DNA of 64,000 nucleotides, taken from assembly GCF_024172085.1 (NCBI RefSeq), contig NZ_JAMZDZ010000001.1, forward strand, positions 7,874,001 to 7,938,000, written 5' to 3'. The notes beneath the pieces were generated by a model that saw nothing but the letters and a program-made list of their open reading frames with translations, searched no databases and was not told where the DNA came from. Shown here one piece after another: positions 1-64,000 of this stretch (position 1 is the stretch's first letter; every line of letters begins with the position of its first letter). The DNA is from Hamadaea flava. Lineage in GTDB: Bacteria > Actinomycetota > Actinomycetes > Mycobacteriales > Micromonosporaceae. Made by a program: the position numbers and the translations under genes.

Positions 1-14
1 ACGCGATCCGGATC

Positions 15-2777
15 ATGGAGGGCCTGCCGATCCCCGAGGACGGCGTACCCCAGGTGCTCGCCTTCGCCAGCCGGTTGTCCGAGCTGCTCACCGGCCCGGT
101 CTCCGACGGCCTGCGGACCTGGGTCGACACCGTCGCGGGTGGACTCGGCGTCGACCTGGCCGCCCTCGTCGTGCTGCGCGGGGGCGCGGGACCGCTCGCC
201 ACACCGCCACCGTTCACGCCGCCATCGCCACGAGGCGCGGTGCCGCCGCGTCGCTCGGAGACCCGGGTGGTCGGCGGTGGCGTACCGACCCGGAACCGGC
301 ACTTCACCGGCCGCAGCGAGTTGCTCGACAACCTGACCGACGTGCTCAGCAGCGGCGAGCAGGCGGCGGTCCTGCCGCCGGCCCTGCACGGCCTCGGCGG
401 TGTCGGCAAGACCCAGCTCGTCGTGGAGTACGTCTACCGGCACCTCGACGACTACGAGCTGGTCTGGTGGATTCCCGCCGAGCGGACCGCGACCGTCCTG
501 GCATCGCTGACCCAGCTCGCCGAGACGCTGCACCTGACCGTCGCCGAGGACCGGCAGCAGACCGCGCGGACGGTGCTCGACGCGCTGGCCGGTCTACGGG
601 TGCCGTGGCTGCTCGTCTACGACAACGCCGACGACCCGGACGTGCTCAAGCCGTTCCTGCCCGCCACCGGCGGCCACGTCATCGTGACCACCCGCAACCC
701 GGAGTGGGGCGCGGTCGGCCGGCCGATCGAGGTCGACGTCTTCCCCCGCGGCGAGAGCATCCAGCTGCTCCAAGGCCGGGGGCTGCAGCTGAAGGAGGGC
801 GAGGCCGAGGCGCTGGCCAACAAGCTCGGCGACCTGCCGCTGGCGCTGGAGCAGGCGGTCCTGTGGTGCAAGTCCACGGCGATGCCGGTGACCGAGTACA
901 TCGAGCTGCTCGACAGCCACCGCCGTTCCGATCTGCTGTCGGAGTCCAAGCCCTACGGCTACCCGATCACGGTCACGGCGTTCGTCACGCTCGCAAGCGA
1001 GACGTTGCGGGAGAAGGCTCCCGCCACCGCCCAGCTGTTCGAGCTGCTGTCCTTCCTCTCCGGCGAGCCGGTGTCGCAGAACCTGCTCAGCCGGGGCAAG
1101 TCAGCCCGCGTCACCGAGCCGCTGCGGACCACCCTCAACGATCCGGTCGCGCTCAGCCGGGTCGTGCGCGACCTGAACAACCGCGGTCTGGCCAAGGTGG
1201 ACCCGGCGCAGCGCATCCAGGTGCACCGCCTGGTCCAGGACATCCTGCGCGACATCCTCCCGGCCGACCGGGCGGAGGTGACGCTGCGCAACGCCCAGCG
1301 GCTGCTGGCCGCCGCCAACCCCGGCGACCCGGACGAACGCGGCGAGCTGGAGAGCCAGGCCGAACTCGGCCCGCACCTCGACCGCGCCCGGATGATCTAC
1401 GCCGAGGACGACGACGCGCGCGTCGCGGTCCTGGACCACGCCCGATACCTCTACCTGATCGGTGACTACGAGAACAGCGTCCGGCTCTCCTCCGAGGCCG
1501 TCGCGTACTGGAGCCAGCCCAGCGACGACCCGCTGCTCGGCCCGGACGGCCTCTACACGCTGCGCGCGTCCAGCGTCCAGTCCAACGCGCTGCGCGCGCT
1601 GGGCCAGGCAAGCGAGGCCCGCGACATCGCCAACGACACCTACGACCGGATGTGCGCCAGCCCGCTGATCGGCGAGATGCACGAGTTCACCCTCATCCAC
1701 GCCAACCAGGTGGGCCACTCGCTGCGGATCGCCGGGCGCTACAACGACGCGCTGGAGTTCGACACCGGATCGCTGGCCCGGCACCGGCACGTGTTCAACG
1801 CGGCCGAGGCGTACACCCTCCGGGCGCAGGCCAACCTCGCCGTCGACCTGCGCATGATCGGCGACTTCGCCCAGGCCTTCGAGCAGGACCGCGAGATCGC
1901 CAACCACTGGGAAGACGTCGGCGGCACCGACCCCCGAGCCCTGGCGGCGTACATCAACCAGGCCCGCAACTACTACGGCATGGGCGCGTACCGGGCCGGT
2001 CTGGAGTGGATCCAGCAGTGGCGGGAGCCGCTGGCCGACGCCCTCGGCGCGGGCAGCAGCCAGGTCTTGCTGGCCGACCGGACCTACGCGATCCTGCTGC
2101 GCAAGCTCGGCTACCTCTTCGAGGCGCGCGCGGTCCTCCGCGAGCACCTCGAACGCAGCCTGAGCCGGTTCGGTGAGACCCACGAGTTCACCAACGCCGC
2201 CGCCGTCAGCTACGCGAACGTGCTGCGCCAGGTCGGCGAGCCGGACGAGGCGGCCCAGCTGCTCGAGGACGCGCTCGAACGTTACGACCTCTACTTCGGC
2301 GTCAAGCACCCGCTGACCCTGGCCGCCCGGGTCAACCAGGGCATCCTCATGCGATCGATGGGCGACTACGACGACGCCCGCGTCCTCGGCGAGAGCTGCT
2401 ACGCCGACTTCGCCGAGGTGCTGGGCGCCAGCCACCCGTACACCATCTGCGCCGGGGTCTCCCGGGCGACCGACCTGGCCATCGCCGGCGAGCACGAGGC
2501 CGCCGCCGCGCTGTCGGAGCAGATGTACCAGATCAGCCAGCAGCTGGCCGGCGGCGGCCACGAGGCCCGCAACGGCGCCGAGCACCCATACCTGCTGATG
2601 CGCGGGATCAACCTGGCGCACGACCTGCGGGCGGTGGGCAAGACGGCCGAGGCGGACCGATACCGGCAGACGTCCTACCGGGCGCTGCGCGACTCGCTGG
2701 GGGCCAACCACCCCGAGGTACAGGCCATCGAACGGGACGAACGGACCGAGGGCGACATCGAGCCGCCCCCGACCTGA
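15..2777 (+). CDS. fxsT: FxSxx-system NB-ARC/TPR protein (STAND ATPase), possibly 5'-truncated by the window edge
   Basis: The protein has about 100 N-terminal residues of low similarity to anything I recognise, then an NB-ARC ATPase. The P-loop GLGGVGKT is at residues 126-133, followed by a hydrophobic Walker B-like strand (LLVYDNADD) and a GDLPLAL motif. From about residue 430 to the end there are tetratricopeptide repeats with the spacing of bacterial signal-transducing STAND proteins. Such proteins are known as companions of FxSxx-COOH RiPP clusters; here the cluster lies immediately downstream in convergent orientation, 4 bp away. The reading frame stays open to base 3, so the ATG at 15 may be internal and an N-terminal domain may lie outside the window. 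Family assignment is firm from domains plus context. What it senses is unknown. Confidence 0.85.
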   Translation: MEGLPIPEDGVPQVLAFASRLSELLTGPVSDGLRTWVDTVAGGLGVDLAALVVLRGGAGPLATPPPFTPPSPRGAVPPRRSETRVVGGGVPTRNRHFTGRSELLDNLTDVLSSGEQAAVLPPALHGLGGVGKTQLVVEYVYRHLDDYELVWWIPAERTATVLASLTQLAETLHLTVAEDRQQTARTVLDALAGLRVPWLLVYDNADDPDVLKPFLPATGGHVIVTTRNPEWGAVGRPIEVDVFPRGESIQLLQGRGLQLKEGEAEALANKLGDLPLALEQAVLWCKSTAMPVTEYIELLDSHRRSDLLSESKPYGYPITVTAFVTLASETLREKAPATAQLFELLSFLSGEPVSQNLLSRGKSARVTEPLRTTLNDPVALSRVVRDLNNRGLAKVDPAQRIQVHRLVQDILRDILPADRAEVTLRNAQRLLAAANPGDPDERGELESQAELGPHLDRARMIYAEDDDARVAVLDHARYLYLIGDYENSVRLSSEAVAYWSQPSDDPLLGPDGLYTLRASSVQSNALRALGQASEARDIANDTYDRMCASPLIGEMHEFTLIHANQVGHSLRIAGRYNDALEFDTGSLARHRHVFNAAEAYTLRAQANLAVDLRMIGDFAQAFEQDREIANHWEDVGGTDPRALAAYINQARNYYGMGAYRAGLEWIQQWREPLADALGAGSSQVLLADRTYAILLRKLGYLFEARAVLREHLERSLSRFGETHEFTNAAAVSYANVLRQVGEPDEAAQLLEDALERYDLYFGVKHPLTLAARVNQGILMRSMGDYDDARVLGESCYADFAEVLGASHPYTICAGVSRATDLAIAGEHEAAAALSEQMYQISQQLAGGGHEARNGAEHPYLLMRGINLAHDLRAVGKTAEADRYRQTSYRALRDSLGANHPEVQAIERDERTEGDIEPPPT

Positions 2778-2781
2778 TCGG

Positions 2782-4059
2782 TCACCCGGCGGCGGCCGGG
2801 TTCCGCTCGCGCCACTGCCGCAAGGTGTCGCCCAAGGCCAGCTCGGCCGCGTGGACGACCTCGTCCGGCAGCGGCTCGGCGAGCAGTTCGTCGGTGCGCT
2901 CCCGCAGACCGCGCACCAGGCGTACGCCGTCGGGCAGCAGCGAGCCGGACGCCTCGACGGAGCGCAGTCCTTCGGCGACGTTGATCCGGGCCTCGGCGAA
3001 CTTGCGGGTGGCCTCCTCGGCGATCTCCGGTTCGAGACGCAGTCCTCGCCAGCTGTCGGCCACTCCAACGAAGGCGTACACGCCTTGCAGGAGACCGGCC
3101 AGCGGACGGGGGTCGGTCCGCCACGGGGCGAAGTGGCGGCTGGTGTCGTGCGGGTCCGTCATCGGCGTCAGATCGAGGATCGCGCTGAGCTTCGAATGCT
3201 GGAACTCGTGCACCATCGTCACCGCGAACTCCGCCGCCGACGGCGGCAGGGTGAGGCCGAAGACGCCGAAGGCGTACTTGATCGTGGCGCTGCGGGCCGC
3301 CCGGGAGTCGGTCTGCAACGGCACGAGCGTCCGCAGACCGGCCGCGAGCTCGGCGGCGCGCCCCGGCAGCCGCCGGGTCAGCAGGCCCCACGCCTCGCCG
3401 AACAGCTTGTCCCACTGCTCGAAGTCGGCGTCGTCGAGCCGGTTCGCCGGAGGAGCGTGATGCCCGTGCCGGTACGGGTCGACGTCGTCGAGCGCGATCC
3501 GCACGCTGGGCGCGGTCAGGTCCCGCACCCGCTGCAACCCGGGCACGTCCCCGTCCCCGGACAGCAGTACGCGGCGCCCGCCGACATCGGTCGTGAGCCG
3601 GCCGCCGTCGGCGATCAGGCGCACCGGGGCGTCGCCGGCCGAAAGCGCGCCGAGGCCCGGCACCGACGCGACGCCGTTGCGGACCGGCACCGCCAGGTCG
3701 GCCGGTACGCCACAAGCCGCGGCCGCGACCGCCGCGATGCCCGCGAGCTGCCCGAAGTCGGACGGGTCGGCGATGCCCTGGCCCAGGGCGCGGGTCGCGA
3801 TGCCGGACCAGGAGCCGACCAGCGGAGCGCCGACGACCTCGGCGAACCGGTCCGGGTCGGCGTCGCGCGCCCGGTCGAGGACCTCGCCGATGGCGTCGCG
3901 TTCGGCCGGCGCCCCCGGCCATTCCCGCAGCAGGTTTCCGATGAGGAGCAGGTGGCGGCTCAGCTGCGCCCGCTGCAGCTCGGCGATGGCGGCCGGTCCG
4001 CCGTCGCCCACGGCGAGCGTGGTGAAGGTGTCGGTATCGAGTTCGTGGAACGTCGTCAC
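2782..4059 (-). CDS. aKG-HExxH-type peptide beta-hydroxylase of the FxSxx cluster
   Basis: A 425-residue protein carrying HEFQH at residues 284-288 (HExxH). The preceding 280 residues are helical and alanine-rich. Proteins of this type occur next to FxsB radical SAM maturases; recent work assigns the family to 2-oxoglutarate-dependent peptide beta-hydroxylation, where HExxH binds iron instead of forming a metalloprotease centre. The start codon overlaps the stop of fxsB (ATGA, 4056-4059), so the two are translationally coupled and form one operon with the precursor gene. The expected substrate is the 64-residue peptide encoded upstream, modified in the cytoplasm. Substrate and reaction are inferred from family and context. 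Confidence 0.82.
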   Translation of the reverse strand: MTTFHELDTDTFTTLAVGDGGPAAIAELQRAQLSRHLLLIGNLLREWPGAPAERDAIGEVLDRARDADPDRFAEVVGAPLVGSWSGIATRALGQGIADPSDFGQLAGIAAVAAAACGVPADLAVPVRNGVASVPGLGALSAGDAPVRLIADGGRLTTDVGGRRVLLSGDGDVPGLQRVRDLTAPSVRIALDDVDPYRHGHHAPPANRLDDADFEQWDKLFGEAWGLLTRRLPGRAAELAAGLRTLVPLQTDSRAARSATIKYAFGVFGLTLPPSAAEFAVTMVHEFQHSKLSAILDLTPMTDPHDTSRHFAPWRTDPRPLAGLLQGVYAFVGVADSWRGLRLEPEIAEEATRKFAEARINVAEGLRSVEASGSLLPDGVRLVRGLRERTDELLAEPLPDEVVHAAELALGDTLRQWRERNPAAAG

Positions 4060-5315
4060 TTCTCAGGTCTCTCCAGTGCGGCGGCGCGCCGCAGATCGGT
4101 GGCGACGCGCGCGGTGATGTGATCGATGAGGCGGCGCAGATCGGCGCAGTACGCCGATGGGTTGCGGAACCCGGCGCCCGGCCGGTATCGGTGGGCGTAG
4201 TGGCCGCCGCCGCAGACCTCGCGGACGGGACAGCCGAGGCAGATCTCCGACAGGGCCTGCCGGCCGAGCTGACGGGCGACCACGCCCGGGTCGTCGAAGA
4301 CGTCGTCGAGGTCGTGGTGGCGTACGTCGAGCCCGGTCGCCGCGGCGCCGGGGTAGGCGGACTTCAGCGCGTCGACCTGCTCGATCGCCCCGTCGGACTC
4401 GACGACCAGCATCCCAGCCGGGCTCAGCCCGACCTGTTCGGAGCCGCTCGCGCCGCCCAGCAGCAGCGCCAGGATGTCGTCGAACAGCCGGACGCGGATG
4501 GGATCCTGCCGGCCGTACCAGTGGTCGAAGACCGCGATCAGCCAGTCGGCGTACGGGGTCGCCCCGGGCCGCGCGTGCGGCGGCGGAGTGGCCCAATTCG
4601 CATGGGGGAGAAGGAAATCGATCGTCGGCGGGTCGAACGACGACAGCGTCTCGAAGGTCGCGATCGGATCCGACTCGGCCGACACAGTGGACAGGATGCC
4701 GGCGTACGCGGGCCGCAGATCCGGCTCCCGCAACAGTTCCAGCGCCTTGGCGGCACCGGCGAAGCTGCCCCGGCCGGACCGAGTACGCCGATGGCGGTCA
4801 TGGTCGGCCTCGGTCCCGTCGACGCTGACGCCGACGGAGATCTGCAAACCGACCAGCCGCTCCAGCGTGCGCCGAGTCAGCAGTACGCCGTTGGTCTGCA
4901 TCCCGACCTCGGCCCGGGTGCTCAACGGCAGCTTGGCATGCAAGTACGCCACGAGCCGCTCGATGCGGTCGAGGCGGAACAGCAGCGGTTCCCCGCCGTG
5001 CAGGATCACCCGCACCCGGCGTACGCGATGCCGGGCGGTGTAGCGCGCGAGGTTGTCGACGGCGGCCTGCCACACCTCGGTGGACATCACCGCCGGGCGG
5101 TCCCGCCAGCTCTGGTCGGCCGACTCGTAGACGTAGCAGTAGTCGCAGGCCAGATTGCACCGCTGGTGGACCTTGAGGATCAGGTCGCGAACCGGAGTAG
5201 GTCGCCAGCCGGCGGCGCGCAACCGCTCCGGGTCCAGCTCGGCGTACGGCCATGGTGCGGCCGCCCGCTGCGCGTCCCGGAGCAGGCTCACCCCGCCGAC
5301 CGGCGCCGTCGTCAT
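4056..5315 (-). CDS. fxsB: FxsB family cyclophane-forming radical SAM/SPASM peptide maturase
   Basis: The 419-residue protein has the radical SAM motif CNLACDYC with cysteines 53, 57 and 60, followed by a GGEPLL segment typical of SAM binding. The C-terminal SPASM-like region is rich in cysteines (ICLGC, VREVC, SAYC) and should bind auxiliary iron-sulfur clusters. FxsB enzymes join a phenylalanine ring carbon to the beta carbon of a residue two places later, making a three-residue cyclophane in a RiPP precursor. The gene starts 11 bp after the precursor gene and overlaps the hydroxylase gene by 4 bp, so precursor, maturase and hydroxylase are co-expressed. Identification is strong; linkage chemistry on this precursor is predicted. 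Confidence 0.92.
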   Translation of the reverse strand: MTTAPVGGVSLLRDAQRAAAPWPYAELDPERLRAAGWRPTPVRDLILKVHQRCNLACDYCYVYESADQSWRDRPAVMSTEVWQAAVDNLARYTARHRVRRVRVILHGGEPLLFRLDRIERLVAYLHAKLPLSTRAEVGMQTNGVLLTRRTLERLVGLQISVGVSVDGTEADHDRHRRTRSGRGSFAGAAKALELLREPDLRPAYAGILSTVSAESDPIATFETLSSFDPPTIDFLLPHANWATPPPHARPGATPYADWLIAVFDHWYGRQDPIRVRLFDDILALLLGGASGSEQVGLSPAGMLVVESDGAIEQVDALKSAYPGAAATGLDVRHHDLDDVFDDPGVVARQLGRQALSEICLGCPVREVCGGGHYAHRYRPGAGFRNPSAYCADLRRLIDHITARVATDLRRAAALERPEK

Positions 5316-5326
5316 CCTGCAGTGAT

Positions 5327-5521
5327 TCAGGACGAGGTGAACGACTGGAAGGCCGAGATGATCCCGTCCGGGTCGTCCAGCGCCCGGATCACCCGGCGGG
5401 CCGCCCTAGCCAGGGCGTCGTCACCGCCTTGGATCACGTCGAGCATCCGACGGTCGGAAAGGTCCACAAGCGGCGACCATTCGCCGGAAACGGTCTCCGG
5501 CATAGTTGCTGCGTTCACCAT
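5327..5521 (-). CDS. fxsA: FxSxx-type cyclophane RiPP precursor with a doubled F-x-S tail
   Basis: A 64-residue peptide with an acidic leader (WSPLVDLSDRRML) like those of FxSxx precursors and a C-terminus AFQSFTSS. Canonical family members end F-x-S-x-x. Here the last residues hold two consecutive F-x-S triplets, FQS and FTS, followed by one serine, so the register of the second triplet is shifted by one from the consensus. Both triplets fit the aromatic-x-acceptor rule for three-residue cyclophanes. The start is supported by GGGGAG just upstream of the ATG. The gene heads fxsB and the hydroxylase gene on the same strand. Being the substrate is inferred from position and motif. Confidence 0.88.
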   Translation of the reverse strand: MVNAATMPETVSGEWSPLVDLSDRRMLDVIQGGDDALARAARRVIRALDDPDGIISAFQSFTSS

Positions 5522-5620
5522 ATGCTCCCCATAGGGTGCGTGTTTCTCTCATCTCCAGGCAGGCTTGCCCGGCGATTCACCATAGGATGCGCGGAGATCA
5601 TTCCCCAGCGGAAACCCTCG

Positions 5621-5653
5621 AACTTGGCAAAACTTGACGCCACCCGGGTGACC
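5621..5653 (-). promoter_or_regulatory. bipartite conserved element upstream of fxsA
   Basis: Read on the minus strand, the element is GGTCACCCGGGTGGC, then GTC, then AAGTTTTGCCAAGTT. It ends 99 bp before the fxsA start. A near-identical copy at 30479-30508, also on the minus strand, lacks only the 3-bp spacer and has few substitutions. Conservation of two blocks in nearly empty intergenic DNA suggests a binding site or promoter. I do not see a convincing -10 downstream. Confidence 0.6.
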
Positions 5654-5697
5654 CCGTCAGTGCCGGGCTGACCTGCGAATCCATCCGTCTGTCCCGG

Positions 5698-8436
5698 TCA
5701 CATCGGCCAGGGGTCCAGGTCGCACTCCACCCGGTTTCCCCGGGCGAACCGGGCGACCAGTTCGTGCTCCCCGAACAGCTTCGTCCACCCCGCGAGCATG
5801 CTCTCGCGCAACGGTTCGTCGGCGCTTCCGACGGCCACCAGGTCGAGGGCCAGATTCGTGCCCGCCGCGAGGGTGTCGGGGTGTTCCGGCCCCAGGACAC
5901 GGTCCGCGACCGCGTACGCCGATCGCGAGGCCGCGACCGCGCCCGCCCGGTCGCCGGTCAACGCCAGATCCGTCGCGTGGTTGACCGCGGCGACGATCGC
6001 GTACGGGTGATCGGCGCCGAGCGTACGCCGGAGCTGCTCAGCGGCCCGCTGACCGAGCTGCCGGGCGATGGGCCACTGGCCCTGGGCGCGATGGACGGCG
6101 GCGAGGTTGACCCGGGCCACCACCGCGAGCGGGTGCCGGTCGGACAGCCGCCGCTCGTACGCCGAGATCGCGTCGATGATCAGCTGCTCGGCCCGGCTGG
6201 TCCGCCCGGCCTCCCGGAGCGCGTTGGCGTAACTCAGCGTCACCGCCAGCATCTGCGGCGCGGCCTGATCGAGCAGTTCCCCGCAGCGCAGGTGCAGCGC
6301 TGCCAGCTCGTCGAGCGCACCCGGCCGGCCGAGGCGTCGGCGCACCGCCGCCGCCGTACGCACCGCCGCCAGCACCCCGGGATCGTGGTCGCCGATGAGC
6401 CGGGTGCCCTTGGCGGTGTACTGGTCGAGCAGGTCCAGCGCCGGCTCGAACCGGCCTAGCCCGGTCAGGTCGTCGGCGAGCGCGAACGCGACCCGGACAG
6501 CGTCGATGGCATCGTCCGAGGCGGTCAGCCGATCGAAGTCGTGCTGGTCGAGATCAGCCGCCTGGGCGTACTGCCCGGCGTGGCGCAGGCTCGCGGCCAG
6601 GCTGCGGCGGCAGTCCACCGTCCGGGGATGGGCCGAGCCCAACGCCGCCACCGACCGCTCGTACGCCTTTCGCTGCGCGTCGACCGCGCGGGTGTACCGG
6701 CCCATCATCAGCAGATCCAGCGCCGCCCCCACCTCGGCCGCCAGGGTCAGCTCGTGATCCGCCCCGTACGCCGGGCTCGTCTGCAACTGCCGCACCGCGG
6801 CCGAGGCCAGCGACCGCGCCTCGGCGTACGCCCCCAGGCCGCGCAGCGCCGCGGCCAGTTCGACGCGGGCACGCAGCACGAGTTCGTGGTCCGGGCCGAG
6901 CGAACCGGGCCGCTGCCATTGCTCGACCGCCGACCGGGCCAGGTCGGCCGCGCCGGCCAGGTCGCCGTCCAGCGCCCGGAACCGGATCTGGTCGATGATC
7001 AGGTGCTGGGCGTTCGGGTTGTCGGACTCGACCAACCGGGCCGGTTGCAGGTGGGCGTCGATGTCGCGGTAGCCCTGGGCCAGCGCCGAGCCGGGCGGCC
7101 CCAGCCGCGTACGCGCGAGGATCTCGTGCACGTGGTGCCAGGCGACCTCGGCGTCCCCGGCCGGGATGATCTCGACGAGCGCCTGCCGGGCCGGTGCGGT
7201 CATCTCCACCTGATGCGCGCCCAGCCGGACCAGGCCGTAGTTGGCCAGTTCACGCAGCGCGATACGCAGCTCGATCGGGTTGGCCAGGATCTCGCCGACC
7301 CGGCCTTTGACCGTCCCGTCGCGTTGCAGCAACGCCATCGGCACCGGGGCCGCGCCGAACCAGCCGAACAGGTCGAGGATGCGGCGATGATCGGGACTGA
7401 GGATCTCGCGGACCGCGCGTACCGTGCCGACCAAGGGGCCGGACGGGGCATGCGAGTCGCGCAGGGTCTCCAGGTCGATGCGGGCCGCGATGTCCAGCGC
7501 CAGCGGCAGCCGCCCAGCCAGCTCGATGATCTCGGTGCGCTCGGAGTCCGTGCTCTCCGGCAGCCGGCGTTCGAGGAACTCGGCGGCCTCGTCGGGGCCG
7601 AAGTCGAGCACCTCGACCTCGATCATCGAGGTGTCGTAGGCCAGTTCGCGGTCGGTCGTGGTGACCAGGACATGCCCGCCGCCGTTGGGGATCAGGCCGC
7701 GTACCTGGCGATCCTCCACGCCGTCGAAGATCAGCAGGTAGGGCAGGTTCGGCGAGCCGAGGTACGCCTTCAACGCGCCCAGCGACCGGTCGCCGTCGGC
7801 GAGGCCGAGCTCGGTGGCCAGGTCGGTCAGGTCGGCGCGGGCCTGATCGGCGCTGGCGCAGCGGATCCACCAGGTCACCGGATAGTCGTCGGGATACCGG
7901 TACGCGTACTCCGCCGCGAGCTGGGTCTTGCCGGTGCCGTTGACCCCGTGCAGCACGACCGTCGCCGTCGGATGCTGATCGAACGCGTTGCGCAGCCGGA
8001 TCAGGGCCGCTCGGCGGCCGGTGAACCAGGTGTTGCGGTCGGGCAGCTGACGTACCGGCCGGGAGCCGTTCTCGGCCCGGGGCGGCGACGGCAGGCCGCG
8101 CCCGGAACGCAGGGTTCGGTAGTCCTGCTGGGCGAGCGTCCACAGTGTCTGGAACTCGGTGAGGATCTCCGGCTCGGCCCGCGGCCGGGGCGTACGCCGG
8201 TTCAGCTCGGCGACGATCGACAGGTATTTCGGCCAGGACAGCAGGTAGGTGCCCTTGAGCGCGGCCCGGTAGGTCTCGTGGGAGACCGCCTCCAGCAGCC
8301 GGTTCTTGAAGATGGCCGAGCTGATGGTCCGCGCCGACGGGCCGCCGGCGAGCAGGTAGAGGTCGTGCAACCTGTCAACCAGGTCGCGAAACGGTCCCGG
8401 CGGAACCGCGTCGTCACCGGGTCTGCTTATCTGCAC
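5698..8436 (-). CDS. NB-ARC/TPR STAND protein upstream of the FxSxx operon
   Basis: The GTG-started 912-residue protein begins with a roughly 110-residue helical domain (region with PSARTISSAIF) of the kind that replaces effector or helix-turn-helix domains in actinobacterial STAND proteins. An NB-ARC ATPase follows, with P-loop GVNGTGKT at residues 164-171 and Walker B-like LLIFDGVED. From about residue 450 it is tetratricopeptide repeats, with recurrent LGxxHPxT segments. It is a distant paralogue of the protein at 15-2777. It reads in the same direction as fxsA, 176 bp ahead, so it flanks the RiPP cluster on the other side. It could be a sensor for the RiPP system or an independent conflict protein; the sequence does not decide. 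Confidence 0.82.
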   Translation of the reverse strand: MQISRPGDDAVPPGPFRDLVDRLHDLYLLAGGPSARTISSAIFKNRLLEAVSHETYRAALKGTYLLSWPKYLSIVAELNRRTPRPRAEPEILTEFQTLWTLAQQDYRTLRSGRGLPSPPRAENGSRPVRQLPDRNTWFTGRRAALIRLRNAFDQHPTATVVLHGVNGTGKTQLAAEYAYRYPDDYPVTWWIRCASADQARADLTDLATELGLADGDRSLGALKAYLGSPNLPYLLIFDGVEDRQVRGLIPNGGGHVLVTTTDRELAYDTSMIEVEVLDFGPDEAAEFLERRLPESTDSERTEIIELAGRLPLALDIAARIDLETLRDSHAPSGPLVGTVRAVREILSPDHRRILDLFGWFGAAPVPMALLQRDGTVKGRVGEILANPIELRIALRELANYGLVRLGAHQVEMTAPARQALVEIIPAGDAEVAWHHVHEILARTRLGPPGSALAQGYRDIDAHLQPARLVESDNPNAQHLIIDQIRFRALDGDLAGAADLARSAVEQWQRPGSLGPDHELVLRARVELAAALRGLGAYAEARSLASAAVRQLQTSPAYGADHELTLAAEVGAALDLLMMGRYTRAVDAQRKAYERSVAALGSAHPRTVDCRRSLAASLRHAGQYAQAADLDQHDFDRLTASDDAIDAVRVAFALADDLTGLGRFEPALDLLDQYTAKGTRLIGDHDPGVLAAVRTAAAVRRRLGRPGALDELAALHLRCGELLDQAAPQMLAVTLSYANALREAGRTSRAEQLIIDAISAYERRLSDRHPLAVVARVNLAAVHRAQGQWPIARQLGQRAAEQLRRTLGADHPYAIVAAVNHATDLALTGDRAGAVAASRSAYAVADRVLGPEHPDTLAAGTNLALDLVAVGSADEPLRESMLAGWTKLFGEHELVARFARGNRVECDLDPWPM

Positions 8437-8591
8437 GGCGTGGCTCGCTTCTGGAGAACCGCGTACGGCGGGCGGGGTGGACCCGACGCGAGCATATCGA
8501 CGCCGCGCACTCCCGCGCCATCGACACGCGTTATCGGACGCGGCCCTCGCGGGCTCGGCATCAGTTGTCCGCAGCGGATAGATTTGCCGCT

Positions 8592-9455
8592 ATGGCGCGC
8601 GTCGTAGTGGTGCACGGGATCAACAACACGTACGCGAGCCGTCCCCAGATGGCCGATCGGTGGATCCCCGCGTTGCGTGGGGGCCTGGACAACGCCGTCC
8701 TCGAAGGACTGATCGCGCCGGTCGAGGTCGCCGCCTCCGACGTCGAATGCGTCTTCTACGGCGATCTGTTCCGGCCGGCCGGACGACGGCTCAGCGGTGA
8801 CGTGCCGCCGTTGACGGCCGACGACGTCGAGGACGGCCCGGAACTGGACCTGCTGCTGGCCTGGTGGGCGGCGGCCGCCGAAGCCGATCCCGCGGTGCCG
8901 TCACCCGGAGGGCGCACGCTCGGGCCCAAGGCGAGCGCGCGGGCGGCGGTGCTGGCACTGGCCGGGTCGCGGTTCCTGGCCCGGGTCTCCGAGCGGCTGC
9001 TGATCTTCTGGCTCAAGCAGGTCACGGCGTACTTCACCGACCCGGCGATCCGGGCGGGCGTGCAGGACCGGTTCGCCGCCGCGATCTCCGCCGACACCCG
9101 GGTCGTCGTAGCGCACTCGCTCGGCTCGGTGGTGGCGTACGAGGCGCTGTGCGCGCATCCTGAGTGGCCGGTCACTGATCTGGTCACGCTGGGCTCGCCG
9201 CTGGGCGTACCGCACCTCGTGCTGCATCGGCTCGTGCCGCCGGTCGGGACCTGGCCGGGCGTCGCCCGCTGGGTCAACGTCACCGATTCGGGGGACTTCG
9301 TGGCGCTGCGGCCCACCCTGCGCGACGTCTACGGCGACCGCGTGGTGGACGTGGCGATCTCCAACGGGATGAGCGCCCACGAGGTGGAGCGGTACCTGTC
9401 GGCCGCGCCGACCGGAGCGGCCGTCGCCGCCGGCCTCCTGAATGGACAGCGTTAG
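8592..9455 (+). CDS. alpha/beta-hydrolase (lipase/esterase-like), coupled to a caspase-WD40 gene
   Basis: A 287-residue protein opening with VVVVHGINNT, the oxyanion strand and HG motif of alpha/beta hydrolases. The nucleophile elbow AHSLGSVVAYE (G-x-S-x-G variant, Ser near residue 176) and a late histidine in MSAHEVERY complete a plausible triad. I choose the ATG at 8592 because the protein there starts directly with the first beta strand; an in-frame ATG lies 27 bp upstream. There is no signal peptide, so it is probably cytoplasmic. Its stop lies 2 bp before the GTG of the caspase-STAND-WD40 gene, so the two are translationally coupled. It may be a lipid- or ester-cleaving effector controlled with that protein; this is inference. 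Confidence 0.75.
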   Translation: MARVVVVHGINNTYASRPQMADRWIPALRGGLDNAVLEGLIAPVEVAASDVECVFYGDLFRPAGRRLSGDVPPLTADDVEDGPELDLLLAWWAAAAEADPAVPSPGGRTLGPKASARAAVLALAGSRFLARVSERLLIFWLKQVTAYFTDPAIRAGVQDRFAAAISADTRVVVAHSLGSVVAYEALCAHPEWPVTDLVTLGSPLGVPHLVLHRLVPPVGTWPGVARWVNVTDSGDFVALRPTLRDVYGDRVVDVAISNGMSAHEVERYLSAAPTGAAVAAGLLNGQR

Positions 9456-9457
9456 CC

Positions 9458-12400
9458 GTGGCGGGACGGTTCTTCGTCGGCGCGGCGACCACCGAGTACG
9501 CCCCGTCGACGGGGCTGACGTCGCTGCCCGAACTGGCGGCCGAACTGGACCGCGCCACGCGGCTGTTCACCGACCTCGGCTACGAGACGGTGCCCGGCTT
9601 CGGGCTGAACCTGACCTCGGTCGAGTTCACCAACCGATTGCGGGAGTTCCTGCTGAACGCCGCCCGGCGGCCCGAGGACGTGATCGTCGTCTATTACACC
9701 GGGCACGGGGAGGTCGCCGGTTCCGCCCGCGACGTGCTGCTGCTGCCGATGGCCGACGCCACCCACGACCGGTCGTTCACCTTCCTGCGGGCCGGCGACC
9801 TGACCGAGCGGCTGCTCGACAGCGACGAGCCCGGCCAGCTGGTCGGCCAGCAACTGCTGTTCATCCTCGACACCTGTTACGCCGGGGCCGGCGGCGGCTC
9901 GCTGGCGGCGGGCGCGGTCGGGTTCGTCAACCGTCTGCGGCGTACCGCGAGCGGGCCCGCGGTCGCGGTGATCGTCGGCGCCCGTGACTACCAGCAGGCC
10001 GGGGTCGGCACGTTCACCCAGGCGCTGACCCGCTCGGTGCGGCAGCGGGCGCTGGCCGGGCACGAGGTCCGCCACATCCCGCTCGATCCGCTGGTCACCC
10101 AGATCAACGCGGAGATGGCCGCGAGCGGTGGCGCGGTCGCCGACCAGGCCGCCCGGCTGCTGTTCGTCGGCGAGCGGGCCGCCGAGTTCTTCCCCAACCG
10201 CCGCTACGACGAGTGGTACTCCAACGTCGACGTCCGCACCCGGGAACTGCGGCTGCAGCGCGACGCGCGGGTGCGCGACCGCGAAGCCGCCGGCCTGTCC
10301 GCGCAGGGGCTGTCCGACTTCGTCGAGCGTGACGATCTGTGGCTGTTCACCGGACGGCACGCGGCATTGCGGCAGGCCACCGCCTGGCTGGCCGGCGCGG
10401 CACCGCCCACGATGGTGATCACCGGCGATCCCGGTTCGGGCAAGTCCGCGCTGCTCGCCCGCCTGGACATGCTCGCCGATCCCGCCCGCAGCGCACGGAT
10501 TCCCAACATCCACTCGCTGCCGCCGGACACCGTTCCGCAGCCCGGATCGATCACCAGATTCGTCCACGCGCGCGGGCTGACCCCGCTGGGGCTGCTCGCG
10601 GCCCTGGCCGAGGCGTGCGGCGTGGAAGACGTGGCCGCCGTCGACACCCCCGGCGGGCTGGTCACGCACCTGCGGGACCGCGCCGATCCGGTCACCGTCG
10701 TGATCGACGGGCTCGACGAGGCGGCCGGCGAGCCCGGCGACCCGCACACCGCCGGGCTCGCGCTGGTCGACACGGTGCTGGCCCCGCTGGTCAAGGCCGC
10801 GACGCGAGTCCCGCTGCGGTTGCTCATCGGCACGCGCAGCCATCTCATCGGCGCGCTCGGGGCACCCCTCGACGTGGTCCATCTCGACCGGCGGTACGCC
10901 GACCGCCCGAGCCTGCGCCGGTACGTCCGGTCGTGCCTGACGGAGTTGGTCGAGTCCTCGCCGTACCGGGGTCTTCGCCCGGCGTACCTCGACGCCGTGG
11001 TGGACGCGATCGCCGAGGCCGCCGGCGACTCGTTCCTGGTCGCGTTGATCACCGCACGCAGCCTGGCGTTGCGGGCCGATCCGGTCGCCGACCCGTACGA
11101 CGCGGGCTGGCGTACGTCGCTGCCCCGGGAGGCGGCCGAGGCGATGCGGCAGGACCTGGACGGACGCCTCGGTCCCGCCGCCGACCGCGCGCGGGACCTG
11201 CTACTGCCGCTCGCGTACGCCCAAGGCACCGGGCTGCCCTGGGAGGATGTCTGGCCGGAGCTGGCGACGCGCCTGACCGGGCGCCGCTGCGGCAACCGGG
11301 ACCTGGACTGGCTGATCGAGCACGCCGGCTACTACGTCATCGAGACGCGGCTCAACCGGGGATCGGCCTACCGGCTGTATCACGCGGCACTGGGCGCGCA
11401 TCTCCGTACCGGCCGCGACGCCGGACCCGACCACGGGGTGATCGTCGACGTGCTGCTGGACCGGGTGCCCCGGCTGCCGGACGGCACGCGGGACTGGGCC
11501 CGCGCCCATCCCTATACCGCCGCGGCCGTCGCCGGGCACGCCGCCCCGGCCGGTCGTCTGGATGAACTGCTGGCCGAGCCGCGCCTGCTCACCGAGACCC
11601 CGGCCGGTCCGCTGCTGGCCGTGCTGGACCACGTACGCACGCCGCGCGCGCGGGCCACGGCGGACGCGTACCGGCGAGCGGCCGGGCGGATGCAGGCCTA
11701 TCCGGGCGAGAAGGCGGCGTACCTGCAACTGGCGGCGCGCAGCGCCCGGGCGCCGCACCTGGCCGACGAGATCTCCGCGAGCGGCCTGCCGCTGCCGTGG
11801 GCGACACATTGGGCCTCACTGCGCCAGCACCCTCCACACCAGACACTGACCTGGCATCGCGACTGGGTGACGGCGGTGGCGATCGGCGAGGTCACCGGCC
11901 GGTCCGTCGTCGCCTCGGCAAGCGCCGACCGCACCGTACGCCTCTGGGACGTCACCACGGGGCGACCCTTCGGCGCGCCGCTGGCCGAGCACACCGACTG
12001 GGTGACGACAGTGGCCTTCGGCCAGGTCGACGACCGGGCGATCGTGATCTCGGGCGGCAACGACGGCACCGTACGCCGCTGGGACGCCGTCACCGGCCGC
12101 CCGCTGCCGGGGCCGGGCGGCCGCAGCCATCCCGGCGAGGTGCGCTCGGTGGCGTTCGGCCGCCTCGACGGCCGCCCGATCGTGGTGTCCGGCGGTGAGG
12201 ACGAGGCGGTCCGCGTCTGGGACGCGGCCACCGGCCGCCCGGTGGGACGGCCGCTGACCGGGCTGGCCGCCGGGGCGTACTGCGTCGCGGTCGGGCGGGT
12301 GCGGGACGGGATCGCGGTGGCCGCCGGGGGAGCCGACGGCACCGTCCTGATCTGGGACGCGGCGACCGGCCAACCGATCGGGGAGCCGCTGGAGCACGAC

Positions 12401-14626
12401 GGCAAGATCCGGTCCGTCGCGTTCGGACGGATCGGCGAGGACATGGCGGTGATCTGCGGGGCCGACGACCATCGCGTCCACGTGCGCTGCGCCACGACCG
12501 GCGAACTGCTCACCGCGCCCTACGCCGGGCACGCCGCCGCCGTCACCTCCGTGGCCTACGGCCGCCGGGGGACGCAGCCCGTGATCGTCTCCGGCAGCAA
12601 CGACCAGACGGTCCAGATGTGGGACGCGGAGACGGGCGCTCTGATCGGCGCGCCGTTCACCGGGCACACGGGGTGGGTGTTGTCGGTCGCCTGCCGCACC
12701 CGGGAGGGCCGCCTGCTGATCGCCTCCGGCGGTGCCGACGAGACCGTCCGGTTGTGGGACTCCGCGTCCGGCGAACCGATCGGGGAACCGTTCACCGGGC
12801 ACACGGACATGGTGACCGCCGTGGCCGCCGGAACAGCCGACGGCGAGACCATCGTGGTCTCCGGCTCGGCCGACCATTCCGTACGCCGCTGGGACGCCGT
12901 GTCCGGCCAGCCGCTCGGCCCGGCCTCGATCGGGCACACCGCCACCGTGACGGCGGTCGGGTTCGGCGAGGTCGACGGGCAGCCCGTCGTCGCATCCGCC
13001 GCGGCCGACCACTCGGTACGCCTCTGGGACCCGGCCTCCGGCGAGCCGATCGGGCAACACCTCGACGCCGGTACGCCGCTGCGCACCGTCGCGATCGGAC
13101 CGGCCGGCGAGCGTACGGTGATCGTGGCGGGAGGCGACGACGGTGCGCTGCGGGTCTGGGACGCCGCCGGCCGCCGGGCGGTGCACACCCCGCTGACCGG
13201 CCACGACGCGCCCGTCACCGCGGTCGCGATCGGCGACGCCGAAGGCCGTCCGGTGATCGTCTCCGGCGGCGCGGACCACACCGTACGCCTCTGGAACGCC
13301 GCGACCGGCGAGCCGATCACCGAGCCGCTGACCGGGCACACCGACGTCGTGACAAGCGTGGCCATCGCGACCGTGGACGGCCAGCCCGTCGTCGCCTCGG
13401 GCGCGCTCGACCGCACCGTACGCCTCTGGGACGCCGAGACCGGCGAGGCCCTCGACGACCCGGCGGTGGAACCGGCGGCCGTGCACTCCGTCGCGTTCGG
13501 CAACCTCGGCCGCGAGCCGATGATCGTCAGCGGAGGCGCCGACGCATACGTGCGCATCGCCGACGCGGGCACCGGCGAGCGGGTCGCCGACCTGTACGCC
13601 GGCCCGGCCGGGGTCCGGGCGGTCGCGGTCGCCGGAAGCCAGCCCCTGCTGGTCGCCGGGGGCGCCGATCACGTGCTGCGGGCCTGGGACGCCGCGACCC
13701 GTCAGGTCGTCGCCGCGCCTTTCGACGGGCACCGCGGACCGGTGACGGCCGTCGCGCTGGGCCGGCTCGCCGGTTCGCTCGTCGTCGTCTCCGGCAGCAC
13801 CGACCACACCGTACGCCGCTGGGACGCCGGAACCGGCCGCCCGCTGGGGCCGCCCCTGACCGGCCACGCCGACGGCGTCCGGTCAGTCGCGTATGGACAG
13901 TGGGGCGGTCGGGGGCTGATCGCCTCGGCCGGCGACGACCGCACGGTACGCCTCTGGGACGCGGCGACCGGCGTACCGGTGGGGGAGCCGTTCACCGGAC
14001 ATCGCGGCATGGTCAACGCGGTGGTCTTCGGCGAGGTCGCCGGACGGCCGGTGGTGATCTCCGGCGGCAACGACCACACCGTGCGCGTCTGGGATCTGTC
14101 CGAGCACGAGCTGCTGTACTCGCCGATCACGGCGCACGAAGGCTACGTCAGCGCGGTCGCGTTCGCGCGGCTGGCTGGACGTCCCATCGTGGTGACCGGC
14201 GGACATGATCAAGTCTTGCGAATCTGGGACGCCGCGACCGGCGAGCCTGTCGGCGATCCCCTGGCCGGGCACACCGACGACGTCAATGCCGTCTCGTGCG
14301 AGGAGCTCAGCGACCGCCTCGTCATCGCGTCGGCGAGCAACGACGGCACCGTACGCGCCTGGGACGCCGCCGCCGGCGAACCGATCGGTTCACCCTCGAC
14401 GCCGCACGAGGGGTGGGTGCACACCGTGGCGCTCGGCCGGCTCGGCGACCGGCCGATCCTTGTCAGCGGCGGCACCGACCAGACGTTGTGCGTACGCTCG
14501 CTCGCCGGTGTCGAGATGGCCCGCGTGCGGCTGTCGGCCACGGTCAACGCGGTCGCCGTACGCGACGCGGCGCATCTGGTCGTGGCCACCGATCTCGGCC
14601 TGGTGAGCCTCCGGCTACCGGGCTGA
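9458..14626 (+). CDS. caspase-like (C14) / STAND NTPase / WD40 giant protein
   Basis: A 1722-residue protein in three parts. Residues 1-235 form a caspase-like peptidase with histidine in YYTGHGE (His83) and cysteine in ILDTCYAG (Cys140). Residues about 300-790 form a STAND NTPase with P-loop GDPGSGKS near 323-330 and Walker B VVIDGLDEAAG. From about residue 797 there are 20 recognisable WD40 blades (HTxxVxxVAxG, then VRLWDAATG) plus a terminal half-blade, about 21 in all, which fits three seven-bladed propellers. Bacterial proteins of this layout are thought to be inactive until the propeller senses a trigger and then cleave cellular proteins, as in phage defence or programmed death. The coupled hydrolase upstream is the nearest partner. 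Catalytic residues are intact, so it should be active. Confidence 0.9.
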   Translation: MAGRFFVGAATTEYAPSTGLTSLPELAAELDRATRLFTDLGYETVPGFGLNLTSVEFTNRLREFLLNAARRPEDVIVVYYTGHGEVAGSARDVLLLPMADATHDRSFTFLRAGDLTERLLDSDEPGQLVGQQLLFILDTCYAGAGGGSLAAGAVGFVNRLRRTASGPAVAVIVGARDYQQAGVGTFTQALTRSVRQRALAGHEVRHIPLDPLVTQINAEMAASGGAVADQAARLLFVGERAAEFFPNRRYDEWYSNVDVRTRELRLQRDARVRDREAAGLSAQGLSDFVERDDLWLFTGRHAALRQATAWLAGAAPPTMVITGDPGSGKSALLARLDMLADPARSARIPNIHSLPPDTVPQPGSITRFVHARGLTPLGLLAALAEACGVEDVAAVDTPGGLVTHLRDRADPVTVVIDGLDEAAGEPGDPHTAGLALVDTVLAPLVKAATRVPLRLLIGTRSHLIGALGAPLDVVHLDRRYADRPSLRRYVRSCLTELVESSPYRGLRPAYLDAVVDAIAEAAGDSFLVALITARSLALRADPVADPYDAGWRTSLPREAAEAMRQDLDGRLGPAADRARDLLLPLAYAQGTGLPWEDVWPELATRLTGRRCGNRDLDWLIEHAGYYVIETRLNRGSAYRLYHAALGAHLRTGRDAGPDHGVIVDVLLDRVPRLPDGTRDWARAHPYTAAAVAGHAAPAGRLDELLAEPRLLTETPAGPLLAVLDHVRTPRARATADAYRRAAGRMQAYPGEKAAYLQLAARSARAPHLADEISASGLPLPWATHWASLRQHPPHQTLTWHRDWVTAVAIGEVTGRSVVASASADRTVRLWDVTTGRPFGAPLAEHTDWVTTVAFGQVDDRAIVISGGNDGTVRRWDAVTGRPLPGPGGRSHPGEVRSVAFGRLDGRPIVVSGGEDEAVRVWDAATGRPVGRPLTGLAAGAYCVAVGRVRDGIAVAAGGADGTVLIWDAATGQPIGEPLEHDGKIRSVAFGRIGEDMAVICGADDHRVHVRCATTGELLTAPYAGHAAAVTSVAYGRRGTQPVIVSGSNDQTVQMWDAETGALIGAPFTGHTGWVLSVACRTREGRLLIASGGADETVRLWDSASGEPIGEPFTGHTDMVTAVAAGTADGETIVVSGSADHSVRRWDAVSGQPLGPASIGHTATVTAVGFGEVDGQPVVASAAADHSVRLWDPASGEPIGQHLDAGTPLRTVAIGPAGERTVIVAGGDDGALRVWDAAGRRAVHTPLTGHDAPVTAVAIGDAEGRPVIVSGGADHTVRLWNAATGEPITEPLTGHTDVVTSVAIATVDGQPVVASGALDRTVRLWDAETGEALDDPAVEPAAVHSVAFGNLGREPMIVSGGADAYVRIADAGTGERVADLYAGPAGVRAVAVAGSQPLLVAGGADHVLRAWDAATRQVVAAPFDGHRGPVTAVALGRLAGSLVVVSGSTDHTVRRWDAGTGRPLGPPLTGHADGVRSVAYGQWGGRGLIASAGDDRTVRLWDAATGVPVGEPFTGHRGMVNAVVFGEVAGRPVVISGGNDHTVRVWDLSEHELLYSPITAHEGYVSAVAFARLAGRPIVVTGGHDQVLRIWDAATGEPVGDPLAGHTDDVNAVSCEELSDRLVIASASNDGTVRAWDAAAGEPIGSPSTPHEGWVHTVALGRLGDRPILVSGGTDQTLCVRSLAGVEMARVRLSATVNAVAVRDAAHLVVATDLGLVSLRLPG

Positions 14627-14872
14627 ACCACCTGGCGACCAGCAGCCGGTCAGACACCTACGCGTGCGGGCCTTTCGCGCAGCGAGTGTTGACGGCGATC
14701 TGCGCCTGCAGGCGGCGTTTCATCCCGCGGCCATCCAATCTGTCGGCCGCTGCGTTCGACGGCTGCAAACTGCATCGCGGGCTACCGGCGCGCCATGCGG
14801 CCGAAGTCCAGCAAGCAACCGCCGCGTCCGAAGTACCTTTCGGGCGCTGACCTTCGCCAGCCGCCGGCAAGC

Positions 14873-16285
14873 TCAGTCGGCGGCTTTGCGGCGACGCCGG
14901 ACCGGCAAATGATCGGCGAGCTTCTCGACTCCGGCGTACTCGCTGACGTCGACGACGCAGCCGTGCCGGGTGTTGCCCAGCAGCAACTCGTCGCCCCGTT
15001 CGATGAGCATCGCGTCGAGCTGTGGGAACGAGTGCACCCGGCCGTCGGCCGCCACGTGGTGAAAGCCGTCGGGCGCGACGACGAGCCGGTCGTCGCCGCC
15101 GCGCCAGCGCCGCCAGCGTGACGGCCGCAACTCCTCGCCGGATGGAACGACTTCGGACGTGGGGCAGCGCTGTTCGGTCAGGCCGTCGAGGTCGGCGGTG
15201 ACCCCGGCGGGCACAACAACGGTCGTCGACCGCAACCACGCCACGGCAGCCGTCGCCACCGCCGCCGGGGACAGCGACGCGACCGCCCGGAGCTGATCGC
15301 TGGTCGGCTCGTCGGAGACGTCGAACAGGGTCGCCTTGGCCGCGCGCTCCAGATCGTCGTACCGCGCGCGGCCGTCCGCGATCGGGCGCAGATCGTCGGC
15401 GGTGAGATCGCCGCGGGCCAACCGGCGCAGCTCCCGCCACAGCGTCGCGGCGGCGTACGCCGGATCGGCTTTGCGCCGCCCCTTGACCGCGTGCAGGCTC
15501 AGCCCGATCTCCACCCGGGACGCGTCCACGGGGGAGTACCAGCACGTCTGCCAGTAGTCCAGACCATGCGCCTGCAGGGCGGACGACACCCGGGCATCCA
15601 GCAGAGACACGACCGCCAGCGCCTCCGGACCCGGGGTCGCCGTCAGCGCCATGCCGGGCGCGACCGCCTGATCGGCGTACCAGCTGGGCGTGGTGACGAC
15701 CGGGTGGACCGACGGTGCCGGCGAGGTCCGCGGGCCTCGGGGCAGGGGCAGCCGCAAGCCGTCCGGCGGCGGCCCGCTGAGCGCCAGGACCGCGTTGCCC
15801 GTGGTGAAGCCACGCGCGGCATGCGCGCGGACCTCGCTCTTCGTGAATTGCTTGTACGCCACGGGCGCCCACCGGGCCAGGCCCAGTCCGGCCGGGCCGA
15901 GCCGGTGCGCGAGCAGCGACCCCCACGGGTCGCGGGTGGCATCGTCGATGTCGAGGTCGAGGAACCGGTCGCCGGGGTCGGCCGAGGCCGCTACGTCGTC
16001 GAGCGCGTCGAGCGGCAGATCGGCCAGCGTCTCGCAGACGGCCGTCAGCCGCTGCGCGACCGACTCGGGCGGCCCGGCGACCGCGAAATTACTGTCTATC
16101 GTGGACGCCATCGTATCCATCGATACGCCGATCACGTCCGCGACGAGCAGCTGAACCAGGTGCGTCAGACCGATCCGGTCGACGTCCTCGTCCCGCAGCC
16201 CGCACCCGAACGTCAAGGTCGCCGACAGCTGGCCGGGGGCCGGGTGCCAGACGACGGTAACTCCGTCTATCTCGTCCCGCTGCAT
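14873..16285 (-). CDS. M16 (insulinase-like) family protein with degenerate zinc site
   Basis: A 470-residue protein resembling one M16/insulinase half-molecule. The N-terminal beta region with GLTHLVQLLV aligns with the place where active members have GxxHxxEH, followed by a second alpha-beta lobe and an M16_C-like middle. The HxxEH pair is missing: glutamate and second histidine are replaced by Q and L. It is therefore probably a non-catalytic homologue, as found in partner subunits of heterodimeric M16 proteases. The last 80 residues are basic and unlike M16. It is preceded on the same strand by a 58-residue ORF 39 bp away. Substrate and partner are unknown. Confidence 0.6.
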   Translation of the reverse strand: MQRDEIDGVTVVWHPAPGQLSATLTFGCGLRDEDVDRIGLTHLVQLLVADVIGVSMDTMASTIDSNFAVAGPPESVAQRLTAVCETLADLPLDALDDVAASADPGDRFLDLDIDDATRDPWGSLLAHRLGPAGLGLARWAPVAYKQFTKSEVRAHAARGFTTGNAVLALSGPPPDGLRLPLPRGPRTSPAPSVHPVVTTPSWYADQAVAPGMALTATPGPEALAVVSLLDARVSSALQAHGLDYWQTCWYSPVDASRVEIGLSLHAVKGRRKADPAYAAATLWRELRRLARGDLTADDLRPIADGRARYDDLERAAKATLFDVSDEPTSDQLRAVASLSPAAVATAAVAWLRSTTVVVPAGVTADLDGLTEQRCPTSEVVPSGEELRPSRWRRWRGGDDRLVVAPDGFHHVAADGRVHSFPQLDAMLIERGDELLLGNTRHGCVVDVSEYAGVEKLADHLPVRRRRKAAD

Positions 16286-16324
16286 GCGCAGAGAGTAGGC
16301 CGCCCGGTCAACTTCCGGGGACCC

Positions 16325-16501
16325 TCATCGAGAGTGGGACACCCACCGAGCCGGCGCGGTGACCGCGGTGACCATCGCGCGGAGCAGGAAGTCGATCCAG
16401 TCGAGGGTCGGCATGCTGAGCTGTTCGCCGTTGACGTGTCGCGCAGCTCGTGCCTGGCGATCGGCCCGGATGAACTCCGCGTAACTCGGTGTGCTCGCCA
16501 T
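16325..16501 (-). CDS. small hypothetical protein ahead of the M16-like gene
   Basis: A 58-residue ORF whose ATG follows a strong ribosome-binding site (AAGGGGGG, about 6 bp away). It has no cysteines; a charged N-terminal half (FIRADRQARAARH) is followed by a hydrophobic segment (WIDFLLRAMVTAV). It lies 39 bp upstream of the M16-like gene on the same strand. It could be a peptide substrate or partner of that protein, or an unrelated small protein. I do not recognise a family. Confidence 0.5.
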   Translation of the reverse strand: MASTPSYAEFIRADRQARAARHVNGEQLSMPTLDWIDFLLRAMVTAVTAPARWVSHSR

Positions 16502-16591
16502 AGCGGCACCCCCCTTATCCGGACGTAAACTCCGATATCGCAAGTATTACCCCGTGGGCGAGTTGTATGCGATGAACTTGCCGAAGACTTC

Positions 16592-17722
16592 TCAGTCTGT
16601 GCAGAGGACGTCGATCCGCTGGGTCGCGTTGTTGGCGAAGCCGCCCCGGCTCCAGACCTGATCGGCGGGCTGGGCCTCGCCGTCGGCCGTCACCGCTCGG
16701 GCGGTGAGCACGTGCGAGCCCGGTTCGGCCCGCCACTGCGCGGTGAACCGTCGCCAGGCCCACGGATGCTCGCCGATCGGCTCGAGGTCGGCCGCGATCC
16801 AGGTACCACCACCGTCGACGGAGACCTCGACCCGGTCCACCGGAGCCCGGCCGGACCAGGCCCGCCCCTCCAGCGTCAGCGGCCCCGGGCGGATGATCCG
16901 CGTACGCGTCATGAAGTCGGGGTGACCTGGCGGGACGAGCAGCGCCCGCGGCGCGATCCGGGTGACCGGCTCGCCCGGATCGTCCGGCGACTGCCGCATC
17001 CGGTACGCCACGGCGTGCTGGAACCCGTCGAACTCCCGGTCGATCGCCTCGATCCCGACCAGCCACTTGACGTGTGCCATCCCATACCAGCCCGGCACCA
17101 CGAGCCGCAGCGGGAAGCCGTGCTGCGGCAGCAACGGCGCGCCGTTCATGGCGTACGCCAGCAAGACGTCGTCCCGGCGGGCCTCGGACAGCGGGAGGGC
17201 CCGCTGATAGTCCTGCTCGACACCGCGTTCGATGCCGTGATCGGCGCCGGTGAACACGACGTCGACGGTCTCCGGGCGTACGCCCGCCGCGTCGAGCACG
17301 TCACGCAGCCGGACGCCGGTCCACTCCGCGGTACCGACTGCCTCGACCAGCCACGGCTGGCTGACCGGACGCGGCTCCAGCCGGGCGCGGCCGTTGCCGG
17401 CGCATTCCATGGTCACCCGGACGCTCCGGGCGGGCAGCGCCCGCAGGGCCGCGAGATCGAGTTCGAGCGGAGCGTCCACGAGGCCGCCGACCCGCAGTCG
17501 CCAGGCGTCCGCGTCCACCATCGGAATGTCGTAGTGGACGAGCAGGTAATGCAGGCCCGGCGGGGTGATCTCCCAGCGCAGCGCCTCCAGCGGCAGGCTG
17601 TGGTTGCGGGCCGCCAGCGCGAGTTCCTCGGCGCTGATCGCCTCGCCGGGAGCGGCCACGCGGCCGGGCCGGCTGACCTCGTCGATCGTCACCTGGTCAG
17701 TGTCGCCTTCGGGCCGCCCCAC
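16592..17722 (-). CDS. sulfite oxidase / molybdopterin-dependent oxidoreductase
   Basis: A 376-residue cytosolic-type member of the sulfite oxidase family. The molybdopterin domain covers residues about 45-245 and contains the molybdenum-ligating cysteine in TMECAGNGR (Cys107). It also has GVRLRDVLDAAG and the FPLRLVVPGWYGMAHVKW block, both hallmarks of the fold. A C-terminal Mo-co dimerisation domain follows (residues about 265-375). There is no Tat signal, so it is probably cytoplasmic unless a longer start is used. It lies 30 bp downstream of a SnoaL-like gene on the same strand, which faces a TetR gene, so it may belong to that TetR-controlled unit. The physiological substrate (sulfite or another oxyanion) cannot be read from sequence. 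Confidence 0.88.
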   Translation of the reverse strand: MGRPEGDTDQVTIDEVSRPGRVAAPGEAISAEELALAARNHSLPLEALRWEITPPGLHYLLVHYDIPMVDADAWRLRVGGLVDAPLELDLAALRALPARSVRVTMECAGNGRARLEPRPVSQPWLVEAVGTAEWTGVRLRDVLDAAGVRPETVDVVFTGADHGIERGVEQDYQRALPLSEARRDDVLLAYAMNGAPLLPQHGFPLRLVVPGWYGMAHVKWLVGIEAIDREFDGFQHAVAYRMRQSPDDPGEPVTRIAPRALLVPPGHPDFMTRTRIIRPGPLTLEGRAWSGRAPVDRVEVSVDGGGTWIAADLEPIGEHPWAWRRFTAQWRAEPGSHVLTARAVTADGEAQPADQVWSRGGFANNATQRIDVLCTD

Positions 17723-17752
17723 CGGAAGCGGATCACCGGCCGATTGCCGGTT

Positions 17753-18145
17753 TCAGCGTCCGAGCAGTAGGCCGATCGCGTGATGGTCGTGGTAGTCGTG
17801 GGTCTCGACGAGCTCGCCGTCGCGGCTGCGGAACAGCTGGATGTTGTTGATCTCGCCGGTCTGTCCGGTCGCGGTGTTCGTCCCGAGGTAGCGGTACTCG
17901 ACGATGATCGTCTCGGGGTCGGCCGTCTCATGGATGACGGCGTCGTGTACCTCGAAGCGTAGTGGTCCCTGCGCCATCGAGGTCAACCGCTCGGCCAGCG
18001 CCTGGCGGCCGCTGATCCGGAACGGCTCCGGCGTCGCGAAGGCCATCTCGACGATCGCGTCTTCGGCGTACAGGTCAGCCAGGTCGGCCCAGCGGTGCTC
18101 GTTGATGATCCGGACGCGCTCGTCCCACAGCTGTCGGGGTGTCAT
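17753..18145 (-). CDS. SnoaL/NTF2-like family protein
   Basis: A 130-residue alpha+beta cone protein with the pattern of SnoaL-like nuclear transport factor 2 folds: an N-terminal helix, LADLYAEDAIVEMAF, ISGRQALAERL and a C-terminal sheet ending HDYHDHHAIG. I choose the ATG at 18145 because GAAGGGAA precedes it; an upstream in-frame ATG would put the coding region through the palindromic operator. It is transcribed away from a TetR gene across two palindromes and is probably its regulated target. Members range from cyclases to small-molecule isomerases or dehydratases; no specific reaction is assigned. Confidence 0.75.
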   Translation of the reverse strand: MTPRQLWDERVRIINEHRWADLADLYAEDAIVEMAFATPEPFRISGRQALAERLTSMAQGPLRFEVHDAVIHETADPETIIVEYRYLGTNTATGQTGEINNIQLFRSRDGELVETHDYHDHHAIGLLLGR

Positions 18146-18171
18146 CGCAGGTTCCCTTCGTCGTACACTAT

Positions 18172-18216
18172 CGGAGTGATCACTCCGGTTAATCACTATA
18201 CGGAGTCGCGACTCCG
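18172..18216. promoter_or_regulatory. twin TetR operators in a divergent promoter
   Basis: Two perfect 16-bp palindromes, CGGAGTGATCACTCCG (18172-18187) and CGGAGTCGCGACTCCG (18201-18216), share half-site CGGAGT/ACTCCG with different 4-bp centres. Their centres are 29 bp apart. They lie between the SnoaL-like gene and the TetR gene and probably control both. Confidence 0.8.
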
Positions 18217-18234
18217 GTTGTCGAGGGGGTTGCG

Positions 18235-18798
18235 ATGACTCCCGATCCGCCGCTGCGTGCCGACGCGCGCCGCAATCGCGAACGGCTGCTCGCCGCGGCC
18301 GAGCAGGTCTTCGCCGAGCAGGGCGTGACCGCCTCGACCGAGGACGTCGCCCGCGTGGCCGGAGTCGGCGTCGGCACCGTGTTCCGGCACTTCCCGACCA
18401 AGGAACAGCTGATCGAGGCGGTCTACCACGCCCGGCTCGCCCGGCTGGCCGAACTGGCCGATCGGCTCGCGGACAGCGCCGATCCGGGCGCCGCGTTCGC
18501 CGAGTTCTTCTCGACCACTGTGGAGGGTGCGGCGACGAAGAACGCCTTGGTGGAGGCCCTTTCCCGGGCCGGGGTCGACACCGCGGCCCCGGAGGTCGGC
18601 GGCTGGGTCCGCCGGGCGCTGGGCGTACTGCTGGCGCGGGCGCAGCAGGCGGGCGCCGTCCGGCCCGACGTCACCGTGCCCGACCTGCTCGGACTCCTCG
18701 TCGGGACGTCCCGTGCGGTAGAGCACCTCAGCGGCGACCCCGAGGCGCGCGTACGCGTCGTCGAAGTCGTGCTGGACGGCCTGCGCGTTCGACGGTAG
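18235..18798 (+). CDS. TetR/AcrR family repressor
   Basis: A 187-residue regulator with a TetR N-terminal helix-turn-helix at residues about 12-58 (ERLLAAAEQVFAEQG, then GVGVGTVFRHFPTKEQL). A helical ligand domain ends in the motif pattern common to actinobacterial SbtR-like repressors (LLGLLVGTSRAVEHL). GAGGGGG precedes the ATG. It faces the SnoaL/sulfite-oxidase unit across two perfect palindromes and should repress that unit and itself until an unknown small molecule binds. Confidence 0.88.
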   Translation: MTPDPPLRADARRNRERLLAAAEQVFAEQGVTASTEDVARVAGVGVGTVFRHFPTKEQLIEAVYHARLARLAELADRLADSADPGAAFAEFFSTTVEGAATKNALVEALSRAGVDTAAPEVGGWVRRALGVLLARAQQAGAVRPDVTVPDLLGLLVGTSRAVEHLSGDPEARVRVVEVVLDGLRVRR

Positions 18799-18886
18799 CG
18801 ATCCCAAACCGCGGACCTCGGCGTTTGAGGCCGGTACGGTGGGGTAGCCGACCCAGGTTGCCCGCTTCGTCTGGGGGGAGATCGCT

Positions 18887-21397
<2,511 letters not shown>

Positions 21398-21410
21398 CGG
21401 GCCCTGTTCG

Positions 21411-22668
21411 GTGGCCGCAATTGGAGGCGGATCAGTTTCTCCTATGTCAAGGGGCTGATCGTGGCGTCGGCTTTGAGGCATCGATAGACGACGTCGGATA
21501 GGCGTCGTTTGAGCACCCGCAGGGCTTCCCTGCGGGTGTTTCCGTTGGCGAGGCGGCGCTCGTAGAGCTGCCGGCCGGGTGGGTAGTGCGACAGCTGGGT
21601 GATGGCGATGGTGTGCAGGCAGGAGTTGAGCTGGCGGTTGCCGATGCGCGAGAGCCGGTGGCGCTGTTGGTTGCCCGACCAGACCGGGACCGGTGCGCTG
21701 CCGTTGTGCCGGGCGTAGGCGTGTTGCGAGCGGAACCGGGTGATGTCGGCGGTCTGGGCCACGATCCTGGCCGCGGTCAAGGATCCGCAGCCGGGCAACG
21801 CCAGCAGAGTGGGCGCCAGGACCGCGATGTGCTCGCTGATCTGCCGGTCGAGCTCGCCAATACGCACGGTCAGCTGAGCACATCGCTGGGCCAGCTCACC
21901 GGCGAGTTCGGCGACCAGGCCAGTGGCGTCGGCCAGCCGACCACGCAACAGGGTGAGGTGTTTAGGCCGGTGAGCGCTGCGGGCGGGTGGTTGCCAGTCG
22001 GGGTTGATCTCGTGAATGTGCCAGCGCAGCTGGTTGATCACCCGAGTGCGTTCGGCGACCAGACCGGCACGGTGATCGACCAGAAGACGCAGCTGCCGTG
22101 GCGGGCCGTCCAGGACCGCGGTGGGCAGATCCGGTTCCCGCAGCGCGGCCCGGGCCACCGCCAGCGCATCGATCGGATCGGACTTGCCATAACTACGGGC
22201 ACTGTCACGGGCCTTGGCCATCAGCTTGGGCGGCACCCGCGCGATGCGTTCCCCCACCGCCAGCAGATCGGCCTCCAGCCGCCGCGACAACGGCCGGCAA
22301 TCCTCCACCGCGAACCGCCGCTCACCGAACTGACCAGCCCACCGCACCAACAACAGATGACCGGCGGCATCAGCCGAGACCGTCTTGGTGGCCAGCAGCC
22401 GACCCGCCGCGTCCACCGCCGCCACCGTATGACTGCGCTTGTGCGCATCGATTCCCAGGACCACCATGAGAAGCGTTCCTCTCACCAGTCGAAGCAGGGG
22501 AACCCCGCATCCGACCCGGAGGCACACCTCAGCTGGGGCGCAGCCACGCTCCTATCAAGCCACCCGGGACGGACCAGGGCACCCGGCGGGCCGCACTACT
22601 GACCAACGCCACGCAGGCAGGGTTCCGGAGAGCGAACCCGCCGGGCATGCCCCAACAATGACACTGAG
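21411..22668 (-). mobile_element. IS110-type insertion sequence, boundaries approximate
   Basis: The element comprises the transposase gene, a short left flank and about 200 bp of non-coding DNA before the start codon (22468-22668). That flank is where a bridge-type RNA would be encoded. I see no inverted repeats or target duplication, as expected for the family, so both ends are estimates. The right side abuts a long palindrome (22669-22709); relatives often target such sites. Confidence 0.5.
21442..22467 (-). CDS. IS110 family transposase
   Basis: A 341-residue DEDD recombinase. The N-terminal RuvC-like domain has Asp7 in GIDAHK, an acidic residue in AVEDCRPL, and KSDPIDALAVA. The C-terminal transposase_20 domain has LPGCGSLTAARI and the serine motif APVPVWSGN. 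I start it at 22467 (MVVLGIDAHK), the usual first residues of the family; an upstream in-frame ATG would add 20 non-homologous residues. It is full length with no internal stop, so potentially active. IS110 enzymes move without terminal inverted repeats, guided by a structured RNA from the element's non-coding end. Confidence 0.93.
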   Translation of the reverse strand: MVVLGIDAHKRSHTVAAVDAAGRLLATKTVSADAAGHLLLVRWAGQFGERRFAVEDCRPLSRRLEADLLAVGERIARVPPKLMAKARDSARSYGKSDPIDALAVARAALREPDLPTAVLDGPPRQLRLLVDHRAGLVAERTRVINQLRWHIHEINPDWQPPARSAHRPKHLTLLRGRLADATGLVAELAGELAQRCAQLTVRIGELDRQISEHIAVLAPTLLALPGCGSLTAARIVAQTADITRFRSQHAYARHNGSAPVPVWSGNQQRHRLSRIGNRQLNSCLHTIAITQLSHYPPGRQLYERRLANGNTRREALRVLKRRLSDVVYRCLKADATISPLT

Positions 22669-22709
22669 GGTTCCGGGTCGAATCTTGGCCCAAGATTCGA
22701 CCCGGAACC
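22669..22709. repeat. long perfect palindrome with GATC-family core
   Basis: Two perfect 20-bp arms, the left one GGTTCCGGGTCGAATCTTGG, surround a single C. The right flank continues ATGATCT. Its inner 30 bp recur with three changes at 32648-32700, and the core ATCTTGG-N-CCAAGAT recurs at 47085-47111. With almost no loop it is unlike an ordinary terminator and looks like a dispersed palindromic element. Confidence 0.8.
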
Positions 22710-22749
22710 ATGATCTAGCGCGATCTGCAGATCGGTGGGCGCGGGCATA

Positions 22750-22761
22750 CCGACCGGTCGG
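22750..22761. promoter_or_regulatory. palindrome CCGACCGGTCGG, candidate TetR operator
   Basis: A perfect 12-bp palindrome lies 38 bp before the ATG of the TetR gene at 22800. ACCGACCGGTCGGT-like sites are known for TetR repressors of lipid metabolism in actinobacteria. Autoregulation is inferred from position. Confidence 0.5.
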
Positions 22762-22799
22762 AATTGACACCGTGCCTCGGCCTGCGCTCTGATGTGCGC

Positions 22800-23363
22800 A
22801 TGGTCCGCGAACGCATTCTCGCCTGCGCGGTGGAGCTGTTCGCGGCGAACGGGTACGACGCCACCTCGGTCCAGCAGGTGGTGGCGCGGGCCGGGGTGAC
22901 CAAAGGCGCGCTCTACCACTACTTCGGCGCCAAGGAAGACCTGCTCTTCGAGATCTACCATTCGCTGCTCGCCGATCAGCTGGCCCGGCTGGACGCGATC
23001 GTCGCCCGCAAAGCCGACCCCGCCACGACCCTCCGGGAGATCATCCGGTCGCTGGCCGAGACCACGTCGGAGAACTCGCGCGCGGTGGCGGTCTTCTCCC
23101 GGGAGGCGTCCCGGCTCGACGAGGAACGCTGGCAGACGTTGCGCGCGGAGTGGCGGCGCTACCAGGACACCGTGCGCGGGATCATCCGGGACGCGCAAGA
23201 GTCCGGTGTCTTCGCGGCGTACGCGTCGCCGGAGGTCATCTCCTGGGCGATTTTCGGGGTGAACACCTCGATGCCCACCTGGTTCCGCCCGGACGGCCCG
23301 AAGAAGGCCGTCGAGATCGCCGACGAACTGGCCGACTTCGTGCTGGCCGGGCTGCGTCCCTAG
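22800..23363 (+). CDS. TetR/AcrR family regulator
   Basis: A 187-residue TetR protein with a helix-turn-helix at residues about 5-50 (VRERILACAVELFAANGYDATSVQ in part, then GALYHYFGAKEDL) and a C-terminal domain with EISWAIFG-like helices of the KstR2/FadR type. A TTG 36 bp upstream is possible, but the ATG gives the normal domain start. No partner gene stands beside it: upstream are the palindrome and the IS110 element, downstream a chagasin-like gene. Its target may lie elsewhere or have been separated by the insertion. Confidence 0.85.
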   Translation: MVRERILACAVELFAANGYDATSVQQVVARAGVTKGALYHYFGAKEDLLFEIYHSLLADQLARLDAIVARKADPATTLREIIRSLAETTSENSRAVAVFSREASRLDEERWQTLRAEWRRYQDTVRGIIRDAQESGVFAAYASPEVISWAIFGVNTSMPTWFRPDGPKKAVEIADELADFVLAGLRP

Positions 23364-23422
23364 CGATCCGGGCCGTTTTTCGACGGGGAACGCCGGATGC
23401 CGGGGCAAGATATAGTGCGCCG

Positions 23423-23863
23423 ATGCGACGCTGGCTCATCTGGTCCCTCGTGGCGGTAGTCGCCGTCGTCGGCGCGGTGGTCGGCGGCGTCGCCGTGTAT
23501 CGCGCCGCGACCTACGGCGACCGTTACGACGCCGAGCACTCCGCCGTGACCGTCTCCGACGGATCGGTCTTCACCCTCGTCGTCCGCGACCGTGGCGCGT
23601 CGGTGGGCGACTACTGGACCGCCACCGTCGCGGACCCGGCGATCGCCGAACAGGTCGGCTCGGAACTGGTCGCCGACAGCTTGTCCGACCGCGTCTTCGG
23701 CGCGGCGCCGGGCGGTGGGGCCGGCGAGCGGCTGATCACCTTCAAGGCGACGGCGGCCGGCACCACCACGATCACGCTGAGCAACTGCTTCCAGGGCTGC
23801 GACAACGACCGGCGGAAGGCCGCGTCGTCAACGGTCAGCTGGACTGTGACCGTCGAGCGCTGA
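23423..23863 (+). CDS. membrane-anchored chagasin-like (I42) protease inhibitor
   Basis: A 146-residue protein with an N-terminal membrane anchor or uncleaved signal (WLIWSLVAVVAVVGAVVGG). A beta-rich domain follows whose order of blocks matches chagasin inhibitors: a GDYWTATVADP loop in place of NPTTGYxW, a glycine loop (GGGAGERLITFKAT), then GTTTITLSNC in the last strands. The RPW loop is not clear, and two cysteines (NCFQGC) are an addition. Chagasins inhibit papain-like cysteine proteases from outside the membrane. The gene converges on an operon encoding a papain-like effector; its end overlaps the next gene by 29 bp. Confidence 0.55.
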   Translation: MRRWLIWSLVAVVAVVGAVVGGVAVYRAATYGDRYDAEHSAVTVSDGSVFTLVVRDRGASVGDYWTATVADPAIAEQVGSELVADSLSDRVFGAAPGGGAGERLITFKATAAGTTTITLSNCFQGCDNDRRKAASSTVSWTVTVER

Positions 23864-24230
23864 GCACCACCGCGACCGCGTCGAGCCAGCGCGCCATCGC
23901 GTCGCCGCCCTCGAACGCGTCGGCCCAGCGGACCTCGGCCGCCGCCGTCAGCCACGCAGTGACCAGTTCGGCCTGCTCGGGCTCCGGCAACGGCTCGGGC
24001 AGCGTGAGCGCGTACGCGATGCCGCCGCGCCGGACGATCTCGGCCAGGTAGGTGATCGACCGGGGCAGGACGCCCAGCCGGTCGGCGGCCAGCGCCGCCG
24101 CGATCGCGCCCTCGGCGTACAACTTGGGATCCCGGGGCAGGCCGTCGCGCAGCAGCGCGGGCACGTCGAGGCCGAGCAGTTCGGCATCGGTGCTGGTCAC
24201 GTGGCTGCGGGTGTGGTGGCTGTGCTGCAT
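23835..24230 (-). CDS. hypothetical protein, third gene of the WXG/papain-like operon
   Basis: A 131-residue soluble, helical protein with a histidine-rich start (MQHSHHTRSH) and then repeated leucine/alanine helices. It has no signal peptide, membrane segment or cysteines. I choose the ATG at 24230 because GGGGACG precedes it and it sits 11 bp after the stop of the papain-like gene. Its place as last gene after an effector suggests a chaperone or immunity protein, but no family is recognised. Confidence 0.6.
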   Translation of the reverse strand: MQHSHHTRSHVTSTDAELLGLDVPALLRDGLPRDPKLYAEGAIAAALAADRLGVLPRSITYLAEIVRRGGIAYALTLPEPLPEPEQAELVTAWLTAAAEVRWADAFEGGDAMARWLDAVAVVLSARRSQSS

Positions 24231-24241
24231 CGCTCGTCCCC

Positions 24242-25795
24242 TTACTTCGGCAGCCGGATGGTGGCCGGCGTCGTGGGAACGCCCTTCTGCACGGCGTCCA
24301 TGTGCCCGTTGATGAAGTCGTCCTCGTTGACCCAGACGGTGTAGCCCCACGGGTTGTAGATCTGGACCATGTCGCCGTCGTGGCCCACGATCAGCATCTC
24401 ATGGCCGCCACTGCTGTCGCGGGACGCGAACGGAACCGGAATTCCCTGGTCGACGGCCTGTTCGGCCTTGCTCAGGGCGGCTCGCCGGTCGTCGGTGCTA
24501 TCGAGGTCCTGGTTGTCGTATTCGACGCCCGTGTGCGAGGCGACGTTCTGGTTGGCGATCGACTCCGACTGACCGGAGTTCATCCCGTCCGAGCCGACCA
24601 GCGGCAGCTTCTGCGCCCAGTTCCGGCCGTCGTCGTAGACGCGCTGCTGTTCGTCACGCAGCCGCTGGGCGAACGCGTCCGGATTGTCGTACGCCGGGTC
24701 GCCGGGATGCCCGCCGGTGGTCAGCTGCAGCGCGTACAACGGGTCGACCTGCGTGCGGGCCATGACGTTGGAGGATGCCACGCAGGTCGGGTACTGGCCC
24801 TGCGTCCACTCCTTGCCCATCGTCTTGGTGTCGCTGTGCTGGCCCCGGGTGTCGTTCGACGAGTCGCTGACGTCGAGCGGCGCCAGGTGCTCGTGCAGCC
24901 ACTTCGGGTCGTCGCCGTGTGCGTGGATGAGCTTGTCGAACTCGGCGACCTTGTCCATCGGATAGCCCGCGGCCATCGCCTTGAGGATGTACGCCTGTTC
25001 GTCGGGCGACTTGGCCCCGGCGAGCATCGCGTCGAGCCGCTTGCGGTCCTCCGGGGACAGTTTGTCGATCGCCTGCCGGGCGCGGTCGGCCATGATGGGC
25101 GTCAGGATCAGCTCGTCGGCGTCGCCGCAGCCGCCCGCGTCCGCGATGGCCAGCTCGCTGATCGGGTCGAGGCTGGAGCCGGACAGGTGCGACAGGCGGG
25201 CCGCGCCGGCGAGGTCGCGCAGTAGCTTCTCGGCCCGTTCGGCGGCGTCGCGAGCCTGGTCAGCGGCCTTGCTCCGGTCGTCGATGCCAGCCATCGCCTC
25301 GTGGTGGGCGGCGGTCACGGCGTCGCCGTCGTAATCGAGCCAGCCGGTGTGGCCGCGCAGCTTGTCCCGGGCGCTCTCCAGCGGCCCCATGCCGTGTCCA
25401 TCGGCCTGCTGCGCCTCGCCCAGGCACTGTGAGTGGTCGGCGAACACGCCCCTGGCCTCGTAGAACGCGTCGCAGACCCGGCCCAGCTCGCGCTCGAGCG
25501 CCTGGAGGGCGCAGTCGGCGGCCACATGAGCCTCGCCGCTCCACGCCTCCGGCAGCGTCGTCTTGCGCAGCTTCTGGACGGCGGCCAGCGCCTTGTCGAC
25601 GTCGATGGTGGCGTTGCGGACGGCTTCCGATGTGGACGAGATCGTGCTCGGCTGCCCGGGCGGACCGGCGACGCCGAGTGCGTCCCTCACCGCGTCCTCC
25701 AGGTCGTCGGCGCCCCAGAAGCCGTAACTGGAGTGGATGTCCTTCTTGAGGCCGGCCAGCTTGGCCGCCGTCTCCCGCTCGCTCATGCCGGTCAC
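24242..25795 (-). CDS. WXG-headed protein with papain-like (C39-type) cysteine peptidase domain
   Basis: The 517-residue protein has an N-terminal alpha-helical half (residues 1-200) with W-x-G at 85-87 in a helical hairpin context, as in WXG100/LXG type VII substrates, then a linker. The C-terminal domain has QYPTCVASS (Cys338), GGHEMLIVGH (His465) and YNPWG (Asn481), the order and spacing of a papain-like or C39-like peptidase. There is no signal peptide, which fits export by a type VII system. The gene overlaps a small WXG-like gene by 4 bp and is followed by a 131-residue gene. It is likely a secreted protease or toxin; targets unknown. Transglutaminase activity is an alternative reading of the same triad. 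Confidence 0.72.
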   Translation of the reverse strand: MTGMSERETAAKLAGLKKDIHSSYGFWGADDLEDAVRDALGVAGPPGQPSTISSTSEAVRNATIDVDKALAAVQKLRKTTLPEAWSGEAHVAADCALQALERELGRVCDAFYEARGVFADHSQCLGEAQQADGHGMGPLESARDKLRGHTGWLDYDGDAVTAAHHEAMAGIDDRSKAADQARDAAERAEKLLRDLAGAARLSHLSGSSLDPISELAIADAGGCGDADELILTPIMADRARQAIDKLSPEDRKRLDAMLAGAKSPDEQAYILKAMAAGYPMDKVAEFDKLIHAHGDDPKWLHEHLAPLDVSDSSNDTRGQHSDTKTMGKEWTQGQYPTCVASSNVMARTQVDPLYALQLTTGGHPGDPAYDNPDAFAQRLRDEQQRVYDDGRNWAQKLPLVGSDGMNSGQSESIANQNVASHTGVEYDNQDLDSTDDRRAALSKAEQAVDQGIPVPFASRDSSGGHEMLIVGHDGDMVQIYNPWGYTVWVNEDDFINGHMDAVQKGVPTTPATIRLPK

Positions 25796-26097
25796 CGGAG
25801 ATTGTGTACGCGGTTGGCGGCGGTCGCGTCGGCGGCGTCGTAGCCGGCGGCGGCGTGCTCCAGCGAGCCCGCGAGCTGCTCGACCGCGTCGACGACAGCC
25901 TTCAGCTCGGCGCGCCAGGCGCTCAGGAACTGTTGTGCGGCCGGGGCCGCGGTGGGCCCGAAGCCGGCCTCGGTGGCGTCGTCCCGGATCTTCTCCTGGG
26001 CCGCCTTGAGACCTGTTCCCACGTCATCGCGGAGTTCCTTGGCTGCGGCACGCAGCTGATCGCCTCGCGCGATCACGGTCGGAGTCACGCGCGACAA
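25792..26097 (-). CDS. WXG100/EspC-like helical protein
   Basis: A 101-residue all-helical protein without signal or cysteines. The pattern is a first helix ending in DD, then AAQQFLSAWRAELKAVVDAVEQ and AAAGYDAADATAA, like small type VII-associated partners. The strict W-x-G is absent (turn SAW-RAEL). The start is uncertain between TTG 26097 and GTG 26088. Its stop overlaps the start of the papain-like gene (ATGA), so it is probably the co-secreted partner or chaperone. Confidence 0.65.
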   Translation of the reverse strand: MSRVTPTVIARGDQLRAAAKELRDDVGTGLKAAQEKIRDDATEAGFGPTAAPAAQQFLSAWRAELKAVVDAVEQLAGSLEHAAAGYDAADATAANRVHNLR

Positions 26098-26192
26098 AAT
26101 ACCGCACTAGACCGGTTCGAGTCACTACCGGATATGCGGCTTGCAGTGATGGCGGCCACTTTGTCCGGTAGAACCACTCTAGACCACTTAGC

Positions 26193-27866
26193 ATGATCAG
26201 GATGAGCGGTGATCAACGGACGCCTTCGCGGCCCCGGCTGATCCGGCGGACGCTGGGCTTGACCGGCACCGCGCTGGCCGTGCTCTTCGCCTGCCTGGCC
26301 CTGACGCCGTCGCTCCTGCCCCGCCCGTGGCCGTTGCAGGGGGTGGCCTGTGGACTGACGGCGGCCACCGGGTACGCCCTCGGCGCCACACTGGGCGCGG
26401 TCGTCCGCGTGTTCTGGCAGCGGCCGCCGCCGGTCCCGGCCCGGATCGCCTGGCGCGTACTGGCCGTCGTCGGCCCCGCCTCGCTGGCCGTGTTCCTCTG
26501 GCTGGGCGCCCGCTGGCAGCAGACCCTGCGGCAGCGGCTCGACATGGACCCCGTCGGCGTCCACCATGTCCTCGGCACCGTCGTCGTCGGGCTGGCGACG
26601 TTCGGCGTACTGCTGCTGCTGGCGCGCGTGCTGCGGCTGTTCACCCGGTTCCTCACTCAACTGCTCGGCCGCTGGATCCCCCGGCCCATCGCCGTCACGG
26701 CGGGCTGCCTCGTCGTCGCGTACGCCTCGGTCGGGATCGTGCAGAACTTCCTCGTCGACGGCACCTTCAACGTCATCAGCCAGGCGGCCTCGCTGACCAA
26801 CGGGGAGACCGCGCCCGGCGTCAAGCGTCCCCTGTCCGGCCTGCGATCGGGCGGGACCAACTCGTTCGTCGCCTGGGACGCGCTGGGCAAACAGGGCCGG
26901 TCGTTCATCGGCAACGCGCCGACCCGGCAGGAGATCACGGCGTTCACCGGTGCACCCGCCGTCGACCCGATCCGGGTCTACGTGGGACTCGACTCGGCCG
27001 AGACCGCGCACGAGCGGGCACAACTCGCGCTCCGCGAACTCGACCGGACCAAAGCCTTCACCCGGGCCGTGCTCGGCGTCGTCATCGCGACCGGCACCGG
27101 CTGGGTCGACGAGAACGTCACCGACGCGCTGGAGTACATGCACGGCGGGAACACCGCACTCGTCTCGATGCAGTACTCCTACCTGCCCAGCTGGCTCTCG
27201 TTCGTGGTCGACCAGGAGAAGGTCCAGCAGACCACCCGGGAACTCGTCGAGGCGGTCCACGACCGCTGGGCGGCGATGCCCGAACAGAGCCGGCCCAAGC
27301 TCGTCGTCTTCGGTGAGAGCCTCGGCGCGTACGGGATCGAGTCGGCGTACGGGAGTCTCGACGCGCTGGCCGCCGGGACCGACGGCGCGCTGCTGGTCGG
27401 GCCGCCGTTCGCCAATCCGATCTGGGGCAACCTCGTCCGCCACCGCGACCCCGGTACGCCCGTCTGGGACCCCGTCTACCGGGACGGCTCCATCGTGCGG
27501 TTCGCCGACGAGGCCGAGGAGCTGCGTACGCCGATCGCCCCGGTCGGCCCGAAGGTCGTCTACCTGCAGAACTCCTCGGACCCCGTCGTCTGGTTCAGCC
27601 CGGAGCTGCTCATCCGGCCACCGGCCTGGCTGAAGGGACCCCGTGGGCCGGACGTGCCGGAGCGGATGCGCTGGTACCCCGGGATCACGTTCTGGCAGAC
27701 CCTGCTGGACCTGGCCTTCGCCAATGAGGTGCCACCCGGCCACGGGCACCTCTACGGCTCCGGGGTGGTCGACGGCTGGGCGGCGCTGGTGCCGCCGACC
27801 GGCTGGACGACCGAAGACACCGCCCGCCTGCGTACGCTGCTCGACGCGATCGTCCGGCCCGAGTGA
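26193..27866 (+). CDS. membrane-anchored alpha/beta-hydrolase (Abhydrolase_9 family)
   Basis: A 557-residue protein with about four N-terminal membrane spans (residues 15-195) and a large C-terminal hydrolase domain. The nucleophile elbow is GESLGAYG; upstream lie VRVYVGLDSAET and the TGTGWVDE stretch conserved in this family, and the late histidine is in GHGHLYG. The layout (membrane N-domain plus hydrolase) matches actinobacterial Abhydrolase_9 proteins, whose substrates are not established. ATG 26193 or 26202 are both possible starts. It is transcribed away from the WXG operon. Confidence 0.82.
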   Translation: MIRMSGDQRTPSRPRLIRRTLGLTGTALAVLFACLALTPSLLPRPWPLQGVACGLTAATGYALGATLGAVVRVFWQRPPPVPARIAWRVLAVVGPASLAVFLWLGARWQQTLRQRLDMDPVGVHHVLGTVVVGLATFGVLLLLARVLRLFTRFLTQLLGRWIPRPIAVTAGCLVVAYASVGIVQNFLVDGTFNVISQAASLTNGETAPGVKRPLSGLRSGGTNSFVAWDALGKQGRSFIGNAPTRQEITAFTGAPAVDPIRVYVGLDSAETAHERAQLALRELDRTKAFTRAVLGVVIATGTGWVDENVTDALEYMHGGNTALVSMQYSYLPSWLSFVVDQEKVQQTTRELVEAVHDRWAAMPEQSRPKLVVFGESLGAYGIESAYGSLDALAAGTDGALLVGPPFANPIWGNLVRHRDPGTPVWDPVYRDGSIVRFADEAEELRTPIAPVGPKVVYLQNSSDPVVWFSPELLIRPPAWLKGPRGPDVPERMRWYPGITFWQTLLDLAFANEVPPGHGHLYGSGVVDGWAALVPPTGWTTEDTARLRTLLDAIVRPE

Positions 27867-27868
27867 CG

Positions 27869-28858
27869 CTAGGCCCGGACGAGCACCACCTCGTACTGAC
27901 TGGCGGTCGGCGGGATCCCGGTGTCGAACTTGGCGTTCACCGCGGCCAACGTGTCGCCGAACAGGGCGGCGGTGGTGGGAACCTCGAAGAGGGGGCTGGT
28001 GATGACCTTCTCCAGGGTGCCTGACGAGAAGCCGGCGCTGAGCGTGAACCGGCTGATCTGGTTGGAAGTGTTCTGGACTGCCCACAGGCGGTGACCGCGC
28101 AGCACGATGCCGTCGACGTTCGGCACGCTGACGCCGGCGATGAGCGCGCTCGCGCCGGTCTTCGGGTCGACGGTGTAGACCGAGGCGTTCGCGGTGTGCG
28201 CCACGATCAGGGTCTTGCCGTTCGGCGTCGCGGCGATCCCGTTGAGGTTGAAGTCGCCGGTCAGGGCGGCCGCCGGGCCGGTGACCGTCAGGGTCGTGAA
28301 CGGACCCGGGTGGCCGGACGCGTCGACCGGGACGAAGTAGAGCTTGGGTTGGACCGAGTCGGTGAACCAGGCGCCGCCGGGCACCAGAGTGACGTCATTG
28401 ACGACTGATCCGTTCGCCGGGCCGAAAGTGTAGTCGGCCACGGTGGCCCGGGTCCGGATGTCGTAGACGTAGGCGTGCCCGGTGAACCCTCCCGCGACGA
28501 ACAGCAGCTTGTGCGGGAGGTCGGCCTTCATCCCCAGCGCCATCCGGCCGGTCGGCGCGTCGATGAACAGTTCCGCGGTCTTGCGCCGCACGTCCCCTCG
28601 ATAGATGTCGCCCGCGAACAGGTCTCCGGCGTAGAAGGTGTTCCCCGCGCCGCGGGCGATGCCCTCGGCCGAGGTGGCTCCGGGCAGGACGATGGCCGAG
28701 TCCTGCCTCGGCTTCGCCGAGGTGGCCGTGGGCAGGACGACGGCCGAATTCTTCTTCGGCTTCGCCGGGTGGGCGCCGGCTGGCGTGGCCGGCCAGCCGG
28801 TACTGAGGCAGAGCAGGGCGAGCGTCAGGCCGGCGATCCGGCGTACGGAACGATTCAT
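27869..28858 (-). CDS. secreted SMP-30/gluconolactonase-like beta-propeller
   Basis: A 329-residue protein with a clear Sec signal peptide (VRRIAGLTLALLCLSTGW, cleavage near AGA-HP) and a six-bladed propeller-type body (GNTFYAGDLFAGDI, NDVTLVPGGAWFTDS, LNGIAATPNGKTLIVAHT). Just after the signal, SAVVLPTATSA is followed by the near copy SAIVLPGATSA, a short tandem duplication. Metal ligands of true lactonases are not obvious, so it may be a binding or superoxide-dismutase-like propeller. Its stop is 3 bp from the convergent hydrolase gene. Confidence 0.7.
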   Translation of the reverse strand: MNRSVRRIAGLTLALLCLSTGWPATPAGAHPAKPKKNSAVVLPTATSAKPRQDSAIVLPGATSAEGIARGAGNTFYAGDLFAGDIYRGDVRRKTAELFIDAPTGRMALGMKADLPHKLLFVAGGFTGHAYVYDIRTRATVADYTFGPANGSVVNDVTLVPGGAWFTDSVQPKLYFVPVDASGHPGPFTTLTVTGPAAALTGDFNLNGIAATPNGKTLIVAHTANASVYTVDPKTGASALIAGVSVPNVDGIVLRGHRLWAVQNTSNQISRFTLSAGFSSGTLEKVITSPLFEVPTTAALFGDTLAAVNAKFDTGIPPTASQYEVVLVRA

Positions 28859-28935
28859 GATGAAAACCCCGTTTCGGATAGTTCTTCCGTTCACTAACGG
28901 GACGGGGTCGGCGACGGTGCCGCCAGGTCACGCCG

Positions 28936-29448
28936 TCAGGAGAATCGTTCGACAGTGACCGGGATCAGCCCGAAGCGGCGGGCGGTCGTCCGAATATCCG
29001 GCAGCAGATCGGCGGCGCGGTCCGGCGAAGCCGTCAGATCGACCGCCCAGGCGACCCCTGGGCCGATGTCGCGCAGCCGCCACTCGGCCCCGGTACGCCG
29101 AGCCACTCCGGCTACGTTCGGCTCGTCCGACGGCATCATCTCCCACGCCAGAATAAGATCATCCACAGTGGACAAGCGACCGGCGAAAAGGGTACGGTAC
29201 AAAGGTTCGGCATCCGTCAGCACGAGCGGTGCATACGGCAGCGGATGCCGATCCGACAACTGCGCCGGCAGTACGCCGAACGCGGCCGACGCCTCCTCCC
29301 GCGAGATCGAGCGGGCCAGCGCGGGCTCCCGGCGGATCCGCATCGCGGCCTCGGCGGACGTGCAGTCGATCGCGATGGCGGTGTGGTCGTCGGCGAGGAC
29401 GAACTCCTCGACGTGCAGCTCAGCTCCGTTGATCAGGTAGTAGTCCAC
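28936..29448 (-). CDS. hypothetical protein
   Basis: A 170-residue acidic protein starting at GTG 29448 (VDYYLINGAELHVEEF), the first codon after a gap to the divergent PNPOx gene. It has repeated alpha/beta segments, no signal and no cysteines beyond one. The upstream frame is open but has shadow-like composition, so I exclude it. I do not recognise the family. Confidence 0.6.
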   Translation of the reverse strand: MDYYLINGAELHVEEFVLADDHTAIAIDCTSAEAAMRIRREPALARSISREEASAAFGVLPAQLSDRHPLPYAPLVLTDAEPLYRTLFAGRLSTVDDLILAWEMMPSDEPNVAGVARRTGAEWRLRDIGPGVAWAVDLTASPDRAADLLPDIRTTARRFGLIPVTVERFS

Positions 29449-29465
29449 CCCGCTATCCTCCCCGG

Positions 29466-29975
29466 ATGACGCGCTCCTGGCTGACCGGTCCCACGCCCAC
29501 CCGCAAGCTTCCCCGCGATCGGATCGAGGAGCGCATCCTGAACCTGCTCGGCTCGCAGAACATGTGCGTGCTGGCGACGACCGGCGCAGACGGGCCGCTG
29601 GCGACACCGGTTCGGTTCTACGCCCACGAGTTCACAGTCATGTTCACCGCGTCGCCGAAATCGCCCAAGATGCGGAATCTGGCCGCTGATCCGCGCGTGT
29701 CGATCGGCGTGTTCGCGCCGCTCGTCGGGCTGGCCAGCAGTCGTGGCGCGCAGCTGTTCGGCACGGCTCGCGTACTCGAACCGGGCGACCCGGACCGGGA
29801 ACGGTACTGGCCGTCGTTCCGCTGGGAGAACGAGCACGCCGAGCGCGGCCGATCACTGGCCGAACCCCCGGCCGACTCGCTGGTGGTCGTGGAGCCTGAG
29901 CGGATCGTCTACACCGAACACTGGTTGCGCCGCGACGGGTACGCCCCGCGCCAGTTCTGGCGCCGCAGCGCCTGA
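29466..29975 (+). CDS. pyridoxamine 5'-phosphate oxidase-like flavin/F420-binding protein
   Basis: A 169-residue split-barrel protein. The pattern is RIEERILNLLGSQNMCVLATTGADG, then PVRFYAH, SPKSPKMRNLAADPRVSIGVF and GTARVLEPG. These blocks are those of the PNPOx-like superfamily that binds FMN or F420. It is shorter than true PdxH and lacks its C-terminal domain, so it is more likely a general flavin or F420 oxidoreductase. It stands alone, divergent from a hypothetical gene, and ends before a strong hairpin. Confidence 0.82.
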   Translation: MTRSWLTGPTPTRKLPRDRIEERILNLLGSQNMCVLATTGADGPLATPVRFYAHEFTVMFTASPKSPKMRNLAADPRVSIGVFAPLVGLASSRGAQLFGTARVLEPGDPDRERYWPSFRWENEHAERGRSLAEPPADSLVVVEPERIVYTEHWLRRDGYAPRQFWRRSA

Positions 29976-30054
29976 CCTGGCGCGGAATCGATCAGGGCGC
30001 CGTGGACGCGACACGCCGGTCGATCACGACCGATAGTTCATGATCGCGCGGACG

Positions 30055-30087
30055 GTGCGGGCCCGGCCAGGGTGGCCAGGCCCGCAC
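30055..30087. terminator. hairpin between convergent genes
   Basis: The stem GTGCGGGCC/GGCCCGCAC encloses an inner GGCCA/TGGCC stem. It lies between the convergent PNPOx-like and DUF6232-like genes and can serve both. It has no long U run, as is usual in high-GC actinobacteria. Confidence 0.7.
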
Positions 30088-30097
30088 ATGGGGGACG

Positions 30098-30358
30098 TCA
30101 CACGCGGTCGCTGTTCTCCAGCGCCCGGATCAGGGCTCGTTTGATCTGCCCGAACAGTCGCTGATCCGTGGTCCGGAACAGGCTGATCAGCTGTCCGTAG
30201 TAGACGGCCCGCAGTTCGTAGACCGGGCCGCGCCGCCCGTGGATCTCGACGAAGACGTCGCGCAACTGGTTGATCGAGAAGGCCTTCACGGCGGTCTCGC
30301 GTACCAGGAAGACCTCATCGCTCACGTGTACCGAGGGGCCTCGATAGAAGGTCCGCAT
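30098..30358 (-). CDS. DUF6232-like small protein
   Basis: An 86-residue protein starting FYRGPSVHVSDEVFLV and continuing with SINQLRDVFVEIHGRR, the short beta-hairpin plus helix pattern of DUF6232-type proteins. It has no signal or transmembrane helix. GGGAGGGAG precedes the ATG. Its promoter region holds the same two-block element as fxsA (at 30479-30508), so it may be co-regulated with the RiPP cluster 25 kb away. Function unknown. Confidence 0.68.
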   Translation of the reverse strand: MRTFYRGPSVHVSDEVFLVRETAVKAFSINQLRDVFVEIHGRRGPVYELRAVYYGQLISLFRTTDQRLFGQIKRALIRALENSDRV

Positions 30359-30478
30359 TCTCCCTCCCGACTGGACAATCCGAAGGGGAGTGGCGACGAT
30401 GATCGCTTATTGGATGGGTCCTCCCCCTTGTCATCGAGTGTGCTGTTGTTACTCAGCAGTCGGAAGACACGGCGGCAT

Positions 30479-30508
30479 AACTTGGCAAAGTTTGCCACCC
30501 GCGTGACC
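30479..30508 (-). promoter_or_regulatory. second copy of the fxsA-type upstream element
   Basis: On the minus strand it reads GGTCACGCGGGTGGC followed directly by AAACTTTGCCAAGTT. It matches 5621-5653 in both blocks without the 3-bp spacer. It ends 120 bp before the DUF6232-like start. The second block is itself a near palindrome (AACTT-N4-AAGTT). It also lies just past the stop of the DHA2 gene. Confidence 0.6.
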
Positions 30509-30532
30509 GGCGCGAACGCGGCTTTCCGCAGG

Positions 30533-32746
<2,214 letters not shown>

Positions 32747-33436
32747 CTAGTCGAGGGGGACGCCGGCGAGCATCGGCAGCGTCGGCACGGCCGACCCGCC
32801 CGGCGGCTCCCGGGTCACGCCGTAGACGATCGCGTCGCCGATCCCGTCGAGGAGGCGTACGTCGTCGCCGTCGCCCGGTTCGAGCACGTCCACCGACTCC
32901 GGCTGGCCGTTGACCCGGATGATCCACAGCTGGTACGCGTGTGAGGTGTCGCTCGTGGGCAGGCCACGCACGGTGACGACGGCTTGCGCCCGCTCGTCGG
33001 AGATCACGGCGGTGATCTCGCCGCCCCCCGTCACGGTCGTGTGCTGTTCCCGCGCGTCGGGTGCAGCCAGGACGGCGGCGATCGCATCCGACGGCCGGGT
33101 TCCGCTCGGCCAGAGTTGCTGCACGGCCAGTGCGCCGAAGGCGACAGCGGCGGCGACTCCGGCGACCAGCGCGACGCGGCGTACGCGGCGACGCAGGGGA
33201 GTCCGGACGACCCCGGCCGTCTGCGGCGTCGACCCGATCGCGGTGAGCACGGCCGAGCGGAGCGAGGCTGGCGGCTCCACCGGTTCGGTGCCTTGGGCGT
33301 ACTCGCCGAGCGTGCGATGGAAGGAAGCCAGCTCCCGAGTGCATTCGGCGCAGCCGCCGAGGTGCCGTTCGACGTCGCCGCGTTCGGCCGCGTCGACCGC
33401 GTCCAAGGCGTACGCCGCGAGCAGGTCATGACTCAC
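32747..33436 (-). CDS. rskA: anti-sigma-K factor RskA family
   Basis: A 229-residue protein with an N-terminal zinc-associated anti-sigma domain (HLGGCAECTRELASF: H-x3-C-x2-C), one membrane helix (VALVAGVAAAVAFGALAVQQL, about residues 88-108) and an extracellular RskA C-domain (YQLWIIRVNGQPES). RskA holds SigK inactive at the membrane until cleaved. It starts at a GTG overlapping the sigK stop (GTGA), so the pair is coupled. Confidence 0.92.
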   Translation of the reverse strand: MSHDLLAAYALDAVDAAERGDVERHLGGCAECTRELASFHRTLGEYAQGTEPVEPPASLRSAVLTAIGSTPQTAGVVRTPLRRRVRRVALVAGVAAAVAFGALAVQQLWPSGTRPSDAIAAVLAAPDAREQHTTVTGGGEITAVISDERAQAVVTVRGLPTSDTSHAYQLWIIRVNGQPESVDVLEPGDGDDVRLLDGIGDAIVYGVTREPPGGSAVPTLPMLAGVPLD

Positions 33437-33996
33437 AACGCCACCTCCAGACAGTCTCTGAGCCGGATGAGCCCGTCGCGCATCCGCGTCTTGATCGTCG
33501 GCAGCGCCACCCCGAGCAGCTCGGCGACTTCCCGATAGGTCCGCCCGCCCCAGTACGCCAGCGTGATGGCCTCCCGCTGAGCGGCGGTCAGCGCGTCGAG
33601 GCAGACCCGGACCTGGGTGCGTTCGAAGGCGGCCTCCGCGGTCTCGGCCACCACGTCGTACTCCCGGGTCGCCGCGGTCGCCGCCACCTTCCGCTCCCGG
33701 TCCGCGCCGGCTTGCGCTGCGCGTACCCGATCAACTGAACGGCGATGGGTGATCGCGAGCAGGTAGCTGAGCGCGGAGCCCTTGGCGGGGTCGAACCGCG
33801 CGGCCGTACGCCAGACCTCGAGGAGCGCCTCCTGCGCGACCTCCTCGGCCTGGGCCGGGTCGCGGACGATGCGGGTCGCGAGCCCGAGGACGCGCCCGGC
33901 GACCTGGTCGTAGAGGTCGGCGAACGCCGCCTGGTCACCTTCGGCGGCGCGGGTGAGCAGGACATCGAGCGACGCGGTCATGCGAACCGCCTTCAT
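33433..33996 (-). CDS. sigK: ECF sigma factor SigK
   Basis: A 187-residue ECF factor. Region 2 has DLYDQVAGRVLGLATRIV and AEEVAQEALLEVWRTAARFD; region 4 has TAAQREAITLAYWGGRTY and GVALPTIKTRMRDGLIRL. With the adjacent RskA this is the SigK/RskA pair. ATG 33996 follows AAAGGA; ATG 33981 (MTASLDV) is an alternative. A CCATCC-type promoter on the minus strand at 34032-34058 suggests it transcribes itself, and a second one drives the DUF4331 operon. Confidence 0.92.
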   Translation of the reverse strand: MKAVRMTASLDVLLTRAAEGDQAAFADLYDQVAGRVLGLATRIVRDPAQAEEVAQEALLEVWRTAARFDPAKGSALSYLLAITHRRSVDRVRAAQAGADRERKVAATAATREYDVVAETAEAAFERTQVRVCLDALTAAQREAITLAYWGGRTYREVAELLGVALPTIKTRMRDGLIRLRDCLEVAL

Positions 33997-34031
33997 GAGG
34001 GGGTGTGTCCTTTCGCGAAGAGGATACGGAA

Positions 34032-34058
34032 GTTCGGAGCCGAGGGGGCGCCGGATGG
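34032..34058 (-). promoter_or_regulatory. SigK-type promoter reading into sigK
   Basis: The minus strand has -35 CCATCC (34053-34058), a 16-bp spacer and -10 CGAAC (34032-34036). The reported SigK consensus of mycobacteria, as I recall it, is CCATCC with a CGAAT-like -10 at this spacing. It lies 36 bp ahead of the likely sigK start, so autoregulation is expected. Confidence 0.7.
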
Positions 34059-34083
34059 CGCGGGATCGGGAAAAGGACAACGC

Positions 34084-34111
34084 CCATCCGCGGGCGGTGA
34101 CGGCGGCGAAT
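34084..34111 (+). promoter_or_regulatory. SigK-type promoter reading into the DUF4331 operon
   Basis: -35 CCATCC (34084-34089), a 17-bp spacer, and -10 CGAAT (34107-34111), 36 bp before the ATG of the DUF4331 gene. It is divergent from the promoter at 34032-34058, so one sigma factor serves both sides of this intergenic region. Confidence 0.75.
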
Positions 34112-34146
34112 GCCCGGTGTCCATCAAAACCGTTTGGGAGGAACCG

Positions 34147-35838
34147 ATGCTCAGCCTCCGCCGTCGGCGCATCTTCGCGATCGCCGCCACCGCGCTGGTG
34201 CTAGCCGGCGCGGCCTACGGCCTCGGATCGGGGGGCGCCACGGCGTCCAGCCACCGCGAGGCCTCACTCATCGCCGGCGACCCGGCCGTCGACAACACCG
34301 ACCTGTACGCCTTCCGCAGCCCGGACCGCGACGGCTACGTGACGTTCGTGATGAACTTCGCGCCGTTCTCGGACCCGGGCGGCGGGCCGAACTTCTTTCC
34401 GTTCGCGACCGACGCGGCCTACCTGCTGCACATCGACAACGACGGGGACGCCAAGGAGGACGCCGTCTTCCGCTGGAAGTTCAACTCCGACGACCGCCGG
34501 GGGAACAACACGTTCCTCTACAACAACGGTCCCGTGACGACACTGGACGACGAGAACCTGCTGTTCCGGCAGTCCTACACGCTGGAGTCGTCATTCAACG
34601 GCGCGCCGTTCCGGACGCGTTCGACCAACACTCCGGTGGCGCCGTCCCGGGTGGGTCAGGCGTCCATGCCGGACTACCAGAAGCTGCGCGACCAGGCCAC
34701 CGTCCAGTTGCAGGGCGGCTGGCGGGTCTTCGCCGGTCAGGCCGACGACCCGTTCTTCCTGGACCTGCGCGTGTTCGACCTGCTGTACGGCGGCGACCTG
34801 TCCGAGGTCGGCCAGGACACGCTGGCCGGATTCAACGTGAACAGCATCGTCCTGGAGGTCCCGTTCAAGGACGTGGCGCTCAAGGGAGACGCGACTCGCA
34901 ACCCGGTCATCGGCGCCTGGACCACCACCGAGCGCAACCGCGTACGCATCAGCGGCAGCAAGCCGATGCTGTCCAACGACCGCGTCCAGGTCTCCCGCCT
35001 GGGTAACCCGCTGGTCAACGAGGTCGTGGTCCCGTCCGGGCTGAAGGACGCCTTCAACTCGATCCCACCTTCGCAGGACGCGAGCATCCAGCAGGTCGTC
35101 AACCGGGTGACCGATCCGGAACTGGCCCGGCTGCTCCAGGCGATCTATCAGGTCCCCGCACCTGCCACACCACGCAACGACCTGGTGGAGATCTACCTGA
35201 CAGGCATCACGACCAAGGCGAACGGGCCGATCAAGGCCGATCTCAACTCGCAGCTGAACAACGCCGACGTCTCGCCGAACCGGTTCCGGCCGTCGGAGAT
35301 GCTGCGGCTGAACCTGTCGACCCAGATCAGCCAGACGCCCAACCGCCTGGGCGTGCTCGGCGGCGACCTGCAGGGCTTCCCGAACGGTCGGCGGCTCACC
35401 GACGACGTCGTGGACATCAGCGTCCAGGCCGTCGCCGGGGCGGCGCAGAGCGGCAAGCTCGTGGACGCCCTGGCGGCGGGCGACGCCGTCGACGTCAACG
35501 ACAACGACTTCTCGGGCCGGTTCCCGTACCTGGCCCTGCCGAACACCAGCCGGGGCGCGGGAACCACCACTCCTGGTGGAACCACGGACCCGTCGAGCGC
35601 GGCCACCCCGATGCCGACCGACGACCACGGCGACCCCCTGTCGCCGTCCCCCTCGGTGTCGCAGAACGCGCTCGAGGGCGTCGGCGACGTCATGACCTCG
35701 CCCACCGCGTGGGCCTGGATGGGCGGCGGACTCGGAATGGGCGCACTCGGCTTCGGGATGTGGTGGTGGATGAAGCGCCGCCGCAACACCGGCACGCCGT
35801 CCGATCCGGACAACCCGTTCGTCCCGCCGGCCGAGTGA
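34147..35838 (+). CDS. DUF4331 secreted, membrane-tethered protein
   Basis: A 563-residue protein with a Sec signal (RRRIFAIAATALVLAGAAYG) and the DUF4331 start SSHREASLIAGDPAVDNTDLYAF. The long beta-rich body shows LHIDNDGDAKEDAVF and further acidic, calcium-binding-like loops. A proline/threonine spacer and a C-terminal membrane helix (AWMGGGLGMGALGFGMWWW) follow. It should stand outside the membrane. GGGAGG precedes the ATG. Its promoter matches SigK. The role of DUF4331 is not known; co-transcription with a TPR protein and a nickel/cobalt transporter suggests metal or redox stress. Confidence 0.88.
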   Translation: MLSLRRRRIFAIAATALVLAGAAYGLGSGGATASSHREASLIAGDPAVDNTDLYAFRSPDRDGYVTFVMNFAPFSDPGGGPNFFPFATDAAYLLHIDNDGDAKEDAVFRWKFNSDDRRGNNTFLYNNGPVTTLDDENLLFRQSYTLESSFNGAPFRTRSTNTPVAPSRVGQASMPDYQKLRDQATVQLQGGWRVFAGQADDPFFLDLRVFDLLYGGDLSEVGQDTLAGFNVNSIVLEVPFKDVALKGDATRNPVIGAWTTTERNRVRISGSKPMLSNDRVQVSRLGNPLVNEVVVPSGLKDAFNSIPPSQDASIQQVVNRVTDPELARLLQAIYQVPAPATPRNDLVEIYLTGITTKANGPIKADLNSQLNNADVSPNRFRPSEMLRLNLSTQISQTPNRLGVLGGDLQGFPNGRRLTDDVVDISVQAVAGAAQSGKLVDALAAGDAVDVNDNDFSGRFPYLALPNTSRGAGTTTPGGTTDPSSAATPMPTDDHGDPLSPSPSVSQNALEGVGDVMTSPTAWAWMGGGLGMGALGFGMWWWMKRRRNTGTPSDPDNPFVPPAE

Positions 35839-35857
35839 CCGGGCTGACCCACTAGTC

Positions 35858-35905
35858 GATCTAGGCGAGAAATGGTTGCCCTGGCCGCCATTTCTCGCCT
35901 AGATC
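35858..35905. terminator. 18-bp-armed hairpin inside the SigK operon
   Basis: Perfect arms (left GATCTAGGCGAGAAATGG) flank a 12-base loop. It lies between the DUF4331 stop and the TPR gene, 25 bp before the latter's ATG. It could attenuate readthrough or protect upstream mRNA. GATC ends relate it to other palindromes in the window. Confidence 0.7.
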
Positions 35906-35929
35906 ACCAAGATCCGGAAGGACTCGACC

Positions 35930-37051
35930 ATGAAGGCGTTCCTCGCGGTGATCGGGGTGGCCGCGGCCCTCACCCTCGGCGCCGCCCTGCTCGTACCGAC
36001 GCACACCACCCTGCGGCCGGCAACGGCACAGCCGGTGAAAGCGCAGAAGAAGGATCAGGTCGCCCAGTTGCAGCAGCGGCTCGGCGAGGTGCCGGGGGAC
36101 TGGCGCAGCTGGGCGGCGCTCGGCGTGGCCTATGTGGAGAAGGCCCGGACGACGGCCGATCCGGCGTACTACCCGAAGGCCGACGGTGCGCTCGCGGAGT
36201 CGGTGCGCCTGCGGCCCGGCAACGCCGACGGGCTGGCCGGTCAGGCCGCGCTCGCCAACGCCCGGCACGACTTCACCGCCGCCCGGGACCGGGCCCAACG
36301 GGCCCTCGCGGCGGACCCGTACCACTCGATCGCGCTGGCCGCTGTGGCGGATGCGTACACCCAGCTCGGAGAGCCGGACAAGGCCACCGACGCGGTACAG
36401 CGGCTGCTCGACATCAAGCCCGGCCTGCCCGCGTACGCCCGCGGCGCGTACGACCTGGAGCAGCACGGTCGGACTGCCGACGCCGTCCGGTTGTGGCAGC
36501 TCGCCCTGGAGTCCGTGAGCGCGGCGGAGGACAGGGCCTTCATCGAGGCCAATCTGGGCGACCTGACCAAGGACGCCGCACATTACCGCGCCGCGCTCGC
36601 GGCCGAGCCAGGCAACGCACAGGCGACCGCCGGGCTGGCGCGGCTGGAGAACCGCCTCGACCTGTGGGCACAGGTGACCGCCCGGACCCCGGCCCCGACC
36701 CTGCTCATCGAGTACGCCGACGCACTCGCGAAGGCCGGTCGCACGGACGAGGCGCAGACGCGGTTGGCGCTGGCCGAGGCGGGACTGCGTCTGTTCGCCG
36801 AAGCGGGCGGACGGGATGACCTCGGCGAGGCCGAGCTGGCCGTCGCCGAGGGCGACTACGAAAAGGCCGTCGCGGCCGCCCGACGGGAATGGCAGCGCCG
36901 CAAGTTCGCCGACGTCGCCGACGTCCTGGCCTGGGCGCTGCACCTGGCCGGACGGCACGCCGAGGCGCTCGACTGGATCCACCTCGCGAGCAAGCTCGGC
37001 AACCCCAAGTACGCCGCCCACCGCAGCGCGATCGAAGGAGCGAAACGATGA
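35930..37051 (+). CDS. exported tetratricopeptide repeat protein
   Basis: A 373-residue protein with an N-terminal hydrophobic anchor (residues 4-24, FLAVIGVAAALTLGAALLV) and TPR units through residues 50-365 (WAALGVAYVEKA, GLAGQAALANARHDF, YEKAVAAARREWQRRK). It probably acts outside the membrane as a scaffold. It lies downstream of DUF4331 and overlaps the transporter gene by 4 bp, so it belongs to the SigK operon. Confidence 0.85.
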   Translation: MKAFLAVIGVAAALTLGAALLVPTHTTLRPATAQPVKAQKKDQVAQLQQRLGEVPGDWRSWAALGVAYVEKARTTADPAYYPKADGALAESVRLRPGNADGLAGQAALANARHDFTAARDRAQRALAADPYHSIALAAVADAYTQLGEPDKATDAVQRLLDIKPGLPAYARGAYDLEQHGRTADAVRLWQLALESVSAAEDRAFIEANLGDLTKDAAHYRAALAAEPGNAQATAGLARLENRLDLWAQVTARTPAPTLLIEYADALAKAGRTDEAQTRLALAEAGLRLFAEAGGRDDLGEAELAVAEGDYEKAVAAARREWQRRKFADVADVLAWALHLAGRHAEALDWIHLASKLGNPKYAAHRSAIEGAKR

Positions 37052-38400
37052 GACGCCTCGTGGTCCTCGCATTGGCGACCCTCGCCGTCCTCCTGCTGGT
37101 GCCGGCGCGCGCCGAGGCGCACCCGCTCGGGAAGTTCTCGGTGAACCAGTCCCTTCAGGTCACCGTCCGGGCCGACGCCGTCACCATGCTCGCGGTGATC
37201 GACCTCGCGGAGCTGCCGACCCTCGCCGACAAGCCGACCGCCTCGGCCGCGCGTACGTGTGCCGAGGTGGCGGCGAACGTAACCGTGAAGCTCGACGGCA
37301 TCCCCGCTGCGTGGCGCACCGACGGCGTGACGCTCGCCTACGCCGCAGGCGCGGCCGGGCTGGAGACCAGCCGCTACGAATGCCGCCTCACCGCGTCCGC
37401 CGCGAAATCGACGGTGGACATCAGCAACGGCTACCTGACCGATCGGGTCGGCTGGCGCGAGATCGTCGTGGCCGGTGAGGGGACGGCGGTCGACGCCGGT
37501 GGACTGCCCGCGACCTCGCCGACCAACGGCCTGCGCGACTATCCGCAGGATCTGCTGGCCTCGCCGCTGGACACGCGTACCGCGGCCATCCAGATCGGAC
37601 GGTCGGGCTCGGCCGCCGTGTTCGCCGCGCTGCCCAGCGGGTCGAGCTGGACCACGCGTGCCGAGCAGACGCTCGAAGGCATCGTCGGCGACGGCAACCT
37701 CGGACTCACCGGTGTGCTGCTCGCCTTCGTCCTGGCCACGCTGCTCGGGGCCGCGCACGCAGCCCTGCCCGGCCACGGCAAGACCGTCATGGCCGCGTAC
37801 CTCGCCGGGCGGTCCGGCCGCCCGCGTGACGCGCTCCTCGTCGGCGCGACCGTCACGTTCACCCACACCGTCGGCGTACTGGTGCTGGGCCTGCTCATCA
37901 CCGCGGTCGCGGGGATCGCCGGGGAACACGTGCTGCGGTGGCTCGGCATCGCCAGCGGGGTGGTCGTGCTCGCCGTCGGGGCCGGGCTGCTGGCCCGGTC
38001 ACGCCACGCGCACCACCATCATCACGAACACGAACACCGCCACCAGACGGGTACGCACAACGACCGTCCCCGCAGCCGCCTGAGCCTGGCCGGGCTGGGC
38101 GTCGCGGGTGGTCTCGTGCCGAGCCCGACCGCCCTGGTGGTGCTCCTCGCGGCGATCGGCCTCGGTCGCGGCGTCCTCGGCGTGACCCTGGTCCTGGCCT
38201 ACGGTGCGGGAATGGCGGCCACCCTCACGGCGGCCGGGCTGCTCGTGCTGGAGATCCGCCGCCGCGGCCTCAAACGCTGGCCGCGGCCGGGCCGCTGGGC
38301 GCACCGTCTGCAGCACGCCCTGCCCCCGGTGACCGCCGCCGTCATCCTCCTAGCCGGCGCCACCCTCATTCTCCGGTCGATCATGAACCTTCGGTCATGA
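37048..38400 (+). CDS. nickel/cobalt transporter (RcnA/HoxN-like) with histidine-rich loop
   Basis: A 450-residue protein. A signal-like N-terminus and a beta-rich extracytoplasmic domain (residues 25-215) precede six or so membrane helices. The metal-site helix reads LGAAHAALPGHGKTV and the partner helix TFTHTVGVL. A cytoplasmic loop holds HAHHHHHEHEHRH, as in RcnA-type nickel/cobalt exporters and NicO proteins. It is likely a metal efflux or transfer system, expressed under SigK with DUF4331 and TPR. The start ATG overlaps the TPR stop. Its stop codon lies inside a GATC hairpin. Confidence 0.87.
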   Translation: MRRLVVLALATLAVLLLVPARAEAHPLGKFSVNQSLQVTVRADAVTMLAVIDLAELPTLADKPTASAARTCAEVAANVTVKLDGIPAAWRTDGVTLAYAAGAAGLETSRYECRLTASAAKSTVDISNGYLTDRVGWREIVVAGEGTAVDAGGLPATSPTNGLRDYPQDLLASPLDTRTAAIQIGRSGSAAVFAALPSGSSWTTRAEQTLEGIVGDGNLGLTGVLLAFVLATLLGAAHAALPGHGKTVMAAYLAGRSGRPRDALLVGATVTFTHTVGVLVLGLLITAVAGIAGEHVLRWLGIASGVVVLAVGAGLLARSRHAHHHHHEHEHRHQTGTHNDRPRSRLSLAGLGVAGGLVPSPTALVVLLAAIGLGRGVLGVTLVLAYGAGMAATLTAAGLLVLEIRRRGLKRWPRPGRWAHRLQHALPPVTAAVILLAGATLILRSIMNLRS

Positions 38401-38408
38401 TCGACCGG
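38373..38408. terminator. hairpin spanning the transporter stop codon
   Basis: Perfect 14-bp arms, CCGGTCGATCATGA and its complement, flank an 8-base loop; the TGA stop is within the right arm. It has the GATCA sequence found in the other palindromes and probably terminates the SigK operon. Confidence 0.7.
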
Positions 38409-38456
38409 CGTGTCATGTCCCTACGACCCTGATCAACTCCGCGACGGCATGATCGA

Positions 38457-38482
38457 CCGGGCCCGCCTGTCGACGGGCCCGG
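38457..38482. terminator. terminator hairpin of the GH54 gene
   Basis: A CCGGGCCCG stem with an 8-base loop just beyond the stop of the arabinofuranosidase gene on the minus strand. A bidirectional role is possible between these convergent genes. Confidence 0.65.
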
Positions 38483-38491
38483 ACGAGTACG

Positions 38492-40036
38492 TCACGGAGT
38501 CCAGGGGGAGGCGACGACCCAGCTCGAGTCGTCGCCCCACAGGCCAGTGGCGTCGAACGTGTTGGAGCCGCCGTAGCTGGCGATGTAGACGCTGTTGTTG
38601 TAGTGGCGGATGTCGCGGTTGGAGAAGTTGTAGGACTGCAGCGAGATGCCCTGTCCGTTCACGCCGGCGGTCGGGCAGAACGTGGCGTCGTTGGCGAACA
38701 ACAGGCTGCCGTCGTTGGCGTGCGTGTACAGCTGGTAGTTCTGGTGCCTCAGGTAGCTGCCCGCGGTGTTGCGGGACTCGAAGGAGACGCAGGCGCTGTT
38801 GGCCAGGCCGGCCCGGACGATCCAGGTCGCGTTTGCCTTGTCGGTCGCCGAGCTGGACGAGGTCACGACCGAGGTCAGCGTCGTGGCGCCGGAGTGCGAG
38901 ATGTACCGCGTGGTGCAGCACGCCGTGGTGGCGCGCAGCGAGACGACCGCGCCGTTGGCGGGGCCGACGCGGGCCGCGGTGGCGTACCCGGCCGCGGTGA
39001 TGTTCGCCTGGACCGAGTTCTCGGTCGCGTCGGAGGGGTAGCCCGAGGTCATGACACCCTCGTAGAACGTGCCTGCCGCGCTGACGCTGTTGTCCCCGCC
39101 GATGCCGAGGATGATCGCGCCTTCCTTCTTCATCGGGTTGTAGCCCGACACGTTCGGGCGTACGCCGTTGTAGAAGGTGGACAATGAACCGGATTGGGCG
39201 TTGCCGCCCCGGATCGACCAGTGGTTCGGCTCGCCCTTGACGATCGCCGTCAGGAACCGGTGGCTGATCGACGGGTCGTTCGAGTTGTATCCGGCGTTCA
39301 CCCCGGAGAACAGGCCGTTTTCCAGGTCGGCCATGATCCAGGGGCCGTTGCCGGTGCCGTAGCCCCAGGCCTTGATGTTGCCGAAGTAGATGGCCTCCAT
39401 GGTGCCGTTGCCGTTGTCGCGGCTGTTCGTCTCCGCGTTGCCGTAGTCGAAGCAGCAGCCGGCGTTGTAGTGCGTACCGTCGAAGATGGCGTACATCCCC
39501 TCAGGCTGGTCGGCCTTGGCGATGCCGTTGGTGGCGTTGTTGCGGTACCCCGTGCCGGGCGACACGAACACCCCGTACGCCTTGTGCCCGCCGACCATGA
39601 TGGGCGCCATCGTCGCTGGGGCGAGGTTGTCGTAGCCGCCCGCCGCCGGGCCGCTGAAGCCTCCGGGCGGGGCCTGGGTGAGGTGGTTGCCCCGGCCGGA
39701 CTGGTCGTAGATCACGGAGATGACGCAGTACGTGCCGGCGCAGAACGAGTCCTGCGGGGCGGAGTTGACGTAGCCGCCGGCGCTGAGCAGTCCGATGTTG
39801 AGGGTGGCGTTGTCCGAAGAGCGGCGTACCTGGTAGAGCGAGCCGTTGTACGCGCCGTAGAGCGCGCGGGTCGTGCTGTGCGCGGCGACGCAGGGCGTGC
39901 CGCCGGTGGCGTAGATGTCGCACGGACCCGTGGTGGCGGCCTGCGAGGTGCCGCCTCCGGTGAGCAGGCTCGCGAGCAGCGCTGCCGCGGCGGTGAGGGC
40001 GAGGACGGCGGGACGTGGACGGCCGAATAGGGTCAT
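38492..40036 (-). CDS. abfB: secreted GH54 alpha-L-arabinofuranosidase with CBM42
   Basis: A 514-residue protein with a signal peptide (residues 1-33). The GH54 catalytic domain (about 35-350) opens GPCDIYATGGTPCVAAHSTT. Landmarks align with the Aspergillus AbfB structure at a constant offset of 18: vicinal cysteines 194-195, nucleophile Glu239 in MADLENGLF and acid/base Asp315 in GIGGDNS. The CBM42 beta-trefoil (about 355-514) has VSLRATTACCTTRYI and SFESRNTAGSYLRH. It releases arabinose from arabinan and arabinoxylan outside the cell. Its promoter carries a LacI-type operator, so sugar-induced expression is expected. GH54 is far commoner in fungi, so transfer or an old shared origin is possible. 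Confidence 0.95.
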   Translation of the reverse strand: MTLFGRPRPAVLALTAAAALLASLLTGGGTSQAATTGPCDIYATGGTPCVAAHSTTRALYGAYNGSLYQVRRSSDNATLNIGLLSAGGYVNSAPQDSFCAGTYCVISVIYDQSGRGNHLTQAPPGGFSGPAAGGYDNLAPATMAPIMVGGHKAYGVFVSPGTGYRNNATNGIAKADQPEGMYAIFDGTHYNAGCCFDYGNAETNSRDNGNGTMEAIYFGNIKAWGYGTGNGPWIMADLENGLFSGVNAGYNSNDPSISHRFLTAIVKGEPNHWSIRGGNAQSGSLSTFYNGVRPNVSGYNPMKKEGAIILGIGGDNSVSAAGTFYEGVMTSGYPSDATENSVQANITAAGYATAARVGPANGAVVSLRATTACCTTRYISHSGATTLTSVVTSSSSATDKANATWIVRAGLANSACVSFESRNTAGSYLRHQNYQLYTHANDGSLLFANDATFCPTAGVNGQGISLQSYNFSNRDIRHYNNSVYIASYGGSNTFDATGLWGDDSSWVVASPWTP

Positions 40037-40135
40037 GGGTGGTGACCTCCTTGCGGGGCGGTGGAGGGCGAACCGTGAGATGGGCTCGGTTCACCCGCGC
40101 AAAGGTGGTCGGTCCTGGGGACGGCGGTCCGGCCA

Positions 40136-40174
40136 TGTGAGCGTTAACATAGCCGACCGAAAATGTTCTGGCAA
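40136..40174 (-). promoter_or_regulatory. abfB promoter with overlapping LacI-family operator
   Basis: On the minus strand: -35 TTGCCA (40169-40174), 17-bp spacer, -10 TATGTT (40146-40151). TGTTAACGCTCACA (40136-40149) is a central-CG LacI-type palindrome overlapping the -10. TGTT-N5-AACA (40164-40176) covers the -35 and may be a second half-matched site. Binding would block polymerase. The LacI gene is not in the window. Confidence 0.65.
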
Positions 40175-40239
40175 CACTTAACTTTTTCGATCGCTGGCCG
40201 GACCGGCCTGCCCGGCGCGCTGCCGCTGGAGAGCCAGGG

Positions 40240-40764
40240 CTACCAGAGCCAGCGCATCTTGGCGGTCAGTTTGCGCCACCAGGGCGCGAGGCTGTACCGC
40301 AGCCCGGCTCCGGTCACCGCGATGGCGATGATCGCGAACGCGTAGATCAGGTGCTCGTCGAGGAAGGGGTTGCTGCTGATCGGCAGGGCGGTGAGCCACA
40401 TCAGGAAGAGCAGGATCGCGCCGGTGACGGCGGCGATGCGCATGCCGATGCCGAGAATGAGGGCCAGGCCGATGCCGCACAGCCCGATCATGAACAGCCA
40501 GTCCGCCCAGGCCTTGCCGGCGATGTCGGTGAAGGCATCGGCGAAGGTCCCCTTGAGGCTGCTCAGGTAGCCCTTGGTCGGCGACCCGCCGTTGATCCAG
40601 CTCTTCTCGCTGGGGGTGGCCTTGCCGAGGCCGAAGAGCTTGTCCAGGAACGCCCAGAAGAAGATGAACCCGATGGCGATCCGGGTGACGGCGAACATCG
40701 CCTCGCCGAAGCCCCCCGAGCCGACCTGGTCCGCCTGTTCGTTCGGCAGTCGATGTTGACTCAT
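40240..40764 (-). CDS. DoxX-family membrane protein
   Basis: A 174-residue protein with four membrane helices (AMFAVTRIAIGFIFFWAFLD; DWLFMIGLCGIGLALILG; VTGAILLFLMWLTAL; YAFAIIAIAVTGAGLRY). The pattern of helix-1 WAFLDKLFGLG and the GxxHLIYA-like last helix fits the DoxX/DoxD group. I choose ATG 40764, since longer frames run into a divergent gene. Members are linked to thiosulfate or thiol oxidation; the substrate here is not known. Confidence 0.8.
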   Translation of the reverse strand: MSQHRLPNEQADQVGSGGFGEAMFAVTRIAIGFIFFWAFLDKLFGLGKATPSEKSWINGGSPTKGYLSSLKGTFADAFTDIAGKAWADWLFMIGLCGIGLALILGIGMRIAAVTGAILLFLMWLTALPISSNPFLDEHLIYAFAIIAIAVTGAGLRYSLAPWWRKLTAKMRWLW

Positions 40765-40915
40765 GAGATCAGCGTATGGCGAATTTTCGGCCTGTTTTCC
40801 GGATATCCGGGATTCGACACGATCAGTCGGGTTCACCACTAGCGTGGGACGAGGACGCCGAGACGGCGTCCGTCGATCAGCTACGCGGGTCCATGAGCTA
40901 TGCGGGGAGTCGGCG

Positions 40916-41206
40916 ATGAAATCCACGAAGAAGGCAGCCCCCGCCACCGGGCGGGGCAGGAAGATGGCGGTCGCCGGGGTCGCCGCCACCGGGCTGGCGG
41001 CCGGAGCGGCGTACCTGGCCTACCGGCGTCGGCGGAACGACGACCACGGCATGCTCGACGAGGAGACGATGCTGGGCATCGCCTCGGCACCGCCCGCCGG
41101 GTCGTCGGGGGCCGGTTCGTCGACACCGGGTGTCGAGGTGAACGCGCCCGAACCGATGACGGAGTCCGTCGCCGAGCTGGCGCACGGCGTGAACGATCCG
41201 CAGTGA
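40916..41206 (+). CDS. small membrane-anchored protein upstream of the Clp paralogue
   Basis: A 96-residue protein: basic N-terminus (KSTKKAAPATGRGRK), one membrane helix (MAVAGVAATGLAAGAAYLAY), RRRR stop-transfer, then an acidic, proline-rich cytoplasmic or external tail. Its stop is one base before the Clp start, so the two are coupled. It may tether or recruit the unfoldase; this is inference from linkage only. Confidence 0.65.
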   Translation: MKSTKKAAPATGRGRKMAVAGVAATGLAAGAAYLAYRRRRNDDHGMLDEETMLGIASAPPAGSSGAGSSTPGVEVNAPEPMTESVAELAHGVNDPQ

Positions 41207-41207
41207 C

Positions 41208-43685
41208 ATGTCGATCGACGGGATGGCCGGGCTGCCCGGCCGGGGCTTCGACGATCTGATCAATCGGTTCTTCGGCGGCGATCCGTTCGCGGCCCGCCCC
41301 GTACAACGGGTGGATCTGTCGCGACTGCTGTCGGACCAGGCACGTGAGCTGGTCGAGCTGGCCGCCACCCAGGCCGGGCACTGGGGTTCGCATGAGATGG
41401 ACGTGACGGACCTGTTGTGGGCGGCGACCCAGCAGGACCCGACGCGACGCCTGCTGAGCACGGCGGGCGCCGATCCCGACCAGCTCGCCGAGCAGATGGC
41501 GCAGGCACACGAGCACGGCCCGTCCGGCGGCCCGGCGTCGCAGCTGACGCCGGCGGCCAAACGGGCGCTGCTGGAGGCGCACACGCAGTCACGGCAGTCC
41601 GGCTCCTCCTACATCGGGCCGGAACACATCCTGCTGGGCATCGCCGCCAATGCGGACACCGTGGCCGGGCAGGCGCTGCGGACGCTGGTCAGCCCGGCCC
41701 CGCCCGGGCAGGCGCCCGGTGCGAAACCGCCGAGCGAGACCCCGACGTTGGACGAGTACGGGCAGGATCTGACCAGCCAGGCCGAGGCCGGCGAACTGGA
41801 TCCCGTCGTCGGGCGCGAAGCGGAGATCCAGGACACCATCGAGATCCTCTCTCGGCGTACCAAGAACAATCCGGTCCTGATCGGCGATCCCGGCGTGGGC
41901 AAGACCGCGATCGTCGAGGGCATCGCACAGCGCATCGTCAACGGCGACGTGCCGGAGACGCTGTCCGGCAAGCGGGTCGTAGTCCTCGACCTCGCTGGCA
42001 TGGTGGCGGGCAGCAAGTACCGGGGCGACTTCGAGGAACGCCTGAAGAAGGTCATCGACGAGGTACGCGCGGCCAGCGGTGACGTGATCCTGTTCCTCGA
42101 CGAGCTGCACACCGTCGTGGGGGCGGGCGCCGGCGGCGAGGGCGCGATGGACGCCGGCAACATGCTCAAGCCGGCCCTGTCCCGAGGTGAACTGCGTGTC
42201 GTGGGCGCGACGACGCTGGAGGAGTACCGGAAGTACATCGAGAAGGACTCGGCGCTGGAACGGCGGTTCCAGCCGGTCCTGGTCCCGGAGCCGTCCGTCG
42301 ACGACACGATCGCGATCCTCAAGGGGCTGCGCGACCGCTACGAGGCCCACCACCAGGTACGCATCCTGGACGCGGCGCTGACGGCGGCGGCCGATCTGTC
42401 CAACCGCTACATCACCAACCGGTTCCTGCCGGACAAGGCGATCGACCTCATCGACCAGGCCGGAGCCCGCGTACGCCTGAGGTCCCGGATGCCGAAGGCG
42501 GACACCCGCGACGCCGAGGAGCAGGTGGCGAAGCTGCAACGGGAGAAGGACGCCGCCGTCCGCAACGAGGAGTACGCCAAGGCGGACCAGCTGAAGGCGG
42601 CCATCGCCGACGCCGAGGATCACCTTGCCCGGCTGAAGGGGCAGACCGGGGAGGTGCCCGAGGTCGGCGTGCCGGATATCGCGGACGTCGTGGCTCGGCG
42701 TACCGGGATCCCGGTGGCCCAGCTGACCGAGGCCGAACGGGACCGGCTGCTCAACCTCGAGGAACATCTGCACCAGCGGGTCGTCGGCCAGGACGAGGCG
42801 GTGACGGCGGTCGCCGAGGCGGTACGCCGGGCCCGGGCCGGACTGGGCGATCCGAAGCGCCCCGACGGCTCCTTCCTATTCCTGGGACCGACCGGGGTCG
42901 GCAAGACCGAGCTGGCGCGTACGCTCGCCGAGGCGCTCTTCGGCGACGAGGACGGCATGGTCCGCTTCGACATGAGTGAGTTCCAGGAGAAGCACACCGT
43001 CAGCCGCCTCGTCGGGGCGCCGCCCGGATACGTCGGCTACGACGACGCCGGGCAGCTGACCGAGGCCGTCCGCCGCCGCCCGTACAGCGTGCTGCTGTTC
43101 GACGAGATCGAGAAGGCCCATCCGGACGTCTTCAACATCCTGTTGCAGCTGCTCGACGACGGGCGGCTGACCGACGGCCAGGGGCGTACCGTCGACTTCA
43201 GCAACACGGTCGTGGTGATGACCAGCAACATCGGCGCGGACCGCATCCTCGCCGCGCAGACGGCCGGCAAGGACGTGGCCATGTTGCGCGACGACCTGAT
43301 GGAGCTACTGGGTCAGCGGTTCCGGCCGGAGTTCCTGAACCGGATCGACGATGTCATCATCTTCACCGGCTTGACCCAGGCCGACCTGCGCCAGATCACC
43401 GAGCTGCTGCTCCAAGGCACGAAACGGCGGCTGAAGGCGCAGAACATCACGCTGGAGGTCACGCCGGAAGCGGTCGACTGGCTGGCCGAGCGCGGTCACC
43501 AGCCCGAGTATGGTGCGCGTCCGCTGCGCCGCGCGCTCCAGCGTGAGCTGGACGGGCCGTTGTCGAAGATGGTCCTGGCGGGTCAGGTGAGCGGGGGCGA
43601 CACCGCCACGGTCCGCGTCGTCGACGGCAAGCTCGACTTCCAGATCACGGCGTCGGAGCGAGCCGAGGAACCCGCCACAGCGTGA
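41208..43685 (+). CDS. ClpC-like AAA+ unfoldase lacking the ClpP-docking tripeptide
   Basis: An 825-residue paralogue of the protein at 18887-21397, with the same [14 protein letters not shown] opening, Clp N-domain, Walker A GDPGVGKT (near 226) and GPTGVGKT (near 560), both Walker B motifs, and a UVR-like short middle region. Between TSNIG and RPEFLNRID there is no LGF/IGF-like tripeptide: the loop is shortened to [13 protein letters not shown]. It therefore looks like a ClpP-independent remodelling chaperone with a ClpC-style body. It is coupled to a small membrane protein gene and overlaps the convergent rhomboid-like gene by 41 bp. Confidence 0.9.
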
Positions 43686-44331
43686 CCGCTCCGGCGAGCA
43701 CGCCGAACAGCAGAGATGCCCCGTGATGGTCCTGCCTCACCAGCAGGACCAGACCGGCCAGCGGCACCAGGACGGCCAGAATCCCGGTGCCGCGGCCGGT
43801 CCTCCTCAGGACCACAAAGGCCGCCACCAGCACGAGCATCCCGATCATCGTGACGACCCAGTCGCTGAGCAGCGTGCCAGTCAGAGCTACCGCGTACAGC
43901 GCCGTGAGGTAGCCGGTGTTGGGCGGCAACGTCATCCGGTTCAGCAGGGCCGCCGCGGCCAGCCCGCCCACCAGGCCGCAGACCGCCACGGAGTTCCCGC
44001 CGCCGGGCGGCTCCCACGCATACCCGAGCGCCTGGCCGAGCAGGCCCGCGCCGAAATAGAGCACCGCCCAGCGCCATCGGCCCAGGCCGGCCTCGACGAG
44101 GTAGCCGAAGCCGGCAAGAGTGAGCAGATTGAACACCAGCTGCGTCCAGCCGTCGGCCTGCACGAGCAACGCCGAGAACAGCCGCCACCAGCCGCCCGCC
44201 GAGAACCCGGCCGGATCGCGCCCCAGCGCCCGCATAACGTCGCCGTCGACCGCGGCCCACAAACTGACGGCGGCCGTGCCGGCGAAGACGACGACGGTCA
44301 ACCAAGGGAGCTTCTTCACACCCAAGATCAT
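43645..44331 (-). CDS. rhomboid-like intramembrane protein
   Basis: A 228-residue protein with six or seven membrane helices. The catalytic helix reads GGGNSVAVCGLVGG: the serine is present, but rhomboids normally have G-x-S-G, here G-N-S-V. A later helix has HHGASLLFGVLAG, the expected place of the catalytic histidine. The first helix is followed by a loop with GWWRLFSALLVQADGWTQLVFN, matching the rhomboid L1 and HxxxN region without its histidine. It may be active or a pseudo-protease. The start overlaps the HEAT gene stop (ATGA). Confidence 0.7.
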   Translation of the reverse strand: MILGVKKLPWLTVVVFAGTAAVSLWAAVDGDVMRALGRDPAGFSAGGWWRLFSALLVQADGWTQLVFNLLTLAGFGYLVEAGLGRWRWAVLYFGAGLLGQALGYAWEPPGGGNSVAVCGLVGGLAAAALLNRMTLPPNTGYLTALYAVALTGTLLSDWVVTMIGMLVLVAAFVVLRRTGRGTGILAVLVPLAGLVLLVRQDHHGASLLFGVLAGAVTLWRVPRLAPTP

Positions 44332-44747
44332 GCCTGAGCCGAGATCAGCCTCGCGACCGCGCGCTCGGCGGCCGCGCGTACGCGGGGAACGGGGTCGTCG
44401 CGCAGCTCGGCCACGGCCGGACCGGCCTCCGCCACCAGATGCCTCGCCACGACCTTGGCCGCCATTTCGCGGACGCGCCAAGCCTCGTCGCCGAACGCGC
44501 CGACGACGGCGTTCGTGGCGCTGTCGTCCCAGGACCAGAGCAGCCCTCGCATGGCCCACACCCGGAACCAGTACGTGTCCTCGTGCTCCGCGCCGTCGAA
44601 ATACTTGTCGGCGCCGCGCCCGGCGACCGACCGGAGCAGCCGCAGATCCGTCTCGCCGCGCAGCAGCGCCAGGCAGTCGGCGAGCACCGCCGCCTTGCCC
44701 CGGCGGCGGCACTCCCACTCGATCTGCTCACGCGGCGTCAGGTCCAT
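44328..44747 (-). CDS. HEAT-repeat-like protein
   Basis: A 139-residue, all-helical protein. Its last two-thirds form HEAT/PBS-lyase-type repeats (DEAWRVREMAAKVVARHL and DDPVPRVRAAAERAVARL). It has no signal. It overlaps the rhomboid-like gene and forms an operon with it; likely a protein-binding scaffold. Confidence 0.8.
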   Translation of the reverse strand: MDLTPREQIEWECRRRGKAAVLADCLALLRGETDLRLLRSVAGRGADKYFDGAEHEDTYWFRVWAMRGLLWSWDDSATNAVVGAFGDEAWRVREMAAKVVARHLVAEAGPAVAELRDDPVPRVRAAAERAVARLISAQA

Positions 44748-44781
44748 GCCGCCGAATATGCCAGACGGGTCCGACAGGCGC

Positions 44782-45321
44782 TTATACGCTGGACGCGGCC
44801 GCCGCGGACGACCGGTTGCCCCGGGCCACCAGCCGCAACGCCTGCGCGATCGCGATCGCCTCCAGCGCCGACATCACCGGGGCGAGCACTTCGAAGGCGT
44901 ACGAGTCGGGGCGGAAACTGAACGTGCCCGTGGTCGGCATGATCCGGCCGACGAGGCCGTGCTGGCCGTAGAACTCGAACTTCCGGTCCGACCAGACGCT
45001 GACCTGCCGCACCGTCAACTGGCCGCCGGCCGCCAGAATCAGCTCGGCCCCGTTGAACGGCCGCCAAGCGCCGGGAATCAACTGGACGACCCGGCGGCCG
45101 TCGAGCGTACGCACCGGAAACCGCCGCCGGAACACGCCCTCGGGGCGGCACTCGGCCACGACCGACCCGGCCGGGTCGGTGATCTCGAAACGCTGCGTCC
45201 AGGTGTGCCACACGATCCCGGCGATCGGCCGGCCGTCCGGCAGCAGGACTGGCGTACTGGTGTTGAGGAACTCCTTGTCGGGGAGGTAGAGCGTCCCGCT
45301 GAACGGGGCGAACAACGTCAT
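44782..45321 (-). CDS. hypothetical beta-rich protein (LURP-one/tubby-like appearance)
   Basis: A 179-residue protein of consecutive beta hairpins: RFEITDPAGSVVAECRPEG, RRRFPVRTLDGRRVVQLI, KFEFYGQHGLVG and FSFRPDSYAFEV. This resembles LURP-one/scramblase-like barrels that end in one hydrophobic helix; here MSALEAIAIAQAL is that helix. The resemblance is by pattern only. It starts at ATG 45321 after the sigma-factor gene, on the same strand. Confidence 0.6.
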   Translation of the reverse strand: MTLFAPFSGTLYLPDKEFLNTSTPVLLPDGRPIAGIVWHTWTQRFEITDPAGSVVAECRPEGVFRRRFPVRTLDGRRVVQLIPGAWRPFNGAELILAAGGQLTVRQVSVWSDRKFEFYGQHGLVGRIMPTTGTFSFRPDSYAFEVLAPVMSALEAIAIAQALRLVARGNRSSAAAASSV

Positions 45322-45347
45322 GACCCGACGGTAACCCCGCCCGGCAA

Positions 45348-46610
45348 CTAGTCGGGGAGGGCGGCGAGGCGGCCTTCGAGGAACGAGCGCTCGACGGCGT
45401 TCTCGGTCAGCATGAGCGCCTCGGTGAACGCCAGCCGCGCCTCGACGATCCGGCCGAGGCGTTCGAGGAACTCGGCGCGGGCCACCGCGAGGTAGGAGTA
45501 CCGGGCGAGTTGGGGTTCGGTGCTCAGTTCGTCGAGCGCGTGCAGCCCGGCGAGGGCGCCGTGGGCGAAGCCGACGGCGACGGCGCGGTTGAGGGCGACG
45601 ACGGGGGAGGTCCAGGTCGCCATCAGGAGGTCGTAGAGGCCGACGAGTTCCGCCCAATCGGTCGCCGCCCAGCTCGAGGCTTCACTGTGGACGGCTGCGA
45701 TGGCGGCCATCAGGGCGTACTTGCTCGGTGGCCGCCTGCTCAGCGCCTCGCGTACCAGTTGAGTTCCTTCGGAGATGGCTTGGCGGTCCCAGAGCGAGCG
45801 GTCCTGGTCCCCGAGCAGGACCATGCGGCCTTGACCGTCGGTACGCGCGCCGCTTCGCGCGTCGGTGAGCAGGATGAGCGCGAGCAGCGCGGCGACGCCG
45901 GGCTCGCGCGGCAGGAGTTCGCGCAGCATGCGGGACAGGTCGAGGGAGCGTTGGACCAGATCGGTCCGGATCAGGTCGGTGCCGGACGGTGCGGTGTGGC
46001 CGGTCGTGTAGAGCAAGTGGACGACGGACAGCACGGCCTCGACGCGGGCCGGCAGATCGGCGGAAGACGGTACGCGGTAAGGGATTCGCGCGTTGGCGAT
46101 CTTCTTCTTGGCCCGGGTGATGCGGGCGGCCATCGTCGGCTCGCTGACCAGGAAGGCCCGGGCGACCTCGGCGGTGGTGAGCCCGCAGAGCAGCCGGAGG
46201 GTGAGCGCGATCTGGGCCTCGACGGCGAGGCCGGGGTGGCAGCAGGTGAAGATCAGCCGCAGGCGGTCGTCGGGGATGTCCGGAGTATCCAATGTGCTCT
46301 CCGGCCCAGGCAGCGCCGGATCGTCGAGCAGCAGCGGGAGATGACGGCGTGCGGTCTGGTCGCGGCGCAACAGATCGAGGGCGCGATTACGGGCGGCGGT
46401 CGTCAGCCATGCGCCCGCCCGGTCCGGGATGCCGGTCGTCGGCCAGGCCGACAAGGCATTCGCGTACGCGTCCTGCACGCACTCCTCGGCGAGGTCGAGA
46501 TCACGGGTGACGCGCACCGTCGCGGCGAGCACGAAGGCCCACTCGCGACGGTGCGCGTCGGCGACCGCGGCCGCGACCTCGGCCGGAGCCGGCATCCGGA
46601 GCGCGGTCAC
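45348..46610 (-). CDS. ECF42-type sigma factor with C-terminal TPR-like domain
   Basis: A 420-residue sigma factor: region 2 LDLAEECVQDAYANALSAWP, region 4 GLTTAEVARAFLVSEPTM, then a long C-terminal helical domain (DUF6596; LLYTTGHTAPSG and ASSWAATDWAELVGLYD). Factors of this group are almost always adjacent to a DGPF protein and have no anti-sigma factor; the extension is thought to control them. The DGPF gene is 10 bp upstream on the same strand, as expected. Confidence 0.92.
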   Translation of the reverse strand: MTALRMPAPAEVAAAVADAHRREWAFVLAATVRVTRDLDLAEECVQDAYANALSAWPTTGIPDRAGAWLTTAARNRALDLLRRDQTARRHLPLLLDDPALPGPESTLDTPDIPDDRLRLIFTCCHPGLAVEAQIALTLRLLCGLTTAEVARAFLVSEPTMAARITRAKKKIANARIPYRVPSSADLPARVEAVLSVVHLLYTTGHTAPSGTDLIRTDLVQRSLDLSRMLRELLPREPGVAALLALILLTDARSGARTDGQGRMVLLGDQDRSLWDRQAISEGTQLVREALSRRPPSKYALMAAIAAVHSEASSWAATDWAELVGLYDLLMATWTSPVVALNRAVAVGFAHGALAGLHALDELSTEPQLARYSYLAVARAEFLERLGRIVEARLAFTEALMLTENAVERSFLEGRLAALPD

Positions 46611-46620
46611 GGGGTACGGC

Positions 46621-46956
46621 CTACTCGAATTCCATGACCGGGCGGACCTCGACGCCGCCGTCGGGCATCGGGCAGTCCTTCGCGATGGCGATCGCCTCGT
46701 CGAGGTCGGCCGCCTGGATGAGGTAGTACCCGCCCAGCGCTTCCTTGATCTCGGCGAACGGCCCGTCGGTGATGGTGCCGTCGGCCCGGATGCTGGTGGC
46801 GGTCTTGGTGGACTGCAGCGCCTCGCCGCCGACGATCGCCGAGCCGTGCTTGGCCGAGAACGCGTTGTGGGCGGCCATCATGGCGTCGAGGTCGGCCGGC
46901 GAGGGATTCTCCCACGGCTGCTCGTCGCCGTGGATCAGGATGAGGTACTTGGCCAT
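46621..46956 (-). CDS. YCII-related DGPF-domain protein, partner of ECF42
   Basis: A 111-residue ferredoxin-like protein: MAKYLILIHGDEQPW, STKTATSIRADG, then TDGPFAEIKEALGGYYLI, which is the DGPF motif, and AIAKDCPM. It starts at ATG 46956; a longer frame lacks homology. It is co-transcribed with the ECF42 gene. The biochemical role of DGPF proteins is uncertain. Confidence 0.92.
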   Translation of the reverse strand: MAKYLILIHGDEQPWENPSPADLDAMMAAHNAFSAKHGSAIVGGEALQSTKTATSIRADGTITDGPFAEIKEALGGYYLIQAADLDEAIAIAKDCPMPDGGVEVRPVMEFE

Positions 46957-47070
46957 GGTCGTGGCCCTTCCGCTCAGTGACCTGGGAATCAGGTCGTTCG
47001 TCAACTCCGACGCACGAGAATCGCCGGAATCGACAGTACGCCCGGCGGGTCCGCGGGCTTTTTTCCGGCC

Positions 47071-47124
47071 AGATCATGGATAAGCCTGCGATCTTGGACC
47101 AAGATCGCAGGTATAACCGTGATC
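47071..47124. repeat. GATC-family palindrome
   Basis: Perfect inner arms CCTGCGATCTTGG and complement around a single A (47085-47111), with imperfect outer arms AGATCATGG and CCGTGATCT. The core ATCTTGG-N-CCAAGAT and the AACC(A/G)TGATCT flank are shared with 22669-22709. Confidence 0.75.
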
Positions 47125-47131
47125 TGCTACC

Positions 47132-47191
47132 AACGGAGCGCCCGCGCGGGAGGCGGGCGCCGACGGAGCGCCCGCGCGGGAAGCGGGCGCC
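47132..47191. repeat. two 30-bp direct repeats, each self-complementary
   Basis: The unit is ACGGAGCGCCCGCGCGGGAR then GCGGGCGCCG; copies differ at one or two bases and a third partial unit (GACAGAACG) follows. Each contains GGCGCCCGC/GCGGGCGCC and can fold. It is placed in the likely 5' region of the GGDEF-EAL gene. Confidence 0.7.
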
Positions 47192-47326
47192 GACAGAACG
47201 CCGGCCGAGGAAAGGGGCGAAATGTCGTATTTGCGCCTTCAGCGAGAACCCTCGCTATCGTTGGGCGGACGTTGATATCGTTTCTCATCCGCCGCGCCGT
47301 GAGCCTTCCCGCAGGGGGGTGTGCCC

Positions 47327-49930
47327 ATGCCCCATAAGTCTCCGACGCAGGCCTGGAGCTTTTTCCTGGCGGGCGGGCTCGTCGCCGCAGCGCTCTATGC
47401 GTTCGTCCCGAACCCGGTCGTCAGCGGGCTTGCGTTCAGCGCGGTCGGCATCGGAGCCGGCTACGCGATAGTCCTTGGCATCCGCCGCTACCGGCCGCTT
47501 CCGGCCTGGCCTTGGCGGCTGCTGTCGGCTGCCTGCTTCCTGTTCCTGGCCGGGGCGCTGCTGCGTACCATGCTGGACCAGAATTCCGGCCTGGGCGGGG
47601 TATTGCCCGACTGCTTCACCATCCCGGGCTACCTATGCATGTTCCTGGCGCTCGGCGGCTTCCTGCGGGCCCGGGTGGGAGACAAGCGGCACGCGGTCAT
47701 CGACGGCCTGCTCATCGGCGTCGGCGTGACCGTCTTGTTCGTCATGTTCTTCGCCGTGCCGGCGGTCTCGATCGCCGGCCGTCAGGCGGCCGTCTCGGCG
47801 CTGGCCGGGGTCTATCCGCTGCTCGACGGCATCCTCGTGCTGCTCGTGATGAACCTGGCCTTCGCGACCCGGCGCGGTCCCGCGTTCACCATGCTGCTCG
47901 GGTGCATGGCGCTGCTGCTGACCGGCGACGTCGCGTACGCGATCATCGGCACCGAGGGGGAGCTGGTCGGCTCGCCGCTGCTGGACCTGCCGTTCCTGCT
48001 GGGTTTCACGCTCATCGGCGCCTCCGGGCTGCACGCGTCGATGGCTGACATCGGCCGGCAGGCGAGCCTGCCCATCCAGGCCTGGTCCGCCCGCCGGCTG
48101 ATCTTGATCGCTCCGGCCCTCGCCGTCCCGTTCGTCCTCAGCGTCCTGATCGAGGAGCCGACGACGTTCGATCGCCTACTGCTGGCCGTCGGCGGGGCCG
48201 CCATCGTCGTCCTGTTGCTGGCGCGGGCGGTCTCAGCTGTGCGCGGGTACGCCGCCGCCCAGCACCGCTACGAGTACCAGGCGACCCACGACTCCCTGAC
48301 CGGCCTGGCGAACCGCTCGCTCTGGTTCACCGGGGTCCGCCAGATGCTGGCCCAGCCGGTCGACGGCCAGGAGGTCTGGGTGTACTTCCTGGACCTGGAC
48401 GGCTTCAAGTACGTCAACGACTCCCGCGGCCACATGGCCGGGGACCAGGTCATCGCCGAGGTGGCCGGGCGGTTGCGCGCCTGTGCCCCGGCGGCGGCCC
48501 AGATCGCCCGGGTCGGCGGCGACGAGTTCGTGGTGGCGTACCGGGCGAGCCGGGAGGACGCGCTGACGCTGGCCGAGGTGATCCTGCAGACGATGCGGCA
48601 GACCCTGCGGATGCCGGGTGCCGACGTCGTCGTGAGCGTCTCGATCGGCATCTCCAGCTCGACCAGGACCGCCGGTCACACGGCCGGCGAAGCCGGCTTC
48701 GTGAGCCGGGAAACGGCCGCCGAGGTCGCTCGCGAGATGGCTGAGCCGACCACCGAGAACGGCGAGCAGACGACCACGGCCGCCACGAACGGCGAGCCGG
48801 CCACCGCCACGAAGGCCGAGGCCGCCGCAAAGGCCGAGTCCGCCAACAAGGCTGAGGCCGCCAAGAAGGCTGAGGCCGCCAAGAAGGGCGAGCCCGCCCA
48901 CCGGAAGGGGAAGGCCGGCCGAAACCCGGCTGAGCACGGTGAGGCCGTCCGCCGGTTCGGCGAGGACGGCGTACCGGAGATCGAGACCGCCGGGCCGATC
49001 GTCAGCGCCGAGGATCTGCTGCGCGACGCGGACACGGCGATGTACCAGGCGAAGGCGAACGGCCGGGACGGCTGGGTCATCTTCGACCCGGTGATGCGCG
49101 ACCGCGTACGCGAGCGCATCGACATCGACCTGGCGCTGCGGGAGGCCATGGCGCTCGGCCAGCTGCATCTGGCCTTCCAGCCGGTGGCGCACATGCCGAG
49201 CGGCCGCATCGTCGGCGCCGAGGCGCTGCTGCGGTGGACGCATCCGGAGCGCGGTCTGGTCGGGCCGGCGACGTTCATCCCGGTCGCCGAGGAGTCCGGG
49301 CTGATCATCGACATCGGCCGCTGGGTCATGCACGAGTCGCTGTGGCAGCTGGCGCAGTGGCGGGCCGAGGGCGTGGTCGCCGAGCGGTTCTGGCTGTCGA
49401 TCAACGTCTCGCCCCGGCAGCTGCGCGACGCCCGCTTGCCGGGGGAACTGGGCGCGGCGCTGCGGGAGTACGGCCTGCCGCCCTCGGCGGTCGTGATCGA
49501 GCTGACCGAGTCGGTCATGATCGAGCCGTCCAACGCGATCGATCAGACCATGCAAGCGCTTCGGGACCTGGGCGTCAGCCTGGTCGTCGACGACTTCGGC
49601 ACCGGCTTCTCCGCCCTGGGCTATCTGCGGAACTATCCGGTCACCGGGGTGAAGATCGACAAGTCGTTCGTGGTCGGACTCGGGCACAACCCCGAGGACG
49701 AGGCGATCGTCCGGGCGGTCGCGGCGATGAGCGAGGCGTTGCAGCTCAGCGTGGTGGCCGAAGGCGTGCAGGACGAGGGGCAGCGGGAACTGCTGTCCCG
49801 GATCGGCGTCACCTACGGCCAGGGCTGGCTCTGGGGCCACGCGGTGAGCGCCGGTGACTTCGCGCGCCGCTGGTCGGTCGCGCCGCCGGTGCGGATTCAG
49901 GCCGGCGCGTCGAGGCTGAACGCCCAGTAG
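47327..49930 (+). CDS. membrane GGDEF-EAL cyclic-di-GMP protein with low-complexity insert
   Basis: An 867-residue protein: eight or so membrane helices (residues 10-305), GGDEF domain from about 310 with intact active site RVGGDEF near 396, and an EAL domain from about 595 with GAEALLRW near 629, LENVS-like INVSPRQL and VDDFGTGFSALGYL. Both catalytic motifs are intact, so it could make and break c-di-GMP. Between the GGDEF strand GISSS and its final DADTAMYQAK helix, about 110 residues of low complexity are inserted, with KAEAAKK repeats. I choose ATG 47327 by the GGGGGG ribosome-binding site. Confidence 0.93.
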   Translation: MPHKSPTQAWSFFLAGGLVAAALYAFVPNPVVSGLAFSAVGIGAGYAIVLGIRRYRPLPAWPWRLLSAACFLFLAGALLRTMLDQNSGLGGVLPDCFTIPGYLCMFLALGGFLRARVGDKRHAVIDGLLIGVGVTVLFVMFFAVPAVSIAGRQAAVSALAGVYPLLDGILVLLVMNLAFATRRGPAFTMLLGCMALLLTGDVAYAIIGTEGELVGSPLLDLPFLLGFTLIGASGLHASMADIGRQASLPIQAWSARRLILIAPALAVPFVLSVLIEEPTTFDRLLLAVGGAAIVVLLLARAVSAVRGYAAAQHRYEYQATHDSLTGLANRSLWFTGVRQMLAQPVDGQEVWVYFLDLDGFKYVNDSRGHMAGDQVIAEVAGRLRACAPAAAQIARVGGDEFVVAYRASREDALTLAEVILQTMRQTLRMPGADVVVSVSIGISSSTRTAGHTAGEAGFVSRETAAEVAREMAEPTTENGEQTTTAATNGEPATATKAEAAAKAESANKAEAAKKAEAAKKGEPAHRKGKAGRNPAEHGEAVRRFGEDGVPEIETAGPIVSAEDLLRDADTAMYQAKANGRDGWVIFDPVMRDRVRERIDIDLALREAMALGQLHLAFQPVAHMPSGRIVGAEALLRWTHPERGLVGPATFIPVAEESGLIIDIGRWVMHESLWQLAQWRAEGVVAERFWLSINVSPRQLRDARLPGELGAALREYGLPPSAVVIELTESVMIEPSNAIDQTMQALRDLGVSLVVDDFGTGFSALGYLRNYPVTGVKIDKSFVVGLGHNPEDEAIVRAVAAMSEALQLSVVAEGVQDEGQRELLSRIGVTYGQGWLWGHAVSAGDFARRWSVAPPVRIQAGASRLNAQ

Positions 49931-50445
49931 GTCTGCACGTCGATCTCCTCGGTCACCATCGCCGGCGTCAGGTCCTTGAGCGTGCGCGTGATCGCGCCGG
50001 CTAGCCCGAGGGAGATGTTGACGCCGCAGATGTCGAGCGCGGCGACCCCGCCCGAGGCGTGGATCGGTCGCCACATCTGAGTGATGACCGCCTCGAAGAT
50101 GCCGCTGTGCCGGTACTCCGGATGGATCGCGAAGAAGCCGAGGTACCAGATCTGCTTCTTGGCGAACTGGTCGGGCCACCGTGCGGCGAAATACTCCGGG
50201 GACAGCCAGGTGAGCGCGTCCAGCGCGTTGGTGAACGTCGCCAGCGCCACCACCCGGTCGATGGCCGGATCGACCGCGTAGTGCTTTTCGATCCTTTTGT
50301 CCAACATGACCACGTCGAATTCATGCCGATACATGACATTTCGCTCGACCGTGGCCGCCCGGAGTTCGTCGAAGGCAGCCGAGTACGTCGCCCAAGCCTG
50401 GTCGAGCCGAGGCTGCTCCAGCTCCTCCGCCATTTCGTAACGCAT
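49897..50445 (-). CDS. GNAT-like acetyltransferase
   Basis: A 182-residue protein with GNAT features: IWYLGFFAIHPEYRHSGIF contains the acetyl-CoA-binding strand and turn, and ITQMWRPIHASGG the helix after it. An N-terminal RYEMAEELEQPRL extension precedes. ATG 50445 is the best start by homology-free criteria. Its end overlaps the GGDEF-EAL gene by 34 bp in convergent orientation. Substrate unknown. Confidence 0.7.
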   Translation of the reverse strand: MRYEMAEELEQPRLDQAWATYSAAFDELRAATVERNVMYRHEFDVVMLDKRIEKHYAVDPAIDRVVALATFTNALDALTWLSPEYFAARWPDQFAKKQIWYLGFFAIHPEYRHSGIFEAVITQMWRPIHASGGVAALDICGVNISLGLAGAITRTLKDLTPAMVTEEIDVQTYWAFSLDAPA

Positions 50446-50531
50446 CGTCACCTCCACTGGTCTGTGCTCCAACTTAACCGTTGCCGGTAATGCGCGGGGT
50501 ACCGCTCCCAAAGCGGAGCAGACTGGTGAGT

Positions 50532-51548
50532 ATGAACGCCGCCGTCTGGGCCGGTCTGTTCTGCCTGGTCGCCTCGTGCGGCCAGCTCTTGGTGCCGTCC
50601 CGGGTGTACGACCGGCCCACCGACCTCGTCCTCGGTCTGCCGATCGTCCCGGTGGTGGTCCTCGGTTTCTCGGCCACCCTGTTCACGACCGGGGTGATCC
50701 TGCTCGGTGAGGGGATCTGCCGCCGTTTGGGCGCGCCGTCGCTGTGGGCGCTCGCGGTCGCCGATCCGGCCCGCTTCGCCCGCGTCCTGCTCGCCGGAGC
50801 GGCGGCGGGCCTGGTCATGGAGCTGGTGGCGGAGTGGCTCGGCCGACTGTGGATCTATCCGTACTGGACTGCCTGGCTCTACGCGCTGATCGTGGTGCCC
50901 GGCTTCGCCTTCTACTGGCTGTCCATCGTGGAGAGTTATCTGGCGGTCAAGGCCATCCTCGACCGGATCGCGCGCCCGTCACGCTCCGTGGTCCCACGCC
51001 GGCCCGCGGGACTCTTCCTTCTCGGGGGCTCCGCGCTGCTCGCGGCGCTCCTGCTCTACCTCCACTGGTACGCGCAAGGCTACGTGCTGGCCGTCCAGCA
51101 CCCGGTCGGCCACGCGCCCCCGTTCTGGTACGCCCTCATCGCGTTCCTGGGCGTGTGGGCGACCGCCGAGGCGCTGCTGTCCCGGTGGGGCCGGTCGTCG
51201 CTGCTCGGCTCGATCCGGCGCGGCTACTGGACGCCGCTGATCGCGATCGCCGGGGCGTCGGCGGTCTTCGGCGTGCTGATGGAGCTGCAGAACGCCGTGC
51301 ACCGGCATTGGGCGTACCAGAACTGGCCGGGTGGTCGGGTGGCCGGAGTTCCGGCGGCCGTGCTGGCGGCCTGGCCGCTCCAGTACGCCACCTTCCTCGT
51401 GCTGCCCCTCCTGCTGGCCCCCGAACTGTCCGCTCTCTTCTTCGCCCACCCGGCGGCCCTTCCCATCCACCCGCGCCCTCGCCCCCTCCCTGTTGATCAT
51501 GGAGTCAACCGTGGTCTCGACGGTGTGTCGGAGCCGGAAACTCCATGA
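50532..51548 (+). CDS. polytopic membrane protein of unknown family
   Basis: A 338-residue protein with about nine membrane helices, e.g. LVLGLPIVPVVVLGFSATLF and LYALIVVPGFAFYWLSIV. Conserved-looking aromatic/charged loops (LWIYPYWTAW, HRHWAYQNWPGG) suggest a cofactor- or lipid-binding core. The last 20 residues (after RPRPLPV) are read through a GATC-family hairpin, so the C-terminus looks acquired. I do not recognise the family. Confidence 0.75.
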   Translation: MNAAVWAGLFCLVASCGQLLVPSRVYDRPTDLVLGLPIVPVVVLGFSATLFTTGVILLGEGICRRLGAPSLWALAVADPARFARVLLAGAAAGLVMELVAEWLGRLWIYPYWTAWLYALIVVPGFAFYWLSIVESYLAVKAILDRIARPSRSVVPRRPAGLFLLGGSALLAALLLYLHWYAQGYVLAVQHPVGHAPPFWYALIAFLGVWATAEALLSRWGRSSLLGSIRRGYWTPLIAIAGASAVFGVLMELQNAVHRHWAYQNWPGGRVAGVPAAVLAAWPLQYATFLVLPLLLAPELSALFFAHPAALPIHPRPRPLPVDHGVNRGLDGVSEPETP

Positions 51549-51551
51549 TCA
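51494..51551. repeat. GATC-family inverted repeat overlapping a stop codon
   Basis: Arms TGATCATGGAGT and ACTCCATGATCA, 12 bp and perfect, are separated by 34 bp with a smaller ACCGT/ACGGT stem inside. The membrane-protein gene runs through it and stops in the right arm. Confidence 0.75.
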
Positions 51552-51660
51552 GCGGGCTGAGAGATCAACGGGGTGAGTGATCAGCGACGCGAGTGATCAG
51601 CGGGGTGAGCGATCAGCGACGCGAGTGATCAGCGGCGCGAAGGGCGAGTGATCAGCGAGG
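51546..51660. repeat. tandem 16-bp TGATCAGCG-type repeats
   Basis: About six or seven imperfect units of TGATCAGCGRSGYGAG, mostly 16 bp, occupy the gap between the convergent membrane-protein gene and the TetR stop. Some units are 15, 17 or 23 bp. The array begins inside the palindrome right arm and ends in the TetR gene's last codons. Confidence 0.8.
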
Positions 51661-52317
51661 CGGTGCGGCCGGCGCGCTGAGGCGGGCGGCGATGCCATCC
51701 AGGACCACGTCGAGCCCGCCCATGAAGGTGTCGGCCGGGCCCAGCTCGGCGAACGCCCGAGCGAGTGTCGGGTACGCCCCGCCGCCGACCGCCGTGGCGA
51801 GGTATCGCTGAACGTCGGGGGAGTCCGGCGCACCCGCCTCCTGGGCCAGCGCCCCGGTGACGTACCCGATGAACGCGGTGCACGCCGCCGCCGCGGACGC
51901 CGGGTCGGGGGCGCGGTCGTAGAGCGTCGACCAGACCCGCTCGACCAGTCGCAGGCCGTTGGGGCCGTACGGCGAGCGCGTGCCGAACAGCGTGATCACC
52001 CACGGATGGCCGGTGGAGATCGACCGCAGTTCCCGGGCCACCTTGCGCAGTGCGGGTCGCCACGCCGTCCGGGGACCGGGCAGCTCGACCAGTCCGTACG
52101 CCCAGTCAGCCAACAGGTCCAGCAGGTCGTCCTTGGTCGCCAGGTACGTGTAGAGCCGCATCGGCAGCACGTCCAGGTCGGCCGCCACCCGGCGCAGGGT
52201 GACCGAGTCGAGTCCGTCGCGATCGGCGAGCGCGACCGCGGTCGCCACGATCCGGTCGCGGTCGAGCGGAACGCTGCGGCGGCGCTCGGCGACCGGCCGC
52301 TCCCACACCAGAGCCAT
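51652..52317 (-). CDS. TetR family repressor with TetR_C-type ligand domain
   Basis: A 221-residue regulator: helix-turn-helix at residues about 20-65 (IVATAVALADRDGLDSVT, MRLYTYLATKDDL) and a C-terminal domain with ISTGHPWVITLFG and GGLDVVLDGI, the tetracycline-repressor-type fold. It faces a TIM-barrel gene across two inverted repeats and probably represses both. Confidence 0.9.
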   Translation of the reverse strand: MALVWERPVAERRRSVPLDRDRIVATAVALADRDGLDSVTLRRVAADLDVLPMRLYTYLATKDDLLDLLADWAYGLVELPGPRTAWRPALRKVARELRSISTGHPWVITLFGTRSPYGPNGLRLVERVWSTLYDRAPDPASAAAACTAFIGYVTGALAQEAGAPDSPDVQRYLATAVGGGAYPTLARAFAELGPADTFMGGLDVVLDGIAARLSAPAAPPR

Positions 52318-52319
52318 GC

Positions 52320-52350
52320 GATACAGTGTATCGCAGTGATACGCTGTATC
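52320..52350. promoter_or_regulatory. paired TetR operators
   Basis: GATACAGTGTATC (52320-52332) and GATACGCTGTATC (52338-52350) share GATAC-N3-GTATC; centres are 18 bp apart. They sit in the 51-bp divergent promoter, starting 3 bp before the TetR start codon. Confidence 0.8.
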
Positions 52351-52368
52351 AAATTGTTAGGGGTTGGG

Positions 52369-53358
52369 ATGCGCATCCGAGGCATGAACTACGACGTCGG
52401 AGCCGAGATGATCGCCGGTCGGCTGTCCCGGCCGACGTTCGACGTGGCGACCGCCCGCGCCGAGCTGACCGCGATCGCGACCGACCTGCGCTGCGACGCC
52501 GTCCGCATCTCCGGCGAAGACCCGGACCGGCTGGCCGTCGCCGCCCGGATCGCCCATGAGCTGGGGCTGGCCGTCTATCTGTCGCCGGTGCGGGGCAACC
52601 TGCGCGAAGCTGAGGCGCTGGCGTACGTGGGGGAGACGGCGGCGCTGGCCGAACAGCTGCGCGCCAGCGGCGAGGTCGTGTTCGTGGCCGGGCTGGAGGC
52701 GACCCTGTTCCAGCACGGCTTCTTTCCCGGCGAGACCACCCTCGACCGGATCACCCTCGCGTCCCGCCCGGTGCGGCTGCTCCTGGGCATGCTGCGGACC
52801 GGTGATCCGCACAAGCGGCTCAACGCGTACCTGGCGAAGGCGGTCGCCGTGACCCGGGAGCGGTTCGGTGGGCTGGTCACGTATGCCGCCGGCTCGTGGG
52901 AGCGGGTCGACTGGACGCCGTTCGACATCGTCGGGATCAACCTCTACCGCAGCGCGAAGAACCGGACGAAGTACCGGCAGCTGCTGCGCGACTACGCCCG
53001 GCATGGCAAGCCGGTGGTGCTGACCGAGTTCGGCTGCTGCACCTACCGGGGTGCGGCGGACCGGGGCGGGATGGGCTGGGCGGCGATCGACCGGTCGGCG
53101 ACGCCGGCCCGGCTCGCCGCCGGGACCGTCCGGGACGAGACGGAGCAGGCAACGGAGCTGGCCGAGCTGCTGGCGATCTACCGCGACGAGCCGATCGACG
53201 GGGCCTTCGTCTTCACCTGGGCCAGCTACCTCTACCCGTGGGACGACCGGCCCGAGCACAACCTGGACACGGCCGGCTACGGCATGGTCGCCGTCCATCC
53301 CGACGGGACGTGGCGGCCCAAGGAGGCGTACGCCGTGCTCGCGTCAGCGCCCGTCTAG
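52369..53358 (+). CDS. TIM-barrel glycoside-hydrolase-like protein
   Basis: A 329-residue protein with alternating strands and helices: VRISGEDPDRLAVAARIAHELG, VDWTPFDIVGINLYR, then KPVVLTEFGCC, where TEFG is the position of the nucleophile glutamate in clan A glycosidases, and FTWASYLYPW. There is no signal peptide, so it is cytoplasmic. Some relatives carry an abortive-infection label in databases, as far as I recall, without proof. It is controlled by the adjacent TetR. Its end overlaps the convergent MmcQ gene by 15 bp. Confidence 0.75.
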   Translation: MRIRGMNYDVGAEMIAGRLSRPTFDVATARAELTAIATDLRCDAVRISGEDPDRLAVAARIAHELGLAVYLSPVRGNLREAEALAYVGETAALAEQLRASGEVVFVAGLEATLFQHGFFPGETTLDRITLASRPVRLLLGMLRTGDPHKRLNAYLAKAVAVTRERFGGLVTYAAGSWERVDWTPFDIVGINLYRSAKNRTKYRQLLRDYARHGKPVVLTEFGCCTYRGAADRGGMGWAAIDRSATPARLAAGTVRDETEQATELAELLAIYRDEPIDGAFVFTWASYLYPWDDRPEHNLDTAGYGMVAVHPDGTWRPKEAYAVLASAPV

Positions 53359-53706
53359 CTTCGCCACCAGGGACTTAGGTGCGATCACGCGGTACGCGTC
53401 CTCGGCGATCTCGGCCAGCTCGTCCCAGGCGATCTCACCGTCGAGGCGTACGCCGACCCAGCCCCGATGGCCGACGTAGGGCGGCCGGAAGTAGCGGTCC
53501 GGGTTGATCGCGATCAGCTCCTGCTGCGCGCCCAGCGGCGCGGCCGCCCACAGGTGCGGGAAGTCGTCGTCGTGGTGCCCGTCCGCCCACAGCGTGGCGA
53601 TCGACTTCTTGTCCCGGACGAACCAGGTCGGGGCGCCGTGGCTGGGCCGCTCCGTCACCTCCGGAAACGCCAGGAAGATGGCGCGTACGCGGTCGACGAG
53701 GTCCAT
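53344..53706 (-). CDS. MmcQ/YjbR family protein
   Basis: A 120-residue protein: DRVRAIFLAFPEVTERPSHG, TWFVRDKKSIATLW, YFRPPYVGHRGWVGVRLDG and the end ELAEIAEDAYRVIAPK are the blocks of the MmcQ/YjbR fold. The family is widely labelled DNA-binding, but the function is unproven. ATG 53706 gives the usual family length. Confidence 0.9.
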   Translation of the reverse strand: MDLVDRVRAIFLAFPEVTERPSHGAPTWFVRDKKSIATLWADGHHDDDFPHLWAAAPLGAQQELIAINPDRYFRPPYVGHRGWVGVRLDGEIAWDELAEIAEDAYRVIAPKSLVAKLDGR

Positions 53707-53762
53707 CCGCCCAGCATAGTCGCAGTCCATCTCGGACGGTCGATCCCTGATACGGTGGGGCC

Positions 53763-55085
53763 GTGTCGTTCGCGGAGGAGCACGCCGTCGTCATCGGAGC
53801 GGGGGTGGCGGGGCTCGCCGCCGCCCAGGCGCTCGCCGGCCGGTTCGGCCGGGTCACGCTGATCGAGCGGGACACCCTGCCCGGCGAGCCGCAGACCCGT
53901 CGCGGCGTACCGCAGGGCAGTCACGGGCACGTGCTTCTCGCCGCCGGTCAGGCGGCGCTGACCGAGCTGTTCCCGGGGTTCGCCGACGCCCTCGTGGCGG
54001 CCGGGGCGGTGCCCTTCGATCCCGGGCTCGACCTGCGGATGCACCGGTTCGGCGAACTATGGCCACGAGTCGAGAGCGGGCTGCGGCTGGTCTCGTTCAG
54101 CCGTCCGCTGCTGGAGCAGACCCTCCGGGATCGCCTGCTGCCCAACGTCGAGGTCCGCGACGGCGTGGCGGTGTCCGGGCTGACCGGCTCGGGCCGGGTC
54201 GACGGCGTACGCCTGGCCACCGGCGAGCTGCTTCCGGCGTCGCTGGTGGCCGACTGCTCCGGCCGGGGTTCCCGGTCCGACCGGTGGCTCGGCGACCTGG
54301 GTTTCCCGAGCCCGGAGCCGGCCGAGGTGAAGGTCGGCGTCGGGTACGCCACCCGTGTCTACCCCCGCAAGCCGGACGACGTCACCGATGGCGAGGCCGT
54401 CTTCGCGTTCCCGATGCCGCCGCACGCCAACCTCACCGGGCTGCTGCTGCCGATCGAGGGTGACCGGTGGCTCGTCATGGCCGGGGCCTGGCACGGTGCG
54501 TACCCCCGGGACGAGGAAGGGTTCGCCCGGCACCTGGCGGCGATGCCCCATCCGGCCTTCGCCGACCTGGCGAGCCGGGCCGAGCCGCTGTCAGAGGTGT
54601 TCGTGCACGCCTTCCCGGCCAGCCGGCGCCGGTACTTCGAGAAGCTGGACCGGCACCCGGCCGGCTACGTCACGCTCGGCGAGGCGTTGTGCAGCTTCAA
54701 TCCGATCTACGGCCAGGGCATGACCTGCGCCGCGCTGGAAGCCGTCGAGCTGGGCTCGCTGCTGGACAAACACGGTGCCGTCTCCGCTCGCCTGGCCACG
54801 GAGTACTACCGGCGGGCGGCCGGGATCCTCGCGGTGCCGTGGCGGTTCGCCGCCGGGGGCGACTTCGCTTTCCCCGAGACGACCGGCCCGAAGCCGCCGC
54901 TCATCGACCTGCTGAACCGGTACTCCAAGCGGATGCTGCTCGCCGCCATGCGTGACGCCGAGGTCCGGGTCACCTTCAACCGCGTACAACATCTGGTGCT
55001 GCCGCCGAGCGTGCTGTTCAAGCCGCGCATGGTCTGGAAGGTGCTACGCGCCACGCGCCGTGTCGCGCAGCGCCCCCAGCAGTAG
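53763..55085 (+). CDS. FAD-dependent oxidoreductase / flavin monooxygenase-like
   Basis: A 440-residue protein starting at GTG. FAD is bound by GAGVAGLAAAQAL (GxGxxG, residues about 12-25) and ERDTLPG; the second FAD motif is YVTLGEALCSFNPIYGQG, i.e. GD-like with D changed to E. The layout resembles geranylgeranyl-reductase and halogenase-like group A flavoproteins. There is no tryptophan-halogenase GWxWxIP. Substrate unknown. Its end overlaps the LysR gene by 42 bp. Confidence 0.85.
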   Translation: MSFAEEHAVVIGAGVAGLAAAQALAGRFGRVTLIERDTLPGEPQTRRGVPQGSHGHVLLAAGQAALTELFPGFADALVAAGAVPFDPGLDLRMHRFGELWPRVESGLRLVSFSRPLLEQTLRDRLLPNVEVRDGVAVSGLTGSGRVDGVRLATGELLPASLVADCSGRGSRSDRWLGDLGFPSPEPAEVKVGVGYATRVYPRKPDDVTDGEAVFAFPMPPHANLTGLLLPIEGDRWLVMAGAWHGAYPRDEEGFARHLAAMPHPAFADLASRAEPLSEVFVHAFPASRRRYFEKLDRHPAGYVTLGEALCSFNPIYGQGMTCAALEAVELGSLLDKHGAVSARLATEYYRRAAGILAVPWRFAAGGDFAFPETTGPKPPLIDLLNRYSKRMLLAAMRDAEVRVTFNRVQHLVLPPSVLFKPRMVWKVLRATRRVAQRPQQ

Positions 55086-55937
55086 CTCGAGCGCGGGCTG
55101 GCCGAGCGACGAGCGGCGGACCGCGGCGTAGACCGCGCGGACCGGCTGCGGCGTCCGCAGCCGCAGCACCGCCACCCCCGGATCGCGCCGCCGCAGCCCC
55201 ATCTCCGGGATGAGCGCGATGCCGAGCCCGGCCGCGACGAACCCCTGCGCGGTGGCGTAGTCCTCGCTCGGCACGGCGAACTCCGGGACGAACCCGGCCG
55301 CCGCGCAGCCGGTCAGCATCGCGTCGAGACACGGCCCCGGCGGCTCACTGCCCACGAACCGCTCGCCCGCCACCGTCGCCAGCTCCGCGACTCGCCGCGC
55401 GGCCAGCCGGTGGTCCTTCGGCACGACCAAGTGGTACGCGTCGTCGAGCAGATGCACCAGGTGTACGCCGTCCGGCACGTCGCCGGGCCGCCCGACGACG
55501 ACCGCCAGGTCGGCCTGCCCCTGAGCCACCTCGGGCAGCGGATCGCCGGGGTCGGACAGGCGCAGCTCCAGCCCGATGCCGGGCCGATCGCGGTGCAGCC
55601 GGGCGACGGCCGGCGCCACCAGACCCGCCCCGGCGGTCGCGAAATAGCGTACGGACAGCCGCCCGCCACGTCCGGCGCGCAGCTCGGCCAGCTCCGTCTC
55701 GGCCGCCGCGACCTGCTGATCGATCGCGGTCGCCCGCTCGGTGAGCAGCCGGCCGGCCGCCGTCGGGCGTACGCCTCGGCCGATCCGTTCCAGCAGCGCG
55801 GTCCCGGCCTGCCGCTCCAGCGCGGCGACCTGCTGACTCACCGCCGACGGGGTGTAGCCGAGCCGGGTCGCGGCGGCGGTCACCGAACCGCTGTCGACCA
55901 CCTCGCGGAGGATCTGCATGCGGCGTACGTCGAGCAT
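55044..55937 (-). CDS. LysR family regulator
   Basis: A 297-residue LysR protein: wHTH MLDVRRMQILREVVDSGSVT, AAATRLGYTPSAVSQQVAAL, and a substrate-binding domain from about residue 90 (RLSVRYFATAGAGLVAP, VAAGLGIALIPEMGL). It is divergent from a DMT exporter gene 70 bp away, a common LysR/DMT pairing, and is likely its activator. ATG 55937 is the standard start. Confidence 0.92.
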   Translation of the reverse strand: MLDVRRMQILREVVDSGSVTAAATRLGYTPSAVSQQVAALERQAGTALLERIGRGVRPTAAGRLLTERATAIDQQVAAAETELAELRAGRGGRLSVRYFATAGAGLVAPAVARLHRDRPGIGLELRLSDPGDPLPEVAQGQADLAVVVGRPGDVPDGVHLVHLLDDAYHLVVPKDHRLAARRVAELATVAGERFVGSEPPGPCLDAMLTGCAAAGFVPEFAVPSEDYATAQGFVAAGLGIALIPEMGLRRRDPGVAVLRLRTPQPVRAVYAAVRRSSLGQPALELLLGALRDTARGA

Positions 55938-56007
55938 GTAGCTCAGCTTAACAGTGGGCGGGAAAGATTTACTTGTTCTTCCGGGTCGGCCGCGCGACCG
56001 TGAAGTC

Positions 56008-56910
56008 ATGGTCGCCACCGCCCGCATCCTGATCCTCGCCGTGCTCTGGGGATCAGGCTTCCTCTGGATCAAGCTCGCCCTCCGCGGCGGGCTGACCCCG
56101 GCGCAGCTCACCTTCGGCCGGGCGGCGGCGGGCGCGGCCTTCCTGCTCGTCCTGGCGCTGCTCGCCCGGCAGCGGCTGCCCCGCGACGTGGTGACGTGGC
56201 GACGGCTGGGACTGGCCGCGCTGCTGTGCAACGCGCTGCCCTTCTTCCTGTTCGGTCTCGGTGAGCGCACCGTCTCGTCGGGCACCGCCGGCGTCCTGAA
56301 CGCGACGACACCCCTGTGGTCGGTGCTGCTCGGCAGCGAACGCGGCCTGCGGCCGGTGCGGCTGACCGGGCTGCTGCTCGGCTTCGGCGGCGTACTGGTG
56401 ATCTTCGAGCCGTGGCGGGACGGGGGACTGCGTACCTGGGGCGCGGTCGCGTTGCTCGGGGCGGCGGCCAGCTATGCCGTCGCGTTCGCGTACATGGAGC
56501 GGCGGCTGACCGGCCGGGCCGCGCCGCTCGCGTTGTCGGCCGCCCAACTCGGCACGGCAGCGGTGTGGACGGTTCCGGCACTGCCCTTCGGCGACCCCGG
56601 TACGCCCACCCTCGCGGGCCTGGCCGCCGTCGTCGTCCTCGGGGTCTTCGCCACCGGACTGACCTTCCACCTGAGCTTCCGGCTCATCGCCGACGAAGGC
56701 GCCACCAGCGCCGCCACCGTGGGCTACCTGTTGCCGGTCGTCTCGGTGACGCTCGGGGCGGTGTTCCTCGGCGAGTCGCTGACTCCCCGGGTCCTGCTGG
56801 GGATGGCGGTCGTCCTCGGCGGCGTCGCCCTGACCCGGCTCACACCGCGGCCCGCTCCGGCCGCCCCTTCGCCGGTGGCGTCGTCGGCCACGACGGCGGC
56901 GACCGAGTGA
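56008..56910 (+). CDS. EamA/DMT superfamily exporter
   Basis: A 300-residue protein with ten membrane helices in two EamA repeats: ILAVLWGSGFLWIKLALRGG, TVSSGTAGVLNATTPLWSVL, then YLLPVVSVTLGAVFLGESLT and LLGMAVVLGGVALTRL. Members export amino acids or other small metabolites. It is divergent from the LysR gene. ATG 56008 is the first sensible start. Confidence 0.92.
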   Translation: MVATARILILAVLWGSGFLWIKLALRGGLTPAQLTFGRAAAGAAFLLVLALLARQRLPRDVVTWRRLGLAALLCNALPFFLFGLGERTVSSGTAGVLNATTPLWSVLLGSERGLRPVRLTGLLLGFGGVLVIFEPWRDGGLRTWGAVALLGAAASYAVAFAYMERRLTGRAAPLALSAAQLGTAAVWTVPALPFGDPGTPTLAGLAAVVVLGVFATGLTFHLSFRLIADEGATSAATVGYLLPVVSVTLGAVFLGESLTPRVLLGMAVVLGGVALTRLTPRPAPAAPSPVASSATTAATE

Positions 56911-56989
56911 GCGTCCGCGGGTCCGGGACTTCCCGTCTTCGTCTCCCCGTTGCGCCGGGCCACTGCCGACGGCGACACGCGCCTATCCT

Positions 56990-57703
56990 GTGCGCGTGGA
57001 CAGTCGGGTGGTTCGATGGAGCGCCTGGGCGGGCCTGCTGGCGCAACCGGTCTTCGTGGCGAGCTGGCTGCTCGCGGCGCTGTGGCAGGGGCCGCGGTAC
57101 GACGCGCTCGCGCACACGATCAGTGACATGTACGCCGTCGGCGCCCCGCACGGCGTGCTCCTGGTGATCGTGTTGACGGCGTGCGGGCTGGCGACCGTCC
57201 TGTTCGGGCTGCTCGCGCTGCGTCCCGCGCTGGCCGCCGCCGGGAGTTGGGGCACGGTCGCCTCGATCCTGGTGACGCTGTCCATCTACGGGCTCGGCGA
57301 CCTGCTGTCGCCGTTCGAGCGGGAGGCCTGCCGGCTGGCCGATCCGGGCTGCACCGGTGCGGATCAGGTGGCCAATCTGGGCGGCGCGCTCGACTCGATC
57401 CTCAGCAGCGCCGGGATCTTCATCTTCGTCGCGGCGCTGTTCGTCACCGCCTCGGCGATGCGGCGTACGCCGGGCTGGGAGCGCCTCGTCCGGCCGACCT
57501 GGCTGACCGGCGTCGGCTTCATCGTCCTGCTGCTCGGGCTGGTCGTCGCGAGCGAAACCGCCATCGGCGGACTGCTGGAACGTCTCTTGGCCGCCACCGG
57601 CGCGGCGTGGCTGGCAGTGGTCGCCTGGCACGTCGTGCGTGGCACCGCCGGTGCGGAGGAAAGCGCCGCCCGCGACGGGGATTCCATCGCGGGCGACGCC
57701 TGA
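56990..57703 (+). CDS. DUF998 family membrane protein
   Basis: A 237-residue protein with six membrane helices; the first pairs read AGLLAQPVFVASWLLAALWQ, then YDALAHTISDMYAVGAPHG, which is the HxISDLY-type loop of DUF998. GTG 56990 or GTG 56996 may start it. It is downstream of the DMT gene but 79 bp apart, possibly independent. Confidence 0.85.
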   Translation: MRVDSRVVRWSAWAGLLAQPVFVASWLLAALWQGPRYDALAHTISDMYAVGAPHGVLLVIVLTACGLATVLFGLLALRPALAAAGSWGTVASILVTLSIYGLGDLLSPFEREACRLADPGCTGADQVANLGGALDSILSSAGIFIFVAALFVTASAMRRTPGWERLVRPTWLTGVGFIVLLLGLVVASETAIGGLLERLLAATGAAWLAVVAWHVVRGTAGAEESAARDGDSIAGDA

Positions 57704-57724
57704 ACAGCACCGGATCTGACTGAA

Positions 57725-59251
57725 TCAGGCTGGGGCGTCCAGAGTGGTCGACCACAGCGAGGTTCCGGAGCCGTCCCGCAGGCAGACCGTCAGCGCGCCG
57801 GAGCGGCCGTCGATGTCGACCTCGCCGAAGTGCTGGTACGCCGGGTCCAGCGGCGAGGTGTTGGCGGCCGGCGGGGCGTGCACGAAGACCGCCTCCTGGC
57901 CGAACGTGCCGTCGAGCTTGTTCGGGCCGAACGCGCCCGCGTTGGCTGGGCCTGAAACGAACTCCCAGAACGGCGCGAAGTCGCCGACCGCTGCGCGCGC
58001 CGGGTCGTAGTGGTGCGCGGCGGTGTAGTGCACGTCGGCGGTCAGGAAGACGATGCCCGTCACCCCTCGCCGGTACGCCGTCCGCAGCACCTCGGCGAAC
58101 TCCAGCTCCCGGCCCCTGGGCGTGCCGTTGTCGCCCTGGGCCACGCCCTCCAGGTTCGCCCCGTCCGGGACGACCAGGCCGAGCGGCAGGTCGTTGGCGA
58201 TGATCTTCCAGGTCGCCGTCGACCGGGTCAGCCCGTCGATCAGCCACTTCTGCTGAGTTTCGCCGAGCAGGCCGCGCGCCGGGTCGGCGTACACGTTGGC
58301 GTCGTTCGGATCCTTGTAGGTGCGCATGTCGAGGACGAACACGTCGGCGTGCGGACCGTAGGAGAAGCTGCGGTAGACCTCGCCGGACGCGATCGGCACC
58401 CACTCGAAGAACGCCTGGCGGGCGCGCGCGGCGAGCACGTCGACGTTCTTCTCGGCGTACCGGGCGTCGTCGAGGATCTGGCCAGGGAACCAGTTGTTCC
58501 GGACCTCGTGGTCGTCCCACTGGTTGATCTGCGGCACCCGGGCGGCGAACCGCTTCAGATTGTCGTCGAGCAGGTTGTACGCGAACTGACCCCGGTACTC
58601 CGTCAGCGTCTCGGCGACCTTGCTCTTCTCCGCCGTGACGACGTTGCGCCAGATGCGTCCGTCGGGGAGCGTCACGCGCTCGGTGAGCGGGCCGTCGGAG
58701 TACACGGTGTCGCCGCTGCACAGGAAGAAATCGGGGTTCAGCCGGTCCATGGCGTCGAAGATCCGCATGCCGCCCAGGTCGGGATTGATGCCCCAGCCTT
58801 GGCCGGCGATGTCGCCCGTCCAGACGAAGCGGACGCCCGAATGACGGCCGACCGGCGCCGTGCTCAGCTCTCCCGCCACCGCCTCGCCGCACCTGCCGTG
58901 GGCGTCCAGCGACTCTGCGCGTACCCGATAGAAGACGCGACGGCCCGGCGGCAGATCGCGGAGGGCGACCCGGCCGGTGAAGTCGGTCTCGGGGGTGACC
59001 ACCGGGCCGCGGACCAGGCGGGCCCCGCGGAAGTCCGGCCGGAGCGAGACCTCGACGAGCAGCCGGCTGGGCCGGTCGGCGCGGCTCCAGACGAGGGCGG
59101 ACGTGGCGCGCGGCTCGCCGCTCTGGACGCCGTGGGTGAGCAGGGGACGGCCGCTGGCGGCGAACGCGGGGGCGCCCTGGAACAGCGCGCCCCCGGTGAC
59201 GATGCCGCCGGTCGCGGCGAGCCCGCCGCGGAGAAGTGTTCTGCGATCCAT
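57725..59251 (-). CDS. phoD: PhoD-like alkaline phosphatase/phosphodiesterase, Tat-exported
   Basis: A 508-residue protein with a Tat signal (MDRRTLLRGGLAATGG, hydrophobic run to residue 31), a fibronectin-like PhoD_N domain (LLTHGVQSGEP, residues 35-135) and a metallophosphatase core: FVWTGDIAGQGWG, DFFLCSGDTVYSDG, QINQWDDHEVRNNW, FLTADVHYT and WEFVSGP. These are the metal ligands of PhoD, which uses iron and calcium. It should hydrolyse phosphodiesters outside the cell. It is 10 bp downstream of the P55-like gene, on the same strand. Confidence 0.93.
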   Translation of the reverse strand: MDRRTLLRGGLAATGGIVTGGALFQGAPAFAASGRPLLTHGVQSGEPRATSALVWSRADRPSRLLVEVSLRPDFRGARLVRGPVVTPETDFTGRVALRDLPPGRRVFYRVRAESLDAHGRCGEAVAGELSTAPVGRHSGVRFVWTGDIAGQGWGINPDLGGMRIFDAMDRLNPDFFLCSGDTVYSDGPLTERVTLPDGRIWRNVVTAEKSKVAETLTEYRGQFAYNLLDDNLKRFAARVPQINQWDDHEVRNNWFPGQILDDARYAEKNVDVLAARARQAFFEWVPIASGEVYRSFSYGPHADVFVLDMRTYKDPNDANVYADPARGLLGETQQKWLIDGLTRSTATWKIIANDLPLGLVVPDGANLEGVAQGDNGTPRGRELEFAEVLRTAYRRGVTGIVFLTADVHYTAAHHYDPARAAVGDFAPFWEFVSGPANAGAFGPNKLDGTFGQEAVFVHAPPAANTSPLDPAYQHFGEVDIDGRSGALTVCLRDGSGTSLWSTTLDAPA

Positions 59252-59261
59252 GCCGCCTGGT

Positions 59262-60905
59262 CTAACGGTCCGCGGTGACCTCCAGGCGACGCCGGTCTGA
59301 ACTGTCGCCGCCGAGCAGCAGGCCGCCGATCGCGCCGACCACGCAGATCACCGCGGTCGCGAGGAAGATCTCGCGGTACTCGGTCTGCAAGGCCGCCCGC
59401 AGGGCCTGCTCGTACGCGGTCATCTGCCGTTGGAAGTCCTCTTCGGACACTCCGAACGGCAGCGGGGTGTTCAAGGTGGCGGTGAGTTCCCGGAACCGGT
59501 GGAATCCCCACGCGGACAGGGCGGCGACGCCGAAGAGCATGCCGATCATCCGCGAGACCACGAGCGCGGCCGAGGCGACACCTCGTTGCGCGGCCGGCAC
59601 GACCCGGAGGACGACCGCCGACAACGGTGCGATGACCAGGCCGAGACTCAGCCCGGCGAGCACGAGATCGGTGTCCACCCTGGGCAGCCCCAGCGGGTGG
59701 TGGGCGGCGAGCGCGTCGGCCGGCCACCCCGCGATCAGCAGGTACGCCCCCGCGCTGAGCAGCAGCCCGAGGACGGTCAGCACCCGTTCGCCGGCGAACC
59801 GCAGCAGCAGACCGCCGAGGACCGCGCCGACCGGCAGCGCGACGAGGAATCGGGTGAGCAGGAGGGTGCCGTCCCACGCCGACTTGCCGAAGACGGTCTG
59901 CGCGACCAGTTGCACGTCGACCAGGGTCACCAGCAGCGCCGCCCCAGCGCAGAGGCTGGCCAGCAGCGATCCGAAGAACGGCGTACGCCGCACGCCCGTG
60001 AGGTCGATGAGCATCACCTTCGCCCGGGACTCCCAGACGGCGAACCCGATCAACGCCAGCACACCCGCGCCGAGAGTGGGCAGACCCCAGGACGGGAGCA
60101 CCTGGTGCTCCGGTTCGGGGTTGTAGAGGCCCGCCACGAGCAGGCCCAAGGCGATCGCGAGCAGGACGCCGCCCACGACGTCGACCTTCGGCCGTCCCGT
60201 TGCCTTGTCTCCGGCGGTCGCGTCGTCTGGGGCGGGCAGGGCGGTGTCGCGGGCGGGCAGGGCGTCGTCATGATTGGGCAGGGCGCTGTCGCGAGCAGGC
60301 AGGGCGCTGTCCCGAGCAGGCAGGGCGCTGTCCCGAGCAGGCAGGGCGAACCAGACCGCCAGCGCGCACAACGCCGCCAGCGGCAGGTTGAGCCAGAAGA
60401 TGCCACGCCAGCCCAGCCAACCACCGACGGCCGCACCGAACAGCGGTCCGAGGACCGCACCAAGTTCCTGTGCGGCTCCGACCCAGCCGAGCGCGGCGGC
60501 GCGGCGGCGGTCGCCGAAGACGTCCGCCGCCAGCGCCATCGTCACCGGCAGCAGGGCGCCGCCGGCCAGGCCCTGCAGGCCCCGGCCGGCGACGAGTTGG
60601 ACGATCCCGGTCGCCGAGGCGGTCGCGACCGACCCGAGGGCGAACGCCACCAGGCAGGCCAGGATGACCACACGGCGGCCGTACCGGTCGGACAGCCGGC
60701 CGAGCAGCGGCATCCCGGCCACATAGCCGAGCAGGTATCCGGTGATGACCGGGGTCGCCCGCTCGAGGTGGTTGATCGGGATGTCGAGATCGGTGACGAC
60801 CGAGGTCAGCAGCGAGACCAGCACGTACGCGTCGAGCGCGCCGAGCAGGACGGCCAGGCCGCCGGCTCCCAGCGTCAGCCGGGGGCGTACGAGCTTAGGG
60901 GGCAC
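59262..60905 (-). CDS. P55 (Rv1410)-type MFS lipid exporter
   Basis: A 547-residue, 14-TM permease. Its first helices, LAVLLGALDAYVLVSLLTSV then IPINHLERATPVITGYLLGY, followed by GMPLLGRLSDRYGRR, are close to mycobacterial P55, which with LprG moves triacylglycerides and lipoglycans to the outer surface. The upstream gene encodes an LprG-family lipoprotein and overlaps it by 11 bp, as in the mycobacterial operon. Between the sixth helix and the central linker, residues 187-228 form six heptads of ALPARDS type, not expected in the family. It starts at a GTG. Confidence 0.9.
   Translation of the reverse strand: MPPKLVRPRLTLGAGGLAVLLGALDAYVLVSLLTSVVTDLDIPINHLERATPVITGYLLGYVAGMPLLGRLSDRYGRRVVILACLVAFALGSVATASATGIVQLVAGRGLQGLAGGALLPVTMALAADVFGDRRRAAALGWVGAAQELGAVLGPLFGAAVGGWLGWRGIFWLNLPLAALCALAVWFALPARDSALPARDSALPARDSALPNHDDALPARDTALPAPDDATAGDKATGRPKVDVVGGVLLAIALGLLVAGLYNPEPEHQVLPSWGLPTLGAGVLALIGFAVWESRAKVMLIDLTGVRRTPFFGSLLASLCAGAALLVTLVDVQLVAQTVFGKSAWDGTLLLTRFLVALPVGAVLGGLLLRFAGERVLTVLGLLLSAGAYLLIAGWPADALAAHHPLGLPRVDTDLVLAGLSLGLVIAPLSAVVLRVVPAAQRGVASAALVVSRMIGMLFGVAALSAWGFHRFRELTATLNTPLPFGVSEEDFQRQMTAYEQALRAALQTEYREIFLATAVICVVGAIGGLLLGGDSSDRRRLEVTADR
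60222..60347 (-). repeat. 21-bp tandem repeat coding heptads in the P55-like gene
   Basis: Six 21-bp units encode ALPARDS (x3), ALPNHDD, ALPARDT and ALPAPDD. The three units nearest the preceding helix are nearly identical at DNA level, which points to recent slippage. Length may vary between strains. Confidence 0.85.
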
Positions 60906-61587
60906 TGATGGTCACGGGAGCGTCGTAGTTGGAGAACGTGACGTTGATCGTGCCGCCCGGCTTGCCGCCCGAGGCCGGCACCGTGAACTGGCCCTTGGTG
61001 ACCTGCTTGGTGGCCGAGTCGATCCAGACGGCGGCCGTGATGCCGGTGACCTTGGTCGGGACGACGGCCTGCAACGCGGTCGCGTCGGGCTCGAAGGTCA
61101 CCTTGTACGCGTTGCCTTCCTGGGCCGTGGTCTGCGGGTTCTTCGCGACCTTCAGCAGGTTGGCCACGCCCCGGGTCGGGTCGAGGATCGCCGACGGGTC
61201 GTAGACGGTGGCGGCGAACGACAGCGGCACCTTGGTGAAGCCGCCCGTCGGGCCCTTGAGGTACGCGTCCTGGCCGACGATGACGAACTCGGTCTCGACC
61301 TTCAGCCCGCTCTGGGTGAGGGTGGCCGTGCCCTTGGCGTTGCCCTCGCGGGTCAGGTCGCCCTCGGCCTTGCTGATCGACAGGTTCTCGATGTCGCCGT
61401 CGACGCTGAGGGTGAAGTGGGCCGTCTTCACGGTCGCCATCGCCACCGCCGCCTCGGTGAGCAGGGTCGCGCCGTTGGGCAGCGTGCTCGCCGACTGGGT
61501 GGGCGTCGGGTCGTCCTTCTTCGAGCATCCACTGACGACGATCGCGAGCAAAGACAGCGCGGCTACCGCGCGGAGTGTCCGTGACAT
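60895..61587 (-). CDS. LprG/LppX-family lipoprotein
   Basis: A 230-residue lipoprotein: lipobox VVSGC with Cys21, then the LppX_LprAFG fold ([25 protein letters not shown]-like [10 protein letters not shown]). The domain has a hydrophobic cavity for lipids. It is co-transcribed with the P55-like permease. It should sit on the outer face of the membrane and hand lipids over. ATG 61587 gives a normal signal peptide. Confidence 0.92.
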
Positions 61588-61635
61588 GGGGAGCATGCTA
61601 GTGAATGCGGGCAAGGTGCTCATAGGCTGCTCGTT

Positions 61636-62160
61636 GTGATCGGGTACGCACGCCGCGAGTTCCAGTTGATGCTGCTGCGCCGGATGGCGGATCTGCGGCC
61701 TGACCTGGTCGAGGAGGCCTATCCGCGGTTGGGTGCGACCCGGCGGGAGTACCTGGACGCGCACACCCGGTGGCAGCGGATGCTGCGATCGCGTACGGCT
61801 CCGCAGGGGCTCCAGCTGTTGCGGGCGGTGCTCGGCCCGTCCGACGCCGCGCGCCTGATCAGCGTCGGCGACGCCGAGGTCACGGCGCATTTGTGGCACT
61901 TCGGCGGGCTGTGGCCGGACCTGTCGTGGGAGGCGATCACCGGTCACGAGGGCTTCGTGCTCCGCGGTCAGCTCGTGCGGACAGGCGCGCCGGAGCCGAC
62001 GCCGATCGAGCCGTGGCGCAGCGTCATCGGCGACGTCCTCGCCGCTCATCCGGACGCGCGTCAGGTCGATCCGCAGACGGCCGCGCACTGGCTGGTGGAG
62101 ACCGGTGACGCCGGCTACCGCTTCGTGCATGGGCTGTTGCAGACGGTCACTCCGAACTGA
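61636..62160 (+). CDS. hypothetical protein
   Basis: A 174-residue, mostly helical soluble protein starting at GTG 61636 ([17 protein letters not shown]). It has no signal, cysteines or recognised motif; [17 protein letters not shown] is a tryptophan-rich segment. It is divergent from lprG (48 bp) and followed by a hairpin. No family recognised. Confidence 0.65.
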
Positions 62161-62162
62161 TC

Positions 62163-62187
62163 GGCCCGCCCGCCGAGCTGGCGGGCC
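62163..62187. terminator. terminator hairpin
   Basis: Stem GGCCCGCC/GGCGGGCC, 9-base loop, between the stop of the 61636 gene and the convergent FabF-like gene stop. Confidence 0.75.
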
Positions 62188-62209
62188 GTCAGGTGGTGTC
62201 GGTGATCCG

Positions 62210-63445
62210 TCACACCGAGGTGAACAGGAGCGACACGTTCTGGCCGCCGAAGCCGAACGAGTTGCAGATCGCGGCGCCGACAGTCATCTCGCGCGGCGAT
62301 CCGGTCACGACGTCCAGGGGGACGTCGGCCGCCTTCTCCGCCAGGTTGAGCGTCGCCGGGATGACGCCGTGCGCCACCGACAGCAGCGTGATGATCGCCT
62401 CGACCGCGCCCGCCGCGCCGACCAGGTGGCCCAGGCTCGACTTCGGGGCGGTGAGCACGGGCTTGTCGCCCAGCGCCGCCCGGATCGCGACCGCTTCGTA
62501 GACGTCGCCCACCACCGTCGACGTGGCGTGGCAGTTCACATGATCCACATCGGAGGGTTCCAGGCCGCCGTCGCGGACGGCCTTGCGGATCGCCCGGATC
62601 TGGCCCGCGCCGGTCGGGTCGGGGCCGGTGATGTGGTGCGCGTCCGCGGTGATGCCGAACCCGGCCAGGCGGCCCAGCACACGAGCACCGCGCGCCGCGG
62701 CGAAGTCGGCCCGCTCCAGAATCATCGCGCCCGCGCCCTCACCCAGCACGAACCCGTCCCGGTCCACGTCGAAGGGGCGCGAGGCCCGCGCGGGGTCGTC
62801 ATTTCGCTTCGAGAGGGTACGCGCTTGGGCGAACCCGGCGATGGTCAACGGGTTGATGGCCGCCTCGGCGCCGCCGGCGATCACGACGTCGGCCTCATCC
62901 TCGCGGATCAACCGGGCGCCCAAGGCGAGCGCCTCGGCCCCGGACGCGCAGGCGGACACGGTCGTGTAGACGCCCGCGCGGGCTCCGTACTCCAGGCTCA
63001 CCCACGCTGCCGGGCCGTTGGGCATCAGCATCGGCACCGTCAACGGTGAGATCCGGCCGGGCCCCTTCTCCTCCAGCAGGTCGTCCATGCCGAGGAGGGT
63101 GCCGACGCCGCCGATGCCGGTGCCGATCACGACGGCGAGGCGTACCGGGTCGACCTCGGGCCGGCCGGCGTCCTCCCAGGCCTGCTGGGACGCGACCAGG
63201 GCGGCCTGCTGGCACCGGTCCATCCGGCGGGCCTGCACCCGGGGCAGGACGCCGTCGGGGGAGACCGCCATCGGCGCGGCGATGCGGGTCGGCATCTCGT
63301 CGCCGAACGGCACGCCTTCGAGCAGGTCGTCGATGCGGCGTACGCCAGAGTTGCCGGCGAGCAGGCCGGCCCAGAGCCCGGCCACGTCACCGGCCATTGG
63401 GGTGGTGGCACCGAGCCCGGTGACGACGACGTCCTGCGCGTTCAT
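62210..63445 (-). CDS. fabF: beta-ketoacyl-ACP synthase II (FabF-like)
   Basis: A 411-residue KAS II: TGLGATTPMAGDV start, nucleophile cysteine in VSACASGAEA, FDVDRDGFVLGEGAG, catalytic histidines in VNCHATST and SSLGHLVGAAG, and the end NSFGFGGQNVSLLF. It condenses malonyl-ACP with acyl-ACP. It stands alone with a divergent TetR gene, not among other fatty-acid genes, so it may be a regulated accessory enzyme. ATG 63445 is chosen; a frame extension of 17 codons crosses the operator. Confidence 0.93.
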   Translation of the reverse strand: MNAQDVVVTGLGATTPMAGDVAGLWAGLLAGNSGVRRIDDLLEGVPFGDEMPTRIAAPMAVSPDGVLPRVQARRMDRCQQAALVASQQAWEDAGRPEVDPVRLAVVIGTGIGGVGTLLGMDDLLEEKGPGRISPLTVPMLMPNGPAAWVSLEYGARAGVYTTVSACASGAEALALGARLIREDEADVVIAGGAEAAINPLTIAGFAQARTLSKRNDDPARASRPFDVDRDGFVLGEGAGAMILERADFAAARGARVLGRLAGFGITADAHHITGPDPTGAGQIRAIRKAVRDGGLEPSDVDHVNCHATSTVVGDVYEAVAIRAALGDKPVLTAPKSSLGHLVGAAGAVEAIITLLSVAHGVIPATLNLAEKAADVPLDVVTGSPREMTVGAAICNSFGFGGQNVSLLFTSV

Positions 63446-63481
63446 GGTGGTGGCCTCTCGAACGGGTTGGGTTGCGTCGCG

Positions 63482-63504
63482 ATAGTTGTATCGCATACAA
63501 CTAT
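63482..63504. promoter_or_regulatory. perfect inverted repeat, TetR operator candidate
   Basis: ATAGTTGTAT and its exact complement flank CGC, 10-bp arms in all. It lies between divergent fabF and TetR genes, 3 bp before the TetR ATG. Confidence 0.8.
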
Positions 63505-63507
63505 GGC

Positions 63508-64000
63508 ATGTCCACCGCGAACAGGCCGTCCGAGGTCGCCGAACCGCCCCGAGCCCGAGGCCGGCGTACGCGGGCGCAGATCTTGGAACGGGCCGCCGAC
63601 CTGTTCGCCGCCCGTGGCGGCGACGCGGTGAGCGTGGCGGAGATCGCCGCAGCGGCCGGCGCCCACCCGCACCAGATCACCTACTACTTCACCTCCAAAG
63701 ACGGCCTGTTCGTTCACGCCGCCTTCCTTCTCCTGCTGCGGGACGCGGCCCGGCTGGAGCCGCTCGGCCGCCGCCAGCGCACGCCGGAGTCGTTTCGCAT
63801 CGTCCTGGCCAGGGCGGCGTTGGCGCTGCCGACGGTGCCGCTCGCGGTACAGGCGATGTCGATCGCGGGCCGCCGCCCGGAACTGCGCGCAGTCGCCCAG
63901 CACAATCTGGCGATTCTGTTTCGGCAGGCCGAGCGCTATCTCACCGGCGTAATGACCCGGCGCGGCTGGGTGGTCGACCGCACGCCGGAAGCCGAGACGC
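63508..64000 (+). CDS. TetR family regulator, truncated by the window end
   Basis: At least 164 residues to the last base, no stop. N-terminus STANRPSEVAEPPRARGRR, then the helix-turn-helix TRAQILERAADLFAARGGDA and HPHQITYYFTSKDGLF. The second domain starts at about 80 and includes LPTVPLAVQAMS. It is divergent from fabF across a perfect 23-bp inverted repeat. An ATG at 63503 is out of frame. It is likely the repressor of fabF and itself. Confidence 0.85.
   Translation, partial: MSTANRPSEVAEPPRARGRRTRAQILERAADLFAARGGDAVSVAEIAAAAGAHPHQITYYFTSKDGLFVHAAFLLLLRDAARLEPLGRRQRTPESFRIVLARAALALPTVPLAVQAMSIAGRRPELRAVAQHNLAILFRQAERYLTGVMTRRGWVVDRTPEAET

Follow-up and report, generated by a model that had tools for sequence, protein, structure and literature searches.

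An FxSxx-type RiPP gene row and a divergently oriented gene pair encoding a lipase-like alpha/beta-hydrolase (ABH) and a caspase-NACHT-WD40 protein lie side by side in the soil actinobacterium Hamadaea flava, within the window (the whole 64,000-nucleotide stretch analysed in this study). This anatomy is best explained as one inherited unit of two modules, the RiPP row and a death cassette. We propose, with a confidence a little below even, that a cyclophane peptide which remains inside the cell is sensed by HTH-STAND-TPR regulators, to which we infer that it binds, and in this way gates a swappable death cassette.

Organisation of the island

All seven genes that an earlier note on this DNA had named as contiguous were found, and every gap between them is shorter than 180 bp. 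The layout had to be amended at two points: FxsT1 runs past the window edge, and the RiPP genes lie on the minus strand (Table 1). On that strand FxsT2 heads a row in which it is followed by FxsA, FxsB and the hydroxylase, and which converges on FxsT1; the genes of the row may be read as one transcript. The ABH and caspase genes lie on the plus strand, divergent from FxsT2, with 155 bp in between (8437-8591). Outside the window the block continues with the gene for a third STAND protein, of the KGGVGR type, and with a second alpha/beta-hydrolase gene. No exporter or dedicated leader-peptidase gene was seen among the genes of the block. The plus-strand ORFs 2851-4122 and 4119-5534 were rejected as genes, as they gave no family match whereas the minus-strand frames match FxSxx enzymes; the minus-strand frames L009:5788-7779 and 7733-8623, in the upstream stretch L009, were also rejected and had no family match.

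Table 1. Features of the island in window coordinates.
Feature	Position	Strand	Basis
FxsT1: EAD2 - VMAP-M0 - NB-ARC - TPR STAND protein	1..2777 (ORF 3-2777)	+	NF040586, 828 bits
Peptide beta-hydroxylase, alpha-KG/HExxH-type, HEFQH motif (predicted)	2782..4059	-	TIGR04267, 153.9 bits (cut-off 40)
FxsB: cyclophane-forming radical SAM/SPASM peptide maturase (predicted)	4056..5315	-	TIGR04269, 454 bits (cut-off 370); CNLACDYC motif
FxsA: likely precursor peptide, 64 aa, C-terminus LDDPDGIISAFQSFTSS	5327..5521	-	TIGR04268, 18.4 bits (cut-off 28)
FxsT2: predicted XRE-type HTH - STAND NTPase - TPR	5698..8436	-	NF040586, 564 bits
Predicted HTH domain of FxsT2, residues 1-112	8101..8436	-	Alignment, model, fold comparison
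Invariant 15-mer GCGAGCATATCGACG, FxsT2/ABH intergenic	8488..8502	.	Identical in 6 of 6 aligned islands
Invariant 15-mer GCGCCATCGACACGC, FxsT2/ABH intergenic	8515..8529	.	Aligned islands, run test
ABH: lipase-like alpha/beta-hydrolase	8592..9455	+	15-sequence alignment; fold comparison
Caspase - NACHT - WD40 protein	9458..14626	+	Peptidase_C14, NACHT and WD40 matches

FxSxx enzymes and precursor peptide

FxsB scores above the curated cut-off of TIGR04269, as expected of an FxSxx-COOH RiPP system, and the FxsT family NF040586 (cut-off 300) is matched three times: by FxsT1 with 828 bits, by FxsT2 with 564 bits and by a protein encoded upstream of the window with 422.6 bits. The score of FxsA stays below the TIGR04268 cut-off. 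The peptide ends in ISAFQSFTSS, so that the FxS motif is present in FQSFTSS but is not followed by exactly two residues. The cluster is therefore called FxSxx-type on the strength of its enzymes, the precursor being a variant. FxsA is the likely precursor because of its position, the neighbouring FxsB, its homologues and its C-terminus, which is conserved in Hamadaea and Catellatospora. The predicted product that best explains these genes is a FxsA peptide which would be cross-linked by FxsB to form a cyclophane and beta-hydroxylated by the HExxH enzyme. FxSxx clusters are widespread in this family, with FxsB above the cut-off in 82 of 150 genomes; in the parts of the literature consulted, no tested biological role was found for them.

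STAND regulators

The full FxsT1 has 1097 aa (L009:11484-14777) and starts 517 nt 5' of the window, the additional part carrying the EAD2 and VMAP-M0 domains. It accounts for the sole VMAP-M0 match of the genome and has a GGVGKT Walker A motif in its translation; a phmmer search of FxsT1 against the PDB returned nothing. NB-ARC genes are numerous in the host genome (36 matches).

The TPR part of FxsT2 was recognised by Pfam, and the HTH by its predicted fold only: the model has a pLDDT of 88.6, fold comparison yields lambda-repressor-like matches, and the ComR DNA-binding domain 7n10 is among the structures listed. The order HTH-FxsT2, FxsA, FxsB, HExxH, convergent on FxsT1, recurs in many genomes, and 24 of the 32 HTH matches are linked to FxsB; G076:C23:291692, an HTH match from another search, is not among the fetched loci. 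That the protein heading this widespread RiPP gene row carries a predicted XRE-type HTH appears to be new here. Since FxsT2 combines the predicted HTH with a divergent position, a regulatory role is favoured. At two loci, L215 and L238, FxsT2 and FxsT1 have been kept, but the fetched stretch gave no match to FxsB or to HExxH, and no ABH-caspase was seen there either.

Hydrolase-caspase pair

The ABH frame was listed as 8565-9455, and conservation favours the ATG at 8592 as its start. S185, D244 and H272 (counted from the TTG at 8565) are invariant in the alignment of 15 sequences and are taken as the putative catalytic triad, and fold comparison leads to lipases and DDHD domains. Beside this hydrolase stands a caspase in which the His83/Cys140 dyad is intact, the catalytic motifs having been checked in 14 sequences. 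The association is a general one: a caspase ORF adjoins ABH in 77 of the 80 ABH loci that were retained from species genomes, in 76 cases within 300 bp and once at 583 bp. The caspase-NACHT part found nothing in the PDB with phmmer.

Several other assignments were tried and discarded. The ABH of G099 has one TGA inside the match and is not a pseudogene but an intact 287-aa ORF with an earlier end. The WD40 repeats are not recent duplicates, as the 11 units found by pattern have a mean identity of 36% (maximum 58%); TRF reported two arrays of 1.9 copies each. An EACC1-caspase two-gene system was rejected (NF047832, 53.7 bits vs a cut-off of 140). A comparison of the core genes with PADLOC-DB 2.0.0 gave no informative match, only matches of the WD40 region to HEAT-ARM_XIII, of the radical SAM domain to viperin models and of the KGGVGR domain to PDC-M28B.

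Intergenic region

The two 15-mers GCGAGCATATCGACG and GCGCCATCGACACGC contain a GTCGAT direct repeat with 24 bp spacing on the FxsT2 strand. Two conserved runs of at least 12 in the 155-bp region were obtained in 0 of 20,000 shuffles, and each 15-mer occurs exactly once in the window. When up to three mismatches were allowed, 17 matches to GCGAGCATATCGACG were listed, compared with a shuffle mean of 4.3. Similar intergenic elements are still present in G108, a genome without ABH-caspase. Upon inspection by eye, no canonical sigma-70 -35/-10 pair fitted the conserved 15-mers.

Conservation and the variable upstream gene

The whole block is present in three Hamadaea genomes (in one of them split over contigs) and in three Catellatospora genomes, two genera of one family. 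DNA homology with Catellatospora extends from about L009 position 7762 to about window position 14634, that is, nearly to the block ends, beyond which the compared flanks gave no blastn match of at least 150 bp. A chance neighbourhood of the seven genes was rejected, as their synteny is conserved while the flanks differ. In addition, G132, from the Catellatospora genus, has ABH and the caspase on opposite sides of a different FxSxx cluster. Co-conservation of the hydrolase-caspase pair with an FxSxx cluster in related genomes, the absence of which would have spoken against the coupling supposed in the earlier note, is thus found in both genera and, in another arrangement, in G132. At the same time the coupling is facultative: FxsB occurs in only 4 of the 80 ABH loci, and the intact block is missing from a fourth Hamadaea genome and from at least six genomes of the Catellatospora genus. 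No ABH was found at 36 other FxsB loci (a chosen sample, scanned), one of which, L108, had a match to the WD40 part of the caspase protein only. At the site occupied in other Catellatospora, G108 retains open HExxH, FxsB and FxsA frames, and the STAND bodies, ABH and caspase are gone.

The gene next upstream of FxsT2 varies. In 14 of the 48 FxsB-linked loci, from seven genera, a recognised death/immunity or STAND gene occupies this place, the kinds being the caspase pair, CATRA-PNP, PNP-death domain, Roc-COR-TIR and TIR. In G059, G091 and G102 no CATRA-N gene was found apart from the one at this position, and in G151 and G184 no COR-A gene apart from the one there.

Discussion

RRNPP regulators (ComR, Rap, PlcR) unite an XRE-type HTH and TPR in one protein and have a small peptide gene beside them. 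FxsT2 has the TPR, the adjoining peptide gene and, by prediction, the HTH in common with them, but it carries a STAND NTPase between HTH and TPR, and its putative ligand would be a modified RiPP.

Peptide/AP-ATPase coupling and the hydrolase-caspase pair had already been predicted by Kaur et al. 2020 (PMC7159879), to judge from the parts of that paper considered here. The actinobacterial standalone FxSxx systems treated in those parts share the FxSxx precursor, HExxH, radical SAM-SPASM and AP-ATPase components with the island, and include an AP-ATPase with an inactive MinD/ParA-like domain that resembles the KGGVGR-type gene. Unlike them, the island has a set of three STAND proteins, of which the one heading the row carries a predicted XRE-HTH, a divergent ABH-caspase-NACHT-WD40 pair, the intergenic footprint and a variable slot; an HTH-STAND protein heading an FxSxx row is not described in those parts. 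In the VMAP (MoxR-vWA) ternary systems of the same paper a caspase gene also lies beside an alpha/beta-hydrolase gene. However, neither MoxR nor vWA is found among the genes of the block, which sets it apart from that class; furthermore, its caspase is fused to NACHT-WD40, and a peptide-modification system lies alongside. One legend there, on MoxR-vWA systems, refers to a mutual exclusivity that involves peptide-modification components as well as the Trypco-trypsin and hydrolase-caspase pairings. It appears to mean that these exclude each other, although the wording allows other readings. With the NLR/Apaf-1-type death machines discussed in the paper the island shares caspase, STAND NTPase and WD40, but here caspase and putative sensor form one polypeptide.

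It is possible, though rather doubtful, that the FxSxx cluster and ABH-caspase are independent conflict systems clustered in a defence island and co-inherited from a Hamadaea/Catellatospora ancestor with no functional link. Each of them is common alone, the genome is NB-ARC-rich, and both genera are in one family, so the intact islands may go back to a single joining event. However, conservation breaks off at the stop codon of the caspase gene, the flanking sequences differ from one genus to the other, and the intergenic region shared by the two modules holds conserved 15-bp blocks. Moreover, other genera hold different death genes at the same position, some as the only copy found, and G132 represents a second, differently arranged association.

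The genes retained in G108 fit a loss of the killer before the antidote, as expected if the modified peptide kept the STAND proteins off as an antidote or guard, and if lost synthesis, e.g., when a phage blocks host expression, freed the death cassette. G108 is a single case, however, and a strict antidote is weakened by the retention of FxsT2 and FxsT1 in L215 and L238; we consider this explanation unlikely. A peptide toxin or signal was proposed in the parts of Kaur et al. 2020 (PMC7159879) considered here, and the peptide might be exported as a toxin or pheromone acting on neighbours, with the STAND and caspase genes serving immunity or response. The gene content of the block, lacking a visible exporter or leader peptidase, speaks against this reading, which we regard as very improbable. 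The predicted sensors, too, are STAND proteins, which are expected in the cytosol.

The reading that we favour is gating of the cassette by an intracellular peptide. As no exporter gene was found in the block, the mature peptide is probably retained inside the cell, where FxsT2 and FxsT1, and perhaps the third FxsT-like protein, would read it through their TPR domains. The shared 155-bp region would be the binding site of FxsT2, whose peptide-bound or peptide-free state would decide whether the cassette is armed. The NACHT-WD40 part of the caspase protein might detect the trigger and oligomerise, with the lipase-like hydrolase as partner; infection or stress would lead to NTP-driven assembly, the caspase and hydrolase would fire, and the caspase would presumably act on cellular targets and the cell die. 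The FxSxx row could thus act as a control module whose effector slot varies, being filled in other genera by other death/immunity genes or by ordinary ones. The reading of the earlier note is supported in part; its suggestion that the RiPP might act on a STAND sensor, either as ligand or as suppressor, stays a tentative one. In its most specific form the proposal is tentative and on balance doubtful: a cross-linked, hydroxylated intracellular peptide may be the ligand of HTH-STAND-TPR regulators, in an RRNPP-like circuit with an NTPase switch that controls, via the shared upstream region, a swappable cassette of caspase and lipase, CATRA-PNP, PNP-death domain, Roc-COR-TIR or TIR.

With a predicted HTH-STAND-TPR protein facing a death cassette over 155 bp, whether the peptide sets the state of an NLR-like regulator becomes a testable question. 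If it does, the fields of peptide-sensing regulators and of caspase/NLR-type death would be joined, and looking upstream of HTH-FxsT2 would be a search rule for new death effectors. The island suggests that a bacterium may steer a suicide or defence response with its own modified peptide.

The island and its conservation

Hamadaea belongs to the Micromonosporaceae, and the genome containing the window consists of one contig of 8.86 Mb. The earlier note had described seven contiguous genes in which a RiPP cluster lies beside a caspase-STAND module, and this observation was correct: every intergenic gap among the island genes in the window was shorter than 180 bp. Judged by their order and spacing, the minus-strand genes for the HExxH hydroxylase, FxsB, FxsA and FxsT2 probably form a single transcript.

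Genes of the island, genes next upstream of FxsT2 (slot) and other EAD2 genes
Feature	Location	Orientation	Remarks
FxsT1	begins 517 nt before window		1097 aa; EAD2, VMAP-M0, NB-ARC, TPR
HExxH peptide beta-hydroxylase	window	minus	TIGR04267
FxsB	window	minus	TIGR04269
FxsA	window	minus	64 aa
FxsT2	window	minus	after FxsA; order FxsT1, HExxH, FxsB, FxsA, FxsT2
ABH (alpha/beta-hydrolase)	beyond FxsT2	plus
Caspase-NACHT-WD40	after ABH	plus	1722 aa
KGGVGR-type STAND	upstream of window	divergent from FxsT1	FxSxx_TPR 422.6 bits, match only to profile position 442
Second alpha/beta-hydrolase	upstream of window	tail-to-tail with KGGVGR-STAND gene
Slot: ABH-caspase	window, L057-L060
Slot: CATRA-PNP	L204:9142-11577, L207:6278-8788, L208:9166-11571	divergent from HTH-FxsT2	CATRA-N/CATRA-C fused to nucleoside-phosphorylase domain
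Slot: PNP-bDLD3	L206
Slot: LRR-Roc-COR-TIR	L240:8840-11839, L243:8941-12003, L247:8842-11871	divergent from HTH-FxsT2	three g30 genomes
Slot: CAP12/Pycsar TIR	L107	same strand as FxsT2, not divergent	PNP-like gene beyond
Slot: KGGVGR-STAND	L106
Trypco1, Trypsin-EAD2, EAD2-NB-ARC-TPR	L252:5070-9978		in a row; genome ~143.1-148.0 kb

Among 150 family genomes, FxsB exceeded the cut-off in 82 and ABH was matched in 44 (E up to 0.001). In a survey of 20 stretches around the better ABH matches and one FxsB contig, the gene order of the window recurred in the stretches fetched from Hamadaea G002 and Catellatospora G099, G117 and G128, and also in Hamadaea G001, where it was divided between two contigs. 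According to blastn, homologous island DNA extended from about position 7762 of L009, the stretch upstream of the window, to about window position 14634 (18.9 kb), the right end of the conserved block coinciding with the caspase stop. Identity in the Catellatospora pieces was 69-86%, and outside the block neither the 20-kb upstream stretch nor the 64-kb window gave a blastn match of at least 150 bp, the left flanks available for comparison being short (3 to 6 kb) and ending at contig ends. The flanks of the island were common to all three Catellatospora genomes and the right flank of the window was also present in Hamadaea G002, an insertion excepted; thus, the island occupies one setting in each genus.

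The co-conservation of the hydrolase-caspase pair with the FxSxx cluster, on which the earlier note had made its proposal depend, was therefore found, although the two are only facultatively associated. In G003, the fourth Hamadaea genome, two FxsB loci exceeded the cut-off and no ABH match was obtained; its nearest cluster (L075) comprises FxsT1, HExxH, FxsB, FxsA and, at a contig edge, one end of FxsT2. Within the genus Catellatospora the intact island was not seen in G019, G053, G087, G108, G124 and G132, and G087 had only the ABH-caspase pair. G108 represents a natural deletion: its flanks were those of the other Catellatospora, and between them lay only the HExxH gene, fxsB, fxsA (all three frames open) and an HTH remnant of fxsT2, with no match to KGGVGR-STAND, FxsT1, the STAND-TPR body of FxsT2, ABH or caspase. 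The shortened fxsT2 (L077:9957-10343) corresponded to window 8101-8436, and this HTH piece is possibly a freestanding regulator or a remnant.

Six islands were compared over the 155 bp that separate FxsT2 from the ABH ATG at 8592. Sixty-three of these positions were invariant, 30 of them as a pair of 15-position runs (8488-8502 and 8515-8529 of the window), and two runs of at least 12 occurred in 0 of 20,000 column shuffles. GTCGAT was found twice within these runs, on the FxsT2 strand and 24 bp apart. Since G108 retains similar elements without ABH-caspase, they may serve the promoter of FxsT2 itself.

The ABH-caspase pair as a separate module

With the ABH alignment as query, one scan of species genomes retained 80 loci out of 392 relatives, including actinobacteria (Streptomyces among them), cyanobacteria and a single acidobacterium. 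A caspase-domain ORF stood beside ABH in 77 of the 80; these loci are not all independent, since several come from the very family-genome records used to seed the caspase HMM. The spacing was within 300 bp in 76 loci and 583 bp in L185; in L181 the caspase ORF was on the opposite strand. No adjoining caspase ORF was found in L158, L177 and L194, the latter two at contig ends. FxsB was present in just four loci (L116-L119), so ABH-caspase is a module of its own; a further locus, L115, is the split Hamadaea contig. In Catellatospora G132, ABH lay directly upstream of another FxsB, which was 47% identical, and the caspase lay beyond the STAND genes of that cluster; between ABH and this FxsB was a precursor-like frame with SAFDSRI at its end. 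Five cyanobacterial ABH genes (L133, L135, L170, L186, L190) adjoined caspase ORFs lacking a match to the NACHT profile built here, and the pair may therefore be older than its NACHT-WD40 form.

Kaur et al. (2020, PMC7159879) predicted processing of FxSxx peptides and a toxin or signal role for them together with AP-ATPases, stated that a neighbouring alpha/beta-hydrolase is always present for caspases in VMAPs, and allowed independent systems to merge into larger conserved neighbourhoods. A figure legend there mentions mutual exclusivity for peptide-modification components and Trypco-trypsin/hydrolase-caspase pairings in MoxR-vWA systems; we took it to mean that these components exclude each other, and the wording allows other readings. 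The island unites the FxSxx peptide system with hydrolase-caspase and has no MoxR-vWA core among its genes.

As cited in PMC12636437, cyclophane formation and HExxH beta-hydroxylation are known for fused enzymes (Morishita et al. 2024). The same source notes that HExxH enzymes can also cleave the peptide backbone, which could release a peptide with no need of a protease. Besides FxsT1, EAD2 was matched in this genome by just two genes, trypsin-EAD2 and EAD2-NB-ARC-TPR, which form a row with Trypco1 that is a possible partner of FxsT1. If the EAD concept put forward by Kaur et al. applies, the trypsin-EAD2 protease could be recruited by FxsT1.

A variable slot upstream of FxsT2

The slot was surveyed in 47 FxsB-linked loci and the window, leaving out one HTH match (G076:C23:291692). 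A recognised death or immunity gene or a STAND gene was next upstream of FxsT2 in 14 of the 48; of the other 34, 21 were scanned with Pfam and either held an ordinary gene or a regulator or matched no family, and 13 fell outside that scan. CATRA-N had one match each in G059, G091 and G102, always in the slot, and a single match outside it in G184. The sole COR-A match in G151 and in G184 was the slot copy, as was one of three in G188; G091 and G076 each had one elsewhere. The effector profiles were derived from the very genes in the slot, so the lack of further matches to them within those loci cannot serve as an unbiased control.

In several g30 genomes (L205, L226-L228, L230, L231) FxsB was divergent from HTH-FxsT2, with an ORF of ~280-330 aa between them, which in L230 matched aminoglycoside 3-N-acetyltransferase (Antibiotic_NAT). 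This ORF may encode a further tailoring enzyme of an FxSxx variant.

Literature searches, mostly at title level and including PMC8195603, returned no publication on an FxSxx-controlled death cassette. The best of our new claims is a peptide gene row whose first gene encodes a predicted HTH-STAND-TPR regulator and which adjoins a slot for varying death genes. We propose that the row and its regulator would act functionally on the death gene in that slot.
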